From: Paludisphaera mucosa | GTDB lineage: Bacteria > Planctomycetota > Planctomycetia > Isosphaerales > Isosphaeraceae | Assembly (NCBI RefSeq): GCF_029589435.1 | Contig: NZ_JARRAG010000002.1 | Coordinates: 248,001 to 312,000 of the forward strand | Direction: 5' to 3' | Length of the DNA: 64,000 nucleotides | Shown: piece after piece, positions 1-64,000 of the stretch | Layout: each line of letters begins with the position of its first letter | Numbering within the stretch: the stretch's first letter is position 1 | Position numbers and translations under genes: made by a program | The notes under the pieces: generated by a model | The model's database searches: none | What the model saw: only the letters and a program-made list of their open reading frames with translations | Told to the model about the DNA's origin: nothing

Positions 1-2
1 TC

Positions 3-509
3 GACTGGCTGATCCGCCGCGTCGCCGTCCCCGGCCGCCTGTTCGGCCTGCCTCGCGAGCGGCTGCGGCCGGGCCCGGTCGTCTGGGCCGCGGCGGTCGC
101 CCTGGGCGTGATCCTGCCGCGCTTCCGCGAGCCGGTCGTCGAGACTCCCGGTCCGTTCAACGTCTACTGGGACGCCGGCCGCTGGCTCGCGGATTCGGCG
201 ACCGATGGCGAGGTCCTCGACCTGACCGACTGGTCGCTCTACTTCAGCCGGCTTTCGGGCTCGTCGTTCGCCCAGGTCCGCGAGGCCGCCGCCAATGCGA
301 ACGTCCGCTGGGTCGTCGCGACGGGCTCGCAGGTCGACGAGCCCTCGACCTATTCCGAACACCTCCGCGCCCTGATCGGCGATCGCTCCCCCGTCGCCAC
401 GCTCCCCGGCGCCCCCCGGCCGGGCCAGGTGCAGGTCCGCATCTTCGACCGCGACGCCGTCCCCGCCGCGATCGCAGGCGTGGGCGAGGGCCGCCCCGCC
501 CGCCGCTGA
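3..509 (+). CDS. C-terminal part of a membrane protein, truncated by the left edge
   Basis: The frame is open from base 3 and ends at 509, so only the last 168 residues are visible and the start lies outside the window. Around visible residues 29-39 there is one hydrophobic segment (VVWAAAVALGVIL). About 130 soluble residues follow, including a stretch that reads like an extracytoplasmic tail (FNVYWDAGRWLAD). The next gene, a GT-C type glycosyltransferase on the same strand, starts 54 bp downstream, and a third membrane glycosyltransferase-like gene follows. I infer that this is the tail of a polytopic glycosyltransferase-like or envelope protein. No catalytic motif is visible in the part present, so the function is unassigned. 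Confidence 0.7.
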   Translation, partial: DWLIRRVAVPGRLFGLPRERLRPGPVVWAAAVALGVILPRFREPVVETPGPFNVYWDAGRWLADSATDGEVLDLTDWSLYFSRLSGSSFAQVREAAANANVRWVVATGSQVDEPSTYSEHLRALIGDRSPVATLPGAPRPGQVQVRIFDRDAVPAAIAGVGEGRPARR

Positions 510-562
510 AAGCCTTACCTCGGACGGTCCGCCGAGACACTCTTCCGAAGGGATGCGTAGCG

Positions 563-2314
563 ATGATCGACATGACCGAGCCCGGCCGGGACCCGATCGG
601 ATCGTCGCGAGAGGTGCGGCTGCGCCGCATCGCCCTGATCGGGGTGCCGATCTTGCTGACGCTGGCGGTGGCGGCGCAGACCAGCCTGTCCCGCAGGTCG
701 AGCAGCATCACCTATGACGAGACGTTCTACATCGGGGTCGGGGTCAAGACCCTCCACGGGGGCGGCCTCGACGCCGATCTGACGAAGTTCGGGGTGGCGC
801 CCCTGCCGCTGGCGCTGAACATGGTCCCCGGGGTCTGGCTGGCCGGGGCCTCGCCGCATCAGGACGTCTGGGCCCCGCGACCCGACAACCGTCGCCTCAT
901 CGACGTCCCCCGCATGCTGACGACCCTGACCACCCTCGTGCCGCTCATCCTGCTGGCCTTCGGCTGGTTGCATCACCGCCGCGGCCTGCTGGCGGCGACG
1001 CTGGGGGCCGGGATGCTCGCGACCTCGCCGAGCCTGCTGGCCCACGCGTCGCTGGCGACGACCGACGCGGCCTTCGCGTTCCTCGCCACCCTCGCCGCAC
1101 TGGCCATCGGCCTCTATCTCCGAGCCCCCAGCCCGCTGCGGCTGGCCCTCGCGGCGGCGGCGATCGGAATGGCGTTCGCGGCCAAGTACACCGGGGTCTT
1201 GCTGATCCCCTGCTTCGTGCTCGCCCGGTCGTTCGACTTCGTCCGGGCCTGGTGGACGGGTTCCGGCGGCCGGACCCGGCTCGCGGCCCGCTACGCGGTC
1301 GACGTCGCGGGCTGCCTGGCGATCGCCGTCCTGACCGCCTGGGCCTGCCACGGTTTCCAGCTCGACCCCGAACGGACCTGGCGCGGCCTGCATTTGCCGG
1401 CGTTCATGCGATCATTCGAATATCAGCTTAACCACAACAAGGGCGGACACCCGACGTTCTACGCGGGCGTGCGGGCGCTCAAGGGCTGGTGGTCGTATTA
1501 TCCCTTCACCATGCTCGCGAAGAGCACGCTCCCCGAGCTGGCCCTGGCGATGGGCGGGTTCTGGGCGGCCCTGCGCGGTCTGCGGAGCCCGACTCGCGGC
1601 GGCCTGCGGATCGACCGCGAGCGTGCGATCCTGATCTGGTTCGTCATGCTCCTGGCTGTCGCTCTCATGCGTTCGCCGCTCTGCCTGGGGCATCGCTACA
1701 CGCTGGCCCTGTACCCGGCCATCATCCTGCTCGCGGTCGACGCCACGGCCCAGGCCATCCGCGCCGGTCGCATGAGGAAGCTGTGGGGAGCGGTGCTGAT
1801 CGGGGGTCAGCTTGCGACGAGCCTCCTGGCCGCGCCCGGCTACCTTTCCTATTTCAACCCCCTCTTCGGGGGCCCCGACGCGGCCTGGCAATACCTCGCC
1901 GACTCCAACATCGATTGGGGCCAGGATCTCCCTGCGCTCAAAGAGTTGGTGGATCGCAAGCAGATCAAGACCCTGGCCGTCGATTACTTCGGGACCGCCT
2001 CGCTGGCCGATTACGGGATCGAGGCCGATCCGATCACCGCCCTGCACCGGCCGCTCTACGAGTACGACGCCCTGGCCGTCTCGGTGACCCAGCTCAACTC
2101 CGTGTATCCGCGGCCGGACGGGCCGCTGGATCCGCACGTCGACCTCTACAAGTTGCTCCGCCGGATCCCCCCGCAGGATCGCGCCGGCTCCTCGATCTTC
2201 GTCTACAATCTCCGCCGCCCCGGGGCCAGGCAAGCCTTCTTCGCCTCGATGGAGGCCGCCTGGCCGGCCGCGGTTCAGGCCGCCGCGCGGGACTCGCGTT
2301 CGACGACCCGCTGA
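563..2314 (+). CDS. GT39-like (GT-C fold) membrane glycosyltransferase
   Basis: This 583-residue polytopic membrane protein probably transfers a sugar from a polyprenyl-phosphate donor to an extracytoplasmic acceptor. After a short cytoplasmic N-terminus and a first membrane helix (about residues 22-38) comes Y51-D52-E53. An acidic pair in the first periplasmic loop is the signature of the PMT/ArnT (GT39) family, where it binds the acceptor or the metal. Many hydrophobic segments follow, then a soluble C-terminal region (about 440-583) containing SNIDWGQDLPALK, a motif often seen at the end of such proteins. The start was chosen on a GAAGGG element about 10 bp upstream; an ATG three codons later is also possible. 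The last 40 bp overlap the convergent downstream gene. Donor and acceptor cannot be read from the sequence. Confidence 0.8.
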   Translation: MIDMTEPGRDPIGSSREVRLRRIALIGVPILLTLAVAAQTSLSRRSSSITYDETFYIGVGVKTLHGGGLDADLTKFGVAPLPLALNMVPGVWLAGASPHQDVWAPRPDNRRLIDVPRMLTTLTTLVPLILLAFGWLHHRRGLLAATLGAGMLATSPSLLAHASLATTDAAFAFLATLAALAIGLYLRAPSPLRLALAAAAIGMAFAAKYTGVLLIPCFVLARSFDFVRAWWTGSGGRTRLAARYAVDVAGCLAIAVLTAWACHGFQLDPERTWRGLHLPAFMRSFEYQLNHNKGGHPTFYAGVRALKGWWSYYPFTMLAKSTLPELALAMGGFWAALRGLRSPTRGGLRIDRERAILIWFVMLLAVALMRSPLCLGHRYTLALYPAIILLAVDATAQAIRAGRMRKLWGAVLIGGQLATSLLAAPGYLSYFNPLFGGPDAAWQYLADSNIDWGQDLPALKELVDRKQIKTLAVDYFGTASLADYGIEADPITALHRPLYEYDALAVSVTQLNSVYPRPDGPLDPHVDLYKLLRRIPPQDRAGSSIFVYNLRRPGARQAFFASMEAAWPAAVQAAARDSRSTTR

Positions 2315-4026
2315 ACGCCGGCCCGCCTCGCCCGCGTCCCGATCGGGACGGCCTCGGCTTTCGGCATCTGTTCGGCCCGCGCGTCGTCCCGCAGGACGAG
2401 GATCAGGGCCGCCAAGGCGACGACCTCGACGCCCGCCGCGGCGAGCATCGTCGGCAGGCCGAGCCAGGCGGGCTGCAACGTAGCCAGCCGGTTCATGCCG
2501 TCCGACCAGGAGGCGAACCCGGTGTAGTACGGGATCATCCGCCCGTGGACGGCGAGGGCCTCGGCCGCGACCGACGTCGCCACGAGCGCCAGCGGCGGCA
2601 GCGCCCGCAGGCGGCCGGCGAGCGGCCAGCGCATCAGGCCGAGGACGACGAGAGTCAGGAACCAGGGCATCGCGGCGCTCGCGTACCAGGCGCCCGTCGA
2701 CCACTGGCCCCAGGCCAGCTTCGACTGGACCATGTGGTAGCCCAGGGCCGCCGTGTAGCCGCCGGCGATCACCACGCAGGCCATCGGCAGGCGAGGATTC
2801 GCGAAGACCGGGGCCGGCCGCTCGCCGCGCCGGCGGCTCGCGACCCAGGCCGCGGCGCCCCAGAGCCAGCCCAGCAGGCCGAACGCGACGAGGTCGCGAT
2901 GGTATAGCACCGCCTTCGGATGCGTCCCCTGGAAGCTCCAGCCGCCCGCGAAGAAGACCAGGCGCGTCCAGAGTTCGGCGACCCAACTCGCCCAGGGGAT
3001 CGCCAGGGCCGTTCGGAAGAGGTCGGCCCGGCCCATCCCGCGACTGTGGTTGACCGCGGCCTCCTGCATCGAGCTGATCGAGCCGTAGTGGGCCAGGTTG
3101 AACCGCATCTCGGCCTGCGTGACCGCCAGGAAGCCCACGGCCAGGGCCAGCCCGCAACCCGCCGCACGCCGGAACGAGACCTCGGGCCGCGCCGCCACGG
3201 CGAGGACGCAGAAGCCCAGGAAGGGGGCGAGCGCGTAGTTGGTCGCCTTGGCCAGCACCGCGAACCCGCCCAGCACGCCGGCGGCCAGGCAGCCCCACGC
3301 CAGCCGGCCCGGGGTCGCCCAGGGCTTCGCCGAGAGCGAGAGGCCCAGCCAGATCGTGAGCGTCGCCAGGAAGACCGCGAGCGCGTCGTTCGCCACCCGG
3401 ACGCCGTTGATCAGGAACAGGGGGTACGTCGCCAGCGCCAGGCCGACCCAGGCCGCGGCTCGACGTTCCGCCAGGTGCCGCGAGAGGCAGAAGAAGGTCG
3501 CCGCGACCGCCCCCGCCGTCAGCAAGAGGTTCATCAGCCGCATGCCCGCGACCGACGACCGCACCGAACCGAGGCCGCCGAACGCCGCGTAGACGGGCTG
3601 GAGCATCCGGTAGCTCAACGGCCCGTGCTGCGACTGATAGAGCATCACCTTGGCGTCGCGGAAGGCCGGGGCGGTCCCGTCCTGGCGATCGGCCCAGAAC
3701 TGCTGGTAGCCGACGGCGCCGACCCCGGAGAGGCCGTCGCGGACCGCCGAGCCGGGCTGGGGGAACGACACGGCTTGCGCCAGCACGGCCGGCGGCACCC
3801 TCGTCTCGCCGATGACCGGCGTCTTGCCGCCGTCGCGGAGGTGCTGCACGTAGGCGACGTGCTGGTACTCGTCCCAGCCTTCGAAAGGCGGCATGGCGCA
3901 CATCAGCATCAGGCCGCGGGCCACCACCAGCGTCGCCAGCAACGCCCCGATGCGACGGCGGAACGGGGCCCAGGACGCATCCCCGCCCGAGCCGACGGGC
4001 GGCTCGCCCAAGTGCGCATGAAGCAT
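2275..4026 (-). CDS. GT-C type polytopic membrane glycosyltransferase (DUF2142-like)
   Basis: This protein of about 583 residues has ten or more hydrophobic segments. After the first membrane helix it carries G-W-D-E-Y-Q-H, the acidic pair in the first external loop expected of GT-C glycosyltransferases. The loop that follows (DGGKTPVIGE) resembles DUF2142/ArnT-like proteins. The ATG at 4026 is preferred because AGGA lies about 10 bp upstream; a GTG two codons earlier (4032) is the alternative. The gene converges on the upstream glycosyltransferase and shares 40 bp with it. Together with the edge fragment this forms a small envelope-glycan cluster. The substrate is unknown. Confidence 0.75.
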   Translation of the reverse strand: MLHAHLGEPPVGSGGDASWAPFRRRIGALLATLVVARGLMLMCAMPPFEGWDEYQHVAYVQHLRDGGKTPVIGETRVPPAVLAQAVSFPQPGSAVRDGLSGVGAVGYQQFWADRQDGTAPAFRDAKVMLYQSQHGPLSYRMLQPVYAAFGGLGSVRSSVAGMRLMNLLLTAGAVAATFFCLSRHLAERRAAAWVGLALATYPLFLINGVRVANDALAVFLATLTIWLGLSLSAKPWATPGRLAWGCLAAGVLGGFAVLAKATNYALAPFLGFCVLAVAARPEVSFRRAAGCGLALAVGFLAVTQAEMRFNLAHYGSISSMQEAAVNHSRGMGRADLFRTALAIPWASWVAELWTRLVFFAGGWSFQGTHPKAVLYHRDLVAFGLLGWLWGAAAWVASRRRGERPAPVFANPRLPMACVVIAGGYTAALGYHMVQSKLAWGQWSTGAWYASAAMPWFLTLVVLGLMRWPLAGRLRALPPLALVATSVAAEALAVHGRMIPYYTGFASWSDGMNRLATLQPAWLGLPTMLAAAGVEVVALAALILVLRDDARAEQMPKAEAVPIGTRARRAGVQRVVERESRAAA

Positions 4027-4164
4027 GTTCACCCAATCCTGGAACGGCGGTGGAGGGCGACCGGCGCGCGGCGGGGGCGGTCCTGCCTGCGGGCGCGCCG
4101 GAGCATGCTCTCTATCGGGCCTCGGGGGGCCCGGCGTCCAGGAAAAGCGGCGAGCGGGGGGGCG

Positions 4165-4515
4165 TCAGTTCCTGAGCTTCGCCAGGGCGGCGTTGCGGGT
4201 GTCGGCGACGTCGAGGATCTTCTGGAGGTTCATCGTCTTGAAGATGTCGAAGACGTAGGGCGCCACTCCGAAGAGGACGAGCTGCCCCTTGCGACGGTCG
4301 ACTCGCCGCTTGACCGTGACGAGGAAGCCGATCTCCGAGCTGGCGAGATAGCCGATGTCGGTCAGGTCCAGCGCGAACCGCCCGTCCTCGCGCGACTCGA
4401 TGGCCTTATAGAGCCAGTCGCGCTGGGAGAACTGCCATTCCATGTTCTCCTCGTCCACGGCCTCGAAGGAGACGATCAGGACGCCGGCCGCCTCGCTGGT
4501 CGTGAAGTTGAGCAT
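4165..4515 (-). CDS. STAS-domain protein (anti-anti-sigma factor-like)
   Basis: This small cytoplasmic protein of 116 residues is essentially one STAS domain. The layout fits SpoIIAA/RsbV-type antagonists: an N-terminal beta strand (GVLIVSFEAVD), then FALDLTDIGYLASSEIGFLV, where the conserved Asp followed by a Ser pair marks the usual phosphorylation loop, then LVLFGVAPYVFDIFKTMNL. Such proteins bind anti-sigma factors or act in phosphorylation-controlled switches. The ATG at 4515 was chosen over an open frame running to 4626 because AGGGGA lies 7 bp upstream and the longer N-terminus is low-complexity Arg-rich. No anti-sigma kinase lies beside it, so the partner is unknown. Confidence 0.85.
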   Translation of the reverse strand: MLNFTTSEAAGVLIVSFEAVDEENMEWQFSQRDWLYKAIESREDGRFALDLTDIGYLASSEIGFLVTVKRRVDRRKGQLVLFGVAPYVFDIFKTMNLQKILDVADTRNAALAKLRN

Positions 4516-4779
4516 GCGAATCCCCTGTTCGAACGGGGGTCGAGAGTTCCGCCGGATCCGCCGCGGTCGCATCGTCGCGTGCGGGGCGGAGGTCGTCTTG
4601 ATGCTGGGAGCCGATCGTCGACGCACTCGGCGAGCCGGGTTGGGGGACAGGCCAGCCGGGATTCTACCCGAGACGCCGTCCGAATCAAGAACGATCGGTT
4701 GTGTTTCGAGAAGTGCGAAGGAACTCGGGGATCGCCCGGCCGGGGGGGGCCGGCCGGGCGGAGGCGGGAGGAGGGAGGA

Positions 4780-7737
4780 TCACCGGCCTTTGATGACCAC
4801 CTGGGCCGCGTCGAGCCCCTCGGACTCCGCCCTGAGGATGACCGGCCCGGCCTGGCCGGGCTTGATGCGGACGATCGCCTGGACGAGGCCGTTGAAAGCC
4901 TCGCGCCGGGTCGCCTGGAAGGGCTCGTGGCTGGCGGCGTCGCCGTTGCCGACCGCGACGATCTCGCCGGGGCCGTCGATCGCGAACGTCACGAGGTTCG
5001 CGCTCCGGGGGACGAGACGTCCCTCGGCGTCGGCCACCGTGACCGTGACGAAACTCAGGTCGCGACCGTCTGCTGCGATCTCGGCCCGGTCCGCGGCCAG
5101 CGCCAGCTTCGTCGCCGGGCCGGTGGTCGCGACGACGTCGGTCGCCCACTCGCGACCGGCCTTGTAGGCGACGACCTTCAACACGCCGGGCCGATACGTC
5201 ACGTCGTCCCAGCGGAGCCGGTACTCGAACTCGGCCTTCTTTTTCCGCCCCAGCGAGACCCCGTCGAGGAACAGCTCGGCCTCGTCTCCCGACGTGTAGA
5301 CGTGCACCGGCGTGACCAGCCCCTGGCGCTCGGGCCAGTTCCAGTGGGGGAGGATGTGGGCCATGGCCAGGTCGGGACGCCATCGCGCCTGATAAATATA
5401 GAAGCGATCCTTTTTAAACCCGCAGAGGTCGAGGATGCCGAAGTAGCTCGACGCCGAGGGGACCTTGAGCGAGCCCAGGCGGGCCAGCTCGGCCTTCATG
5501 GCCTCGCGCTTCGCGGGGTCGGAGAAATTCAGCAGGTTGGTGGCGTCGCTGTTATAAGGCGTCGGCTCGCCGAGATAATCGAAACCGGTCCAGACGAACT
5601 CGCCGAAGAACCGCGGGTTGCGGTCGAGCGCCGCGAAGACCTCGTCGGGGGGCTGGGCCCAGGGCGGGGCGTCGACGTCGTACGACGAGATCTGGAAATT
5701 GGCCTGGGAGTCTCGGCCTCGTTTCACCGGGAAGAAGTACTCCCCGCGCGAGCTGACGCACGACGAGGATTCGCTCGTGTAGATCGGCTTATTCGCGTTG
5801 CCCGGGTGCTCGAGGATCCGGGCGTAGTCGTCGGTGTGGTAGTTCAGGCCGAAGGCGTCGACGGCCGTCTGGAAGCCGTTGACGCCGGCTTCCGGGTTGT
5901 TGCAGCCCGCGGTGACCGGCCGCGTGGCGTCGTACGACCGGACGACGTCGGCCAGGGCCTTCGCCAGCTCGGGGCCGTCCTGCTCGGCGACCTCGTTGCC
6001 GATGCTCCACATGACGACGCTGGGGTGGTTCCGCTCGCGGCGGACCATCGCCTCCAGGTCGCGCGCGTGCCACTCGTCGAACAGGGCGCTGTAGTCGCCG
6101 GCGGTCTTGCCCGTCTTCCAGCAGTCGAACGCCTCGACCATCACCACGAACCCCATCCGATCGGCCAGGTCCAGCAGCTCGGGCGCGGGGGGGTTGTGCG
6201 AGGTCCGCAGGGCGTTGCACCCCATCTCCTTCAGGATCTCGAGCTGACGCTCCAGCGCCCGCACGTTCAGGGCCGCCCCCAGGGGGCCGAGGTCGTGGTG
6301 GTTGCAGGTCCCCTTGAGGAAGACCGTCTTGCCGTTGAGCTTGAAGCCCTCGCGGCCGGTGAACTCGATCGTGCGGAAGCCGAAGGGCTGGTCGTAGACG
6401 TCGACGACCTCGCCGCTACGCTCGACCACGACGCGGGCGACGTAGCGACGAGGCGATTCGAGGTCCCATCGCCTCGGCTTCGGGACCACCGCCGAGAGCG
6501 ACGCCTGCGCCTGGCCGCCCGTCAGGATCGACCGCTCGACGGCCTTCGCCTCGGCGACCTCGGCGGACACGGCCCCGTGTTCGTCCAGCTCATAGATTAC
6601 GGCCCTGACGACGGCCAGGGCGTCGACGTCGAGCTGGTTGTCGACGGTCACGGCCAGCGAGACCGTCCCGGCGTCGTCGTTGAGCGCGGGGATGGTCGCG
6701 AAGACGCCCCAGTGGGCGACGTGCAGGGGCGACGATTTCACCAGCCAGACGTTCCGATAGATCCCCGCGCCGGGATACCAGCGCGACCCCCATTTCTCGG
6801 CGTCCAGCCGGACGGCCAGCACGTTCTCGGCGTCATACTTCAGGTAGGGCGTCAACTCCAGGCGGAACGCCTGATAGCCGAAGGGCCAGCCGCCGACGAG
6901 CCGGCCGTTGAGCCAGACCTGCGAGTTCGCCATGGCCCCGTCGAAGTCGATGAAGACGCGCCGGCCGCGGTCGGCGGCCGGGACCGCGAAGGCCTTGCGA
7001 TACCAGCCAATCCCCTTCCAGGGGAGCTTGCCGGTGTCGTTCGGCAGGTCGTCGCGGAAGGGCCCCTCGATCCCCCAGTCGTGGGGGACGTCGAGCGTCC
7101 ACCAGCCGGCGTCGTCGAAGCCGGTCGCGGCCGGGGTCTCGCCTTGGTCGACCCGCTCGTTGACGACCGGTTTCGCGGCGGCGTCGAAGAGGCGGACCTC
7201 GGCGACGCTCGCCCATTTGCCGGCGGGCGGGGCGGCGACTCGGATGCGCACGAGGCGTCGGCCAGGGTTGATCGCGATCTTCTCGACCGGGTGATCGGCC
7301 TCGACCGATCTCACGACCTCCCAGGCCTGGCCGTCGTCGCTCGCCTCGACGGCGTACGCGTAGCGAAGGTCCGGGAACTCCCAGTCGATCGCCAGGGCCG
7401 CGACCTTGGGAGAGGGGCCGAGGTCGATCGCCAGCCACTCGTCCTTCCGACCGCTGGCGGCGCACCAGCGGGTCTTGGGGTCGCCGTCCAGGGCCGCGTC
7501 GGCCGTGTTGTTCTTGCCCGTCTCCTCGCTCGACGCCCGAGCCGGGATCTTCCAACGGGGCGCGCCGGGCTCGGGGAGCCGCGAGCCGTCGGGCATGGGC
7601 CCGAAGCGGGCGAACTTCCAGCCGGCGTTGAAGGACTCGCGGCTGCGCGGCGGGCCCGCCGCGGCGGCGAAAGGGGCGAGGCCCCAGGCGGCGATGAGCA
7701 AGGCGACGCCGCACGCGCCTGATGATCGGACGGACAT
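4780..7737 (-). CDS. Secreted GH2 glycoside hydrolase (beta-galactosidase-like) with an inserted F5/8-type domain
   Basis: This is a 985-residue exported glycosidase. Residues 1 to about 27 form a signal peptide (Arg near the start, hydrophobic core, Ala-rich end). The GH2 sugar-binding domain begins (SFNAGWKFARFG) and is then interrupted by about 140 residues with F5/8 type C (discoidin) features (ASSEETG, ALDGDPKTRW, VRIRVAAP). It resumes at FDDAGWWTLDVPHDW. The Ig-like domain and TIM barrel follow. Glu582 in SIGNEV is the expected acid/base and Glu656 in TSESSS the expected nucleophile. A C-terminal beta region has Ig-like repeats (TVTVADAEGRLVP). The ATG at 7737 has GGAAGG just upstream and starts the signal peptide; a longer frame to 7812 does not. 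Substrate is probably a beta-galactoside or related plant or algal glycan, by family only. Confidence 0.9.
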   Translation of the reverse strand: MSVRSSGACGVALLIAAWGLAPFAAAAGPPRSRESFNAGWKFARFGPMPDGSRLPEPGAPRWKIPARASSEETGKNNTADAALDGDPKTRWCAASGRKDEWLAIDLGPSPKVAALAIDWEFPDLRYAYAVEASDDGQAWEVVRSVEADHPVEKIAINPGRRLVRIRVAAPPAGKWASVAEVRLFDAAAKPVVNERVDQGETPAATGFDDAGWWTLDVPHDWGIEGPFRDDLPNDTGKLPWKGIGWYRKAFAVPAADRGRRVFIDFDGAMANSQVWLNGRLVGGWPFGYQAFRLELTPYLKYDAENVLAVRLDAEKWGSRWYPGAGIYRNVWLVKSSPLHVAHWGVFATIPALNDDAGTVSLAVTVDNQLDVDALAVVRAVIYELDEHGAVSAEVAEAKAVERSILTGGQAQASLSAVVPKPRRWDLESPRRYVARVVVERSGEVVDVYDQPFGFRTIEFTGREGFKLNGKTVFLKGTCNHHDLGPLGAALNVRALERQLEILKEMGCNALRTSHNPPAPELLDLADRMGFVVMVEAFDCWKTGKTAGDYSALFDEWHARDLEAMVRRERNHPSVVMWSIGNEVAEQDGPELAKALADVVRSYDATRPVTAGCNNPEAGVNGFQTAVDAFGLNYHTDDYARILEHPGNANKPIYTSESSSCVSSRGEYFFPVKRGRDSQANFQISSYDVDAPPWAQPPDEVFAALDRNPRFFGEFVWTGFDYLGEPTPYNSDATNLLNFSDPAKREAMKAELARLGSLKVPSASSYFGILDLCGFKKDRFYIYQARWRPDLAMAHILPHWNWPERQGLVTPVHVYTSGDEAELFLDGVSLGRKKKAEFEYRLRWDDVTYRPGVLKVVAYKAGREWATDVVATTGPATKLALAADRAEIAADGRDLSFVTVTVADAEGRLVPRSANLVTFAIDGPGEIVAVGNGDAASHEPFQATRREAFNGLVQAIVRIKPGQAGPVILRAESEGLDAAQVVIKGR

Positions 7738-7840
7738 CGTGACCTTCCGGGAGGATGAGTAGGAGAGTTTCGATCCGACTCTCTCATCATACTCATCCCC
7801 CCGGGCGATCATCAGGGGGAACCCATCGGTCGTTCCCGAC

Positions 7841-9661
7841 TTATCGGGAACGACTGAAGGAAAGACCAGGGTCGCCGGCGGCCGTCCCCATGAGCTGGAA
7901 GACGAAGTGATCCTCGTCCTTCCAGGCGATGCGGCCGACCATGGGGGGCTGGGTTGCGTCGGCGTCCTGGACGAGCGTCAGCAGGGTGCTGTTGCCGGTC
8001 CGCACGCCCGTGAACCGCTTGGTGGAGCCGCCGTGCTCGACGCTCCAGGCGAACTTGCCGGCCTGGGCCATGTCCAGCGTGATCTTGGTATCGCCGTCGG
8101 GCGCGGCGATCCACACGCCCTCGATCGCATTCTCCCGGACCACGACGGTCGGCAGCGGTTCAGCCGCGGGAGGCGCGAGTTCCGGGGCCGGAGCCGGGGC
8201 CCCCGCGGGTGCCGCGTCGGGGGCCGGCTGGGGATCGGCAGCAGCCCCGAGGGCCTCGCGACGGGCCTTGTCCAGCTGCTGGACGACCTGCGCCGAGAGC
8301 GTGTCGCGAGGCTGGAGCTTCGACGCCGCCCGGAACTGGTTCAGGGCCTCGTCGCCGTGACCCTGGCCGAGGTAGTGGTAGCCCAGGAGGAAGTGCGCCG
8401 AGGCCGTGTTCGGCTCGGACTTCACCTTCGCCTCCAGGGCGCGGAGCTGGTTCGTGTAGACGCCCGCGTCGTCGCCGTAGAGCCCGATCAGGGTCGGCCA
8501 GTCCCAGCCGGGACCGACGGAGAGAACCGGGTAGAGCGACGCCGCGGCGTCGTCGTACTGGCCCAGGGCGAACAGCGAGAGGGCCCGGAACTCGTGGAGC
8601 GTCGGGTCGTTCGGCAATTGCCGCAGGGCCTGGTTCGCGAAGTTCAGGGCCGACGTGTAGAGGCCCGCCTTGAACGCGTCGCGACCCTTGGTGAACAGGT
8701 CGTCCGCACCGTCGACCACGGTCGCGTCCGGCGGGGGCGCCGACGGGTTGATCGGCTGGCTGTAGTCGTAGACGACCGGCTGGTCGACGACGACCGTCTG
8801 GGGGACGACGTAGTACGGATTCACGTAGCTCGAATACCCCCAGTCGTACAGCATCGGCCCGTACGCCCACGAGGACATGCCGTAGCCGCCCCAGCCGAGC
8901 CCGCCCCAGCCGAGACCTCCCAGGCCCCAGCCGCCCAGGCCGTACCCTCCCCAGCCGATTCCTCCCAAACCCCAACCGCCGTAGCCGAGGCCGCCGAGCC
9001 CCCAGCCGCCGAGGCCCCAGCCCAGGCTGCTGCCCAGCCCGAGACCGAGGCCCCAGCCGAATCCATTGCCGAAGCCGCCGTATCCTCCGTAGCCTCCGTA
9101 GCCGCCGTACCCTCCCCAGCCGTTATTCCAACCACCGCCCCAGCCGCGATTCCAGCCGCCGCCGCCCCAACCACCGCGGTTCCAGCCTCCGCCTCCCCAA
9201 CCGTTGTTCCAGCCGCCGCCGTGGTTCCAGTTGCCGTGCATGCCCGCGTAGTTGTTGCGCCAGCCGAGGCCGCGCGAGCCCATGTTGTTGAAGTTGTTGA
9301 TGTTGTTTTGATTGAAGCTGGTCCGGGTGTAGTTGCCGCCGGGTCCCCGCATGTTGGCGAACGAGGAACGGCCTCCCACGCCGGCGCCTCCGCCGCCCAG
9401 GCCGTTACGGCCGCCGAAGCCGGGGCCCCCCGCCCCGCCGGGGCGTCCGCCGAGGCCGGGCCCGCCGCCGCCGGGGCCTCCACCGGGCCGCATTCCGGCA
9501 ACCGAGCCTCCGCCGCGACCTCCCCAGTTGATCGAGCCCGGTCCACCGCCGGGACGCCCGCCCAGGCCAGGGCCGCCCGCGCGCCCATGCCGGGCCGGGC
9601 TCCGAGGCCGGGCCGCCCGCCCCGCCGGGCCGCATGCCTGCGACCGAGCCCGCCCGCCCAT
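7841..9661 (-). CDS. Glycine-rich TPR protein, intact C-terminal frame of a disrupted gene
   Basis: This frame encodes up to 606 residues. It opens with Gly/Pro/Arg-rich sequence containing GSINWGG-type motifs. An Asn-rich patch (FNQNNINNFNNMG) and long Gly/Trp/Tyr-rich repeats (GWGGYGLGGWGLGG type) follow to about residue 275. Then come TPR-like helical repeats (about 315-470; SALNFANQALRQLPNDPTLHEF and SAHFLLGYHYLGQGHGDEAL). An Ala/Pro linker leads to a C-terminal beta domain of about 90 residues (IEGVWIAAPDGDTKITLD). No signal peptide is present in this frame. The true N-terminus lies upstream near 10396 in frames that connect only through three one-base shifts, so the first codon at 9661 is not a natural start. 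The protein is probably exported and repeat-scaffold-like, with unknown role. Confidence 0.7.
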   Translation of the reverse strand: MGGRARSQACGPAGRAARPRSPARHGRAGGPGLGGRPGGGPGSINWGGRGGGSVAGMRPGGGPGGGGPGLGGRPGGAGGPGFGGRNGLGGGGAGVGGRSSFANMRGPGGNYTRTSFNQNNINNFNNMGSRGLGWRNNYAGMHGNWNHGGGWNNGWGGGGWNRGGWGGGGWNRGWGGGWNNGWGGYGGYGGYGGYGGFGNGFGWGLGLGLGSSLGWGLGGWGLGGLGYGGWGLGGIGWGGYGLGGWGLGGLGWGGLGWGGYGMSSWAYGPMLYDWGYSSYVNPYYVVPQTVVVDQPVVYDYSQPINPSAPPPDATVVDGADDLFTKGRDAFKAGLYTSALNFANQALRQLPNDPTLHEFRALSLFALGQYDDAAASLYPVLSVGPGWDWPTLIGLYGDDAGVYTNQLRALEAKVKSEPNTASAHFLLGYHYLGQGHGDEALNQFRAASKLQPRDTLSAQVVQQLDKARREALGAAADPQPAPDAAPAGAPAPAPELAPPAAEPLPTVVVRENAIEGVWIAAPDGDTKITLDMAQAGKFAWSVEHGGSTKRFTGVRTGNSTLLTLVQDADATQPPMVGRIAWKDEDHFVFQLMGTAAGDPGLSFSRSR

Positions 9662-10396
9662 CCCCGCGTCCGCCGAGGCCAGGGCCGCCGCCGGCTCGCA
9701 TGCCGCCGCCCGCGCCGGGGCCGCGGTTGCCCCAGTTGATCGATCCCGCGCCGCCGCCCATGCCGGGCCGCGTGCCGCCGAAGTTCGAGCCGCCGACGCC
9801 GGGCCGCATCCCGCCGGCCATACCGCCGCGATTGCCGAGGTTCATCGCGCCGGGATTCGCCATCCCCGGCCGCGAAATCCCGCCCATCCCGGCCCCGCCG
9901 CGGTTCGCCACGCCGCCGGGCATCCCCCCGCGCATCCCGCCGATCGAGCCGCCAGGCGCACGCATGGCCCCCGTATTGCCGCCGGGCGAACGCATGGCCC
10001 CCATGTTGCCGCCGGGTGATCGCATGGCTCCCATCCCACCGGGCATCCCGCCGCGCATGCCGCCCGACATCCCGCCGGGCGCTCGCATGGCTCCCATGCC
10101 GCTCGGCATCCCGCCGCGCATACCGCCACCGCTCGGCATCCCGCCGCGCATACCGCCACCGCTCGGCATCCCGCCGCGCATGCCGCCACCGCTCGGCATC
10201 CCGCGCGCATACCGCCGCCGCCCATGCCGCCGCCACGCATACCACCGCCACCCATGCCGCCGCCGCCGCGCATGCCGCCGCCACCGCCGCCGCGCCCTCC
10301 GCCGCCGCGCTGGGCCAGGACTTCCATGCCAGGGAAGCAGGCGAGGATCGTGGCCAGGCCGGTCGCGATCGCCAAACTCCGATGTCGCCGTATCAT
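9580..10396 (-). pseudogene. N-terminal part of the glycine-rich TPR protein, broken by frameshifts
   Basis: The ATG at 10396 has a good GGAAGG-type ribosome binding site. It begins a clear signal peptide (MIRRHRSLAIATG, then a hydrophobic run ending ...EVLA) followed by Gly/Met/Arg-rich repeats. The reading frame then fails. Around 10201-10207 a repeat copy lacks one base relative to its neighbours, moving the Gly-rich reading to a second frame. Near 9612-9620 it moves to the third frame, and near 9578-9590 it returns to the frame that continues to 7841. All three steps go the same way, so three one-base losses restore a single protein of about 850 residues. Either this is decay of the gene or, quite likely, consensus errors in a GC-rich repeat. 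Confidence 0.6.
10101..10219 (-). repeat. 30-bp in-frame tandem repeat (MPSGGGMRGG units)
   Basis: Three complete 30-bp units start at 10101, 10131 and 10161, nearly identical. A fourth at 10191 is one base short. Read on the minus strand each encodes the decapeptide MPSGGGMRGG. More degenerate Gly/Met/Arg units continue on both sides. The array is coding and lies in the signal-peptide-proximal part of the glycine-rich protein. Confidence 0.85.
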
Positions 10397-10749
10397 GGTG
10401 CGCCCCCTTCCAGCAGCCCCGCCCGTCGTCGATCGTCGCTGTTGTATTTTACGCGTTTCAGTCGCGCCTGTTCGAATTTAACCTCGCTGGCCCTCGTTAG
10501 AAGCATGGCGAAATCCATACCGTGCGTGCCAGGAATCGCGATTCCGCCGTCGCCAGTCGTCCCCGCACCATTGATCCAACTCATCTCATGAGAAAACGTC
10601 TTGGCGGGAATCCCCCATCCGCACGAAACCTCGAAGGAATTAGTGGATTCGCTTGAGCGTTCGATCGACTGGAAGTATAAGAGAGTGGGACGTCGACTGA
10701 TGGGTCGGGAAGCCGAACGACGCGGGGCCGGACCCCGCCGGAGGACGCC
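10397..10749. other. Divergent intergenic region, 353 bp
   Basis: This gap separates the glycine-rich protein gene (minus) from the Hint-domain gene (plus). It is less GC-rich than its surroundings and must hold promoters for both. One sigma70-like promoter facing right is described separately. Short open frames here show no ribosome binding site or protein-like composition. Confidence 0.6.
10653..10681 (+). promoter_or_regulatory. Sigma70-like promoter for the Hint-domain gene
   Basis: TTGAGC at 10653-10658 and TATAAG at 10676-10681 are separated by exactly 17 bp. A transcript would start near 10688, about 60 bp before the ATG at 10750. This is a match to the textbook consensus; planctomycete promoters are poorly known, so confidence is moderate. 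Confidence 0.5.
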
Positions 10750-12912
10750 ATGATCGCCGCATGGGCCTTGAGCCTCGCCGTGGGCATCGCCTCAGGAGTC
10801 GGCCCCGACGCCGACCGCGCCGCCTATGAGGACGCCCGCAGCCGCGCCGGCCGCGACGCCGACGCCCAGGTCGACCTCGCCCTCTGGTGCGAGTCGCGGG
10901 GCATGGGCGCCGAGAAGACGACCCACCTCACTCGGGCCGTGTTGCTCGACCCCGACCACGCCCGGGCCCGCGGCCTGCTCGGCTACGTCAAGCACGAGGG
11001 CCGGTGGCTGCGTCCCGACGAGATCGCCCGCGCCGTCGAGGGATCGCCCGAGCGCCAGGCCCTGCTCCGCGAGTACGTCGACCGCCGCAGCAAGGCCCGC
11101 GACGACGCCGACGGCCAGTACCGTCTCGCCCTCTGGTGCGAGGAAAAGGGGCTGACGCAGCCGATGGTCGCCCACCTGCACCGGGTCGTCCAGCTCGACC
11201 CCGGCCGCGAGGGCGCCTGGCGGCGGCTGGGCTTCGAAAAGGTCAAGGGCCGCTGGGTGAACCCCGAGGCCGAGGCCGCCCTCAAGGCCGGCCGCGAGGG
11301 CCAGGCCCAGGCCGACAAGGCCTGGAAGCCCCGCCTCGAAAAGCTCCGCAGCGCCCTTTCAAGCAAGGACAAGGCCAAGCGCATCGAGGCCCAGGAGAGG
11401 CTCGCCGCGATCACGGACCCCCGCGCCGTGCCGATGCTGTGGCAGGTCTTCGTCCAGAGCGGCGACGAGCGCCGTCAGCGCGTCGCGGTCGACGTCCTGA
11501 GCCGGATCGAGGCCCCCTCCGCCTCCGCCGCCCTGGCGCTGATCGCCGTCTTCAGCCCCCACGCCGACCTCCGCTCCGACGCCGCTCGACTCCTCCAGCA
11601 ACGCGACCCCCGCGAGTTCGCCGGCCTCCTCGCCGGCCTGATCCGGGACGAGGTCAGGTACAAGGTGAAGCCCGTGGAAGGCCCCGGCTCGCAGGGGGGC
11701 CTCTTCATCGAGGGGAAGGACGCGAACGTCCAGCGGCGGTACACACCCATGCAGCAGCCGGCCTTCACGTTCCAGGATCGGATCGGAGTGGACGATTACG
11801 GGAATCTCGTCGTGAAGCGGAGCAACCGCGTCATCCGCGGGGAACCCATCCTTGGCCTCTCGCCCGAAACCTTCACCCCCGAGGCTTATGCTAGGGATCC
11901 GGCCGGTTCCTTGGCCGCGGCGGGGTTCGTTTTCAACACCTCGCCGGCAAACGCGTTCGCGGCGTTCCAGGCCGGCGGCGTGCCGGCCCCGTTGAGCCGC
12001 GACCTCGCTCAACGCCTGACATCCCTTCCGAAGCAGGTGGCCTGGCTGAACGAGGGGCCGCCAAACGTCGGGAAGACCGTGAGGCCCATCTACATTGAGA
12101 CGCTCGAGGCCTCGCTTGAAGCCCTCCAGGCCGATGCGAAAGCCTCAGCCCTGGTTGCACGAGATCAGCTCGCGTCGGACGTCCGGCAGATCGAGGCGAT
12201 GAACGCCCCGATCCGCGACGTGAACGAGCGGTCCGTCGTCGTCCTCAAGGCGGTCAGCGGGCTCGACATCGGCTGCGATCGCGAGAAATGGGCGGACTGG
12301 GTGGTCGACCTCCAGGGCTATGGGCTCCCGCTGCGGTATGAATCCCAGCCCCCGCCCACGATCGTCGAGGACGTCCCCATCGCCTATCAGCCCCAGGCGT
12401 TGGTCATTCCTTCCTACGCGCTGCTCGGCTTCCGCATCGGCCCCTCCTGCTTCGCCGGCGGGACGCCCGTCCGCACCTTGCGGGGGCCGCGGCCGATCGA
12501 GCAGATCCGCCCCGGCGACCAGGTGCTCACGCAGGACACGACCACCGGTAGGCTCGGCTACCAGCCGGTCGTCGAGGTCATGCACAACCCGCCCAACTGG
12601 ACGTACTCGATCGATCTCGGCACGGAGACGGTCCACCCCACGGGCATCCACCGGTTCTGGAAGGCGGGCCACGGCTGGATCATGGCTCGCGACGTCCGCC
12701 CCGGCGACCGGCTGCGGACGGTCGGCGGCGTGGTCGAGGTCGTCTCGGCGGACAAGGAGAAGGTCCAGCCCGTGTTCAACCTGCTGCTCTCCGGTGGCGA
12801 CAACTACTGCGTCGGCGAGGCGGGCGTGATCGCCCACGACAACGGCTTCGTCGAGCCCGTCGAGAAACCCTTCGACGGCGTGCCGGCCCTGGCCTCGACC
12901 GGCAAGCCCTGA
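10750..12912 (+). CDS. HEAT/TPR-like repeat protein with a C-terminal Hint (intein-like) domain
   Basis: The protein has 720 residues. A short hydrophobic N-terminus (MIAAWALSLAVGIASG) suggests export or anchoring. Two similar units of about 85 residues follow (LALWCESRGMG and LALWCEEKGLT, each ending in GRWL or GRWV). A HEAT-like segment lies at about 190-300 (ITDPRAVPMLWQVF), then a region with no recognised fold. Residues 567-698 are a Hint domain. Cys567 opens it (SCFAGGTPV), the TxxH-type motif TGIH lies mid-domain, and it closes with VGEAGVIAHDN. Only 22 residues follow. GGAGG lies 7 bp upstream of the ATG. Hint domains self-cleave, as in inteins, Hedgehog and polymorphic toxins. No toxin domain is attached here, so the purpose of cleavage, if any, is unknown. 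Confidence 0.8.
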   Translation: MIAAWALSLAVGIASGVGPDADRAAYEDARSRAGRDADAQVDLALWCESRGMGAEKTTHLTRAVLLDPDHARARGLLGYVKHEGRWLRPDEIARAVEGSPERQALLREYVDRRSKARDDADGQYRLALWCEEKGLTQPMVAHLHRVVQLDPGREGAWRRLGFEKVKGRWVNPEAEAALKAGREGQAQADKAWKPRLEKLRSALSSKDKAKRIEAQERLAAITDPRAVPMLWQVFVQSGDERRQRVAVDVLSRIEAPSASAALALIAVFSPHADLRSDAARLLQQRDPREFAGLLAGLIRDEVRYKVKPVEGPGSQGGLFIEGKDANVQRRYTPMQQPAFTFQDRIGVDDYGNLVVKRSNRVIRGEPILGLSPETFTPEAYARDPAGSLAAAGFVFNTSPANAFAAFQAGGVPAPLSRDLAQRLTSLPKQVAWLNEGPPNVGKTVRPIYIETLEASLEALQADAKASALVARDQLASDVRQIEAMNAPIRDVNERSVVVLKAVSGLDIGCDREKWADWVVDLQGYGLPLRYESQPPPTIVEDVPIAYQPQALVIPSYALLGFRIGPSCFAGGTPVRTLRGPRPIEQIRPGDQVLTQDTTTGRLGYQPVVEVMHNPPNWTYSIDLGTETVHPTGIHRFWKAGHGWIMARDVRPGDRLRTVGGVVEVVSADKEKVQPVFNLLLSGGDNYCVGEAGVIAHDNGFVEPVEKPFDGVPALASTGKP

Positions 12913-12925
12913 CGCCGCACAGTCC

Positions 12926-15724
12926 TCATGGCCCGGGCGCGTCCTTGTCGGCGGGCGCCCGGGCGAGGACGGCGGCGAAGGCCGGCGAGCGGCGGGCGGC
13001 GGCGAGGCGTTCGTCGGTCTCCAGCTCCCGTCGCCTGGGCGGGGCGACGCTTAGGTCGTACACCCGCCCGAGCGCCTGCACCGACGCGTCGAGCAGCCCG
13101 GCCGCCGTCTCGGCCTCGAACGACTCGACCCGCTGCGAGCACACCCGCGCCTTGACGAGCCAGCCGATCGCGCCCTCGGGGTGATAGGCGGCCAGGCGTT
13201 CGGCGGTGGCGACGGCGGCGGCCTTCCGGCCCTCGGCGAGCAAGAGGGCCATCCGCGCGTCGGCCACGCGGGGGGCGATGCGTTCGGGAGCCGACCAGGC
13301 GACGGCCTCGTCCTTCGCCGCCCGGTCGGCCAGGCGGCAGATCGCCAGATTGTCGGCGATCTCGTCGCGTCGCTCCAGCCCGTAGATCGGCAGCCCGGCC
13401 AGCTTGCCGGCGGCCCGGAGCCCCTCCAGCAGGTTCCAGTCCTCCTCCAGGAACGGGACGGCGGCGGCGAACCGGAGGTTGCGCATCTCGACGACCCCTC
13501 GATTGCCCAGGGCTTCGACCAGGTCGAGCTTGCGCTGGACGTCCTCGGGGTCGCGGGCCGCCCACCGCCGCGCCCGCTCCAGGCCGGCGTCCAGCCCGGC
13601 CAGGGCCTTCGGGAGGTCGCCGAGTTGGAGGTCGATCAGCGCCAGGTTGTTCAGCGAGACGATGATGTTGCGGAAGGCGGAGTCCCCCTCGGGCGTGCGA
13701 TCGACGCCGGCGGCCCGGTCGCGATCCTCGCGACGGACCTCGGCGGCCAGCTCCAGGTCGAGGGCGCGCCGGTATTTGTCGCGCGCCGACCGCAGGTCGC
13801 CGAGGCTCTCGTCGACGCCGCCGAGCAGGTCGAGGGCCTTGCCGAGGAGCGGCTCGGAGCGAGGGTCGTCGGGGCGGGCGGCGATGCGGACCTCGGTCAT
13901 CGCCAGCATCCGCTCGAGCAGCGGCCGGGCCCCGGCGAAGTCGCCGACCCAATGGGCGGCGTGGCCGAGGTGCTCCAGGCCCTCGATCACCGCCAGCTCG
14001 GCGCGCGGGTCGTCGGGCGAGTCCTTGAGCCAGGCCTCGGCGACGTCGAGGGCCTCGCGGAAGAGCGAGCGCGCCAGGTCGGGGCGGTCGCCGCGAAGGT
14101 GGAAGATCCCCAGTCGCCGACAGGCCAGGGCGAGCTGGTCGCGGGCGTCGGCGAGCGCGGGGTCGACGGCGAGCAGGGCCGTCGCCACGGCTCGGCAGCG
14201 ATCCATCTCGGCGATCGCCTCGCCCGCCCGGCCCAGCTCCCAGTGGACCTCGCCGAGCAACTGATGGGCCGAGGCCCGGCTCAGCCGGGGAGCCGTCGCG
14301 TCGGCCGTGGTGACGTTCCGCAGGCCGGCGACGGCCGTCTCCAGCAGGCCCCGCCGGAGATTGCGCGTCGCGGGGGCGTCCCGCAGCGCGGTCCGCACCT
14401 GCTCGACGAGCTGGGAGTGGGCGTCGAGGGCCGTGCGGGCGTTCGCCTCGGCCTGGCGCTCGGCGGCCTGCGTCGACCGCAACGCGTCGCGGAGCCGGCC
14501 GTTGTACCAGGCGGCTCCGAAGGCCATCACGACGAGCGCCCCCTGGGCGACCACCAGCGCCGCCGCGACCGCCGGCCGCCGCTTCGCCCCCTTCCAGGCG
14601 ACCTCCCAGAGCGGCGCGGGGCGGGCGAGGATCGGCCGGCCGGCGAGGAACCGTCGCAGGTCGGCGGCCAGCTCGGCCGCCGAGGCGTACCGCTGCGAGG
14701 GGTCCTTCCGCAGGCACTTCAGGCAGACGACGCCGAGGTCGCGCGGCAGGTCGGGCCGGACGCGCGACGGGGGCTCGGGCTCCCGATCGGCCATCATCGC
14801 CTGGTGGAAGCTCTCCGATCCGCTCAGGCCCAGCGGGTGCCCGCCCGTCAGGAGCTGGTAGAAGATCACCCCCAGCGCGTAGACGTCGACCAGCGGCCCG
14901 ACGCTCCCGCCCGAGAGCTGTTCCGGGGCCATGTAGGCGGGCGTGCCGAGGAGGAGGCCCGTCTGGGTGGACCAGTCCTCGACCCCGGACTCCGCCGACC
15001 CTTCGATCCACTTGGCGATGCCGAAGTCGGTGATCTTGGGGGCGACCCCCTCAAGCGAGTCGATCGGCCGGGGACGGTCGTCGGGGACCTGGAGCAGGAT
15101 GTTGGCCGGCTTCAGGTCGCGGTGGACGACCCCCCGGCAGTGGGCGTGATGGACCGCGTCGGCCAGGTCCGCGACCAGGGTCGCGGCCTCCTTCGGCGCC
15201 GCGGGGCGGCCCCACGCGAACGGGGCGAGCGAGCCGCCGGCCACGAATTCCAGCGCGAGGAAGGGCCGGCCGTCGTGCTCGCCCACCTCGTGGATCTGCA
15301 CGATGTTGGGATGCTGAAGGGCCGCGAACGTCTCGGCCTCGCGGAGGAACCGCCGCAGGATTTCGGGCGAGGGCGCGTAGCTGCGCAGCCGCTTGAGCGC
15401 GACCAGCCGCCCCAGCCGGCGGTGGCGGGCCTTGTAGACGACCCCCATCCCGCCCTCGCCGATCCGCTCCAGGATCTCGTAGCCCGGCACCGCCTCGTCG
15501 CGGCGACTGGGAGGGGAGTAGCCGACCGGCGTCTCGCGGCCGCCGAGTTGTAGGGCGTGGAGGGTGGCCCGAGTCGCCCCTTCCAGCTCGGCGAGCCGGG
15601 CGGAGCACGCCCCACAGGCGTCGACGTGGGCGAGCAACCGCCCTTCGTCGGCCTCGTCCGCAGACCCCGCGGCCAGCGCGACAAGTTCATCGTCGTCGGG
15701 GCAGGCGTCGAAGGCGATCGACAC
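12926..15724 (-). CDS. Membrane Ser/Thr protein kinase with N-terminal zinc finger and C-terminal TPR-like repeats
   Basis: This 932-residue kinase starts with GTG at 15724 (GGAG 8 bp upstream). Cys8, His33, Cys37 and Cys40 form a putative zinc finger like those of anti-sigma factors. The Hanks-type kinase domain spans about 80-350. It has the Gly-rich loop GEGGMG, the Lys of VALKRL, HRDLKPAN, DFG and the MAPEQ segment, so it looks active. A single membrane helix follows (about 385-405; AAALVVAQGALVVMAFGAAW). The rest is helical TPR-like repeats, probably outside the membrane. A divergent ECF sigma factor begins about 100 bp away. With the anti-sigma-like zinc finger, this suggests that the kinase and the sigma factor form one signalling unit. 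That link is inferred from position and domains. Confidence 0.9.
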   Translation of the reverse strand: MSIAFDACPDDDELVALAAGSADEADEGRLLAHVDACGACSARLAELEGATRATLHALQLGGRETPVGYSPPSRRDEAVPGYEILERIGEGGMGVVYKARHRRLGRLVALKRLRSYAPSPEILRRFLREAETFAALQHPNIVQIHEVGEHDGRPFLALEFVAGGSLAPFAWGRPAAPKEAATLVADLADAVHHAHCRGVVHRDLKPANILLQVPDDRPRPIDSLEGVAPKITDFGIAKWIEGSAESGVEDWSTQTGLLLGTPAYMAPEQLSGGSVGPLVDVYALGVIFYQLLTGGHPLGLSGSESFHQAMMADREPEPPSRVRPDLPRDLGVVCLKCLRKDPSQRYASAAELAADLRRFLAGRPILARPAPLWEVAWKGAKRRPAVAAALVVAQGALVVMAFGAAWYNGRLRDALRSTQAAERQAEANARTALDAHSQLVEQVRTALRDAPATRNLRRGLLETAVAGLRNVTTADATAPRLSRASAHQLLGEVHWELGRAGEAIAEMDRCRAVATALLAVDPALADARDQLALACRRLGIFHLRGDRPDLARSLFREALDVAEAWLKDSPDDPRAELAVIEGLEHLGHAAHWVGDFAGARPLLERMLAMTEVRIAARPDDPRSEPLLGKALDLLGGVDESLGDLRSARDKYRRALDLELAAEVRREDRDRAAGVDRTPEGDSAFRNIIVSLNNLALIDLQLGDLPKALAGLDAGLERARRWAARDPEDVQRKLDLVEALGNRGVVEMRNLRFAAAVPFLEEDWNLLEGLRAAGKLAGLPIYGLERRDEIADNLAICRLADRAAKDEAVAWSAPERIAPRVADARMALLLAEGRKAAAVATAERLAAYHPEGAIGWLVKARVCSQRVESFEAETAAGLLDASVQALGRVYDLSVAPPRRRELETDERLAAARRSPAFAAVLARAPADKDAPGP

Positions 15725-15827
15725 GGAAAGGGCTCCGAAATCGGCCCCGGCGGTTGTCGACGGGCCGGGGCGACGTCAATATCATGATCAGCCCCGTGCA
15801 TCGACGACAAGGGAGGCCCCGACGACC

Positions 15828-16412
15828 TTGGGCGACGACGTGCCGACCTCCGCGACGCTGCTCGACCGCGCCCGCGCCTCGGACGCCGACGCCTGGGCGC
15901 GCCTGGTCTATCTCTACGGCCCGCTCGTCCGCCACTGGTGCGCGCGCTGGGGATGCGTCGGCGCGGACGCCGACGACCTCGTCCAGGAGATCTTCCTGGC
16001 GGTCGCCGCCGGCCTGCCCGGCTTCCGCCGCGAACGCGCCGGCGACACCTTCCGCGGCTGGCTCCGGACGATCGCCCGCAACAAGCGGCTCGACGCGCTC
16101 CGACGAGGCGACCGCGACCCGGTCGCGCAGGGGGGCACCGAGGCCCAGTGGCGTCTGGCCCAGGCCCCCGGCCCGGAGGCGGAGGCCGACGAGGACCCGA
16201 TCGAACAGGTCTCCGGCCTCTACCATCGCGCGCTCGAGCTGGTCCGGAGCGAGTTCGAGGAGAAGACCTGGCGGACCTTCTGGCGCGTGGCCGTCGACGG
16301 CCTGACCGTCGACGCCGTCGCGCGCGAGGCCGGCGTCGCGCCGGCCGCCGTGCGGCAGGCCAAGTCCCGCGTCCTCCGCCGTCTCAAGCAGGAGGTCGGG
16401 GACCTGATCTGA
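15828..16412 (+). CDS. ECF-type RNA polymerase sigma factor
   Basis: A sigma factor of about 194 residues with only regions 2 and 4. Region 2 includes RLVYLYGPLVRHW, ADDLVQEIFLAV (core binding) and FRGWLRTIARNKRLD (-10 recognition). Region 4 is near 135-190 (TVDAVAREAGVAPAAVRQAKSR), a helix-turn-helix for the -35 element. The open frame runs back to 15564, but that part overlaps the opposite kinase gene. A TTG at 15828 with GGGAGG 11 bp upstream gives the expected length; GTG at 15840 is also possible. The gene is divergent from a zinc-finger kinase that may control it, and converges on hflX with an 18 bp gap. Confidence 0.88.
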   Translation: MGDDVPTSATLLDRARASDADAWARLVYLYGPLVRHWCARWGCVGADADDLVQEIFLAVAAGLPGFRRERAGDTFRGWLRTIARNKRLDALRRGDRDPVAQGGTEAQWRLAQAPGPEAEADEDPIEQVSGLYHRALELVRSEFEEKTWRTFWRVAVDGLTVDAVAREAGVAPAAVRQAKSRVLRRLKQEVGDLI

Positions 16413-16430
16413 CGGGCCGTCGGGCGGCTC

Positions 16431-17738
16431 TCAGGCGTAGGCCCGAGCTTCCTTCATCCGGACCGTCGCGCCGTGCTCGTACAGGAAGTCCAGGCAGCGG
16501 CGCGGCAGCCGGCATTGGAGGACGACGCGGTCGCGCTCCTCGTCGTAGGTGCGGTCGTGGACCTGGGCGAACTGCGCCAGGTACGACAGGACCCGGCCGT
16601 CGGCGACGCTGGTCTCGACCTCGGCGTCGACCGCCGATTCGAGCAGGGCCACGCGGACGGCGTTCTCCAGGGCCTCGAGCCCCTCCCCCTTCGCGGCGCT
16701 GATCGCGACCGAGTCGCGATGCCGGGCTCGGAGGACGTCGAGGAACGAGCGGTCGGGGACCCTGTCGGCCTTGTTGAGGACGAGCAGGGTCGGGTGGTCC
16801 TTGAGCCCCAGCTCGTCGAGGACCTCCTCGACGGCCTTCACCTGCTGCTCGGCGTCGGGGCTCGACGCGTCGACCACGTGCAGCAGCAGGTCGGCCTGCC
16901 GGGCCTCTTCGAGCGTCGCCTTGAACGAGGCGACCAGCGAGTGCGGCAGGTCGCGGATGAACCCGACCGTGTCCGACAGCAGCGCGGCGCCGCCGCCCCG
17001 GAACCGCCACTTGCGGGTGCGGGTGTCGAGCGTGGCGAAGAGCTTGTCCTCCACCAGCACGCCGGCGTCGGTCAGCGCGTTCATCAGGGTGCTCTTGCCG
17101 GCGTTGGTGTAGCCGACGAGCGAGACCGTGGGGAAGTCGCCGCGGCCGGCGACCTCGCGCTCCTTCCGCGCCTGGATCTTGGACAGCTTGGCCTTCAACT
17201 CCTGGATCCGATGGACGACCAGCCGCTTGTCTTCTTCAAGCTGCTTCTCGCCAGGGCCGCGGACGCCGATGCCGCCCTTGTAGCGCGACAGGTGGGTCCA
17301 CATCCGCTTCAGCCGGGGCATCGCGTATTCGAGCTGCGCCAGCTCCACCTGCAAGTGGGCCTCGTGGGTCCTGGCGTGGGTCGCGAAGATGTCGAGGATG
17401 ACCTCGGTGCGGTCGACGACCTTGGCCCCGAGCGCCTTCTCCAGGTTCCGCATCTGGCCCGCGCCCAGGTCCGAATCGAAGACGACGACGTCGGCCTCGA
17501 ACGCCTCGACCTGCTCTTTCAGCTCCTCGACCTTCCCCGAACCGATGTAGGTCGCGACGTCCACCTGGGGACGCTTCTGGAGCATGGTGCCGACCGTTTC
17601 CAGGCCGGCCGTCTTGGCCAGCCCCCGGATCTCGTCCAGGGGGTCGTCGATATTGTAGCTCGCCCCCGGCAGGATCACCCCGACCAGGATGGCGCGCTCG
17701 CCGCGCCCCGCACGCTCGTTTCGGCTCGTGTCGATCAA
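16431..17738 (-). CDS. hflX: Ribosome-associated GTPase HflX
   Basis: This 435-residue protein matches HflX, a GTPase that binds the 50S subunit and splits stalled or stressed ribosomes. The N-terminal HflX domain carries RPQVDVATYIGSGKVEEL. A coiled-coil linker region follows, with the conserved GPGEKQLE. The G domain has G1 GYTNAGKST, G3 DTVGFIRDLPH and G4 NKAD. The start is TTG at 17738, with no strong ribosome binding site; the next plausible start would shorten the N-terminal domain. It stands alone, convergent with the sigma factor gene. Identification is firm. Confidence 0.95.
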   Translation of the reverse strand: MIDTSRNERAGRGERAILVGVILPGASYNIDDPLDEIRGLAKTAGLETVGTMLQKRPQVDVATYIGSGKVEELKEQVEAFEADVVVFDSDLGAGQMRNLEKALGAKVVDRTEVILDIFATHARTHEAHLQVELAQLEYAMPRLKRMWTHLSRYKGGIGVRGPGEKQLEEDKRLVVHRIQELKAKLSKIQARKEREVAGRGDFPTVSLVGYTNAGKSTLMNALTDAGVLVEDKLFATLDTRTRKWRFRGGGAALLSDTVGFIRDLPHSLVASFKATLEEARQADLLLHVVDASSPDAEQQVKAVEEVLDELGLKDHPTLLVLNKADRVPDRSFLDVLRARHRDSVAISAAKGEGLEALENAVRVALLESAVDAEVETSVADGRVLSYLAQFAQVHDRTYDEERDRVVLQCRLPRRCLDFLYEHGATVRMKEARAYA

Positions 17739-18039
17739 AATAGGCTGAAACCTCGCTTAGGACTGGTGTTCGGACCGGGAAAGGAAGCCCGACGCGGCCC
17801 GGGGATTCTAGAGGACCGGCTGCGAGGCGTCAACGACGACCGCAACGCCGGGATTCCGTCCCCCCACCCCTTCTACCATCAACATACATCTAGACGACCA
17901 CTCGCGCCGCCGGGTTCGCGGCCATTCGCCCCAGGCCGCCCGAATTCTTGCGGCCACCCGTCGGCCCGGTTTCTACCATGGGATCATGGGCCCACGAGAA
18001 ACCGCCGGGGCCGATTGACGCGAACGGGGAAGGACGAAC
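17739..18039. other. Divergent intergenic region, 301 bp
   Basis: This gap lies between hflX (minus) and a zinc-ribbon gene (plus). It must hold both promoters. I found no convincing -35/-10 pair, RNA structure or protein-like open frame. Confidence 0.5.
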
Positions 18040-18549
18040 ATGGCTTCTTGCGACCACTGCGGCTCCACCATCCTGTTCGGCGGCGTCCAGCAGGGATTTC
18101 GCCGATTCTGCGGCGAAGACTGCGCCCACGAGGCCTATTGGGGTCCCAAGCTGCAGGCGATCCCGGAGACCGAGATCGACGAGCGGCTGAGTCGCGAGCA
18201 TCAGGGCGCGTGCCCGAAATGCGGGGGACCCGGCCCCGTCGACATCCACGCCTCGCACTGGATCTACTCGGCCGTCCTCTTCAGCCGGTACGGAAGCCGG
18301 TCGGAGCTTTGCTGCCGATCCTGCGCGCGGAGGAACCAGGCGAAGGACGGGGCGTTCTCGCTCGTCCTGGGCTGGTGGGGGTTCCCGTTCGGGATCATGA
18401 TCACGCCGGCCCAGTTGCTCCGAAACTTCGGCGGGCTGACCGGCCTGAGCGGCCCGAAGCCCGACCGGCCCTCCCCCGAACTCCGCAAGCTGATCGCCGT
18501 CAGGATGGCCGCCGAGCGACGCGACGCACCACCGGGCCGCGCGGAGTGA
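18040..18549 (+). CDS. Zinc-ribbon protein of unknown function
   Basis: The protein has 169 residues and three metal-binding pairs. These are CDHC near the N-terminus followed by FCGEDC, then CPKC at about residue 56, then CCRSC at about residue 88. Spacing between pairs fits two treble-clef or ribbon zinc sites. A moderately hydrophobic segment follows (FSLVLGWWGFPFGIMI, about 105-120), which could anchor it to the membrane. The C-terminus is charged. GGAAGG lies 6 bp before the ATG. It stands between hflX and the DUF1559 modules and ends before a strong bidirectional hairpin. No specific family was recognised. Confidence 0.75.
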   Translation: MASCDHCGSTILFGGVQQGFRRFCGEDCAHEAYWGPKLQAIPETEIDERLSREHQGACPKCGGPGPVDIHASHWIYSAVLFSRYGSRSELCCRSCARRNQAKDGAFSLVLGWWGFPFGIMITPAQLLRNFGGLTGLSGPKPDRPSPELRKLIAVRMAAERRDAPPGRAE

Positions 18550-18572
18550 CGGGCCGTCCCCCCGAGACGCAA

Positions 18573-18603
18573 CAAGGCCCGGATGGATCCCATCCGGGCC
18601 TTG
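18573..18603. terminator. Bidirectional hairpin terminator
   Basis: A perfect 14-bp stem (18573-18586 with 18590-18603) closes a 3-base loop. It sits between two convergent genes, the zinc-ribbon gene and the small lipoprotein gene, where a shared terminator is expected. There is no long T run. Confidence 0.75.
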
Positions 18604-18635
18604 GTCGCGAGTCGATCAGTTCCTGGCGGGGGCGA

Positions 18636-18854
18636 TCACACGTCGGGCGGCGGCTTCGGGCCGGGGGCCTCGACGGGCCCCCGCCGCTTGTGCTTGGGGA
18701 GGGTCTTGGGCACCGTCCCGCCCCCCGCCGTGGCCCCGGGCGAGTTGTTGACGCTGCCGGCGGAGATCGCGTCCACGCCGCCGGAATCGCACCCGACCAG
18801 GCTCAGGATGAAGGCGCAGGCGACGCTCGCCGCCGCCATGTGTCGAAGTTTCAT
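18636..18854 (-). CDS. Small lipoprotein paired with a DUF1559 protein
   Basis: This 72-residue precursor has a signal peptide ending in the lipobox LVGC, with the lipidated Cys at residue 22. The mature part is short, low-complexity and Gly/Pro/Lys-rich. It follows the DUF1559 gene by about 55 bp on the same strand and so is probably cotranscribed. The same pairing recurs just upstream at 20052-21391. I infer that it is an accessory to the DUF1559 protein at the cell surface. The mature sequence gives no functional clue. Confidence 0.8.
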   Translation of the reverse strand: MKLRHMAAASVACAFILSLVGCDSGGVDAISAGSVNNSPGATAGGGTVPKTLPKHKRRGPVEAPGPKPPPDV

Positions 18855-18908
18855 CTCGTTCAGGGCTCCTGACTCCGCGAGGCTGTGGGCCGCGGATCGA
18901 ATCGAGGC

Positions 18909-19976
18909 TCAGTACGCGTCGGAGCTGATAATCTCGCCGCCGGCGCGGGTCGCCAGTTTCCGATAGACGCCCCCCAGACGCTGGCCGTTGGCGGGGTTGA
19001 GGCCGCCGGCCACCTCGATCGAATCCTTGATGAAACGGACGCTGCCGTCGCCGAACAGGAAGTTCACCCCGCCGGAGTGCATGCTGCGGAAGCCCCACTG
19101 GCCCAGGTTCTGGAGCTGGAGCGTCGGGCTCAGGTCCCAGTCGGTGTAATACGTGCTGTCGCCGTCGGGCTCGGGGATGAGGACGCCGGCGTTGGGCTTG
19201 GCCACGGTGGTGGCGAAGGCGAAGATCCGGCTGACGCCGTTGGCGATCCACGAGCCGTACCAGGCGTCCTGGTTCCACTGGTAAAACCAGTCGCCGTCGG
19301 CGTCGTTACGGAACTTCGCGGTCTCGCCCACGAACAGGGTGTTGCTCAACCCGTCGCTCACCGAGGAGACCTTGTAGCAGTAGTCGGCGTTGAACATGCC
19401 GTCGGATTCGGCCGTCGGCGGGCCGTCGGCCGGGCAGCCGTTCCACCAGTGCATGACGTCCTTGTTACCCAGCACGCCTCCGTACGACGACTGAGAGCGG
19501 CCGGCGACGCTGGTCGGGTGCGGGCGGGATTTGATGTCGGACGGGCAGACGTAGGAGTTCACGCCCGAGTTGTAGGCCGTGCTGTTCATGGCAGCGCCGT
19601 TGGCGTTGCCCTTACCATAGGGGGGAGCGCTATCCAGCGACGGGACGCTGAAGTTGATCGCGTTGTAGACGGTCGACAGCTCCATCTGCGGCAGGATGAG
19701 GGCGAAGAACGTGTGCCGGCGGGAGACCGAGCAATCCTGCACGGCGCCAACCCCGTCGCGCACCGAGCCCAGCGGATAAGTGCCGTTGGCGCTCTCATAG
19801 TTGGCCAACCCCAGGCCGATCTGCTTGAGGTTGTTGGTGCACTGGGCGCGGCGGGCGGCCTCGCGGGCCGACTGTACGGCCGGCAGCAGCAGGGCGATGA
19901 GCACGGCGATGATGGCGATGACGACCAGCAGCTCGATCAGCGTGAAGCCGCGTCGTTGACTTGCGATAGGGCTCAT
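18909..19976 (-). CDS. DUF1559 protein with type II prepilin-like N-terminus
   Basis: The protein has 355 residues. [19 protein letters not shown] at the N-terminus is a prepilin peptidase site and membrane helix as in type II pseudopilins. AREAARRAQC and NNLKQIGL follow, both standard in planctomycete DUF1559 proteins. The C-terminal hallmark FLFGDGSVRFI is present near residue 305. These proteins are hugely expanded in planctomycetes, are probably assembled or exported by a type II/IV-like machine, and have unproven roles. The ATG at 19976 has AAAGGTG about 9 bp upstream; a TTG seven codons earlier lacks one. It forms a module with the small lipoprotein gene downstream. Confidence 0.92.
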   Translation of the reverse strand: MSPIASQRRGFTLIELLVVIAIIAVLIALLLPAVQSAREAARRAQCTNNLKQIGLGLANYESANGTYPLGSVRDGVGAVQDCSVSRRHTFFALILPQMELSTVYNAINFSVPSLDSAPPYGKGNANGAAMNSTAYNSGVNSYVCPSDIKSRPHPTSVAGRSQSSYGGVLGNKDVMHWWNGCPADGPPTAESDGMFNADYCYKVSSVSDGLSNTLFVGETAKFRNDADGDWFYQWNQDAWYGSWIANGVSRIFAFATTVAKPNAGVLIPEPDGDSTYYTDWDLSPTLQLQNLGQWGFRSMHSGGVNFLFGDGSVRFIKDSIEVAGGLNPANGQRLGGVYRKLATRAGGEIISSDAY

Positions 19977-20051
19977 GGTCCGGGACACCTTTAGCAAATT
20001 CCAGGAATAGGGATTGAACGCTCGGAAGATCTCTTGGAGGGATGGTCGGCG

Positions 20052-20261
20052 TTAGTCCGGTATGGCCGTCGGCGCCGACTTGAACTTGGCGCGGACCGGG
20101 GGCGGGGCGGGCGCCTTGGAGGGGGCGGAGCCTGCCGCGGAGCCGCTGGCGGCGGTGGCCGTCGCGCCCCCGGCGGACCCCTCCTCGCCGCCGCAGCCCG
20201 AGAAGGCCGCGGCCAGGGCCAGGGACGCCGCGACCGACAAGAATGATCGTCGTGCAATCAT
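20052..20261 (-). CDS. Small lipoprotein paired with the second DUF1559 protein
   Basis: This 69-residue precursor has a twin-Arg start (MIARRSFL), a hydrophobic stretch and the lipobox FSGC with Cys23. The mature part is Ala/Gly/Ser/Pro-rich with a Lys/Pro C-terminus. GAGG lies about 10 bp before the ATG at 20261. It sits 56 bp downstream of a DUF1559 gene, the same arrangement as 18636-19976. The two mature lipoproteins share composition but no clear sequence, so they may be old duplicates or independent. Role unknown. Confidence 0.75.
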   Translation of the reverse strand: MIARRSFLSVAASLALAAAFSGCGGEEGSAGGATATAASGSAAGSAPSKAPAPPPVRAKFKSAPTAIPD

Positions 20262-20317
20262 GAACGGCAAGCCTCGAATCAAGAACTCTTTGCGAGGGAC
20301 CGGGAGGACGTCGTCGC

Positions 20318-21391
20318 TCAGTAGGCGTCGGCGCTGACCGTCTCGGAGCCTTGTCGGGTGGCCAGCTTGCGATAGACGCCCGGCGAGGACCAGCCGTTGG
20401 TGGGGTTGGGGGCGCCGACGACCTCGATCGAGTCCTTGATGAAGTGGACGCTGCCGTCGCCGAACACGAAGTTCACGCCGCCGGGGTGCATGCTCCGGAA
20501 GCCCCACTGGCCGAAGTCCTGGGTCCGGGTCGTCGGGTTCCGGTCCCAGTCGCCGCCGTAGCTGTCGGTCGGCAGGTCGGGGACGATCATCGGCGAGTTG
20601 GGCTTGGCCAGGGTGAACGCCAGGGCGTTGGGACGCGTGACCCCGGCGATGCTCGAGTACGAGAGGTAGTCGTGGCCCCACTGGTTGCACAGGGCCGGGT
20701 CCGGATCCTTGCGGAACTTCGAGACCTCGCCGACGAACAGGGTGTTGCTCAGGCCGTCGGAGATCTCGGCCCCCGGGTAGTTGTAGTCGGCGTTGAAGAC
20801 GCCGTCGGACTCGATCTGCGAGGGCTCGGCCGGGCAGCCGTACCACCAGTGGATGACGTCCTTATGGCCGACCGAACCGGAATAGGACGACTGGCCGTAG
20901 CCCTTCACGCCGGTCCCGCCCGGCGGGACGATGGTCCCCGGCGCGACGACGAGGTCCGACGGGCAGATGAGCGACGAGATCGTCGTGGTCAGGGCCGTGC
21001 TGTTGGTGACCGAGCCGCTGACCGCCGTGCCGTAGGGGCCGACGGTGGCGACGGCGGGCACGCTGAAGTTGACCGCGTTGTAGACCGCCCCCTGCTCCAT
21101 CATCGGCAGGATCAGCGTCAGGAAGGTGTGCCGCCGCTTCACGGCGCAGTCGGCGGTGGGCTTGCTGCCGTAGCCGATCGAGCCGGGGGGGAAGGTGCCG
21201 TTGGCGCTCTCGTAGTTCGCCAGCGCCAGGCCGATCTGCTTGAGGTTGTTGACGCACTGCGACCGCCGAGCGGCCTCGCGGGCCGACTGCACGGCCGGCA
21301 GCAGGAGCGCGATGAGGACGGCGATGATGGCGATCACCACCAGCAGCTCGATCAAGGTGAAGCCGCGTCGTCGACCCGAAGTTGGAGACAT
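20318..21391 (-). CDS. DUF1559 protein with type II prepilin-like N-terminus
   Basis: This protein of 357 residues is closely similar to the DUF1559 protein at 18909. It has the same [19 protein letters not shown] prepilin segment, the [10 protein letters not shown] block, [19 protein letters not shown] and, near the C-terminus, [11 protein letters not shown]. The ATG at 21391 was chosen over one four codons upstream because GAGGA lies 6 bp before it. Together with the small lipoprotein gene downstream it repeats the neighbouring two-gene module, so the four genes look like a tandem duplication that has since diverged. Function unknown; probably a surface or pseudopilin-like component. Confidence 0.92.
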
Positions 21392-22009
21392 CGATATCCT
21401 CATAAGAAAGGACCCATGAATGCGAGAGGGTGCGGCGGCGAAGGCCGGAGGACCGCGTCGGGAAGCTCCGTCGCCCCCCGATCGGCCGGCTCCCGGGTCC
21501 GGGCGCGTTTCCTCTGCGAAAAATCAAGAGGCGCAGGGGAGCCGGTGTTTCAGGCCGACGGCCTCGCGAGCGTCTGGGGAGAGACGCGCTGCGCGGCCGG
21601 ATTCAGCGTAAGAACACGAAGTCGCCTTGAAGAATCCGCCGGCGCGACGGCCGACGAAGCCCACGAAACAATGCTTGCAAGGTTAATGAAAAAGATTGAG
21701 TCAGCGAGGAACCAGGGAGGAAGCTCGGCCCGCGTTGCGGGGCCTGATCAACTCCACGGCGGGGATCGACTCTCACCGGAACTCCGGCTTGGGGGGCCGA
21801 AGGGGGAGGCGCGAGGGCCGTCGGCGGTGAGGGTCTCGATCGAGGCGGGGAGAGGACGATCGATGCCCTTCATGAAACCACGTACATGGTAGGCGACGAG
21901 TCGGCCGACATCAAGGGGGGACCCCCCTTAATTCCTACAGTCTCCAAAACGGGCAGCCGGCAAGGCTTGGAGGCGTGCAAGGAGGGGCGCGGTCGCGTCG
22001 CCCGGCATG
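21392..22009. other. Intergenic region, 618 bp
   Basis: This gap lies between the start of the second DUF1559 gene and the end of truB, both on the minus strand. It should contain the DUF1559 promoter; the stretch near 21600-21700 is the least GC-rich part. A G/C palindrome (a G6 run and a C6 run flanked by AA and TT) at 21913-21929 lies about 80 bp past truB and may form a weak terminator. I see no convincing gene. Confidence 0.5.
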
Positions 22010-22909
22010 TCAGCCCAGGACCTTCCGAGGCTGGATCGAGCGGCCGTCGGCGTCGGCCCGGCCGAGGGCCACGAGCCGGCCGCCGGGGCCGATCAGGGCG
22101 ACCTCGCTCTCGGGGGGGGCGTCGCCCGCGATCTTCCGGCCCAGGAGGACGTCGGCGAGGGCGACGGCGTCGAGCGCGACCCGGGGGAGGTCCGGGACGG
22201 CGTCGAGCGCCGGCCGGAGCGCCTCGGCGAGGGTCTCGCGGTCGAGGTCGCCGGGCGCGGCGGCGTCGGCCTGGGCGAACACGCCGATGCGGGTCCGCAC
22301 GAGCGTCTCCATCACCGCGCCGCAGCCCAGCGCCTCGCCGAGGTCGCGGGCGATCGAGCGGATGTAGGTCCCGCTGCCGCAGTCGATCTCGACCTCCAGC
22401 CGCGGCCAGGCGTAGTCGAGGACCCGGATCCGGTCGATGCGCACGGGCCTGGGGGCCAGCTCGACGGCCTCGCCGGCGCGGGCCAGGTCGTAGGCTCGGC
22501 GGCCGGCGACCTTCAGGGCCGAGAACTCGGGAGGCTGCTGGAGGACCTCGCCGGTCTGGGACGCCAGCGCCGCCTCGATCTCGTCGCGGTCGGCGACGCG
22601 GGGGTCGGGGGTGGCGACGACGGTTCCGTCGACGTCGTGGGTGTCGCTGCGGGCGCCCAGGCGGAAGGTCGAACGGTACGTCTTCCCCATCCGCTGGACG
22701 TACTCGATCAGGCGGGTCGCGGGGCCGATGCAGATCACCAGCACCCCGGTCGCCAGGGGGTCGAGCGTGCCGGCGTGGCCCGCCTTGACCTTCCTGGGCA
22801 GGAGCCGGCCGACGCGGTTGACGACGTCGCGCGAGGTCACGCCCGGCGGCTTGTCGAGGCTCAGGATCCCTTCCCACACGGGCAATTCGTCGACGTCGTC
22901 CAGGCTCAC
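22010..22909 (-). CDS. truB: tRNA pseudouridine(55) synthase TruB
   Basis: This 299-residue enzyme makes the universal pseudouridine at position 55 of tRNAs. The family signature is present in full: GILSLDKPPGVTS near residue 14, then GHAGTLDPLATGVL with catalytic Asp50, then KTYRSTFRLG and the motif SGTYIRSIARDLG near 175. The C-terminal region is PUA-like (ALIGPGGRLVALG). It starts with GTG at 22909, overlapping the TGA of the upstream SGNH gene by four bases, so translation is probably coupled. It is the last gene of a three-gene operon with no obvious link to tRNA modification. Confidence 0.96.
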   Translation of the reverse strand: MSLDDVDELPVWEGILSLDKPPGVTSRDVVNRVGRLLPRKVKAGHAGTLDPLATGVLVICIGPATRLIEYVQRMGKTYRSTFRLGARSDTHDVDGTVVATPDPRVADRDEIEAALASQTGEVLQQPPEFSALKVAGRRAYDLARAGEAVELAPRPVRIDRIRVLDYAWPRLEVEIDCGSGTYIRSIARDLGEALGCGAVMETLVRTRIGVFAQADAAAPGDLDRETLAEALRPALDAVPDLPRVALDAVALADVLLGRKIAGDAPPESEVALIGPGGRLVALGRADADGRSIQPRKVLG

Positions 22910-24624
22910 GGGGCGCTTCCCTCGGGTTCGAATGCGGGCAGGCCGACCGCGTCGATCGACGCCCCGGCGCGGAGGTTGCGGGCGGCCTCGGCGAACCGCC
23001 GCGAGTCGGCGAGTCGCTCGGTGGGGTCGTAACGGTAGCCCGCCACGCGCCGGTAGTGGATGCTCGTGCGGTCGCAGGCCAGGGCCAGCCGTTCGGCGTC
23101 GATCCCGAAGCGGGCGGCGCAGCCGGCGACGTCGGGCGCGGCGATCGCGGCCGAGGCCTCGCCGAACGCGGCGCGGGCCTTCAGCTCGCGGAGCACGGCG
23201 GCGGCCAGGGCGACGTAGCCTTTCAGGTTGGGGTGGTGCGTGTCCTCGACCACGTGCTCGTCGAGCATCCCCGTCGGGCTCGCCGCCGTCAGCTCTCGGC
23301 GGCCGTCGATCAGGATGCAGCCGGCGCGGCCCGCGGCGACCTGGCGATAGGCCTCGCGAAAGGGCGCCATGCAGCGGATCGGCAGGCCGTCGAGGTCGAG
23401 CGCCTTGAGGAATTCGCCGCGGGCCTCGTCGAGCCTCCCGCCGGCCTGCAGCCGCTTGCCGAGCCGGTAGTGGGCCTCGGCGAACCCGGGATGACGATCG
23501 AGGATCGCCCGATAGACGCCCTCGGCGCGGGCGGGTTCGGAGGCCTCGATCGCTCGGGCTTCGAGGAAGGCGTCGGCGATCCGTCGCCGCTCGTCGGGGC
23601 CGGTCCCGGGCTCGACGGTCGAGCGGCCGGGCTCGTAGTCGGCCTCGTCGGCCGGCGGGACGACCAGGATCGACAGGGCGCCGATCTGTTCACAGTAGGC
23701 GACGATCGCCTCCAGCCTCGCGGCGAAGTCGGCGAGGACCGCGGCGGCCTCGGCCGGGCCGCAAAGGGGCGGGTCGACGACCTGATGGCGGTCCTTCAGC
23801 GACGGCGGCGCGTCGAGCCGGTTCTTGCTGATCAGCTCGCGCACGAGGCGGACGAGCGGCGAGGCCGCGTCGAGCCGGTGCGCGGCGCGGGCGAGCGCCG
23901 AGGTCGACTCCAGGCCGACCTCGTGGACGCGATCCTCCTCGAACCGCGCGGCGAACTCGTTGTGCCCGGAATAGACGACCACGGCGTCGGGACGGCGGGC
24001 GATCCCGGCGAGCTTCTGGTGCTGCAACTCGAGCGAGTCGCCCAGCCAGGCGAGCGTCTCGACCTCGAAGCGACGGCCGGGGACCGCCTCGCCGAGCTTC
24101 CAGGCCACGATCTGCCCGACCGAGACCCAGGGCCGATAGGGCTCGCCCAGCGCGCTCGACTCGCCCAGGACGAGGATCCGGTAGACGCCCGGGTCGTCGG
24201 CCGGGAAAGCGGTCCGCAACGTCGGGAATCGGTGGACCCGGGCCAGGACCGTCGCCGCGCCGAGTTCCAGCGCGGCCAGCGACGCGGCGCACGAGAGGCC
24301 GAGCAGGAACATCCGCCCGCTCCAGGCCGCGGGCCGGCCCTGGCGGCGGGCGTGGAGGAACGCCCGGCCGGCGAGCGGCGTGACGACCAGGGCGGCGATC
24401 GCCAGCATCGCGCGGAGCAGGATCGTGCCGCCGAGCAGGCCCTCGGCGAGCGCCCGGCGGGCGTCGCGCGACAGGATCGGGACCCACCCGGGCAGGGCGA
24501 CCACCGCCAGCACGGCGAGGGCGGCCGGGACCGCCGGCGCGATGATCCGGAGCCCCCGCCGGAGGGCGCGGCGGGCGTCGGGACGGTCCTCGTTCAGGGA
24601 TCGGGTCGGGTGCGGGAGGTTCAA
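22906..24624 (-). CDS. Membrane SGNH/GDSL-type hydrolase with TPR-like segment
   Basis: The protein has 572 residues. Three or four hydrophobic segments cover about residues 25-130. The catalytic domain follows. Block I is GESS with Ser156 as candidate nucleophile, block III is YSGHNEF (about 235), and block V is [10 protein letters not shown] near 470, giving the Asp-x-x-His pair. Between blocks III and V there is a TPR-like insert ([19 protein letters not shown]). This architecture is common in planctomycete membrane SGNH proteins, which probably act on acyl or acetyl groups of extracytoplasmic polymers. It overlaps the gene on each side by four bases, so it belongs to the operon with the DUF255 protein and truB. 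Substrate unknown. Confidence 0.85.
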
Positions 24625-26597
24625 GGCTGTCCGCCGGGCGGGGTTGGCCGAAGGTCCTGGTATTCCGCCAGGGCCGTCAGCATGGTCGGCATCGACGCCG
24701 GGTCCTGGGTGAGGAAGCTGCTGAAGGCGTCGAGCGTCCGCCCCGCGAGGTCCAGGTAGCGGGCCTCGCCCGTCGCGCGGTGGAGGGCGAGCAGGTCGAG
24801 CGCGGCGACGGCGTTGGCGGACGGCAGCGCGTCGTCGAGGGGGCCCTTCGAGCGGGCCAGCAGGGTCTCGTGGTCGTCGGCGGTGAAGAAGAAGCCGCCT
24901 TCGGCGTCGTCGCCGAAATCCGCGATCATGCGGTCGGCCAGCGTGCGGGCCTGCTCCAGTCGTTTGGGGTCGCCGCCGGCCTGATGGAGCCGCAGCAGGC
25001 CGTGCACGAGGAACGCGTAGTCTTCCAGGTAGGCCGGCAGCTTCGCCGAGCCGCCGCGGTAGGTCCGCAGCAGCCGCCCCGAGGGTTCGCGGAGGCGTTC
25101 GAGCGCGAAGTCGGCGGCCTTCTCGGCGGCGCGGAGGTACGAGGCGTCCTTGAGGACGCGGCCGCCCTCGGCGTAGGCGGCGATCATGAGGCCGTTCCAG
25201 GCGGTCAGGACCTTGTCGTCGCAGGCGGGCGCGGGGCGGCGGCCGCGGGCGGCCAGCAGCTTCGCGCGGGGGCCTTCGAGCCGCCTCGCCAGCTCGGCCG
25301 CGGACAGGCCGAGCGCCTCGGCCTGCTCGGCTCGCGCCCGGGGCTCGGTCAGGACGTAGCGGCCCCCTTCGAAGTTGGGCTCGCGCTTCAGGCCGTAGAC
25401 CTGCAGGAACGCCTCGGCGTCGGGGTCGTCGCCGACGACCTTGCGGGCCTCGGAGCGGGTCCAGACGTAATACGCCCCCTCGCCGGCCTCGCTCTCGGCG
25501 TCGATCGAGGAGAAGAAGCCCCCCTCGGCGGCGGTCAGCGAGCGGGCGACGAACGCGAAGGTCGCCTCGGCCTCGGCCTTCCAGCGCGGGTCGGCGGTCG
25601 TCTCGAAGGCGCGGACGAGGGCCGAGGCGAGCTGGGCGTTGTCGTAGAGCATCTTCTCGAAGTGCGGCGAGCCCCAGTAGCGGTCGGTGGCGTAGCGGTG
25701 GTAGCCGCCGCCGAGCTGGTCGCGGATGCCGCCGCGGGCCATGGCGTCGAGCGTCGTCAGGGCCATGGCCAGGGGGTCGTCACGGCCGGCGCGTTTGGCC
25801 GGGCCGCGGCGGTGCTGGTCGATCAGGAAGGCGAGGTTCACGGGCTCGGGGAACTTGGGCCGACGCGGGTTGTCGCGGTTGTAGCCGAAGCCGCCGTACT
25901 CGGGGTCGAACCGCTCGGCGAGCGCGGCCAGGCCGTCGGCGACGAGGCTCGTCGGCAGCGGGGCCCGGCGGCGGGGCCGTCCGTCGCCCAGCTTGCGACG
26001 GACGATCTGGGTGAGCCCGTCGGCGGCGCGCTCCATCTCCGGGCGCTCCTCGCGCCAGGATTTGGCGATCCCCTTGAGCACCGTGTCGAAGCCGGTGAAG
26101 CCTTCTTTCGCGTGCGCGGGGTGATACGTCCCGCCGTAGAACGGCCGGCCGTCGGGGAGCAGGAACATGGACATCGGCCAACCTCCGGTGCTGAACGCCT
26201 GGAGGGCCGTCATGTAGACCTGGTCGACGTCCGGGCGCTCCTCGCGGTCGACCTTGATGCAGACGAAGCCGGCGTTGAGCATCCGCGCGATCTCGGGGTC
26301 GCGGAAGCACTCGCGGTGCATGACGTGGCACCAGTAGCAGGCGCGGTAGCCGATCGACAGGAAGATCGGTTTGTCCTCGGCCTTCGCCTTCGCGAACGCC
26401 TCGGGCCCCCAGGGCCGCCAGTCGACGGGGTCGTCGGCGTGCTGGAGGAGGTACGGGCTGGTCTCGCGGGCGAGTTGGTTCCCGGCCCCGCGGCCGGCCG
26501 GGGCATCCTGGGCGGCGGCCGGGGAGAGGCACGCCGCTAGGGCGACCAGCAGCGACCCCGTGATCCCGGGCGTGCGAGCGGACGTCGATCGTGGCAT
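24621..26597 (-). CDS. Exported DUF255 (thioredoxin-fold) protein of the YyaL/SSP411 family
   Basis: This 658-residue protein has a signal peptide (to about residue 30) and then the SSP411/YyaL layout. [19 protein letters not shown] leads into a thioredoxin-like domain with C87-Y-W-C90-H in place of the more usual [19 protein letters not shown] follows. The C-terminal two thirds are an (alpha/alpha)6 barrel-like region ([47 protein letters not shown]). The biochemical role of the family is unsettled. It is first in the operon with the SGNH hydrolase and truB, with four-base overlaps. A signal peptide on this normally cytoplasmic-looking family suggests work in the planctomycete periplasm. Confidence 0.9.
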
Positions 26598-26741
26598 CAG
26601 CGAATCTCGGCCCAGGTTGCGACGCCCTCGCGGCGAGTCCCGGCGCGACGGGCGGACGAGGCGACCCGATTGTACGCGGTTCCGCCCCCCGAACCAACCC
26701 GACCCGCGTCGAGCCGGTCCGGCCGGCGGCCGCGGCGGGGG

Positions 26742-28589
26742 TCACTTCGCCCTGGGCTCCGCCGCGTCGGCCGTGCGCCGGCCCTCGGTCACCTTGACGT
26801 TCGCCATGCCCTTCAGCTCGGTCGTCAGGTCGTTGTGCTTGACCGAGACCGTGCAGACGCCGATCCCGTCGCCGAGGTTCTTCGCCTTCACCTTGATGCC
26901 GAGCGTGACCGAGGCGTTGGGGCCGAGGCGGTCGATCTTGGGGAAGCTGACCTGGGACCCGTCCGCCGGCCCCTTGCTCTCTCCCTCGGGCCCGCCCGAC
27001 GTCTCGGTGATCTGGAGGTTGGGCGAAACCGCGGCGTTGACGTCGACGTTGACCGCCTCCTTGGTGCCGTAGTTGTGGAGCTTGACGAGGAACGTCGTCT
27101 CGTTACCCACGTCGACGACCCTGCGCCGCTCCTGGACGACGATGTCGACGTCGGCCATGCCCTGGACGTCGGTCGACCGCTTGTCGCGCTCGACGGCGAC
27201 ATTGTCGGCCTTGGCCTCGGCGGTGACCTCGTAGAACCCGACGTCGCCCATGCGGACGTCGAACTTCAGCGTGCGGGGCGGCTCGCCGGGGGCCAGCTCG
27301 GCGATCGACCAGTTCAGGCGCTGGGTCTTGCGGTCCCAGAGGGCGTCGGGGGGCTGGGCGACGAGCCGGCCGCTGACCGGCAGCGCCACCTGCACCTTGA
27401 CGTTCCGCGCCGGCGCGGTGCCGGGGTTCTCGATCGAGACCTCGTACGGGGCGATCGTGTCGGTGAACCGCTTCTCAACCGCGGTGAGCAGGATCTTGAG
27501 CTTGGCCTCGACCACGTCGACCACGCGCTCGACCTCGGCGTCGGCGGGATTGGGGACGACGTCGGGGCTGGTGGCCTTCACGGTGCAGGCCTGCCGCCCC
27601 CCCTGCTTGGCGTCGACCCGCAGCGCCGGCAGGTCCACGCGCTCGCCGGCGCCCAGGCGGTCGATGGGGTGTTCGAGGCTGTTCTGGTCGTTACGCTCGC
27701 CGCTCTCGTGGCTCAGGCCGGGGCTGAGCTTCGCCAGCACGAGGACGTTCCGCGCCGGGCCGTCGCCGGTGTTGGTGACGGAGATCCGGAACTCGACGGG
27801 CTTGCCCTTGAGCTGCTTGGGGATGCTCGGCGACTGGACGACCTCGACCTTCAGCTTGGGTTCGCGGACCAGGGTCCGGGCCTTGCTCCCGGCCTGGAAG
27901 GAGACGGTGACCCCGTGGTCCACGTGCACGACCTGGGTCGGCGTCACCCGCATGGGGATCGTCTTGCTCTGGCCGGCCGGCAGCGTCCCCAGCCGCCAGG
28001 TGAGCACCCCCTGCTGCGCGCCCTCGGGGGCGGGCGAGCTGGAGACGAAGGTCAGGCCCGGCGGCAGCTCGTCGCGGACGACGACGTTGAAGGCGTCGGC
28101 CGAGCCGCTGTTGACGACGATGATCTTGGCGGCGGCCTCGCGGTTGAGGTTCATCTCGGCCGGGGCCTGGACCTCGACGCTCACCAGGACCTCGTGCTTG
28201 CCGAGCGGGAGCCGCTCGTTCGGCTGGAGGAACGCGCCGTCGCCCGCCGGGGCCGACGCGGGGGCGGGGGCCGGAGCCGCGGCGGGGGCGGCCGCGGGCG
28301 CCTGCGTGCGTTCGACCGCCGGATCCGGGCGCGCGGCCTTCGCCTTCGCCCGCGACGGCGCGGGCGCGGGGGCGGGCGCCGCCGCATCGTCCATGCCGGG
28401 GAGCGGATCCCGGGCCGGGGGGAGGTCCGCGGGCTCTTCCGGGGCGGGGACGGCGGCCGCGGGAGGCAGCGAGGCGGGCGCCTCCGCCGGGTCCGAGAGC
28501 CCATCCTGCGCGCCGAGGACTCGCGCGGGACCGCAGGCGATCAACAGCACCATGCCGAGCACGAAGAAGAGTCGCCGGCCCATGGTCAT
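26742..28589 (-). CDS. Exported DUF11/CARDB-like repeat protein
   Basis: The protein has 615 residues. A signal peptide (residues 1-27) is followed by a Pro/Ala-rich linker to about residue 125. Four or so Ig-like modules of the DUF11/CARDB type come next. Each has a strand like ADAFNVVVRDELPPGLTF or GPARNVLVLAKLSPGLS and a turn like NTGDGPARN or NPGTAPARN. Such modules are extracellular and structural or adhesive. AGGAGGGG lies about 7 bp before the ATG at 28589. The gene is monocistronic as far as spacing shows. Specific ligand unknown. Confidence 0.85.
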   Translation of the reverse strand: MTMGRRLFFVLGMVLLIACGPARVLGAQDGLSDPAEAPASLPPAAAVPAPEEPADLPPARDPLPGMDDAAAPAPAPAPSRAKAKAARPDPAVERTQAPAAAPAAAPAPAPASAPAGDGAFLQPNERLPLGKHEVLVSVEVQAPAEMNLNREAAAKIIVVNSGSADAFNVVVRDELPPGLTFVSSSPAPEGAQQGVLTWRLGTLPAGQSKTIPMRVTPTQVVHVDHGVTVSFQAGSKARTLVREPKLKVEVVQSPSIPKQLKGKPVEFRISVTNTGDGPARNVLVLAKLSPGLSHESGERNDQNSLEHPIDRLGAGERVDLPALRVDAKQGGRQACTVKATSPDVVPNPADAEVERVVDVVEAKLKILLTAVEKRFTDTIAPYEVSIENPGTAPARNVKVQVALPVSGRLVAQPPDALWDRKTQRLNWSIAELAPGEPPRTLKFDVRMGDVGFYEVTAEAKADNVAVERDKRSTDVQGMADVDIVVQERRRVVDVGNETTFLVKLHNYGTKEAVNVDVNAAVSPNLQITETSGGPEGESKGPADGSQVSFPKIDRLGPNASVTLGIKVKAKNLGDGIGVCTVSVKHNDLTTELKGMANVKVTEGRRTADAAEPRAK

Positions 28590-28759
28590 CCATCCCCTCC
28601 TTGGGACGCCCGTCCTTGTCGACGCCGCGCGCGTCGCGACGGGTGCGAGTGCACTCCGGTCAGGCCCGTCGTCGGTCGATCGGCGCGCATCTCCGCGCGT
28701 CCGGGACCTCGGTCGAGCCGCCGCCGGTTAGATAGCACAACGCCGCCCGACCCGGAAGG

Positions 28760-29722
28760 TCAATCGCGGCGATTCGGGGGCTCGACGTCGGCCGCAATCG
28801 CCGCGGCGAGACGCTCCGCGACGGCCTCGGGCTGCTCTCCCGTGTCGACCGCGAACGGCGTCACCTCGGCGAGCCCCCGGAACCACGTCCCCTGCCTCTT
28901 GGCGAACTGGCGGGTCCGCGTCTGGATCAGCTCGATCGTCCGCCGCAGGTCGGTCTCGCCGGCCAGGTGGGCGATCGTCTCGCGATAGCCGACCCCCTGA
29001 GCCGCCACCGCGCCCATCGGCTTCGGGGCCGATTGCAGGCGGCGGACTTCGTCCAGCAGGCCGGCCTCGACCATCGCCAGCACTCGGCCGTTGATCCGGT
29101 CGTACAGCACCGGTCGGGGAAGCTCCAAAGCGAAGACCCGCGTCGCCGCCGGCGCGGGGCGGCCGTGCTGGCGCTGGAGTTCGCTGAAGGGGATCCCGGT
29201 CAGCTCGATGACCTCGAGCGCCCGCACGATCCGCCGGCGGTCGTTGGGGTGCAGTCGCGCGGCGGTCGCCGGGTCGAGCGCCGCCAGCCGGCCGTGGAGC
29301 GCGGCGTCGCCCGAGGCCTTGGCCTCGGCTTCCAAACGGCTGCGAACCTCGGGATCCGCCCCGGGGCCGTCGAACAGGCCGCGGAGCATGGCCTTCAGGT
29401 AGAGCGCCGTGCCGCCGACGAACAGCGCCCGCCGGCCCCGCGATTCGACGTCTCGGATCGCGTCCAAAGCCAGTTCCCGGAACTGCGCGACGCTGGCCGA
29501 TTCCCAGGGGTCGAGGACGTCGATCAGGTGGTGAGGCACGCCTCCTCGCTCCGCGAGCGTCGGCTTGGCCGTGCCGACGTCCATGCCGCGGTAGAGGGTC
29601 ATCGAGTCGAGGGCGACGATCTCGGCGTCGAGCCGACGCGCCAGGTGGACGCCGACCGCCGACTTGCCCGAGGCCGTGGGGCCCGCGAGATAGACCGCCC
29701 GATGCTCCGCCGCGAGGCTCAT
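28760..29722 (-). CDS. miaA: tRNA dimethylallyltransferase MiaA
   Basis: This 320-residue enzyme adds dimethylallyl to A37 of tRNAs that read UNN codons. GPTASGKS (about residue 14) is the P-loop. ALDSMTLYRGMDVGTAKP supplies the catalytic Asp and Thr region. HHLIDVLDPWE, GGTALYLKAMLRGLFDGP and LHPNDRRRIVRALEV are all standard family blocks. The C-terminus has RTRQFAKRQGTWFR. The ATG at 29722 overlaps the TGA of the upstream glycosyltransferase gene by four bases, which fixes the start; a longer open frame to 29950 is only an overlap with that gene. The usual hfq partner is absent. Confidence 0.96.
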   Translation of the reverse strand: MSLAAEHRAVYLAGPTASGKSAVGVHLARRLDAEIVALDSMTLYRGMDVGTAKPTLAERGGVPHHLIDVLDPWESASVAQFRELALDAIRDVESRGRRALFVGGTALYLKAMLRGLFDGPGADPEVRSRLEAEAKASGDAALHGRLAALDPATAARLHPNDRRRIVRALEVIELTGIPFSELQRQHGRPAPAATRVFALELPRPVLYDRINGRVLAMVEAGLLDEVRRLQSAPKPMGAVAAQGVGYRETIAHLAGETDLRRTIELIQTRTRQFAKRQGTWFRGLAEVTPFAVDTGEQPEAVAERLAAAIAADVEPPNRRD

Positions 29723-31485
29723 CGAGCGTTCTCGCGCGAGGCCTCCTGGTAGGCCTCGAACGGGAAGATCCAGATCAGGGGGACGCCCAGCTTGGCGACG
29801 GTGTAGGCCGGCTTCGCCCGCTCGATCAGGGCGAGGTCCCAGGGGTTCAGGATCCCGGGCCGGTTCTGCAGGACGTACCACTGCGGCTCGCCCCGGTCGA
29901 TCGGCGCGACCTTCCGGGGCAGCTCGCCGGTGGTGCGAAGGTAGATCCACGACGTCGGGAAGGTCGAGAACCGGATCGTCCGGCCGGGCGCCGTCTCGGC
30001 GCGGAGCCAGGCGAGGGCCTCGGGGCCCAGGCCGTCCCAGTAGTACGTCGGCTCCATGCCGAGCCCCACCGCCCCCGGGAGCCCGCCCACGATCGGGCTG
30101 TAATAAGCCAGCGGCACGGGCATCATCACCAGGACGCTGACGACCCCCTCAAGAAGGCTCGCCGAGACGAGCCAGCGCGACGCCCTCCCCACCCAGGCCC
30201 GCACCTGCTCGACGCCCGGGCCCGCGAGCAGGGCGATGACGCCGAACGCCGGCAGGAAGAGCCGGACGCCGTCGTGCCCGGGCGTGTGGGGCATCGCCCG
30301 CAGCGCCAGCAGGAAGGCCCAGTGGCCGAGGATCAGCAGCAGGACCGGCTCAGCCTTCCACCTCGCCAGCGCCCGGTACGCCCCGGCCAGGGCGAGCACG
30401 AGGAACCCGACGGGCGTGGCGAACGCGGTCAGGACGACCGTGTTGTACCAGGGGAGCGACTCATTCGGGGTCCGGTAGATCTGCCCCAGGAACCGGATCG
30501 GGATCATGATCGTCTGCTGCCGGGTCAGGTTCGACCGGAAGAAGCGGACGGGACCCGCCAGCGGCTCCGACCACCAGGCGGGCTGGAGCAGGTACGTGAC
30601 CAGCAGGCCGACCGCCAGGCCGACCGCCAGCGCGACGAACGCCCGGCGGCTCCGGAAGATGACGGCCCAGACCAGGAAGGGGAGCGGCAGGAACCAGCCC
30701 GTCAGCTTGTCGGCCATCGCGCAGCCGAAGATCAGGCCCAGCACGACCGCCCAGGCCCAAACGAGGCGACGGCGCTTGCCGTCCTCGTCTCGCTCGACGG
30801 CCGCGACGAAGGCGAAGATCGCCAGCAGCCAAAGGGCGCTCAACGGGCCGTCGTACGACGCATAGTGGCCGTGGCCGAACAGGTTGGGCTGCAAAACCCA
30901 GGCGCCGGCCGAGGCCGCGGCGGCCCACCATCCCCAGCGGCGGGCGACGAAGTGGAACAGCGCGCCCGCGACGAAGCTGAACAGCAGGATCGGCCCCAGG
31001 CGGCCGCGGGCCAGCTCCGAGCGGTCCGGCGTGAAGAGGTCGCCGACCAGGCCGAGGAGCGCGTAGAACGGCGGGTGGCCGTGGGGCTCCTCGCGGGCGA
31101 AGGGCCAGAACCAGGCCAGGACGGCCGGGTCGAACAGGAGTTTCGTCCGGGTGTCGACCTGGTCGGGCCGGGGCGGTCCCGCCCCCTGCTGCTGGACGTA
31201 TTCCTCGACCGGGGGCGTCCAGGTGGCCGCGAACGCCTGAGGATCGCGGAGCGCCCGGAACCAGGTCCGCAGCCGCGCCTCGCGGCCGAGGCTGTAGCCC
31301 TCGTCCCAGACGATCGCCAGCCGGGGCTCGGTCGCCAGCATGACGGCGAGCGTCGCCAGGCCGACCAGGAGCGAGGCGACGAGCAATCGCCCGCGCGAAG
31401 GTCCCTGGGAAGGCGAAAGCCCGGGCGCCCCGACGGGATCGGTCGGGGAGCCCGGGCGGTTTCGAGTCGATTCCAGGCCGCTCAA
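29719..31485 (-). CDS. GT39-like membrane glycosyltransferase
   Basis: This 588-residue polytopic membrane protein has its first helix at about 34-55 and then IVWDEGYSLGRE, the acidic pair expected in the first outer loop of GT-C enzymes. About ten further helices follow, then a soluble C-terminal part. The start is TTG at 31485 with GGAGG about 10 bp upstream, 21 bp after the end of the GNAT gene. The gene is translationally coupled to miaA through an ATGA overlap. It probably transfers a sugar from a lipid carrier outside the membrane. Donor and acceptor are not readable, and the operon with miaA gives no hint. Confidence 0.8.
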   Translation of the reverse strand: MSGLESTRNRPGSPTDPVGAPGLSPSQGPSRGRLLVASLLVGLATLAVMLATEPRLAIVWDEGYSLGREARLRTWFRALRDPQAFAATWTPPVEEYVQQQGAGPPRPDQVDTRTKLLFDPAVLAWFWPFAREEPHGHPPFYALLGLVGDLFTPDRSELARGRLGPILLFSFVAGALFHFVARRWGWWAAAASAGAWVLQPNLFGHGHYASYDGPLSALWLLAIFAFVAAVERDEDGKRRRLVWAWAVVLGLIFGCAMADKLTGWFLPLPFLVWAVIFRSRRAFVALAVGLAVGLLVTYLLQPAWWSEPLAGPVRFFRSNLTRQQTIMIPIRFLGQIYRTPNESLPWYNTVVLTAFATPVGFLVLALAGAYRALARWKAEPVLLLILGHWAFLLALRAMPHTPGHDGVRLFLPAFGVIALLAGPGVEQVRAWVGRASRWLVSASLLEGVVSVLVMMPVPLAYYSPIVGGLPGAVGLGMEPTYYWDGLGPEALAWLRAETAPGRTIRFSTFPTSWIYLRTTGELPRKVAPIDRGEPQWYVLQNRPGILNPWDLALIERAKPAYTVAKLGVPLIWIFPFEAYQEASRENAR

Positions 31486-31506
31486 AGAAGCCGCCCCCCT
31501 CCGGGA

Positions 31507-32019
31507 TCAGACGGGGGCCAACGCCAGGGCGTCGACGGCCTCGACCGCCTTCGACGCCGGCTTGTGGGAGCGGATCAGGGCGACTTCCGTGCAGTTCGGG
31601 AAGAGCGGGCAGCGTACGCACTCGTTCCAGATCTTGTGCGGCAGGTCGGCCTTGTCCATCTGGCCGTAGCCGCAGCGCTCGAAGAAGCCGACGGCGTAGG
31701 TCAGCGCGAAGACGGAGTTGATCTCCAGCTCGCGGGCCTGCTCCCAGCAGGCGTCGACCAGCATGCGGCCGACCCCGGCCCGCTGGGCCTCCTCGGCCAC
31801 GGCGAGGCACTTCAACTCGGCGAGGTCCTCCCAGAACACGTGCAACGCCACGCAGCCCACGACCCTGCCTTCCTCATCATCGACCGCGACGAGGAACTCT
31901 CTGATCGACTCGTACAACTCGCCCAGGGACCTGCGGATCATCACCTTGCGGTCCGCGAACTTGCGAATCAACTCGTAGATGGCGGCGACGTCGCCGACGC
32001 GTGCGGGGCGGATGTTCAA
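31507..32019 (-). CDS. GNAT acetyltransferase resembling short-form N-acetylglutamate synthase
   Basis: The protein has 170 residues with one GNAT domain. MNIRPARVGDVAAIYELI opens it. LAELKCLAVAEEAQRAGVGRMLVD holds the acetyl-CoA loop, the Q/R-x-x-G-x-G/A type sequence. ALTYAVGFFERCGYG and the Cys-rich end KIWNECVRCPLFPNCTEVAL follow. That last block is typical of the small ArgA-type synthases that acetylate glutamate at the start of arginine synthesis. No arg genes are nearby, so the substrate call is only by resemblance. It leads a likely operon with the glycosyltransferase and miaA. Confidence 0.8.
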   Translation of the reverse strand: MNIRPARVGDVAAIYELIRKFADRKVMIRRSLGELYESIREFLVAVDDEEGRVVGCVALHVFWEDLAELKCLAVAEEAQRAGVGRMLVDACWEQARELEINSVFALTYAVGFFERCGYGQMDKADLPHKIWNECVRCPLFPNCTEVALIRSHKPASKAVEAVDALALAPV

Positions 32020-32220
32020 TCGAGGAACCTCCCTTATCGGCCTTCGAGCCGTGTCTTTGGAAACCTGCGTATCGATGCAAAAGCGACGCCGAACCGACGA
32101 GAGCGCGCGTTCAGGCGGGCCCCAGGCGAGGGCCCGCCATGAACATTGATTCTAGGGCGCAGGGGCGGGGAATCAAGCGGCCTTTCGACAAGTTCCGCCG
32201 GCCGGCTCCCGGCGAGGCGG

Positions 32221-32889
32221 TCAGCGGCGGACGGAATCGGCCGGCGTGGGCGCGGTCCCGGCCCTGGGGGCCGCCTCGGTCGCGGCGGCGACGGCCTTCT
32301 CGGGCTCGCGGTAGGGGAGGACGTTCTGGGCGTAGTACTGGACCATCGTGCGGTAGTCGGGGCCGTGGTTGACCTTGATCAGCCCGAAACTCGACGCCAC
32401 CTCGTCGCTGGCCCGATCGAGGCTCCAGCCGCAGTATTTCGTCCGGTAGGCGATCTGCACCATCGAGACCCGGTTCAGGCCGTGGTGGCAGTGGAAGAAG
32501 ATCGGGTGGTTGGCCGAGTCGTTGAGCACCCCGGCGGCCTCGTCGAGGAGGTCGAAGATCGTCTTGGGGTTCTCGGCGTCGCGCTGGTCGATGATCGGCA
32601 CGTGGACCCAGCGGATGCCCAGCTCCTTCGCCAAAGCCCGCTCCTTGACGGCGATGGCGCTGTCGTAAGGGTGGGCGAGGGCCAGGATCGTCTTGATCCG
32701 GCAGTCGCGGGCGATCCGCCGCATCGGCCATTCCTTCTGCCAGGCCCCGCGGTAGATCCGGCCGGGGACGACCTCCGCGAACTGCTCCGCGAAGACGTAG
32801 TCGTGGCCGTGCCGCCAGAGCTGGTGCCCCGCCAGGACCGAGAGGCCGATCGCCGACGCGGAACGCAGCCATATACGACGAGTGGACAT
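32221..32889 (-). CDS. Membrane-anchored dual-specificity/tyrosine phosphatase-like protein
   Basis: The protein has 222 residues. A hydrophobic N-terminus (about 5-20, WLRSASAIGLSVLAG) probably anchors it. The phosphatase domain follows with the P-loop HCHHGLNRVS (Cys nucleophile, Arg five residues later), fitting the C-x5-R signature. An upstream Asp in DQRDAEN could be the general acid. FAEVVPGRIYRGAWQ at the start of the domain is typical of DSP-like planctomycete proteins. The ATG at 32889 was chosen because it begins the anchor; AGGGAG lies 11 bp upstream. Given the many Ser/Thr kinases in this window, a phosphoprotein substrate is plausible but not shown. Confidence 0.82.
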   Translation of the reverse strand: MSTRRIWLRSASAIGLSVLAGHQLWRHGHDYVFAEQFAEVVPGRIYRGAWQKEWPMRRIARDCRIKTILALAHPYDSAIAVKERALAKELGIRWVHVPIIDQRDAENPKTIFDLLDEAAGVLNDSANHPIFFHCHHGLNRVSMVQIAYRTKYCGWSLDRASDEVASSFGLIKVNHGPDYRTMVQYYAQNVLPYREPEKAVAAATEAAPRAGTAPTPADSVRR

Positions 32890-33203
32890 CGGGCGAATAC
32901 TCCCTGTCAGCCGGCCGACGGATCGATCGCCCGCCGCAACGCGCCTGCCCTTCCCTGGGGCTTCTCGGCCGCGGCCGTCGGCCGGGCGAGGGCGGCGAAT
33001 CCTAGCAAGAGCCGCCGAAGGGGACAAGACGGACGCGGGCCTCCCTCGAACATCGGACCCCTGCGCCCCCGGGTTGAGGAAAATCACCGCCCGGCCCCGG
33101 CGGATCGGTTTTTCCCGTCGTCAAATCTCCGCCCCTTGGTATTCTCGGTGGCCGACCCTAGGATTGGGTGGACGTCGGCGGGTGGACGGAGGGCCGTACG
33201 GCG
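32890..33203. other. Divergent intergenic region, 314 bp
   Basis: It separates the phosphatase gene (minus) from the diadenylate-cyclase-like gene (plus) and must contain both promoters. I see no clear -35/-10 pair, hairpin or protein-like frame. Confidence 0.5.
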
Positions 33204-34673
33204 ATGACGGAACAAACGATGCGGAAGGCGGTCCGATTCGACGCGCCGGCGACCGCGACGATGGCGGAGCAGACCTTGCAGGCGCGACCCGACCGTCATT
33301 TCGGACCCGCCTCGAAGGTCGTCGGCCTCTATCAGGCGGTCATGCGGCGGACGCTGGAGCATTTCTTCCCGGACTCCGTGCTCGAGATCCAGGGCGACCG
33401 CAGCATCATCGACTGGGACGTCGTGATGCAGGAAGCCCCCTACCGCATCACCGACGACCCCGACCGCCTGGCGATCGACATCGAGTGGCGGGGGACGCGG
33501 CTGACCTTCCAGCCCGGAAGCCCGATCCCGCTCTTCCTCGCCGAACGGCGGATGATCGACGTCATCGTGCGGGCCCTCGACCACCGCTTCCGCGCCCTGT
33601 TCGACCTGGACATCGCCGACCGCGTCGAGCGGTTCAACTACCTCACCGAAGACCTGATCATCGCCGATTTTTTGGCGACCGTGGGCCCCTTCCGCATCCC
33701 CGCCGCGCTCGAAGCGCTCCGGGTCGCCGCGCTCTCGACGTATGAAAATCGGCGGGTGACCACCGGCGCCCTGCTCCTGGGGACGTCCCACGACCCGACC
33801 ACGCCCGGCCGCGAGAACCTGCAAGGCGCGCCCCAGTTCAACGCCCGGCTGACGGCCATCAAGGGCTTCCACCGGCTCTGCGACGGCGTCCGCACGGTCT
33901 TCGTCGTCGACCCCCAGGGGGAGCTGGTCCGGATCGCCGACATCGCCCGCTGGGCCGAGCGGACCCAGGTCCAGCGCTGCCAGGACCACCTCTGCCCCCG
34001 CCCCTACCAGAGCCACGCCCGCGCCACGATCTCGGGCGGCCACGTCTGCGTGGTCCTGACCCCCTCGCAGGAGATCAAGGTCTTCGCCGAGGGCGAGCTG
34101 GCCTTCAGCTTCAGCGACGGCCGCTGGCGGCTGCTCGACATCCCCACCAAGTTCGCCGTCTGGCAGGAGGCCGTCGAGCACTCCAGCGGCGGCGACCTGG
34201 CCCGCCGCCTCTTCCAGGCCGCGCTCAACCTCAGCGAGGCCCGCGTGGGCGCCCTGCTCGTCGTCGTGCGCGACCCCGAGAAGTCGATCCCCCAGCTCAT
34301 CGCGCCCATCGACCGCATGAACGAGGAGATCGCCGTCGACGACCCGCAGGACCCCGAAAACCTCTCGCCCCGGCTGGCCAAGCGGGCGCTCCACCACGCG
34401 GTCCGCGGGATGACCGTCAGCCAGCTCGAGCCCACGGTCCTGGAGGCGATCGCAAGCCTCGACGGGGCCGTCGTCGCCGACCCCGACGGCATGCTCGTGA
34501 CCTTCGGCGCGATCCTCCGCATCAACCCCGAGGTCCTCGACCTGGGCCGCTCCGTCCAGGGGGCCCGCACCCTCGCCGCCCTCGCCGCCTCGCAGTACGG
34601 CCCCGTCCTCAAGGTCAGCGAGGACGGCTACGTCACCATGTTCCTCAAGGGCCGCCGCGTCTGGGAATTCTGA
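33204..34673 (+). CDS. DisA_N/DAC-like protein with a degenerate catalytic motif
   Basis: The protein has 489 residues. The C-terminal third has the pattern of a diadenylate cyclase domain. It reads LNLSEARVGALLVVV (core helix and strand), then D420-G421-A422 in the DGA motif, then GARTLAALAAS followed by LKVSEDGYVTMF. In active enzymes this last block reads GTRHRAA...SEE. Here the RHR motif is replaced by R455-T456-L457, so cyclic di-AMP synthesis is doubtful. The domain may instead sense or bind a nucleotide. The N-terminal 300 residues may be a sensor module; this is not firmly recognised. The ATG at 33204 has GGAGGG 10 bp upstream; an upstream GTG at 33168 is possible. No membrane segments. 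It stands beside a KaiC-like gene. Confidence 0.7.
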   Translation: MTEQTMRKAVRFDAPATATMAEQTLQARPDRHFGPASKVVGLYQAVMRRTLEHFFPDSVLEIQGDRSIIDWDVVMQEAPYRITDDPDRLAIDIEWRGTRLTFQPGSPIPLFLAERRMIDVIVRALDHRFRALFDLDIADRVERFNYLTEDLIIADFLATVGPFRIPAALEALRVAALSTYENRRVTTGALLLGTSHDPTTPGRENLQGAPQFNARLTAIKGFHRLCDGVRTVFVVDPQGELVRIADIARWAERTQVQRCQDHLCPRPYQSHARATISGGHVCVVLTPSQEIKVFAEGELAFSFSDGRWRLLDIPTKFAVWQEAVEHSSGGDLARRLFQAALNLSEARVGALLVVVRDPEKSIPQLIAPIDRMNEEIAVDDPQDPENLSPRLAKRALHHAVRGMTVSQLEPTVLEAIASLDGAVVADPDGMLVTFGAILRINPEVLDLGRSVQGARTLAALAASQYGPVLKVSEDGYVTMFLKGRRVWEF

Positions 34674-35013
34674 CCCCGACCGAGCCCTCGCTCCGCGACC
34701 GGCAAGATCTCCCGCGCCCACGCCTCATCCCTGGGGGATGACGGCGGCTCGGGACGGCCCCGTTCAGGAACTGCGCGTAGCTCGCCTCGTCGTAGACCTG
34801 GTCGAGGGCTTCCTGCGAAGCGAACTGCGTTTCGGCGTCGGGCGATCGGAGGGGGACGGGAAGGATCGGCGGGCGATCATGCAGGCCGACCGGCTGGAAA
34901 TCGACGACCGGACGAGGTTCCTGCCGACTCAAGGGCGCCGTGGCAAGGCGACGTTGGTCGCGGTCCGATCCGGCCGCACCGGGCGTTTCGACCTTCGGCA
35001 CGGTGCGTGACAA
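34645..35013 (-). CDS. Possible small hypothetical gene
   Basis: A minus-strand frame of up to 122 codons starts at TTG 35013 and overlaps the end of the neighbouring gene. Its middle third reads like a real soluble protein (DAETQFASQEALDQVYDEAS), with codon third positions mostly G or C. Both ends are Arg/Pro-rich and look non-coding. There is no strong ribosome binding site. It could be a gene remnant or chance. No family recognised. Confidence 0.3.
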   Translation of the reverse strand: MSRTVPKVETPGAAGSDRDQRRLATAPLSRQEPRPVVDFQPVGLHDRPPILPVPLRSPDAETQFASQEALDQVYDEASYAQFLNGAVPSRRHPPGMRRGRGRSCRSRSEGSVGVRIPRRGGP

Positions 35014-35126
35014 ACCCAGGCCACCCCCCTATCTTTCTTCAACACTCTTGGATATCATCAAGCATACGTGATTTAGTCCGAACGATCCGGCCGACCTCGG
35101 TCGCCTGGCGACCAGGAGGGTCGAAC
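34674..35126. other. Gap before the winged-helix/KaiC-like unit, 453 bp
   Basis: Apart from the uncertain minus-strand frame above, nothing is recognised. The last 90 bp before the winged-helix gene are less GC-rich and should carry its promoter, but no clear -35/-10 pair stands out. Confidence 0.45.
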
Positions 35127-35555
35127 ATGGCCGATCAAGACGACGCGGTGGACCTGGGGACCGAAGACTGCCTCCAGGCCCTGGGCATCGACCAGCTTTG
35201 CCAGTGGGACGTTCTGGTCTTCCTGCATCGGCATCACGCGAGCCTGGCCGGCGCGGAGCAGATCGCCCACCTCCTGGGCTACACCGTCGCCGCGGTCATG
35301 GAGACCCTGAGCCGGCTGGAACACCTGATGCTGGCGAAGCGTTCACGGGCCTCGCAAGGGGTCCGGCTGTACGAATTTCGGGGACCGGGCGACCCTCGCG
35401 GCGATCAGATCCTCGATCACCTCCTCAAGATGGCGGATCATCGCCAGGGACGGCTGGAGATGATGGACATCCTGCGGCGCGATGGAAATCGCCCCCAGAT
35501 CACCGGGCCGCGCCCCGGCGGGGGGGGAGGGCGACCATGGCTCAAGCTGACTTGA
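35127..35555 (+). CDS. Winged-helix DNA-binding protein upstream of a KaiC-like gene
   Basis: This small protein has 142 residues. Residues about 15-75 fit a winged helix: CQWDVLVFLHRHHASLAGAEQIAHLLGY, then AAVMETLSRLEHLMLAKR, then a wing ending in YEFRGP. The C-terminal part is helical and charged. AGGAGG lies 7 bp before the ATG at 35127, fixing the start over a longer frame. It overlaps the next gene by 19 bp, so the two are one transcription and probably one functional unit. It may act as a MarR-like local regulator or as an adaptor; no direct evidence. Confidence 0.75.
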   Translation: MADQDDAVDLGTEDCLQALGIDQLCQWDVLVFLHRHHASLAGAEQIAHLLGYTVAAVMETLSRLEHLMLAKRSRASQGVRLYEFRGPGDPRGDQILDHLLKMADHRQGRLEMMDILRRDGNRPQITGPRPGGGGGRPWLKLT

Positions 35556-37078
35556 TCCAGACCGGCGTCTCGGGCCTCGACGAGATCTTGCTGGGCGGGA
35601 TCCCCAAGGGGAACCTGATCCTGGTGGAAGGGTCCGTCGGCACCGGCAAGACCCTGATAGGCCTGGAGTTCATCTACCGGGGCGCCGTCGATTTCGACGA
35701 GCCCGGCGTGGTGGTGCTGTTCGAGACGAGCCCCCAGAAGCTGATCCGCGACACGGACTGCTTCGGCTGGGACTTCGACGAGCTGCAGCGAGAGGGTCGG
35801 GTGAAGTTCGTCTTCACGACGCCCCAGGTCCTCAGCCAGGAAGTGCGCTCGCCCGACAGCCTGCTGCTGGAGGCCGTGTCCGAGATCGGGGCCCATCGCA
35901 TCTTCATCGACGGCGTCTCCCTGCTGCAGGCGGTCGCCGTCGCCCCCAACGGCGTCGGCGGGCTGGCCAACTACCGCGAGATGCTGCAACTGCTGGCCGA
36001 AGCGTTCCAGCGCGAGAACCTCACCGTGATGCTCTCGCACGAGATGCTCGCAAACCAGGAACACTCCGTCGCGCTGGAGGTTTCCGAGTATGTGGCCGAC
36101 ACCGTCATCGTCCTGAGGCGCGAGTACCGGCGGCGGGGCATGTTCCGCAGCCTCGAGGTCAAGAAGAGCCGGGGCCAGAACTACGACACCGGGCTGCACA
36201 CCTTGCGCATCGAGGACGGCCGGGGGTTGCTCGTGTTCCGCCGCGTCCAGGCCCGCGTCCGGCGGATGGAGTCGCACGTCCAGCCGACGTCGCTGATCCA
36301 GCGCTCGGCCATCGGCTTCGAGCCGCTCGACGTCCTGATGGGCGGCGGCCTCCTGGCCGGATCGGTCACCATGCTGGTGGGCGTCTCGGGGATCGGCAAG
36401 TCCGTCTTCGGGGCCCAGTTGCTCGTGGAAGGGGCGAAGAACCAGGGCAAGAGCGGCCTGCTGGTCTCGGTGGACGAGCATCCCGCGCAGATCCTCCGCA
36501 ACGCCAGGCTGATCGGCCTGGACCTCCAGGAGCACGTCGACTCCGGCATGGTTCAGCTCCTCTACGAGAATCCCCAGGAGCTGGAGATCGACGTCCATTT
36601 CGATCGCATCATCCGGGCCATCGAGGAGCAGCAGATCGACCGCCTGGTGATCGACAGCATGACCAATTACAGCATGGCCGTGCAGGATCCCCAGATGTAT
36701 CGCGACTTCTGCCACGCGCTGGTCGGCTACTGCAAGCAACGGCTGATGACGACGTTCCTGAACTGCGAGAACCCCGAGCTGTTCGGCATATCGAGCTATA
36801 CGCCCGATTTCCCCATCGCCCCGCTGCTCGACAACATCATCCTGCTGAACTTCGTGGAGCTGGGCGACACGATGCACCGCGCCATGACGGTGGCCAAGGC
36901 GCGGGGGAGCAACCACGGCTTCGTCACCCGCGAGTTCGAGATCGGCCAGGGCGGGATCACGCTCGTGCCGATCGACGAGGGCCAGGTGCCGGTCCGGCTC
37001 CCCTTCGCGAGCTACCAGAACCTCCTCAGCCGCGCCCCGACGCGGATGGGAGCGGTGCCGGTCGTTTCCGGCGAGTAG
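35537..37078 (+). CDS. Double-domain KaiC-like ATPase
   Basis: The protein has 513 residues in two RecA-like KaiC domains. Domain 1 has Walker A GSVGTGKT (residues 32-39) and Walker B RIFIDGVS. Domain 2 has Walker A GVSGIGKS (about 282-289) and Walker B RLVIDSMT. GLDEILLGGIPKGN and GFEPLDVLMGGGLLAGS lead into each. The catalytic Glu pair of cyanobacterial KaiC is changed: E63-T64 in domain 1 and D313-E314 in domain 2. The family runs clocks in cyanobacteria and acts in other signalling elsewhere; no KaiA or KaiB is nearby. Start ATG at 35537, overlapping the winged-helix gene by 19 bp with GGGAGGG upstream. Confidence 0.9.
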   Translation: MAQADLIQTGVSGLDEILLGGIPKGNLILVEGSVGTGKTLIGLEFIYRGAVDFDEPGVVVLFETSPQKLIRDTDCFGWDFDELQREGRVKFVFTTPQVLSQEVRSPDSLLLEAVSEIGAHRIFIDGVSLLQAVAVAPNGVGGLANYREMLQLLAEAFQRENLTVMLSHEMLANQEHSVALEVSEYVADTVIVLRREYRRRGMFRSLEVKKSRGQNYDTGLHTLRIEDGRGLLVFRRVQARVRRMESHVQPTSLIQRSAIGFEPLDVLMGGGLLAGSVTMLVGVSGIGKSVFGAQLLVEGAKNQGKSGLLVSVDEHPAQILRNARLIGLDLQEHVDSGMVQLLYENPQELEIDVHFDRIIRAIEEQQIDRLVIDSMTNYSMAVQDPQMYRDFCHALVGYCKQRLMTTFLNCENPELFGISSYTPDFPIAPLLDNIILLNFVELGDTMHRAMTVAKARGSNHGFVTREFEIGQGGITLVPIDEGQVPVRLPFASYQNLLSRAPTRMGAVPVVSGE

Positions 37079-37117
37079 GCGTTCCCGCCCGAGGCGCGAC
37101 CGGGCCCCGATCGGCTC

Positions 37118-37136
37118 ACCGGCGGGGACCGCCGGT
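37118..37136. terminator. Candidate hairpin terminator after the KaiC-like gene
   Basis: A perfect 8-bp stem (37118-37125 with 37129-37136) closes a 3-base loop. It lies 40 bp past the stop of the KaiC-like gene and just before the end of the convergent small-protein gene, so it could serve both. There is no T run. Confidence 0.5.
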
Positions 37137-37162
37137 CGCGCCTGAACAGGCCGGTCGTCGGA

Positions 37163-37636
37163 TCAGGGATCGAGCTTGACTTCCTCGATCGGGACGTCCC
37201 AGTGGGCGTCGAGGATCTCGAACCGTCGGCGTTCTTCGGCCTTGAAGGTCTTCTGGTCGGGGAAGAGCTGCGCCTTGATGGCCTCTTCCTCCTCGGCCGG
37301 CGCGTGGGCGGCCTGCACGTCCTTGAAGACGATGGTGACCTTGTAATCCCATCGGCCGTCCTCGGTGCCGTGGTATCGGGGCTTGATCATCGTCACGCTC
37401 AGCAGGTCCCCCTTCTCGATCCGCTTCTTCAGGACCGGGTAGTGGTTCTTGCGGAAGAGCGCGAGGAACTCGTCGGCGGCCCCCCATTTGGCCTTGTAGT
37501 AGTACTCGGCCGCGAACGGCCTGGCGAGCTTCGCCTCGTCGCCGCCGAGGGCCGCCGCCGAGACGAGGCCGACGGCCGTCGCCATCGCGAACGCCGCGGA
37601 CCGTGACGACGAGCGCGGAGACTGATGCGTTTTCAT
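37163..37636 (-). CDS. Exported protein of unknown function
   Basis: This 157-residue precursor has a signal peptide (to about residue 31, SAAALGG). The mature part reads as an alpha/beta fold (FAAEYYYKAKWGAADEFLALFRKNHYPVLKKRI, then VTMIKPRYHGTEDGRWDYKVTIVFKD), faintly like dimeric ferredoxin-like barrel proteins. The C-terminus is charged. GAGG lies about 6 bp before the ATG at 37636, and the signal peptide fixes the start over an open frame to 37762. It is convergent with the KaiC-like gene. No specific family recognised. Confidence 0.75.
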   Translation of the reverse strand: MKTHQSPRSSSRSAAFAMATAVGLVSAAALGGDEAKLARPFAAEYYYKAKWGAADEFLALFRKNHYPVLKKRIEKGDLLSVTMIKPRYHGTEDGRWDYKVTIVFKDVQAAHAPAEEEEAIKAQLFPDQKTFKAEERRRFEILDAHWDVPIEEVKLDP

Positions 37637-37880
37637 GGATGCCTCGCAAGTCGGGCCGATGACGCCGCCCCGCGGCGATCCGCCCCGGGAGGAATCGCGG
37701 CGATCCCGCCCCGGGTCGAGTATCGCCGACTCCGTGCGGCCGGCCAACCGGCGACCGCCCACCGGGTCGAGACCGGCGGGGTCGGCGGCGACTTCGAAAT
37801 GAACACGGCCGGGAGCGAAGCCGAGGAGGCTCGCAGCCGGCCGGGGTTCATGCCTGCGATCGCAGATCGCGGACCAATGC

Positions 37881-38270
37881 TCAGTTCTGGCCGGTCGCCT
37901 GGGGGGCGGCCAGGATCTGCTGAGGAGCGGCGTAGACCGGGGCGGCCTCGTAGACGGGGGCCGAGTAAGCGACCTCGGCGGCCGGGGCGCAGGTGGCCGG
38001 GGCGGCCTTGTGGCCGTGGAGCTTGAAGCCGCCGCAGCCGAGCTTGGGCAGCTTCATCGTGGGCAGCTTGAAGCAATGCTTCTTGGGGGCCGGGGCGCAG
38101 GTCTCGACGACCGGGGCCGGGGCGCAGGTCTCGACGACCGGGGCGGCGCAGACCGGGGTCGGAGCCGCGCAGGCCTTCTTCTTGTGACAGGCCTGGGCGC
38201 TGCCGCCGAGGACGAAAGAACCGACCAGCGCGCCAAGAGCCAGACCCATCAGGTGCCGCTTCATCATCAA
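37881..38270 (-). CDS. Small Cys/Ala/Pro-rich secreted protein
   Basis: This 129-residue precursor has a signal peptide ending near SAQA. The mature part has about nine Cys, a duplicated nonapeptide (VVETCAPAP), a Lys/Leu/Gly patch (KLPTMKLPKLGCGG) and a Tyr/Ala/Pro tail (VYEAAPVYAAP). AGGAG lies 6 bp before the first of three Met codons. Composition suggests a cross-linked cell-wall or surface protein; planctomycetes have many Cys-rich ones. The upstream region is long and AT-rich, consistent with strong regulation. No known family. Confidence 0.75.
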   Translation of the reverse strand: MMMKRHLMGLALGALVGSFVLGGSAQACHKKKACAAPTPVCAAPVVETCAPAPVVETCAPAPKKHCFKLPTMKLPKLGCGGFKLHGHKAAPATCAPAAEVAYSAPVYEAAPVYAAPQQILAAPQATGQN

Positions 38271-38904
38271 ATCTCCTACGGGGATGGAAATCGAGTGTGT
38301 GTCGAATCTCTGAATCGTGGTTCAAACCACCAGGAAGGACGACGGTGGCTTCGCAGGGGTGCTGAAACGTAGGGTATAAGATGAATCCCCGAATGCCAAC
38401 CCCCCAGGCCTACTTTCTAGGAAAAGTCCAGCTATTCGCCGTCAAACTCGTTAAAACTCATATTTCCATCAATCGGATCAGTCAATCCATCCCTCCGACT
38501 CGGGGGCCGGGCGGCCTGGCCGCCCCGTCGGGGAGGGATCCGGCGGGCTCGGCGCGGGATCCGGTCGACATGCCGGTCGGGTCCGAAACCGCCGCGTAAG
38601 TCGAAGAAGTCTTCGATCGCCGCCATGAGGGACGGCTGCCGAAATCGCGAGGTTCGATGTCTCGCACGACCCTTCGCCGTGCCTTGCGGTCGAGTCGGCG
38701 TCCGACTTCCGAGTCCAGCGTCGCGTCCCGCCGTTCACGAACGGCGACTACGAGAAACCGCGGGCCGAAACCGCCTTTCCAGGCGGCCTGGCTTATCCCG
38801 TCCCGAACCGCTCCGCCCACGGGGGATGCCCGGTCGGAATCGACGGTTGCACGCGTTATCCTGAAGATGACGCCCCTGACGATCGCCCCTCCGGAGTCCT
38901 CCCC
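38271..38904. other. Intergenic region, 634 bp, with AT-rich part
   Basis: This gap lies between the small Cys-rich gene (minus) and the sialidase-like gene (plus). The stretch 38350-38480 is distinctly AT-richer than its surroundings. A weak minus-strand promoter can be read there (TTGGCA at 38394-38399, TATACC at 38373-38378, spacer only 15 bp). Short frames on both strands are Arg-rich and have no ribosome binding site; I do not call a gene. Confidence 0.5.
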
Positions 38905-39894
38905 ATGACGCCTTTCGTCCTCCTGTCGCTGGGCCTCGCGAGCTTCCAGGCGGAGCCCTCCCGGGCCGAGATCGTCGACGTGCGACGCGTCTGGGATGGG
39001 GCGAATCACAACGCGTTCACCGACCTGGTCCGGTTCCGGGACCGATGGTTCCTGACCTTCCGCGAGGGGACGGGGCACGTCTCGCCGGACGGGGCGATCC
39101 GGGTCCTGACGTCGACGAACGGCGAGGCCTGGACGTCGGCGGCGCGGATCGCGTCCGAGCCGGGGGACCTGCGCGACCCCAAGCTCTCGATCACGCCCGA
39201 CGGCCGGCTGATGCTGGCGGCGGCCTTGACGCAGCGCCCGCCGGCGACGCACAAGCATCAGTCGTTCGCCTGGTTCTCGCGCGACGGCCGCGACTGGTCG
39301 GAGCCGCATCCGATCGGCGACCCGAACGTCTGGATCTGGCGGCCGGCCTGGCACGAAGGGACGGCCTACGCCGTGGGCTACGCGACCGACGGCTCGCATT
39401 CCACCCGGCTCTATACCAGCAAGGACGGCGCGACCTTCGCGCCACTCGTCCCCACGTTGTTCGATCAGGGCCAGCCCAACGAGTCGGCCCTGGCCTGGCT
39501 GCCCGACGGGACCGCGCTCTGCCTGCTGCGTCGCGACGGCCGGCCCAACACGGACCAGCTCGGCCGATCCCGGCCGCCGTACACGGAATGGACCTGGAAG
39601 GACCTGGGCGTCCACCTCGGCGGCCCCGCCCTACTCCGTCTTCCGGACGGCCGAATCGTGGCCGGCGGTCGGCTCCTCGCCCCCAGGGTCCACACGGCGC
39701 TCTGCTGGCTCGACCCCGACGCCGATACGCTCACGGAGTTCCTCGCCCTCCCCTCCGGCGGCGACACCAGCTACCCCGGTTTGGCGCTGCACGAGGGGAC
39801 GCTCTGGGTGAGCTATTACGCCTCGCACGAGGGGAAGACGGCGATCTACCTGGCCCGGGTCAGGCTGCCGGAGAAGGCTCCGACGCGACCTTGA
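38905..39894 (+). CDS. Exported sialidase-like (six-bladed propeller) protein
   Basis: The protein has 329 residues. A short hydrophobic N-terminus (MTPFVLLSLGLASFQA) suggests export. The remainder has Asp-box motifs at regular spacing, STNGEAWTS, SRDGRDWSE and SKDGATFAP, which mark the beta-propeller of sialidases and relatives. FREGTGHVSPDG near the start and ALPSGGDTSYPG near the end are further family-like blocks. Catalytic residues (the Arg triad, Asp and Tyr-Glu pair) cannot be assigned safely, so it may be a lectin-like or non-sialic-acid glycosidase propeller. It is monocistronic. Confidence 0.82.
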   Translation: MTPFVLLSLGLASFQAEPSRAEIVDVRRVWDGANHNAFTDLVRFRDRWFLTFREGTGHVSPDGAIRVLTSTNGEAWTSAARIASEPGDLRDPKLSITPDGRLMLAAALTQRPPATHKHQSFAWFSRDGRDWSEPHPIGDPNVWIWRPAWHEGTAYAVGYATDGSHSTRLYTSKDGATFAPLVPTLFDQGQPNESALAWLPDGTALCLLRRDGRPNTDQLGRSRPPYTEWTWKDLGVHLGGPALLRLPDGRIVAGGRLLAPRVHTALCWLDPDADTLTEFLALPSGGDTSYPGLALHEGTLWVSYYASHEGKTAIYLARVRLPEKAPTRP

Positions 39895-39989
39895 TCTCGC
39901 GGATCGCGTTGCAATTCCCGGAGGATCCCGGATAATAGTCCTTTCGTCCCAAGTCCGCGCTGATCGCTTTGAAAGTCGGAGATGCTGAC

Positions 39990-40175
39990 GTGGCCGTACC
40001 CAAGAGACGTAAATCCAAATCCGCCAAGGGTCATCGACGGAGTCACGACGCCCTGACGCCGATCAACCTGACGATCTGCCCGATGTGCAAGCTGTCGGTC
40101 CCCACCCACAAGGTCCACGAAGAATGCCTGGCCGAGCACTTCAAGAACGGTGCTCCGGGCCGCATGCCCTTCTGA
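39990..40175 (+). CDS. rpmF: 50S ribosomal protein L32
   Basis: This 61-residue protein starts with the L32 signature MAVPKRRKSKS, followed by HRRSHDAL and the zinc-type knuckle CPMC. It sits on the large ribosomal subunit. The start is GTG at 39990, giving MAVPK. An ATG at 39969 would add seven residues not found in the family, and GGAG lies 8 bp before the GTG. It is convergent with rpmB and shares a strong hairpin with it. The second Cys pair of zinc-type L32 is incomplete: one Cys follows the knuckle, in HEECLAEH. Confidence 0.93.
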   Translation: MAVPKRRKSKSAKGHRRSHDALTPINLTICPMCKLSVPTHKVHEECLAEHFKNGAPGRMPF

Positions 40176-40314
40176 CCTCGACCGATCGCGGCGCATTTTT
40201 CCCCGAAGACGCGGATCCCGCCGAGCCACGCCCGGATGGTTCGGCGTTTTCGCGCGCGCCGGGCCCGGCGGACGTAGGTTCCACAACCTGCTCGATCACG
40301 CGAAGCGCGCGCGA

Positions 40315-40351
40315 AAGCGGAGCCTCGCGCGTCGGGCGCGAGGCTCCGCTT
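40315..40351. terminator. Strong bidirectional terminator between rpmF and rpmB
   Basis: A perfect 16-bp stem (40315-40330 with 40336-40351) closes a 5-base loop. It lies 140 bp past rpmF and 30 bp past the end of convergent rpmB. With AA and TT at the stem ends it could terminate both transcripts. Confidence 0.8.
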
Positions 40352-40380
40352 GATGGTCGGGCGCCGGCTCCTCGACCCGA

Positions 40381-40701
40381 TCAGATCGGGTAGAGGTTCT
40401 TCAGGTTGGCGCGGGCGGCGGCGCTCCCCTTGGAGGCCTTGATCAGGGGGAAGGTCTGCATCTTGCCGTCGACCTCGAGGGTCAACTGGCCGCTGCGGAT
40501 GACCGAGGTGGCCACGCGGATGTAGGAGGTCTTGCCGTTGGGCAGCCAGACCTTGATCCACTGCAGATTGGGCTTGAAGGTGCGGCGGCTGATGCCCGTC
40601 GTCTTCTTACCGACGCCGCCGAGGTACTTCGCCTTGCCGCGCTCGGTCTTGTGGTTGCCGAACGACGTCTTCTTCCCGCTGACTTGACACTCGCGGCCCA
40701 T
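40381..40701 (-). CDS. rpmB: 50S ribosomal protein L28
   Basis: The protein has 106 residues and starts MGRECQVSGKKTSFGN, the L28 signature. RRTFKPNLQWIKVWL and VATSVIRSGQLTLEVDG follow. Most bacterial L28 proteins are about 60-80 residues. This one carries an insert of about 20 residues after the first block (GKAKYLGGVGKKTTG) and a longer C-terminal tail. AGGA lies 5 bp before the ATG at 40701. A far longer open frame in phase continues upstream but is antisense to the next gene. Confidence 0.93.
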   Translation of the reverse strand: MGRECQVSGKKTSFGNHKTERGKAKYLGGVGKKTTGISRRTFKPNLQWIKVWLPNGKTSYIRVATSVIRSGQLTLEVDGKMQTFPLIKASKGSAAARANLKNLYPI

Positions 40702-40983
40702 CGTTCCTGACTCCTGCCCTGCCGACGCCCGGGGCGGACGCCGTGTCTTTTGCGATTCCGTAGCGTGTGGACGCATCCTCCGCGACGGTAGCCGTCGCCG
40801 CGAGGCCCGCGGGCTTCCTCCTCGGCGCAGCGCGCACCGGAGATCCGCGGGAAAGAGTCCCATTATCGCGACGCCGGCGGAACTTTCAAGCCCGACCTGG
40901 GCTTCGCCTTGCCCGCGGTCGTCGGGTCGGCGTATCCTGCCGCGTCCCACGAACGACGCCCCAGGGAGCCGGGAGCCCGCCCC

Positions 40984-43347
40984 ATGTTTTCGCGACGCGC
41001 CGAATCGGCCGCCTTCGGCCTCGTGCTGGCGGCGTGCGTCGCGGCCTTCCTGCACGACGGCCTCCGCCCGGGTCGCGTCCTCAGCCCGGCCGACGTCCTG
41101 CTCGTCGAGGCGAGTTTCCGCGAGCCGGACGGGGCGCCCTACGAGCCGCAAAATCGGCTCTTGATGGACCCCGTCCTCCAGTTCCAGCCCTGGCTGGCGT
41201 TCAATCGCGAGGAGATCCGGGCGGGGCGGCTGCCGCTCTGGAACCCTTACGCCGGCTGCGGCGTTTCGCACCTGGCGAACGGCCAGAGCGCGGTGTTCGA
41301 CCCGTTCAACCTGATCATCGTCCTCGGCCCCTGGCCCGGAGCCCTGGCCTGGACGGCCGCGGCGCGGCTCTGGTTCGCCGGCCTGGGGGCGTTCCTGCTG
41401 GCGAGGTCGTGGGGGTTCGGCCCCTGGGGCCGCTGGTTCGCGGGCCTGACCTTTCCGTTCTGCGGGTTCCTCGTCGTCTGGCTGCTGTATCCCGTCACGC
41501 CGGCCGCGATCTGGCTCCCCTGGATCCTGCTCGCCACCGACCGCGCGCTCGCCGCGCCGACCGCCCGCGCGACGGGACTGCTGGCGCTGGCCGTGGGGGG
41601 CGTGCTGGTCGCGGGGCACGTCCAGACGAGCGCCCACGTCCTGCTCGCCGCGGGCATCCTGGCGATCTGGCGGCTGGCCTGGGCGACCGAGCGACGGCGG
41701 CCGGCGATCGCCTGGGGGGCGGGGATCGTGCTGGGGGTCGGGATCGCGGCCGCGCAGGTCGTCCCGCTGGGAGAGTACCTGACGAAGAGTCCGGTCTGGG
41801 GCGAGCGTCGCCGCGAACATCCGCCGTGGTGGAAGCCGACCCGGCCGCGGATTCTGGAGGCCGCGTGCACCGCCCTGCCCTACCTCTACGGCAGCCAGCG
41901 CCGGGGGCATCCCAACCTGGCCCGCGGGCTCGGCGTCGACAATCTCAACGAATCCGCCGGGGGCTTCGCCGGGCTCGTCACCCTGGCCTGGCTCGCGCCC
42001 CTGGCCGGGCTCGGGGCCCGGCGCAGGCCCGAGGCGGCCTTCCTCCTGATGATGCTGGCGATCGGCGCGGCGGCGGCCTTCCGGATCCCTCCGGTCGACA
42101 ACATCCTGCGGGCGCTGCCGGTCCTGGGCGTGACGGACAACCGCCGGTTGACGCTGTGGGTCGCGTTCGCGCTGACGTTCCTGGGCGGCCTCGGGCTCGA
42201 CCTCGCCGCGCGGGGCGGATTGCTCTCGGGGCGGTGGTCGCGCGCCTGGCTCGCGGCGGGGCTCCTCCTGGCCGGGGCGGCGATCGCCGTGCCGTTCGCC
42301 GCGGGCCCTTTGCGACAACGGGCCGAGCGACACTACCGAAATGCGACCGAGCCCCTCGAACCCGCCGAGATCGCCCGCCGCGTCGACCTGCAGGTCGGGA
42401 CGACTCTCGATTTCACGCCGCGATACCTCGGGATCGCCGCGGCGGCCCTCATCGCGCTCGCCGCGACGGCCGAGGCCGCGCGGCGCCGGCCGGAAATCCT
42501 CCGCGCCGTCCCGGGGCTGCTGCTCGTCGCGACGCTCGCCGACCTCTTCGCGTTCGGCATGGGCCTGAACCCGGCGATCGACCGCGCCGTGCAGGCGTAC
42601 GAGCCCCCCCTGATCGTCCGCCTTCGAGAAGGCTTGGGGTCGGGCCGACGCGCGATCGGCGTGGGCGGAGAGCTGCCGCCGAACGTGCTGATGCGCTTCG
42701 GATTGGCCGACGCCCGCAACTACGACTCGGTCGAGTTGTCGCGCAGCCTCGACTGGTTCGAGCCGCTGTACGAGGAGACCGACGAGGCCCGCAGCAGCCG
42801 GCGGACGGTCTCGTGGCGGACCGTAAGCCGCGCCCTGCCGAAGCTCGAAGCGGCCGCCGTCGGGGCCGTCGTCGCCGCCGCGCCGCCCCCCGACCCGGGG
42901 CTCTTCCCGAAGGTCGAACGCGTCGGCGACGCCTGGATCGCCTGGACCGCGGCCCCCGAGCGGATCGCCTTCGAGGGCCCCGGCCGCGCGACGCTCGACC
43001 GCCGCTCGACGGCCGCCGCGATCCGCGTCGAGGTCCACGCCCACGGCCCCGGCCGCCTCGTCGTCCGCGAGACATGGGACGAGGGCTGGACGGCGCGCGT
43101 CGACGGCGCGGCCGTCGACGTCCAGAAATACGACGACGTGTTCATGACGGTATCCGTCGTTTCGAAATCCGGGGTCTCGGATTCGCACGTCGTCGAGCTT
43201 GCATATCAGCCGATGTCGGTGCGCCTGGGCCTTTTCGCCTCGGCCGCGGCGCTCGCGGCGGCGCTACTCGGCTTGACAGGACGCCCCCGTTGGGGATTGA
43301 TGGAAAGGCCGAGAGGGGGCTTGGACGGACCCGAGCCCGCCGGTTAA
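40984..43347 (+). CDS. YfhO-like polytopic membrane protein
   Basis: The protein has 787 residues. About a dozen hydrophobic segments fill residues 10-510. An early loop reads RLPLWNPYAGCGVSHLANGQ, the hallmark of YfhO-type proteins, which are thought to be GT-C-like glycosyltransferases for teichoic or other surface polymers. VDNLNESAGGFAGLV follows a few helices later. The C-terminal 200 residues are soluble and beta-rich (RVEVHAHGPGRLVVRETWDEGW). The ATG at 40984 has GGGAG 8 bp upstream; an open frame to 40909 adds only low-complexity sequence. Substrate unknown. Confidence 0.82.
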   Translation: MFSRRAESAAFGLVLAACVAAFLHDGLRPGRVLSPADVLLVEASFREPDGAPYEPQNRLLMDPVLQFQPWLAFNREEIRAGRLPLWNPYAGCGVSHLANGQSAVFDPFNLIIVLGPWPGALAWTAAARLWFAGLGAFLLARSWGFGPWGRWFAGLTFPFCGFLVVWLLYPVTPAAIWLPWILLATDRALAAPTARATGLLALAVGGVLVAGHVQTSAHVLLAAGILAIWRLAWATERRRPAIAWGAGIVLGVGIAAAQVVPLGEYLTKSPVWGERRREHPPWWKPTRPRILEAACTALPYLYGSQRRGHPNLARGLGVDNLNESAGGFAGLVTLAWLAPLAGLGARRRPEAAFLLMMLAIGAAAAFRIPPVDNILRALPVLGVTDNRRLTLWVAFALTFLGGLGLDLAARGGLLSGRWSRAWLAAGLLLAGAAIAVPFAAGPLRQRAERHYRNATEPLEPAEIARRVDLQVGTTLDFTPRYLGIAAAALIALAATAEAARRRPEILRAVPGLLLVATLADLFAFGMGLNPAIDRAVQAYEPPLIVRLREGLGSGRRAIGVGGELPPNVLMRFGLADARNYDSVELSRSLDWFEPLYEETDEARSSRRTVSWRTVSRALPKLEAAAVGAVVAAAPPPDPGLFPKVERVGDAWIAWTAAPERIAFEGPGRATLDRRSTAAAIRVEVHAHGPGRLVVRETWDEGWTARVDGAAVDVQKYDDVFMTVSVVSKSGVSDSHVVELAYQPMSVRLGLFASAAALAAALLGLTGRPRWGLMERPRGGLDGPEPAG

Positions 43348-43413
43348 GATCGAGCCAGATCGATCTCGGCCGGGGCAGTCGACCGGCACGTCGCTATTGA
43401 GGATGAAACGCTG

Positions 43414-43734
43414 ATGGTCCACTTCACGTGCGATCTCTGCGGCAAGGACATCACCTCCTCCGGGGAAGACCGTTTCGTGGTCAAGATGGAAGCCTTCCCC
43501 GGCTTCGACCCCAACGAGATCAAGGAAGAAGACCTCGAAGACGACCCCATGGAGGCCGTCTCCGACATGATCCAGCGCGACGAGGCCTTCGGGCCCCTCG
43601 ACCACGAATCGGCCGACGACGCCTGCCGCCGCAAGGGCTTCCGATTCGACCTCTGCCCCTCCTGCCACGGCAAGTTCCTGCGCGACCCGCTCGGCAAGTC
43701 GCACGCCAACGTGTTCGACTTCAGCAAGAACTGA
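43414..43734 (+). CDS. Small zinc-ribbon protein, conserved but uncharacterised
   Basis: This 106-residue protein has two Cys pairs: CDLC near residue 6 and CPSC near residue 87. HG follows the second pair. Between them is an acidic stretch (DPNEIKEEDLEDDPMEA). The two knuckles probably share one zinc. It ends KSHANVFDFSKN. GAGGATG lies upstream of the ATG. It sits 67 bp past the YfhO-like gene and could be cotranscribed. I cannot name a function. Confidence 0.8.
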   Translation: MVHFTCDLCGKDITSSGEDRFVVKMEAFPGFDPNEIKEEDLEDDPMEAVSDMIQRDEAFGPLDHESADDACRRKGFRFDLCPSCHGKFLRDPLGKSHANVFDFSKN

Positions 43735-43750
43735 TCCGAGGCCCGCGACC

Positions 43751-43778
43751 GGGCCGCCCCGCCCCTCGGGAGCGGCCC
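43751..43778. terminator. Candidate hairpin between convergent genes
   Basis: A 7-bp stem (43751-43757 with 43772-43778) closes a 14-base loop, between the zinc-ribbon gene and the convergent kinase/WD40 gene. It overlaps the kinase stop codon by one base. Weak on its own; the position supports it. Confidence 0.35.
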
Positions 43779-46700
43779 TATTCGCGACCGACGCCGGCCC
43801 CGCCGGCCGGCTGGAGGACGTCCGCGGGGGCGGCCTCCCAGAGCTTCACGGTGCGGTCGTAGCTGGCCGAGGCCAGGGTCCGGCCGTCGGGGCTGAACTT
43901 GATGCAGCGGATGCGCCCGGCGTGCCCCTTGAGGACCAGCAAGGTCTGGCCGCCGGCGGGCTCCCAGAGCCGGATGGTCTTGTCCTCGGCCGACGAGGCG
44001 AGTCGCCCGTCGAGGCCGAAGGCGACGCCGTCGACGGCGGCGACGTGTCCCTCCAGCCGTCCTCGCGGCGCGCCGTCCGAGGCGTCCCACAGCCGCACCG
44101 TGTGGTCGGAGGAAGCCGTCGCGAGGCTCCGGCCGTCGGGGCTGAAGGCGACGGCGTTGACCCGGTCGGCATGCCCTCGGAGCGTCGCGCGCGGCCGCCC
44201 GGCGGCGAGGTCCCAGAGGATGCACGTCCGGTCGTAGCCGGCCGAGGCGAGGGTGCGGCCGTCGGGGCTGAACGCCAGGTCGTGGACCATGTCGTCGTGG
44301 CCTCGCAGGACGTAGCGCACGGCCCCGGTCGCGGGGTCCCAGGCCTGGATCGCATGGTCGGCGCCGCCCGAGAAGACGGTCCGGCCGTCGGGCGCGAAAA
44401 CCACGGCCCGGAGATCGGCCGTGTGCCCCGTGAAGGTGATGCGGGGCTCGCCGGTCGCGGCGTCCCAGAGCCGCACCGTATTGTCGAGCGAGCCGGAAGC
44501 GAGGGTGCGGCCGTCGGGGCTGAATGCGACGCACATGACGTCCCGGGCGTGCCCCTTGATCACCCGGAGCAGCCGTCCCGACGGAAGCTCCCAGAGGCGC
44601 AGGGCGTGGTCGTCGTGGCCCGAGACCAGCCGGCTGCCGTCGGGGCTGTACGCCAGGCATTCCACGTCGCCGCCGTAGGTCAGCACCGAGGGGCTCTGGA
44701 GCGCGCGGGGTTGCGGCGGGCTGGCGGAATCCCAGAGCCGCACCGTCGCGTCGGCGCCCGCCGAGGCGAGGTCGCGACCGTCGGGGCTCAAGGCGACGGC
44801 GACGACCTCGTCGGCGTGGCCCTTGAAGACGTGCAGCTCCTCGCCCGTGGCGGCGTCCCAGACGCGGACCGTCTCGTCGGCGGAACCCGTCACGATCCGC
44901 GCGCCGTCGGGACCGTAGGCCAGACTCACCACCGCGCTCGGGTGGCCCCAGTACACGGCGATCGGGGTCCCCGAGGCGGCGTCCCAGATCCGCAGGGTCC
45001 GGTCGAGCCCGCCCGAGGCGACCCGCCGGCCGTCGGGGCTGAAGGCCACGGCGCGGACCTCGTCGGCGTGCCCCTCGAGGACGGCCCGCGGGTGGACCGG
45101 GTCCCGCGGGTCCCAGAGCTTCACCGTGCGGTCATAGCTGGCGGAGGCGATGGTGCGGCCGTCGGGGCTGTAGGCGACGGCGGCGACCGGGGCCTTGTGG
45201 CCGCCGAAGACCCTGTGAATCCGACGGCCGTCGCGGGCGTCCCACATACGCATGTGGTGGACCGAGAGGGCCGCGACCAGCGTGCCCCCGTCGGGACTCC
45301 AGGCCAGACCCTGGACCGGGCCGGAGGGGCCCTCGAAGCGGAGCGCGACCTGTCCCGTGTCGACCGTGTAGAGCGCGAGGCCGTCGTCCGGCCCGGGGCC
45401 GGGCCCCGCGAGGGTCCGGCCGTCGGGGCTGAAGGCGAGGGCCCCGACGCCGCCGCCCAGGTCCGCCCGCCGGCCCCCCGACGCGACGCCCATCGAGCGG
45501 ATCAGACTTCCGGTCCAGCGGTCCCAGAGCTGGATGAGTCCCTTCGACTGGAGGCTGGCGAGGGCCCGCCCGTCGGGGCTGAACGCCACGTCGGCGAAGA
45601 AGTCGTCCTTCGCCCGCAGGGTGAGCCGATCCTCGTGGGCGAGCCGCCAGAGGTAACGCCACTCCCAGCCGCGGAGGTCGGCCTCGCCCGGGGCCGGGCG
45701 CAACAGGTCGAGGAGATTGCGGAGCCGGCCGACGTCGGCGGCGTCCCAGGCCGACAGGGCGAGGTTGGATCTCGTGGCGTACACGGTCCGCCGCAGCTCC
45801 TCCTGGGTGGCGCGGAGGCTGACGTTGGCCTGGTCGGCCTCGCGTCGCCGCGTCTCGCGGTCGTCGGCGAGCTTGTGCTCGGTCTCGGCCTGGGCGTGGA
45901 ACCGCCGGGCCGCCAGCAGCGAGCCGATCGTGGCGAGCACCAGGACCCCCGTGAGCACGCCGCCCATCACGGCGACGACGGGGTTGCGGTGCGCCCATCG
46001 CCAGTAGCGCTCGGCCGCCGAGGCCTGCCGCGCCAGGATGGGCTCGTCGGCCAGGAACCGCCGCAGGTCCTCGGCCATCGCCCGGGCCGTCGGATAGCGT
46101 CGCTCCGGGTCCTTGGCGATCGCCCTCAGGACGATCGTCTCCAGGTCGCGGGGGATGCGGCGGTCGACCAGCCGGGGCCGGGGCGGCTCCTCGGCCTTGA
46201 TCCGCTCGATCTGCTTCAGCCGGTCCGGCGAGTCGTAGGCCGGCCGGAGCGTCAGCAATTCGTAGAGGGTCAGGCCCAGGGCGTAGACGTCCGCGCGGGC
46301 GTCGCCCTCGCCCCGGAACCGCTCCGGAGCCATGTAGCGGATCGTCCCCAGGACGTCGCCCGTGGCCGTCAGGCCGTCGTCGTCGGTCTTCGCCAGGCCG
46401 AAGTCGGTGATCCAGACGATCCCGGCGGTGTCCAGCAGCAGGTTCGACGGCTTGACGTCGCGGTGCACGATGCCGCGGGCGTGGGCGTAGGCCAGCCCCT
46501 GCGCCGCCTGCCGGCCGATCTGCGCCACGCTGCGGAAATACGGCTGGCGACGCCCGGACGACTCGACCGCCGAGACCAGCGTGCCCCCCGGCAGTACGGC
46601 CGAGCTTGATCCCGGGAGCGAGGGCTCCGTCTCGTCCAGGTCCGGGGGCGGATCGCGCGGCTGGGAGCCCGCGTCCGGATCGGGGTCGAACCGCTCGGTC

Positions 46701-47323
46701 GGAGCTGGATCGGACGCGGGGGCCGCCCGGCCCTCGGGCGAAGCGAGCGCGTCGGTCGAGAGCAGCCCGGTCAGGAGTGATCCGGCCACCCGGTCGAGCT
46801 GCAACCGGTTCGATTCGATCGTCGACGTGGCGGGGCTGTATCGGCCGGCGACGATCCCCGCCCGGCACGAGGGCCGACCCTGGTGGTCTGGGCCGGACTT
46901 GCGATCGTGGTCGCGGAGCCGTCGCAGCTCGTCGACGACCTGGTCGAGCCCCTGGCCGTGGATGAACTGCATGGCGTAGAACGCGACCTCGCCGTCGCGG
47001 CCGACCTCGTAGACCGGCACGATGTTCGTGTGGTGCAGCCGCGCCGCGGCCTTCGCCTCCCGCCGGAACCGCAGCAGGGCCAAGCGGTCGCCGGCCACGC
47101 GGGCGGGCAGCACCTTCAGCGCCACGCGGCGGCCCAGCGAGACCTGCTCGGCCTCGTACACGATCCCCATGCCCCCGCGGCCGACCTCGCGGAGAATCCG
47201 GTAGTCCCCCACCTGGCGCAGCCGCGGGAGGGTCGGGGGCGGCGAAGGCTCGTCGCCGCGGGCGTCGCCCTCGGCGAGCTCGTCGAAGCGGGCGTAGTCG
47301 CGGGAATCGGATGAGGTGTCCAT
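43778..47323 (-). CDS. Membrane Ser/Thr kinase with 14 WD40 repeats
   Basis: The protein has 1181 residues. The Hanks-type kinase domain starts near 42 with GRGGMG, then VALKVL, HRDVKPSN, DFGLA and MAPERF, so it looks active. An insert of about 130 residues, Pro/Asp/Ser-rich, lies between the hinge and the HRD loop. A membrane helix follows (AVMGGVLTGVLVLATIGSLLA, about 455-475). A coiled-coil region leads into WD40 repeats of SPDGRTLASGS...LWD type to the C-terminus. I count 14 repeat ends, enough for two seven-bladed propellers. Its start is 2 bp past the stop of an ECF sigma gene, so the two are coupled. Planctomycete kinase/ECF pairs are usually thought to be signalling units. Confidence 0.92.
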   Translation of the reverse strand: MDTSSDSRDYARFDELAEGDARGDEPSPPPTLPRLRQVGDYRILREVGRGGMGIVYEAEQVSLGRRVALKVLPARVAGDRLALLRFRREAKAAARLHHTNIVPVYEVGRDGEVAFYAMQFIHGQGLDQVVDELRRLRDHDRKSGPDHQGRPSCRAGIVAGRYSPATSTIESNRLQLDRVAGSLLTGLLSTDALASPEGRAAPASDPAPTERFDPDPDAGSQPRDPPPDLDETEPSLPGSSSAVLPGGTLVSAVESSGRRQPYFRSVAQIGRQAAQGLAYAHARGIVHRDVKPSNLLLDTAGIVWITDFGLAKTDDDGLTATGDVLGTIRYMAPERFRGEGDARADVYALGLTLYELLTLRPAYDSPDRLKQIERIKAEEPPRPRLVDRRIPRDLETIVLRAIAKDPERRYPTARAMAEDLRRFLADEPILARQASAAERYWRWAHRNPVVAVMGGVLTGVLVLATIGSLLAARRFHAQAETEHKLADDRETRRREADQANVSLRATQEELRRTVYATRSNLALSAWDAADVGRLRNLLDLLRPAPGEADLRGWEWRYLWRLAHEDRLTLRAKDDFFADVAFSPDGRALASLQSKGLIQLWDRWTGSLIRSMGVASGGRRADLGGGVGALAFSPDGRTLAGPGPGPDDGLALYTVDTGQVALRFEGPSGPVQGLAWSPDGGTLVAALSVHHMRMWDARDGRRIHRVFGGHKAPVAAVAYSPDGRTIASASYDRTVKLWDPRDPVHPRAVLEGHADEVRAVAFSPDGRRVASGGLDRTLRIWDAASGTPIAVYWGHPSAVVSLAYGPDGARIVTGSADETVRVWDAATGEELHVFKGHADEVVAVALSPDGRDLASAGADATVRLWDSASPPQPRALQSPSVLTYGGDVECLAYSPDGSRLVSGHDDHALRLWELPSGRLLRVIKGHARDVMCVAFSPDGRTLASGSLDNTVRLWDAATGEPRITFTGHTADLRAVVFAPDGRTVFSGGADHAIQAWDPATGAVRYVLRGHDDMVHDLAFSPDGRTLASAGYDRTCILWDLAAGRPRATLRGHADRVNAVAFSPDGRSLATASSDHTVRLWDASDGAPRGRLEGHVAAVDGVAFGLDGRLASSAEDKTIRLWEPAGGQTLLVLKGHAGRIRCIKFSPDGRTLASASYDRTVKLWEAAPADVLQPAGGAGVGRE

Positions 47324-47325
47324 GA

Positions 47326-47964
47326 TCAGAGGCCCTCCCAGCCGCCCGGCGGCGTCGCCAGGGCGTCCTTCAGCCTTTGCAAGGCGCGGAAGTACCGCTT
47401 CGCCGCGGCCGCCAGCGTGATCCCCAGGACCTGGGCCGTCTCGGCGCGGCCGAGTTGCTCGAAGTGTCGCAGCGCGAGCACCTCGCGGTCGATGGGGTCG
47501 AGGCCGTTCAGCGCCTCCTGGACCCGCAGCAGCCGCTCGGCGCGCAAGGCCGCCTGGGTCGGCGAGGTTTGCCGGCCCAGGAGCATCGAGGCTAACGCAG
47601 CGGAGCTGGCCTCGGGAAGGGCTCCCTGGTACAGCGAGATCTCCAGCCTCGCGTCCCGCATCCGCGTCCCCAGGTGCTGGCGATGCAAGGTCGTCAGCCG
47701 CCGGCCGACGTGCAGCCGCAGCCAGAGCAGCGGGGGCAAAACCGGCTCGGCGAGGTAGGCGTCGAGGTCGCGGTCGACGTCGAGGAAGGCCTCCTGGACG
47801 ACGTCCGACGGGTCGAGCCGGGCCCGCAGGCGCGGATCGAGGCGCAGCTCGACCATCCGCCGGAGCCGGTCGCGGTGCCGGTCGAAAAGCTCCGCCAGGG
47901 CCCCGCGGTCGCCGCCGCGAAGCCGGACGATCGGGTCGGTCGAGTCGCCGAGCGTCCTATCCAT
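47326..47964 (-). CDS. ECF-type sigma factor, coupled to the kinase/WD40 gene
   Basis: The protein has 212 residues. Region 2 includes GALAELFDRHRDRLRRMVELR and LDPSDVVQEAFLDV. Region 4 includes LDPIDREVLALRHFEQLGRAETAQVLGI and AAAKRYFRALQRL. The C-terminus is short. This matches the planctomycete ECF groups linked to Ser/Thr kinases. Its stop lies 2 bp before the start of the kinase/WD40 gene, so one mRNA makes both. Kinase control of the sigma factor is an inference from this pairing. Confidence 0.9.
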   Translation of the reverse strand: MDRTLGDSTDPIVRLRGGDRGALAELFDRHRDRLRRMVELRLDPRLRARLDPSDVVQEAFLDVDRDLDAYLAEPVLPPLLWLRLHVGRRLTTLHRQHLGTRMRDARLEISLYQGALPEASSAALASMLLGRQTSPTQAALRAERLLRVQEALNGLDPIDREVLALRHFEQLGRAETAQVLGITLAAAAKRYFRALQRLKDALATPPGGWEGL

Positions 47965-48087
47965 CGAGGGTCCCCATGCCCTTTATCCGCGCGGACGCCC
48001 GGAACCGGGACCGAAAAATCCGATCCTATAGGGAGTTCCCTCCTCGCGGGGCATGAGGGGTGACGACTCAGGCAGCCGCCGCCCGTC

Positions 48088-48235
48088 CCTTCTCCCCCCG
48101 GGAGAAGGTGGCCGGCACGGCCGGATGAGGGTCGCGGCGGTTCGCGGACGACCCCGTGCACTCTCTCCTCCGAGCTCCGACGGCCCTCGCCCGCCACTGG
48201 GCGGCGCCGTCTCCCGGAGGGAGGAGGATCCGTCG
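48088..48235. repeat. REP-like intergenic repeat
   Basis: The sequence holds a perfect 9-bp stem with a 3-base loop (48088-48096 with 48100-48108). It is followed by the motif GGTGGCC...CCGGATGAGGG and ends with further short hairpins near 48191-48206 and 48210-48222. This pattern is familiar from dispersed intergenic repeats of many GC-rich bacteria, which fold as paired hairpins. It lies between the ECF sigma gene and the third kinase gene and has no protein-like frame. The family name is uncertain. Confidence 0.5.
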
Positions 48236-48242
48236 ACCTGGC

Positions 48243-49577
48243 TTACTTCGCCACGAGCATGATGACGTTCGTCACCATCGAGACCGCCAGAATGACGGCG
48301 AGGGCGGCGATGATCTGGTTGCGGGCGTTCACGTAGCCGGCCATCTCGCTCATCTGGGCCTCGTCGACGGCCGAGGGGGCGAAGGCGTCGGCCTCGCCCT
48401 CGGCGAGGGCCTCCAGGCTGTCGGGCTTCTGGGCGGCGATCATGGGGCTGTCGCCCTGGAGCAGGCACTTGAAGTCGAGGATCAGGTCGTCGGGCGTGGA
48501 GTAGCGGTTCTCGCGGTTCTTGGACAGCATGGTCTCGATGACCATGCCCAAGCCGCTCGAAATGTTGCTGTTGAGGTGGTCGGGCGGCACCAGCTCCACG
48601 CGGGGGTCGACGTGCTTGCGCATGACCTCGGCCGGCGTGTCGCCGCCGTAGGGGACCTTGCCGGTCACCATGTGGTAAAGCGTGGCGCCGAGGCTGTAGA
48701 TGTCGGCCCGGATGTCGACGTCGGTCTGGCCCCGGACCTGCTCGGGGCTGATGTAATACGGCGTGCCGATCGCCATGCCGGCCTCGGAGAGGCCCCAGGT
48801 CTCGTCGCCGGTCAGCCGCGCCAGGCCGAGGTCGGCGAGCTTGACGCTGCCGTCCTTCGTGAGGATCACGTTCTCGGGCTTGACGTCGCGGTGGATCAGC
48901 CCGCGCTGGTTGGCGTGCTTGAGGGCCTCGGCGACGGCCATGGCGATGCGGACGGCGTCCTTCTCCTCGAAGATCTTGTTCTTGTCGAGGAAGTCCTTGA
49001 TCGTCGGCCCCTCGACGTACTCCATGACGAAGAAGTAGCGGCCGCCGGCCTCGCCCGCGTCGATGGCGTTGACGATGTTGTTGTGCGAGAGCTTGGCGGC
49101 GATCTGGGCCTCGCGCTCGAAGCGGCGGATGAACTCCTTGTTCTGCGCCAGGGTGTCGAGCAGGATCTTGACGGCGACGGTGCGGTTGACGCTGTTCTGG
49201 CGGGCCTTGAAGACGACCCCCATCGAGCCCTTCCCCAGCTTCTCGATGATCGTATAGCCGGGGATCTCCAGCTTCCGCGTCGCCTCGCCGCGCTCCTGCA
49301 AGAGGCGGGACATCTGGCTCTTGGTCAGGACCTTGGCGCCGACCATGACGTCGAGCAGGCCGTGGGCCGGCGTCCCGTCCCCCTGCGCGGCGAGCTTGGC
49401 GCGATAGGCCTTGCAGGCGTCGACCTCGGCGGGGGTGGCGAGCCCCCGGCGGATGATCGAGCGTTCGAGGTTCGACTCGTCGAGCGACGACAGCCCGCGC
49501 TCGTCCTTCGGGTTCGAGGCCGTGTTCGAGGCGCTGGTCGACGTGCTGGGCTTCTCGGCGTCGGCAGGGGCGGCCAT
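48243..49577 (-). CDS. Ser/Thr protein kinase with C-terminal membrane anchor
   Basis: The protein has 444 residues. The first 110 are soluble with a helical pair (RGLATPAEVDACKAYRAKL and KVLTKSQMSRLLQERGE). The kinase domain follows: GKGSMG, VAVKIL, HRDVKPEN, then DLGLA in place of DFG, and YYISPEQVRG. The variant DLG is common and compatible with activity. The C-terminus ends in one membrane helix (IIAALAVILAVSMVTNVIMLV), so it is tail-anchored with the kinase inside. The ATG at 49577 was chosen because residues before it in the longer frame are Arg-rich; GGAG lies about 8 bp upstream. No sigma factor is adjacent on its own strand. Confidence 0.9.
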   Translation of the reverse strand: MAAPADAEKPSTSTSASNTASNPKDERGLSSLDESNLERSIIRRGLATPAEVDACKAYRAKLAAQGDGTPAHGLLDVMVGAKVLTKSQMSRLLQERGEATRKLEIPGYTIIEKLGKGSMGVVFKARQNSVNRTVAVKILLDTLAQNKEFIRRFEREAQIAAKLSHNNIVNAIDAGEAGGRYFFVMEYVEGPTIKDFLDKNKIFEEKDAVRIAMAVAEALKHANQRGLIHRDVKPENVILTKDGSVKLADLGLARLTGDETWGLSEAGMAIGTPYYISPEQVRGQTDVDIRADIYSLGATLYHMVTGKVPYGGDTPAEVMRKHVDPRVELVPPDHLNSNISSGLGMVIETMLSKNRENRYSTPDDLILDFKCLLQGDSPMIAAQKPDSLEALAEGEADAFAPSAVDEAQMSEMAGYVNARNQIIAALAVILAVSMVTNVIMLVAK

Positions 49578-49940
49578 GCGGACGTCTCCGCGCCCGCGAC
49601 CGCGTCGGATCGGAGCGATCCGGCGGGAGGGGGCTTTGTCTGGATACCACGGGACTTCTGGCGATTTTCGTCGGCGACGCGATTCGGGACGAGACGAGAG
49701 ATGCAAGGATCGCGCCGGGGCCGGCGGACGGCACGACGACGCGCCCGCCCGACGACGCCCCCATCAAGATACCAGAGCCGAAGCGGTTTGTGTCGCCCCC
49801 ACCCCGGCCGCCTCGGCGACCGCCCCGCGCGAGCCGATTGACGGCCGAGGTCCGACGATCTTAACCTGGATGCGGCCTCTCCGAAACATTACGGCCTCGC
49901 GCCCGCCCGGCCGGCGTTCCAAGGACGAAAAGGAGCCCAC
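49578..49940. other. Divergent intergenic region, 363 bp
   Basis: It separates the tail-anchored kinase gene (minus) from the TlpA-like gene (plus). Promoters for both must lie here. I see no convincing promoter pair, hairpin or gene. Confidence 0.5.
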
Positions 49941-51023
49941 GTGATCCCCCGACCCGCACCCCGTCTCCTGGCGCTCGCCCTCGTCGCGTTCGCGACGACC
50001 GCCGCCGCCCAGGAGGCCGCCGCCCCCCGCACGGCCGAGGCCGTTCTGAAGGACCTCGACTCCGCCCGCCCCCCGGCCTTCGACCCCACGCGGCAGGAGG
50101 ACAAGGGCTACGTCGAGACCTTCCTCGCCGAGATGGGGAAGGTCCGCGAGAAGCGCGGGGCGCTGACGCGGGAACTCTTCCAGATCGAGCCCAAGAACCC
50201 TCGCCTGCCGAAGCTCCTGCTCGAGCGCTGGCGCGACATGGGCGACAAGCCGGAGGAACTGGACCGCGAGATCGAGGAGTCGGCCGTCGGCACGGGCGAC
50301 GCGACGTTGCGGGCCGAAGGGGCCTACGTCAAGGTCATCCACGCCTTCTCGCGGCCCGGCGAGCCCGAGGCCCGGCGGCTCAAGGCCGTCGAGGCCTACG
50401 CCGCCCTCGCCCCCAAGGACGATGTGCGGGCCGGCGGGTTCCTCTGCACGATCGCCGAGCGCACGCCCGACGCCGCGCAGCGGCTGGCGATCGAGGAGCG
50501 CGTCCTGAAGGACTATCCCAAGTGCGCCGAGCGCGTGCGGGGATCCCGCCGCCTCCGCGAGGCGGTGGGCAAGCCGTTCGAGCTGGAGTTCGCCGACGCC
50601 GTCACCGGCCGGTCGATCCGCATGGCCGACCTCAAGGGGAAGGTGGTCGTCGTCGACTTCTGGGCGACCTGGTGCGGCCCCTGCGTCGCCGAGATGCCCC
50701 GCATGAAGGAGCTTTACGCCCAGTTCAAGGACAGGGGCGTGGAGTTCATCGGCGTCTCGCTCGACTACCCCGAGGAGCAGGGCCACGGCCTGACGAAGCT
50801 CAAGGAGTACGTCGCCAAGAACGAGATCGCCTGGCCGCAGTACTACCAGGGCAAGGGCTGGGAGAGCGACTTCTCGAAGTCTTGGGGGATCACCGGCATC
50901 CCGCAGCTCTTCGTCGTCGGCCCCGACGGCCTCCTCGTCTCCACCGAGGGCCGGGGCAAGCTCGACAAGATGATCCCCGAGCTGCTCGCCAAGGAACCCG
51001 CCGCCGACCGCAAGGGCGACTGA
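49941..51023 (+). CDS. Exported TlpA-like thiol-disulfide oxidoreductase
   Basis: The protein has 360 residues. A signal peptide (about residues 1-23) precedes a helical region of about 170 residues with TPR-like character. The thioredoxin-fold domain then begins near 210, with VVVVDFWATWCGPC (Cys245, Cys248) and the cis-Pro loop GITGIPQLFVV. TlpA/ResA-type proteins reduce disulfides in exported proteins, often for cytochrome c maturation. The start is GTG at 49941 with AAAGGAG 5 bp upstream. No cytochrome genes are nearby, so the target is unknown. Confidence 0.9.
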   Translation: MIPRPAPRLLALALVAFATTAAAQEAAAPRTAEAVLKDLDSARPPAFDPTRQEDKGYVETFLAEMGKVREKRGALTRELFQIEPKNPRLPKLLLERWRDMGDKPEELDREIEESAVGTGDATLRAEGAYVKVIHAFSRPGEPEARRLKAVEAYAALAPKDDVRAGGFLCTIAERTPDAAQRLAIEERVLKDYPKCAERVRGSRRLREAVGKPFELEFADAVTGRSIRMADLKGKVVVVDFWATWCGPCVAEMPRMKELYAQFKDRGVEFIGVSLDYPEEQGHGLTKLKEYVAKNEIAWPQYYQGKGWESDFSKSWGITGIPQLFVVGPDGLLVSTEGRGKLDKMIPELLAKEPAADRKGD

Positions 51024-51173
51024 CCGCCGCACCGGGCCGCAGCCCCGGGGTTCCTTGTGAGCCCTCCGAGGGCCGGTTATCATCGACGAAGAGACGGGCC
51101 GGCCGTCGGGGGCGAATCCTCCGGGCCCGGCCCGGATTTTCGTTTCGAACCTCTCGATTCGTCTGGAGCCGCG

Positions 51174-52286
51174 ATGTCCCTGTTGAAGATCGGCGTGATC
51201 CCCGGCGACGGCGTCGGGCCGGAAGTGACCGAGGTCGGCCTGGGGATCCTGGAGAAGGTCGCCAAGCGGGACGGCCTCGTCTACGAGCTGCACCCCTTCG
51301 ACCTGGGCGGCGAGCGCTTCCTGCGGACCGGCGAGGTCCTGCCGCAGGCCGACCAGGACCGCCTCCGCGCCTGCGACGTGATCCTGCTGGGGGCCGTCGG
51401 CCACCCGGGCGTGCCGCCGGGCGTCCTCGAGAAGGGGATCCTGCTCAAGCTCCGGTTCGACTTCCACCAGTACATCAACCTCCGCCCGGTCCGCCTCTTC
51501 CCCGGGGCCCCCTGCCCCGTCACGGGCAAGGGACCCGACGACATCGACATGGTCGTCGTCCGCGAGAACAACGAGGACCTGTACGTCGGCGCGGGGGGCT
51601 TCACCTACAAGGGGACGCCCGAAGAGGTCGCGATCCAGACCTCCATCAACACCCGGCCGGGCGTCGAGCGCTGCATCCGCTACGCCTTCGATGCGGCCCG
51701 CGGCCGTGCCGCGCGGGGCGCGTTCAAGGGCCTGTCCGAGGCCGACAAGGCCGGGGGCTACACGCGCCAGGTGACGCTCGTGGCCAAGACGAACGTCCTG
51801 ACGTTCGCCCACGACCTCTGGATGCGCGCCTTCAACGAGGTCGCCGCCGACTACCCGGACGTCAAGCCGGGCTACATGCACGTCGACGCCTGCTGCATGC
51901 GGATGGTGACGAACCCCGAGTGGTTCGACGTGATCGTGACGACCAACATGTTCGGCGACATCATCACCGACCTGGGCGCCGTGCTCCAGGGGGGCATGGG
52001 CCTGGCCGCGTCGGGCAACCTGAACCCGACGAAGACCGCCCCCAGCATGTTCGAGCCGGTGCACGGCTCTGCCCCGGACATCGCCGGCAAGGGGATCGCC
52101 AACCCCCTGGCCGCGATCCTCTCGACCGCCATGATGCTCGACCACGTCGGCGCGACCCCCTCCGCCGACCGGATCCGCCGCGCCGTGGCGAGGGTGCTGG
52201 CCGCCGGGGCCCCCAAGACCCCCGACCTGGGGGGCAAGGCCTCGACCGTCGAGGTGGGGAACGCCGTCCGCGACGCACTGGACTGA
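51174..52286 (+). CDS. leuB: Isopropylmalate/isocitrate dehydrogenase family enzyme, probably LeuB
   Basis: The protein has 370 residues. The family features are GVIPGDGVGPEV at the N-terminus, the substrate-binding series LRFDFHQYINLRPVRLFPG, RENNEDLY, the metal-site Asp region TTNMFGDIITDLGA, and the NAD loop EPVHGSAPDIAGKGIANP. Most likely it is 3-isopropylmalate dehydrogenase, the third step of leucine synthesis. RENNEDLY rather than the classical RELTGG-type loop leaves room for a tartrate- or isocitrate-like substrate. The ATG at 51174 has GGAG about 6 bp upstream. No other leu genes are here. Confidence 0.8.
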   Translation: MSLLKIGVIPGDGVGPEVTEVGLGILEKVAKRDGLVYELHPFDLGGERFLRTGEVLPQADQDRLRACDVILLGAVGHPGVPPGVLEKGILLKLRFDFHQYINLRPVRLFPGAPCPVTGKGPDDIDMVVVRENNEDLYVGAGGFTYKGTPEEVAIQTSINTRPGVERCIRYAFDAARGRAARGAFKGLSEADKAGGYTRQVTLVAKTNVLTFAHDLWMRAFNEVAADYPDVKPGYMHVDACCMRMVTNPEWFDVIVTTNMFGDIITDLGAVLQGGMGLAASGNLNPTKTAPSMFEPVHGSAPDIAGKGIANPLAAILSTAMMLDHVGATPSADRIRRAVARVLAAGAPKTPDLGGKASTVEVGNAVRDALD

Positions 52287-52496
52287 GCGGACGTCTCGCC
52301 TCGGGAAAGGCCCTTGACTCCCGCCCGGCCCGCATCGACAATTGAATCAAGCATGCAATCGAACGATGATTTATCAGTCGTCGCTCAATCGCGTGGCGGG
52401 TTGCGCGGGAATCGTGTAATTTGACGATAGGACGTTTGTCCGGCTGAACGGACGGCCCGGACCGCAGTCGCCTTTCCCCTGGCCGAGGTAATCTCG

Positions 52497-53456
52497 ATGC
52501 GCCGCAATCCTCTCGGACGGCACCGGAAATCGGGCTTCACCCTGATCGAGCTGCTCGTCGTCATCGCCATCATCGGCGTGCTGGTCGCCCTGCTCCTGCC
52601 CGCCGTCCAGTCGGCCCGCGAGGCGGCCAACCGCTCGCAGTGCCAGAACAACCTGAAGCAGTTCGGCCTCGCGGCGCAGCAATACCACGACTCGTTCAAC
52701 GCCTTCCCCGCCGGCTGGTACTGCATGCCGCCGGTCTACGACACGGCCAACCCCAACACGGTGATCGGCGGCGACGTCACCGGCTGCGCCACGACGGGCA
52801 CCCCGTACCAGCCCTACCAGTGGAGCGGCCTGGTCGGCGTGTTCAACAAGATGGAGCAGGGCAACCTGTTCAACGAGATCAACTTCAGCTACGCCCCCAA
52901 CCACGTCGTCAACACCACGGCCGTCCGCCGGACCCTCACCAACTTCGTCTGCCCCTCGAACCGCCGCCCCGAGACGACGACGCAGACCGGATCCGCCCAG
53001 AAGATGGGCCCGTCGGACTACCGCGGCAACATGGCGGCCGGGATGATCCTGCCCGACTCCGCCGGCAACTGCCCCACGCAGGACCCGACCAACGTCTACT
53101 GCCTGAACTTCGACAACGGCATGACCTATCAGAACTCCAGCGTGGGCATGGCCGACATCACCGACGGCTCCACCAACACCTGCCTGATGGGCGAGACCAT
53201 CGCCCCCAACGGCGTCTGGGCCCCCGCCACGAGCTGCTGCGTGCGGACCAACAACGACCGGACCATCAACCGGCCGATCGTCTCCAACGGCCAGAACTAC
53301 TACACGTACTGGTCGAGCAAGCACCCGGGCCTGGTCAACTTCGTCAACTGCGACGGCAGCGTCCGCACCGTCAGCGCGACGATCGCCAAGCCCGTCCTGA
53401 ACAAGCTCATGACCCGAAACGGCGGCGAGACCATCTCGGCGGACGAGACCAAGTAA
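52497..53456 (+). CDS. DUF1559 protein with type II prepilin-like N-terminus
   Basis: This 319-residue protein is the third DUF1559 protein of the window. [19 protein letters not shown] is the prepilin site and helix. [18 protein letters not shown] follows, and near the C-terminus [13 protein letters not shown] replaces the usual FGDGSV block. No small lipoprotein follows it, unlike the tandem pair at 18.6-21.4 kb. Several Cys are spaced through the middle. It converges on the DUF72 gene with a 13 bp gap. Function unknown; probably surface-exposed. Confidence 0.9.
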
Positions 53457-53469
53457 GCCTCCCGCCCCG

Positions 53470-54441
53470 TCAGACGATCAGCGCGTCGGCGACCGACTCG
53501 ATGGTCCCCGGCGCGTTCCCTTCCAGCCGGTTGTTCACGAACGTGAACGCCGGCTGGGCCTCGCGCCAGGCCCGCTCGGCGAGCGCCCGCAGCGCCTCGC
53601 GCACGGCCGGGTTGGGCTCCTGGACGCTCCGGTAGGGGCTGTACCGCTTGACCGCGTCCTCGTACGGCTGGCCGCGCCGCAGTAGGGCGCGGACGACGGT
53701 GAAGTCGGCCGTGCGGGAGCCCGGCATGTCGATTTGCTCGATCAGCTCGGGCATGCGGGTCCACGAGTTGAAGACGTGCGCGACGTTGCGGGCGCGCAGG
53801 GTCTCGAAATAGGGCTCGCCCAGATACTCGGGGTTGCGGATCTCGACGCCGTAGCGGAAGCCCGGGGGCATGTCGTCGAGGAACGCGCCCAGGCGGTCGC
53901 GGAAGGCGTCGAGGTCGGGCATGGTCGACTTCGCCATCGTGCCGAACTCGAACATCAGCACGGCCACCCGGTCGCGGTGCTTCCACAGGGGGCGGGCGAA
54001 CAGCTCCTTGAACAGCTTGGGGTCGAGGAAGCCCGCATTGTCCTTCCCGGCGCGCGTCCCGTAGCGGGCGTGCTTGGGCCAGCGCGGGACCGTGACCTCC
54101 TCGGGGACCTTGAGGCCGAACCGCAGGCCCTCGGGCGTCCCCTCGAACAGGGTCTTCCAGTAGCCGGCCGAGGGGAACTGGTAGAAGCTGAAGTCGCCGC
54201 CGACGATCGGGAAGACGCGCGCGTACTCGCGGAGGCACTCGGACTCGAACTTCTTGAGCGAGAGCTTGCCGCGGGTCTGGTAGAGCTCGGGGTTGTAGAT
54301 CGTCCCCAGCCAGCCCTCGTACTTCCACGACGAGGTGCCGAAGAAGAGGCCCTTCTCGGCCAGCGCGCGGAGCTTCGGGGCCAGCGCGGCGGCCTGGGGC
54401 GGCGTGTCGTCCTGGGAGTCGAACAAAGATAGTTGGTTCAT
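53470..54441 (-). CDS. DUF72 family protein (YecE-like)
   Basis: The protein has 323 residues. FFGTSSWKYEGWLGTIYNPELY is the start of the DUF72 TIM-barrel-like fold. FSFYQFPSAGYWKTL, FGLKVPEEVTVPRW and YGVEIRNPEYL follow, as expected of the family. The ATG at 54441 gives the natural N-terminus MNQLSLFDSQ. Widely conserved; its reaction is not established, though links to nucleotide or repair metabolism have been proposed. It stands alone, convergent with the DUF1559 gene. Confidence 0.9.
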   Translation of the reverse strand: MNQLSLFDSQDDTPPQAAALAPKLRALAEKGLFFGTSSWKYEGWLGTIYNPELYQTRGKLSLKKFESECLREYARVFPIVGGDFSFYQFPSAGYWKTLFEGTPEGLRFGLKVPEEVTVPRWPKHARYGTRAGKDNAGFLDPKLFKELFARPLWKHRDRVAVLMFEFGTMAKSTMPDLDAFRDRLGAFLDDMPPGFRYGVEIRNPEYLGEPYFETLRARNVAHVFNSWTRMPELIEQIDMPGSRTADFTVVRALLRRGQPYEDAVKRYSPYRSVQEPNPAVREALRALAERAWREAQPAFTFVNNRLEGNAPGTIESVADALIV

Positions 54442-54654
54442 GTCCACCCGGCGGCCCGGATCCGGCGGCGGTCGGCGCGGGCCCCGGTGCATCGTAGCGG
54501 GCCGGCGCTCCCTTGACGAGCCCGCCGAGGATCATGCAAGAATCGAACCGATCCCCTTGCGATCCTCGCCGCGGATCGGGATCGTGAAGTCGGGACGAGC
54601 GTCGGTGACGACCGCGCGGGCCGGGGACGGCCGCGAGGCCCAGGAGCGTGGACG

Positions 54655-57177
54655 ATGAGCGGTGCGACGGGTTCGCGGTACCTGTGGGCGGGCCTGCTGG
54701 CGCCGCCGATCCTGGTGATGGGGGTCGCGGGGGCCATCAGCATGTGGCCCCAGCAGGTCGTGGGCCTGATGGACGGCGTCGCCCGGCTCTGGGATCCGAT
54801 CCCGACCCAGCGACCTCGCCCGGGCTCGCTCATGATGGCGACGCCCAAGATGTCGCCGGCGACCGCGCCGATCGCGCAGCCCGAGATCCGGGGGACGATC
54901 CGCAAGCCCGACGGCTCGCCGCTCGACCGGCCCTACCGCCTCGGGACGTTCGAGATCTCCCGGTTCTCGCACTCGTCGGGGCTCGTCGGCGACCACTCGA
55001 CCCCCGACTTCGTCGTGACGCCGCGCGGGGAGCGGACCTGGATCGTGGTCGACTCCGACGACTACGCCCCGGCGCTGGCCGGGCCGATCGAGGCCGGGGC
55101 CGTCAGGCCCGGCGACGAGCCGATCGTCGTCAAGCTGGAGGAGGGCTTTCCGCACCGCGTCCGCGTCGTCGACGCCGAGGGCGCGCCGATCGCCGGGGCC
55201 GAGGTCCACCCCAGCCTGACCCTGGAGCACCGCCCCGTCCCCCTCGGGGCGACCTGGTTCACCGACGACGACGGCTGGGCCGAGATCCCCCACGTCAGGG
55301 AGGCCGACTACGAGTTCGACGTCAAGGTCCACGACTTCGTCCTCCCCGACGACACGGTCTTCGCCAGCCTCCACCCCGGCGTCGACACCACGATCACGCT
55401 CGACCGCGGCTCGACGAAGGGGGTCGCGGTCGACGAGCAGGGGCGGCCGGCGGCCGACGCCCTGATCCTCGTCGCGGCCGAACTCGACGAGCGCGTCGAA
55501 CGCGAAGACAAGCACATATCCAAGAGGATCATCGTGGCCCGGTCCGACGCCGAGGGCCGATTCCCCCTGCCGCACCTCCACAAGGACTCCGTCCACCTGA
55601 TCCGCGCCGAAGGGGCCGACGGCTCCCTCGGATTCGCCCCGGGGGTCCGCCTGAAGGATCCGGAGGTCCGGGTCACGCTGAGGCCCCGACGCATGGTGCG
55701 CGGATTCGTGAAGGGGGTCCGGGGCTACGCGACGGGAGTCTTCCTGTCGGTCCGAAGCTCGGTGGCGACGGGGTTCGAGGGCCGCGGCCAGCAGGGGGAC
55801 GAATGGGCCGTGACGAGTCGGACCGACTCCGTCCTCTGCGATGAGGAGGGCCGGTTCGAATATCCGTCCTGGGGCTCGATCGACAGCGAGCTGCTGGTCC
55901 AGGGCCGCACCGTGCCGGTCCCCTGGCCGCCGCCGGAGGAGCCGATCGCGATCGACCCTCCCGCTCCGACCGCCGAGAGTTCGGTGCAGATCCGGATCGC
56001 GGCCGACGCCTCGATCCGGCCGATCCGGGGCTCGATGACGCTCTTCCTCGCGAACGGCCCTCCCGAGCGCGCCCTCCAGACGGTCCCGCGGCTGGTCGAG
56101 CTGCAGGACGACCGGGGGACCTTCCGCTGCCTGAACGCCGACGCCTTCCGGTTCGAGTCGTCGGCGATCCCCGGCTACTGGACCTCGCCGGGGACGATCT
56201 CCTCGGTGGTGGGGGGCGGCGACCGCGTGATCGACGTCCGCGTCTTCGCCGCCGGGACGATCCGCGGCCGGGTGCTCGACGCCGACGGCGAGCCCGTCGC
56301 CGGGGCGAAGATCCGGGCCGATTTCGACCCCGCATGGGCCGCCGAGAGCCCCCCGGCCCGCCTGGCCGGGCCGCCGCCGCGAATGGGCGGGATCAACCCT
56401 CAGGTGGCCGATCCGGTCCGACCCACGGCCCCGCCGCGCTCGCCCGAGGTCGCGACGACCGACGCCGACGGCCGGTTCGTCATCCCCGCCTGGCCCCTGA
56501 ACGTGGGATGCCGACTGGCCGTCGAGAGCGGGCGGTTCGGGATGCTCGTCGACCCCGTCCGCCCCGACGCCCGCGAGCCGAAGCGCGAGGTCGAGATCCG
56601 GCTCCCCAGGCGGGCGAAGGCCGAGGTCCGCGTCGTCGGCCCCGACGACCGCCCCATCCCCGGGGCGCAGGTCGTCGTCGAGCTGCGACGGGCGGAGACG
56701 GATCGGCAAGCCTGGGACGGGGGCCGCACCGACGCCGACGGCCGGGTCGCGCTCGACGACCTGGCGGAGGGGGAGACGGGCTACAGCGTCAGGGCGACCT
56801 TCGACAAGGACTATCGGACGGGCTCCGCCCCCCTTCAGCCCGGCGCGCCCGCCCTGGTCCTCCGCGTCGAACGCGGGCGGACGCTCGAAGGGCGCGTGGT
56901 CGAGGCCGTCACCGGCTGGCCGATCCCGGGCGTCAGCCTCCTGGCCGCGGCCCACGACGGCGCGTGGATCCGGGCCGAGGCCGCCACCGACGGCGACGGC
57001 CGGTTCCGCTTCAGCGTCCTGCCCGACGGCCCCGTTCGATTGGGCAGCTTCCAGATGATGAACTTGGCGTCGCCGCGGCCGCCGCAGGTCGCGGCCGGAG
57101 AGGTCGGCCCGATCCTGGTCCGGATGATCAACCTGCGCGAGTACGACCCCCAGCCCCGACGTCCCTCGCAGCCCTGA
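54655..57177 (+). CDS. Anchored protein with carboxypeptidase regulatory-like domains
   Basis: The protein has 840 residues. A signal anchor (YLWAGLLAPPILVMGVAGAIS, about 9-29) is followed by several beta-sandwich modules of the carboxypeptidase regulatory-like type. Repeated turns show this: VVDAEGAPIAGAEVHPSL, VLDADGEPVAGAKIRADF, VVGPDDRPIPGAQVVVEL and VVEAVTGWPIPGVSLL. Each is followed by a T/D-DADGRF strand. These bind or scaffold, rather than catalyse. GGAG lies 8 bp before the ATG. The long extracytoplasmic chain suggests a cell-surface role. Ligand unknown. Confidence 0.85.
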   Translation: MSGATGSRYLWAGLLAPPILVMGVAGAISMWPQQVVGLMDGVARLWDPIPTQRPRPGSLMMATPKMSPATAPIAQPEIRGTIRKPDGSPLDRPYRLGTFEISRFSHSSGLVGDHSTPDFVVTPRGERTWIVVDSDDYAPALAGPIEAGAVRPGDEPIVVKLEEGFPHRVRVVDAEGAPIAGAEVHPSLTLEHRPVPLGATWFTDDDGWAEIPHVREADYEFDVKVHDFVLPDDTVFASLHPGVDTTITLDRGSTKGVAVDEQGRPAADALILVAAELDERVEREDKHISKRIIVARSDAEGRFPLPHLHKDSVHLIRAEGADGSLGFAPGVRLKDPEVRVTLRPRRMVRGFVKGVRGYATGVFLSVRSSVATGFEGRGQQGDEWAVTSRTDSVLCDEEGRFEYPSWGSIDSELLVQGRTVPVPWPPPEEPIAIDPPAPTAESSVQIRIAADASIRPIRGSMTLFLANGPPERALQTVPRLVELQDDRGTFRCLNADAFRFESSAIPGYWTSPGTISSVVGGGDRVIDVRVFAAGTIRGRVLDADGEPVAGAKIRADFDPAWAAESPPARLAGPPPRMGGINPQVADPVRPTAPPRSPEVATTDADGRFVIPAWPLNVGCRLAVESGRFGMLVDPVRPDAREPKREVEIRLPRRAKAEVRVVGPDDRPIPGAQVVVELRRAETDRQAWDGGRTDADGRVALDDLAEGETGYSVRATFDKDYRTGSAPLQPGAPALVLRVERGRTLEGRVVEAVTGWPIPGVSLLAAAHDGAWIRAEAATDGDGRFRFSVLPDGPVRLGSFQMMNLASPRPPQVAAGEVGPILVRMINLREYDPQPRRPSQP

Positions 57178-57190
57178 CCGCCCCCCTCGA

Positions 57191-57487
57191 TCACGACGCC
57201 GCGGGCCGGCCGACGACGCGGAGGCCCGCCTTGTCGAGCCGGCTGAGCAAAACCGGCCAGTGGCGGCCGAAGCTGTGCCCGTCCATCGTGTGCGAGCAGG
57301 CGATGGTCTCGCGGTCGTGCCGGCCCACCACGCGGGCGCCCCCCGGGGCGCGGAAGAGGGCCCTCCGCACGGCGCTGACGCTGGGCGCGGCGACGTAGAA
57401 ACGCATCGCCGTCGCCGCGTCCTCGGCGATCGCGGCCTCCGCCCCCCCTACGTCCCCGGGCCGTCCCGTGGTAATCTGGATGTCCAT
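57191..57487 (-). CDS. Small uncharacterised protein
   Basis: The protein has 98 residues. It begins MDIQITTGRPGD and continues with MRFYVAAPSVSAVRRALFR, then DRETIACSHTMDGHSFGRHWPVL. The composition is ordinary for a soluble protein. The ATG at 57487 was preferred over an upstream one at 57568, which would overlap the opposite DUF971 gene; ribosome binding sites are weak for both. It converges with the regulatory-like-domain gene (13 bp gap). No known family. Confidence 0.5.
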   Translation of the reverse strand: MDIQITTGRPGDVGGAEAAIAEDAATAMRFYVAAPSVSAVRRALFRAPGGARVVGRHDRETIACSHTMDGHSFGRHWPVLLSRLDKAGLRVVGRPAAS

Positions 57488-57545
57488 GATCGCGCCCCCG
57501 TCGAAGCCTTCGCGCCCGATCCCGGTCCCCCGAGTCGACCGTCCC

Positions 57546-57860
57546 ATGATCGATCCTCCCAGCAACATCAGGGCCCATCAAGCGGATCAGGTCCTGGAAG
57601 TCGCCTGGCCCGACGGCTCGGTCGACCGCCTCCCCTACCGCCGCCTGCGGGCCGAATGCCCCTGCGCCAGCTGCCGCGACGAGTGGTCCGGGGCGCGGAT
57701 CATCCAGATCGAGCACGTCGCCGAGGACATCAAGCTCGACGGCCTGGAGATGGTCGGCAACTACGCCCTCAAGCCCTCCTGGAGCGACGGCCACTCCAGC
57801 GGCATCCTCACCTGGGACCTGCTCCGGGAGGCCGCCCGCAGCCTCCCGAAGCCGGGATGA
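57546..57860 (+). CDS. DUF971 domain protein
   Basis: The protein has 104 residues. LEVAWPDGSVDRLPYRRLRAECPCASC is typical of DUF971 (the gamma-butyrobetaine hydroxylase N-terminal fold), which includes Fe-S-associated small proteins. VGNYALKPSWSDGHSSGILTWDLLR is the conserved end. Cys pair CPC-x2-C could bind a metal. The ATG at 57546 fits the family start. It is followed by a GT2 gene after 7 bp, so the two are cotranscribed, a pairing without obvious meaning. Confidence 0.85.
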   Translation: MIDPPSNIRAHQADQVLEVAWPDGSVDRLPYRRLRAECPCASCRDEWSGARIIQIEHVAEDIKLDGLEMVGNYALKPSWSDGHSSGILTWDLLREAARSLPKPG

Positions 57861-57867
57861 CCCGCCG

Positions 57868-58833
57868 TTGGACCGCCCCGCGCCCAGGCTGACCGTCGCG
57901 ATCCCCACGTACAACGGCGAGGCCCACCTGGCCGAAGCCCTCGCGGGGATCCTCGCCCAGGAACGCGCCGCGTTCGACCTGCTCGTCTGCGACGAACGCT
58001 CAGACGACCGGACGCTCGAAATCGTTCGCGCGCTGGCGGGAGATCGCGCGCGGATCGAGGTCAATTCCGAGCGCCTGGGCCTGGCCGGCAACTGGAACCG
58101 CTGCGTTGCGCTCAGCCGGACCCCCTGGGTCGCCGTCTTCCACCAGGACGACCTGATGCGCCCCGGCGACCTGGCCGGGCGCCTCGAAGCCATCGAGCGT
58201 CCCGGCGGGGACGACCTCGGCCTGATCGCCGGCCCGGCCGACGTCGTCGACCAGGAGGGCCGGCCCGTCCCGCCGACGGTCGTCAAGCCCGGCGGCCTGT
58301 CCGACCCCGTCCCGGGCCGCTTCCTCGACTTCCCCCCGGGCGGCTTCTCGCCCCGGCTGGAGGGTTCGAACATCCTGCGCTGCTCGGCCGTGACCACGAG
58401 CAAGCGGGCCCATGAGGAGGTCGGCGGCTTCGACCCCACGTACCGCTACGTCGTCGACTGGGACTTCTGGCTCCGCGTCGCCGACCGTTTCGGCGTCGCC
58501 TGGATCGCCGGCGAGCCGAAAGTCTCCGTCCGCTGGCACGCCGCCAGCGAGACCCACCGCTTCAAGCTCGGCCTGGACGACCTGGAAGAGACCGAGCGGC
58601 TCCTCACCCGCCGCGACCAGCGCCCCGGCCGCCGCCTCGCCCGCGCCTACCTCAACCGCGCCCACGACGCCCTCCGCGCCGGCCGGGCCGACCTCGCCCG
58701 CACCGCCCTGGGCCGCTCGGTCCACCTCTCCCCCGCCATCCTGACCACGATCCTAGCCGACCCCCGCCTGGCCGCCCAGATGACCGCCCTGACCTTCGCG
58801 CCCAGCCTGGCCCGCCGCTGGTTCGCTCGATAA
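57868..58833 (+). CDS. GT2 family glycosyltransferase
   Basis: The protein has 321 residues. The GT-A fold starts VAIPTYNGEAHLAEAL. LVCDERSDDRTLEIV, SERLGLAGNWNRCV and the DxD-like VFHQDDLM follow, then GGFDPTYRYVVDWDFWLR near 190. These are the usual GT2 landmarks, so it transfers a sugar from a nucleotide donor. There is no membrane helix. The start is TTG at 57868, right after the DUF971 gene. The C-terminal 90 residues are Arg/Ala-rich and helical. Acceptor unknown. Confidence 0.87.
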   Translation: MDRPAPRLTVAIPTYNGEAHLAEALAGILAQERAAFDLLVCDERSDDRTLEIVRALAGDRARIEVNSERLGLAGNWNRCVALSRTPWVAVFHQDDLMRPGDLAGRLEAIERPGGDDLGLIAGPADVVDQEGRPVPPTVVKPGGLSDPVPGRFLDFPPGGFSPRLEGSNILRCSAVTTSKRAHEEVGGFDPTYRYVVDWDFWLRVADRFGVAWIAGEPKVSVRWHAASETHRFKLGLDDLEETERLLTRRDQRPGRRLARAYLNRAHDALRAGRADLARTALGRSVHLSPAILTTILADPRLAAQMTALTFAPSLARRWFAR

Positions 58834-59033
58834 CGGCCGGGGTGCGAATCGCTCCCGGGCAAGCCACTTGTCGGATGCCGGAGCTGAGTGCGACGATGCC
58901 ATGGCGGCCGGCTCCGTAAGACCGGCAGGTGTGGGGACCGCCATCATCCCGCCCATGCCGGGCCCCGTCTTCCCGGGGCCGGGACACGATCCTCGGTGAA
59001 ACGGCCCGGGGCCCGAAGTGGAGCATCACGGCG

Positions 59034-59321
59034 ATGTGGGAAGCGGCCAAGCTCCGATTCCCGACCGGCCGCCTCGTCCGGGGAGTGGTGATCGCCCATC
59101 ACCCCTTCGGGATCTTCGTCGATCTAGGCGACCCGATCGCGACCGGCCTGGTCCAGATCACGGACTTCGTGGACAGCGGGCGTATGACCCCCGAGCAATA
59201 CCCTCGGCTCGGCGAGTCGATCGAAGGCGTCGTCCTGGGGCACACCGACGACCATCGAAAGCAGGTCTGGTTGGGCGTCAAGCCAAGCCAGTTACGCGCG
59301 GCGTCGCAAGCGAACGATTGA
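59034..59321 (+). CDS. S1 RNA-binding domain protein
   Basis: The protein has 95 residues and is almost entirely one S1 domain: GRLVRGVVIAHHPFGIFVDLGDPIATGLVQITD, then GESIEGVVLGHTDDHRKQVWL. Single-domain S1 proteins of this type bind RNA or ribosomes in a general way. The ATG at 59034 follows a GGAG element about 10 bp upstream; a longer frame to 58929 has an Arg/Pro-rich extra N-terminus and is not preferred. It lies next to the Rrf2 gene, on the opposite strand. Confidence 0.75.
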   Translation: MWEAAKLRFPTGRLVRGVVIAHHPFGIFVDLGDPIATGLVQITDFVDSGRMTPEQYPRLGESIEGVVLGHTDDHRKQVWLGVKPSQLRAASQAND

Positions 59322-59348
59322 ACTGACAGCACATCGGCAATCAACTTC

Positions 59349-59780
59349 CTAGGACGGCAGGCCGACGTCGCAAAGCGGGACGACTGGGTTCGTCGAGTCC
59401 AGCAGGTCCTGCAACGTCACGTTCCGGAAGGCGTCCTCGAACGTCGCATAGGCCTGGTCCAGCTCGCGATGCAGCGGGCAGAGCGACGTGTGCGAGGGCA
59501 GGCCGAGCGGGCAGTGGCGGATCCGCTCGATCGGGGCCACCGCGTTGACCACGTCGAGGATCGTCACCGCGGCGGCGGGCTTCGCCAGCTCATAGCCGCC
59601 CCCGGGCCCCGGACGCGACTGCACCAGGCCCGCCGCCGCCAGGTCCTGCAAGACCCGGTTCAGGTACGAGCGAGGGGTCTTCGTCCGCTTCGCCAGCACG
59701 TCGGCCGACGCCGGCCCCGGCGGCAGGCCGGCCAGGCAGACCGCCGCCCTCAACGCATACTCGGCCGTCTTCGGCAGCAT
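59349..59780 (-). CDS. Rrf2 family transcriptional regulator, NsrR-like by context
   Basis: The protein has 143 residues. The winged helix lies at 1-65 ([40 protein letters not shown]), with the usual YELAKP end. NsrR and IscR bind an Fe-S cluster with three Cys close together near 90-105. This protein has only Cys90 and Cys101 there (HCPLG...LCPLH), with His89, His97 and His104 nearby, plus a distal Cys137. It could still bind a cluster or a heme-like ligand. Its start faces hmp across a dyad-rich region, so it most likely represses hmp and senses nitric oxide. This is inferred from position. Confidence 0.88.
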
Positions 59781-59891
59781 GGAACCTCCGCGGATCGATC
59801 ACGGCTTCGGCTCGGCCCGCGACTCTTCCAAACCCCGGCCGCCCGCCTCTTCCAGCCTAACATACGCCCTCACCAAAACCTCTGCTCAATC

Positions 59892-59935
59892 CTACACCTT
59901 GACGTCCAGATTTAAATCTGTATATTCAGGTGTAG
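59892..59935. promoter_or_regulatory. Two concentric dyads, candidate operator for the Rrf2 regulator
   Basis: An inner perfect 14-bp palindrome (59907-59920) and an outer 8-bp repeat pair (59892-59899 with 59928-59935) share exactly the same centre. The site is AT-rich inside very GC-rich DNA and sits between the divergent Rrf2 and hmp genes. It is a strong candidate for a dimer-binding operator. Confidence 0.75.
59899..59926 (+). promoter_or_regulatory. Sigma70-like promoter of hmp, inside the dyad
   Basis: TTGACG (59899-59904) and TATATT (59921-59926) are 16 bp apart. The inner 14-bp palindrome of the candidate operator fills almost all of the spacer. A regulator bound there would directly block RNA polymerase. 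The predicted start is near 59933, about 66 bp before the hmp ATG. Confidence 0.65.
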
Positions 59936-59998
59936 ATTTGCCGCCGTCGCCGAGGGTCGGCGGCGTGAGGCGTCCCCGGCCCCCTTGGAGAGCCCGCG

Positions 59999-61258
59999 AT
60001 GCTCAGTCCCGAAACGATCGAGATCATCAAGCGCATCACGCCCGTCGTGGCCGCGAACGCCGAGGCGATCACGCGGCGGTTCTACCCGCGGATGTTCGCC
60101 GGCGACCCCGAGGTGAAGGCGTTCTTCAACCAGGCCCACCAGCATTCGGGCGGCCAGCAACGGGCTCTCGCCGGGGCGATCTGCGCCTACTTCTCGCACA
60201 TCGACGACCCGGCGGTCCTGGGCCCGGCGGTGGAGCTGATCGCCCAGAAGCACTGCTCGCTGGGGATCCGCCCGGACCAGTATCCGATCGTCGGCAAGCA
60301 CCTGCTGGGGGCGATCCAGGACGTGATGGGCGACGCGGCGACCGACGAGATCCTCGGGGCCGTCGCCGAGGCCTACGGGTTCCTCGCCGACGTCTGCATC
60401 CGTCGCGAGGAGGAGATCTACCGACAGCAGCGCGAGGCCGTCGGCGGCTGGAACGGCTACCGTTCGTTCATCGTCGACCGCAAGGTCCCCGAGAGCGACC
60501 TCGTGACCTCGTTCTACCTCCGCCCGGCCGACGGCGGCCCGCTGCCGGCGTTCGAGGCGGGCCAGTACGTCACGGTGAAGGTCGACCTCCCCGAGACGCC
60601 GACGTCGCCGCGCAACTACAGCCTGTCCGACCGGCCCGGCCTCGACCACTACCGGATCAGCGTCAAGCGCGAGCCGGGCCTCGCCGCCGGCGCGCCCGAC
60701 GGCCTGATCTCCAACCACCTGCACGACGTCGTCCTCGCCGGCGAGGAGCTTCAAATCGGCCCCCCCTGCGGCGAGTTCACGATCCCGACCGCTACGGCCG
60801 CCGATCGGCCGATCGTCCTGCTCGCCGGCGGCATCGGCGTCACGCCCCTGCTGGCGATGGCCAAGGACCTCGTCCATCGCGGCGGCCACGCCCCGCTCTA
60901 CTTCCTCCAGGCCGCCCGCAACGGCCGCGTCCAGGCGTTCAACGACGAGATCCGGGCCCTGGAGATCTCGTCCGACGCCGTGACGACCCACGTCATGTTC
61001 GACGCCCCGCTCGCCGACGACCTGACGACCGGCCGCTGCGATTCCACCGGCTTCATCGACGCCGACTTCCTCCGGCGCTGGGCCCCGATCGACGACGCGA
61101 GCTTCTGCTTCTGCGGCCCGAAGCCGTTCATGCAGTCGGTCTACGCGATCCTCAAGGAGCTGAGCGTCGACGACGACCGCATCCGCTTCGAGTTCTTCGG
61201 CCCCCGCCAGGAGATCCTCGCCGCCGCCCTCGTCCCGGCCCAGGGCCTACGCATCTAA
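59999..61258 (+). CDS. hmp: Flavohemoglobin, nitric oxide dioxygenase
   Basis: The protein has 419 residues. The globin domain comes first (about 1-140), with the B10 Tyr in RRFYPRMF and the proximal His in QKHCSLGI. The FAD-binding region follows ([25 protein letters not shown]) and then the NAD-binding part ([27 protein letters not shown]). Hmp oxidises nitric oxide to nitrate. GGAG lies about 8 bp before the ATG at 59999. The natural protein probably ended near EFFGPRQEI. The last five codons (QGLRI) and the stop lie inside the left inverted repeat of an insertion sequence. All catalytic domains precede that point, so function is probably kept. Confidence 0.95.
61241..61256. repeat. Left inverted repeat of the insertion sequence
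   Basis: Inward sequence CAGGGCCTACGCATCT. It matches the right end at 14 of 16 positions; positions 7 and 8 differ. It contains the start of the hmp stop codon and overlaps the transposase stop codon. Confidence 0.8.
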
Positions 61259-62379
61259 TTCGCCGGAAAACCTTGTAATGCACGTATGAGATAGCTCTCG
61301 TCGAGGGCTGCACTGAGCCTCTTGGCCTTGATGCTGCCCCTTCCCGGGTCCTGCTGGAGCAGCGATGCGGCGACCCTTCGGATCAGGCCCAGGTTCGCCC
61401 CGGCATGGCCCGCCGCCGTCCTGTTCGAGTCCTCGCCGAAGGCCACGTCGAGCACCCAGTGCAGTTCGTTCTCGATCGTCCAGTGCGACCGGACCAGCCG
61501 CCCGAGTTCCTCCGCCGTCCCCCGCAGACTGGTGATGTAGTAATGGGCCGTGCTGGTGCTCTTCCCCTTGACCGACCGCTCCCGCTCGACCAGCACCACC
61601 GCCGCCACGTCCGGCCACTCGGGCGGCATCTCCCCGGGGTCGTAGACGACGGTGACATACCGCTCCTCATGCCTCCCGTGGCCGTCCTCGACCTGCTCGT
61701 GGCCGTCGTGCTCGAACCCGGCGAAGTCCGCCTCGCAGGCCCGGTCGAACACCGCCTGCACCGCCTCGAGCAGGCTCGGCTGGTTCCCCTTCACGGCCAG
61801 CAGGTAGTCCCCGCCCTCGCCTCGGATGTGCCCGGCGATCCCCTTCTGGCACCCGGCGGCGTCGATCGTCACTAATGCCCCTTTCAGTGCCAGCACCTTC
61901 AGGAGTTCGGGGATGGCGGCGATCTCGTGTGACCCGGCGGCAACCGTCTCCTGCCCGAGGATAACCCGGTTCTCCGCCGCCCAGGCGTTGACCAGGTGGA
62001 GGCACTCGCTGAACGTGTCGCCGGGGGCCGACCGGACCGCCTTGCCGTCGATGGCGATGTGTCGCAGGCCGGTGGCCTGACATACCGACCCCAACCACCC
62101 GGCGACGCACGCCCCGAACTTCTTGGGGTCGAGCCGGGCGAAGAGGCGGTAGAAGGTGTCGTGGCTCGGGATGCCGTTGGGAAGGGCAAGGAACCGCCTC
62201 AGCCATCCCTCCTTGGCCTTCCCGAACCGCTCGACCTCCTCCCACGAGTCGGCCCCGGCGATGACCACACACAGGGCGATGACCAGGATGTCGGTGAGGC
62301 CGTGCCTCTTCGTCCGGTCGACCCGGGGGTCCGGCAACTCGGCGAAGTAACGAGCGAGCGATATCTCCGGACTCGGCAT
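61255..62379 (-). CDS. ISAs1-family transposase
   Basis: The protein has 374 residues and appears complete. The N-terminus [25 protein letters not shown] is the ISAs1 start. The DDE catalytic set can be read: Asp in [10 protein letters not shown], Asp in [13 protein letters not shown], and Glu in [23 protein letters not shown] and [14 protein letters not shown] are further family blocks. The stop lies in the left inverted repeat and overlaps the hmp stop by two bases. The intact frame and catalytic residues suggest the element could still move. Confidence 0.93.
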
Positions 62380-62556
62380 GACGGGTCGTCCTCATCCCCC
62401 GCCGGCTAGCACCTCGCCCGAGCGATCGACCGCCGCGGACGGGCCTCCTCCTGGTATGAGCCGGGCTCTTGCTCGGGGGCGTCACGACCGGCATGCTACA
62501 CCACAACGTCCACCGTCGGAGGCCCGGCGAGGTGGCGGATTGGTCGGAGGTCAGGT

Positions 62557-62829
62557 ATGCGGGTGACGCCGTTCCGAGAGCCGGCCCGGCTGCTCTTCCA
62601 TCTCAATACGCACTCCCGAATCGTGCTGGAGCGATTCGAGGGTAATGGCATGGCCGACGGCGGGGAGTGGGACGTCCCAACCGAGTTGATTCCGGTGCGA
62701 CTAAGGGCACTCGGCTCCCGTTTCGTGGTCGTCGGGCAATTCGTCGGCCCCGAGGATGGAGACACCGTGGACGAGCTTCGGGAGGCCCTGAAAACGCTCC
62801 ATATCGAGGACATAGAAGCGGGGCGGTGA
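62557..62829 (+). CDS. Small gene carried inside the insertion sequence
   Basis: The protein has 90 residues. GGAGG lies 6 bp before the ATG at 62557. The sequence is well mixed: LFHLNTHSRIVLERFEG, then VPTELIPVRLRALGSRFVVVGQFVG, then DGDTVDELREALKTLHIED. It has the look of a small alpha/beta protein and no membrane segment. It lies between the transposase start and the right inverted repeat, so it is a passenger, or was captured. No family recognised. Confidence 0.65.
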   Translation: MRVTPFREPARLLFHLNTHSRIVLERFEGNGMADGGEWDVPTELIPVRLRALGSRFVVVGQFVGPEDGDTVDELREALKTLHIEDIEAGR

Positions 62830-62882
62830 TCCCACCTTATCTCACAGCGATAGAGATCACCCCCCTCTGCGGTCAAAACTTA

Positions 62883-62898
62883 AGATGCGTCAGCCCTG
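62883..62898. repeat. Right inverted repeat of the insertion sequence
   Basis: Read inward on the minus strand this is CAGGGCTGACGCATCT, matching the left end at 14 of 16 positions. It marks the right border of the element, 69 bases from the IR outer edge to the stop of the passenger gene. Confidence 0.8.
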
Positions 62899-63362
62899 CG
62901 GCGGGGTCTGACCGACGGATTCTCGACGTCCTCGCACGCCTCCGGCCCGGCGGCCGCGTCCTCTCTCTAGGAGACGGACGGCCGAGGGCCGGCTCGCATT
63001 TCCGGAGCATCGCCATTTGGGATCGCGCATTTCGGATCCACTGTCCATAATGGGGATCTCCTCGAAGTCTCACCCCTTGGCCTCGCGACGACAGGATCCG
63101 GCCCAGATTCAGGAGTGCGAAATGGACGAGCGAACCCAATTTCCGAGGCCGTCGAATCTGACTTAAGCCATTTAACATCAATGCAATGCGATCCTAACGC
63201 GTCGCAAAACCTGCGCAGTAACGAAGCCGATTTCGAACCCAACCGAAGCCGGGGGCGATCGTCGCGTCGCCTTGTCGGGGGATTGACGTCCGGGGCATAA
63301 TGATAGGATTCCCCACGAGTGAGCCCGCGCCCCACGCCCATCCGAGGCTTTGATCGACCACC
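62899..63362. other. Intergenic region to the YgiQ gene, 464 bp
   Basis: This gap is unique DNA outside the insertion sequence. It must contain the promoter of the YgiQ-type gene. Short frames on both strands show no ribosome binding site. I recognise no RNA gene, repeat or remnant of the hmp 3' end. Confidence 0.5.
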
Positions 63363-64000
63363 ATGACGCCTGAGGCGATCGCCCCACCCCCCTGCTCTTC
63401 GCGGAACGAGGCGCCGACGCAACTGCCGGTGCTGCCGCTCGTCCCCATCACGCTGCCGCACCTGCCGGCCTCCCGCGCCGAGATGGACGCGCGGGGATGG
63501 GACGCCGTCGACGTGGTGTTCGTCACCGGCGACGCCTACGTCGACCACCCGGCCTTCGCGATGGGGATCCTGGGACGCGTTCTGGAGGCGGCCGGCTTCC
63601 GGGTGGCGATCCTCAGCCAGCCCGACTGGAAGAGCGCCGACGCCTGGCGGCAGTTCGGCCGGCCTCGCCTGTTCTTCGGCGTGAGCGCCGGGAACATGGA
63701 CAGCATGATCAACCACTACACGGCCAACAAGAAGGTCCGCAACGACGACGCCTACAGCCCCGGCGGCCGCATCAACCTCCGTCCCGACCGCGCCACGATC
63801 CCCTACTGCCACCGCGCCCGCGAGGCCTTCCCCGGCGTGCCGATCATCGCCGGAGGCGTCGAGGCCTCGCTCCGCCGGCTGGCGCACTACGACTACTGGA
63901 GCGACACGGTCAAGCGGTCGATCCTGCTGGACTCGAAGGCCGACCTGGTCGTCTTCGGCATGGGCGAGCAGCAGATCGTCGAGATCGCCCGGCGGCTGAA
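63363..64000 (+). CDS. YgiQ-type radical SAM protein (UPF0313), cut by the right edge
   Basis: The frame is open from the ATG at 63363 to the window end; the first 212 codons are visible. The N-terminal landmarks of the YgiQ/UPF0313 family are clear: [32 protein letters not shown], then [20 protein letters not shown], then YSPGGR and [21 protein letters not shown]. The radical SAM CxxxCxxC motif would lie further on, outside the window. Family function is not established. Its true length, typically 600 or more residues, cannot be seen here. Confidence 0.92.

Follow-up and report, generated by a model that had tools for sequence, protein, structure and literature searches.

The hmp promoter of Paludisphaera mucosa raises a question of symmetry. 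In the window, by which we mean the whole 64-kb stretch of DNA that was analysed, two inverted repeats share one exact centre at this promoter. Do they form one special site, or do they reflect something more ordinary? Read directly from the sequence, the pair is CTACACCT…CAGATTT|AAATCTG…AGGTGTAG, with its common centre at 59913.5, and it spans TTGACG-16-TATATT. The left outer arm, CTACACCT, lies at 59892-59899 and the right outer arm, AGGTGTAG, at 59928-59935. A perfect palindrome of 14 bp, CAGATTTAAATCTG, occupies 59907-59920. The promoter elements are on the plus strand: the -35 box TTGACG at 59899-59904, a spacer of 16 bp at 59905-59920, and the -10 box TATATT at 59921-59926. The letters and coordinates of these elements, taken from an earlier note on this DNA, were borne out by direct reading. 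The same note described the palindrome as filling the spacer, and gave the outer half-sites as TACACCT. The palindrome is indeed perfect over 14 bp but leaves two of the 16 spacer bases uncovered; the outer repeat does have 8 bp and is co-centred, but TACACCT represents only 7 of them.

Perfect 14-bp palindromes are ordinary by themselves, with 14 in the window versus 13.5 per random Markov window. The combination of the inner palindrome with the outer arm exceeds chance. When an outer arm of 8 bp or more with the same centre was required in addition to the 14-bp palindrome, the window gave a single case and the 60 Markov windows gave none. Searching with the 44-bp pattern, its two 7-bp gaps left free, gave a single match, and none of 100 shuffles matched at ≤3 mismatches. 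In the 8.2-Mb genome, an exact match to CAGATTTAAATCTG exists only here.

The genes on both sides are those claimed earlier, an Rrf2 regulator on the minus strand and the flavohemoglobin Hmp on the plus strand. The hmp gene (59999-61258) encodes an NO-inducible-type flavohemoprotein of 419 aa, which scored 499.7 bits with NCBIfam PRK13289 (cut-off 432). Its likely ribosome-binding site, judged from the sequence, is GGAGAG at 59987-59992 on the same strand. The regulator gene, divergent from hmp (59352-59780, with the stop codon at 59349-59351), encodes 143 aa. The protein belongs to the Rrf2 superfamily according to PF02082 (104.2 bits, cut-off 30, E = 7.7e-30) and NCBIfam rrf2_super TIGR00738 (103.1 bits, cut-off 73.3). 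A small S1-domain protein (Pfam S1) is encoded at 58929-59321 on the plus strand, downstream of and convergent with the regulator gene. An ISAs1-family transposase gene (61255-62379, minus strand) overlaps the hmp stop with its end. The last Hmp residues differ from those of relatives, which are themselves variable there, and terminal inverted repeats of the ISAs1 element were looked for with nothing clear seen.

A simple explanation for the shared centre came from the upstream regions of the Rrf2 orthologues, which have a 24-bp palindrome with the consensus ATTCTACACCTTAAGGTGTAGAAT in common. The hmp promoter carries two of these side by side, each an imperfect palindrome. Operator 1, ATCCTACACCTTGACGTCCAGATT, lies at 59889-59912 with its centre at 59900.5, on the -35 box. 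Operator 2, AATCTGTATATTCAGGTGTAGATT, lies at 59915-59938 with its centre at 59926.5, over the -10 box and the predicted start region. They scored 23.9 and 24.7 bits, respectively, with a held-out matrix trained without the six Paludisphaera loci, whereas no other place in the 64-kb window exceeded 2.8 bits. The two centres are 26 bp apart and their midpoint is 59913.5. The left outer arm is the left half of operator 1, the inner palindrome consists of the right half of operator 1 and the left half of operator 2, and the right outer arm is the right half of operator 2. The dyads are concentric because two adjacent palindromes pair outer half with outer half and inner half with inner half. As any pair of palindromic operators yields such dyads, the shared centre needs no further cause, and a puzzling nested symmetry is reduced to the general rule that adjacent palindromic operators always look concentric. 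On the sequence evidence, the nested symmetry thus appears to be not a special site but two ordinary 24-bp palindromic operators.

This explanation depends on how well the 24-bp palindrome is conserved. Orthologues of the regulator were taken from whole genomes and from named contigs (the best 80 of 185 relatives). We left out L093, L098, and L115, which have no start motif, L057 with masked bases, 7 of 107 loci as duplicates over the first 150 bp, and 10 loci of a second Rrf2 group, after which 89 non-redundant loci remained. Regions of 330 bp were scanned with a threshold of 10.1 bits, the maximum of the shuffles. Within this distance, 80 of the 89 loci had a site above the threshold. Without retraining of the matrix on the shuffles, this figure is too generous, and held-out figures were used instead. 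When the regions were split into halves, 42 of the 45 held out exceeded the maximum of 450 shuffles. After retraining on shuffled regions, 12–19 of 89 of these passed the 10.1-bit line; therefore, the weakest single sites are unsafe one by one. Among the nine loci that had no site above the threshold within 330 bp is that of P. soli (L002/L040), whose operators lie beyond this limit because its regulator and hmp stand further apart.

Two sites within 32 bp were found in 27 of the 89 loci, at spacings of 26 (7 loci), 27 (17), 28 (1), and 29 bp (2). The first site of L085 fell just below the line, at 9.6 bits. With L002 added to the 27, the tandem set has 28 loci, which were used for the symmetry test below; with L002 and L085 both added by hand, it has 29, which were used for the tree. 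The spacing of 26–29 bp may follow from the distance between the -35 and -10 boxes alone, without contact between dimers. In five other loci (L073, L082, L090, L094, and L097), two operator-like sites stand 173–175 bp apart before the regulator, a layout that could permit looping.

The register of the operators on the promoter is also conserved. The sigma-70-like -35/-10 pair is the sole match in 59700-60100 (1 found, 0.1 expected). Its -35 box forms the centre of operator 1, and its -10 box belongs to the left half of operator 2. Of the 27 tandem loci, 26 have TTGAC at the middle of operator 1, and a TTGA-centred 24-bp palindrome is also found in 24 further loci that are not in the tandem set. 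Many of those 24 have a plain -10-like hexamer downstream, by eye and uncounted, and some single sites, such as that of L010, are centred elsewhere. Both operators are present in the five tandem Paludisphaera promoters. Alignment of these promoters gave 33 invariant columns in a 50-bp box versus 7 of 56 gapless columns outside (start codon excluded), so that the conserved island is the operator–promoter box.

Linkage to hmp was consistent. We found hmp in 15 of 99 genomes (E ≤ 1e-60), and each of the 15 genes is flanked by the start motif of a divergent Rrf2 gene and preceded by one or more operators. This supports the earlier idea of an Rrf2-type site over the hmp promoter, which is here regulator-linked and conserved. 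Eleven of the 15 are tandem and four single (G002, G016, G056, and G090). Among the 89 regulator loci, hmp is divergent from the regulator in 36, and in one other locus (L006) the NO reductase subunit gene norB adjoins it. Two conserved operators, the promoter register, and the association of regulator and operator with hmp are direct observations. It is highly probable that the two sites are adjacent operators of the divergent Rrf2 regulator on the hmp promoter, where binding and repression are expected by analogy with NsrR and its kin.

Site layout was compared with a regulator tree, built by a quick method from 142 columns with three loci of the second Rrf2 group as outgroup, in which many forks are unresolved. 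All 29 tandem loci fell inside one clade of 54 rows (SH-aLRT 99). Of the loci with hmp, 24/24 inside that clade were tandem versus 0/12 outside. The tandem label requires seven changes on this tree. This distribution would fit a second operator that arose once, with later losses. One Paludisphaera genome (G002; L012, L038) has a diverged regulator–hmp pair with 63% hmp identity, a single operator, and a place in another clade of the regulator tree; this pair is possibly an exchanged cassette.

A different explanation would take the concentric arrangement as one composite site, with one dimer or protein on the inner palindrome in the spacer and another on the outer repeat. The window itself favors it: both dyads are perfect, and the halves match better across operators (7.5 of 10 positions) than within them (5.5 of 10). 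A better match across than within is also seen in L002 and L004, two of the four remaining tandem Paludisphaera promoters, and both outer arms of G005 carry paired changes. However, the 28 tandem loci together showed no excess for the composite arrangement. Of 10 positions, half-site identity was 6.04 within operators, 6.00 in the concentric pairing (p = 0.74 against within), and 6.23 in the direct pairing. Swapping operator 2 between loci gave 5.94, and 653 of 2000 permutations reached the observed concentric value. None of the other four tandem Paludisphaera promoters has a perfect inner palindrome. Perfectly paired outer arms are seen in three of the five (G000, G003, and G005), but G001 and G004 lack them. 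The earlier note had proposed to look for both dyads in close relatives; the half-sites are conserved there, but the perfect symmetry is mostly not kept. In the 24 non-tandem loci mentioned above, the 24-bp palindrome is centred on TTGA and not on the spacer. We consider a composite site very unlikely. The conserved units are two side-by-side 24-bp palindromes, and the concentric layout proposed earlier does not stand as the site itself.

If the sites are two operators, they could still be served by a regulator other than the product of the adjacent gene, such as a second Rrf2 paralogue or an NO regulator of the CRP/FNR type. There are four Rrf2 matches in the genome itself, and the related Rrf2 group (among L020–L030) has a partly similar site, for example TTGGACCTTGACATCCAG. 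Against this, operators are found at most loci of the adjacent regulator, with or without hmp alongside, and the site layout tracks the tree of this regulator. In an operator scan of the 99 genomes (stricter filters, with scoring of 80 candidates in each), only 9 gave matches at E ≤ 0.02, and all nine model matches were within 60 bp of an Rrf2 match; the scan was insensitive and missed the window's own sites, and therefore cannot count targets. Taken together, we regard another regulator as highly improbable. The inverted repeats might instead act as a hairpin or cruciform, in an RNA leader, an attenuator, or a recombination site, and not as protein sites. This would account for long co-centred inverted repeats, with the ISAs1-family transposase gene lying downstream of hmp, but its probability is negligible. 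The dyad lies over the promoter and is nearly all upstream of the expected start, so that it would not be transcribed; the arms vary among relatives without general pairing; and across loci from many planctomycete genera the sites are conserved in the form of palindromes that resemble binding sites.

Two adjacent operators of the divergent Rrf2 regulator therefore remain our preferred reading, and further sites were sought with the operator model R1 in six Paludisphaera genomes. In the genome of the window, the only matches at E ≤ 5 were the two hmp operators; 150 of 742 first-look candidates were scored, so further targets in this genome may be missed. In G004, the model gave four rows at three further places. 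One extra operator-like site of that genome (C68:8645, L130; E = 0.54) stands upstream of a membrane protein gene, which is followed by an ORF that by eye resembles a molybdopterin oxidoreductase; this is perhaps a nitrate or nitrite target.

Other neighbors of the regulator deserve mention. A secreted-looking CxxCH protein of about 430 aa is encoded divergently from the regulator in 27 of the 89 loci (L048, L064, L070, L113, and others). An operator-like site was found in 27 of these 27 loci, and hmp is present as well in 6. The one member tested gave no Pfam family and no significant solved relative. We regard this gene as a candidate new NO-stress gene. Neither hmp nor the CxxCH gene is found beside the regulator in 32 of the 89 loci. 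In the second Rrf2 group (L020–L030 except L022), which is about 50% identical, sites such as TTGGACCTTGACATCCAG occur upstream in several loci and often precede a gene with a protoglobin-like start (by eye). This group may be a sister system whose operator code has shifted.

The regulator itself departs from canonical NsrR. PRK11014 was the best-scoring equivalog, but with 55.4 bits versus a cut-off of 182. In place of the three cysteines of NsrR, the protein has C90-x10-C101 with no cysteine between, as in 88 of the 89 orthologues; the exception is L006, which has a middle cysteine. E7, C90, H97, C101, and H104 are present in 89/89 orthologues, of which only C90 and H97 are independent evidence, because E7, C101, and H104 belong to the search patterns or the selection motif. 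In a search of solved structures, the nearest were 6y45 (E = 1e-17) and 6hsd (E = 1.5e-17), followed by 5n07 (E = 5.9e-6). The chains of the first two, labelled 'Rrf2 family transcriptional regulator', we take to be RsrR. The [2Fe-2S] cluster of RsrR is held by two cysteines including Cys110, by Glu8, and by His12. Glu8 and Cys110 have counterparts in E7 and C101, but the residue aligned with His12 is R11, so that the RsrR ligand set is not complete here. The metal site of the sensor is probably a planctomycete variant.

The operator differs as well. The canonical NsrR operator, gATGyAT-N5-ATrCATc, had 0 matches in the window at ≤3 mismatches, versus 1.41 expected by chance, and was rejected as the site. 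By its sequence, the operator appears to be a planctomycete variant. The regulator would work like NsrR without being canonical NsrR, with its NO response assumed from NsrR kin.

In the mechanism that we propose, the Fe–S-loaded regulator would occupy both operators in the resting state, one dimer on the -35 box and the second on the -10/start region. The bound dimers would exclude RNA polymerase from hmp, and the regulator might also damp its own gene. When NO damages the cluster, the dimers would leave, Hmp would be made, and NO would be destroyed. As 26 bp correspond to about 2.5 helical turns, the dimers would sit on roughly opposite faces of the helix. Binding, repression, the cluster, and the NO response are modelled here on NsrR and its kin. 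A broader proposal, to which we give slightly less than an even chance, is that Planctomycetota have a separate NO-sensing Rrf2 branch with its own cluster site (E7, C90, and C101, with H97 or H104 replacing the set of three cysteines) and its own operator code. One clade would have gained the second operator by building the hmp -10 box into one half of a palindrome, and the promoter would be clamped by two dimers from opposite faces of the helix. Beyond this locus, the results provide an operator motif that can be tested for a role in NO defence in Planctomycetota, and they point to an Rrf2 sensor with unusual conserved cluster-ligand candidates and to a CxxCH protein beside the same regulator.

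Known Rrf2 regulators share single features with this system. The planctomycete protein is far from the IscR cut-off (45.6 of 207.55 bits). By spacing, C90 and C101 presumably resemble the first and third cysteines of IscR; in contrast to IscR, the middle cysteine is missing and the targets are different. H104 resembles His107 of IscR, a residue named in an excerpt of PMC4432287. Thermus NsrR, as described in part of PMC5748679, has three cysteines and another palindrome, which shows wide variation among the operators of this family. The small regulon of S. coelicolor NsrR (hmpA1, hmpA2, and nsrR; PMC4432287, in excerpt) is likewise centred on hmp, with autoregulation and 23-bp operators of an 11-1-11 form (excerpts of PMC4432287 and PMC9338935). 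Unlike the two cysteines here, however, its ligands are three cysteines, Cys93, Cys99, and Cys105, together with Asp8 (same excerpts), and its structure (5n07) is a weaker relative than those of RsrR. Among the matches listed in full-text searches on planctomycete NsrR, Rrf2, or flavohemoglobin regulation, no account of the present operator appeared.

The closest parallels in layout are S. venezuelae RsrR and B. subtilis hmp. RsrR, also the best solved-structure relative, has two 11-3-11 sites with 1 bp between them according to excerpts of PMC5015018, which by arithmetic places their centres 26 bp apart, a spacing equal to that of the hmp operators here, and its target gene is divergent too. 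In the same excerpts, its recognition sequence is called very different from that of ScNsrR, and it is tied to NAD(P)H and glutamate metabolism, unlike the regulator of hmp. In B. subtilis, the mapped hmp promoter overlaps predicted tandem NsrR sites (PMC1274295, in part), so that an Rrf2 regulator, an hmp target, and tandem sites over the promoter are common to both systems. The differences, within the same part of that paper, are that its gATGyAT-N5-ATrCATc half-site is absent here and that nsrR stands alone, whereas the planctomycete regulator gene is divergent from hmp. The suggestion that the site differs from the classical NsrR dyad thus holds for the half-site, a planctomycete variant by its sequence, but not for the layout, as tandem Rrf2/NsrR sites have been published (PMC1274295, PMC5015018; excerpts). 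The tandem Rrf2 layout is already known from Bacillus hmp and Streptomyces rsrR.
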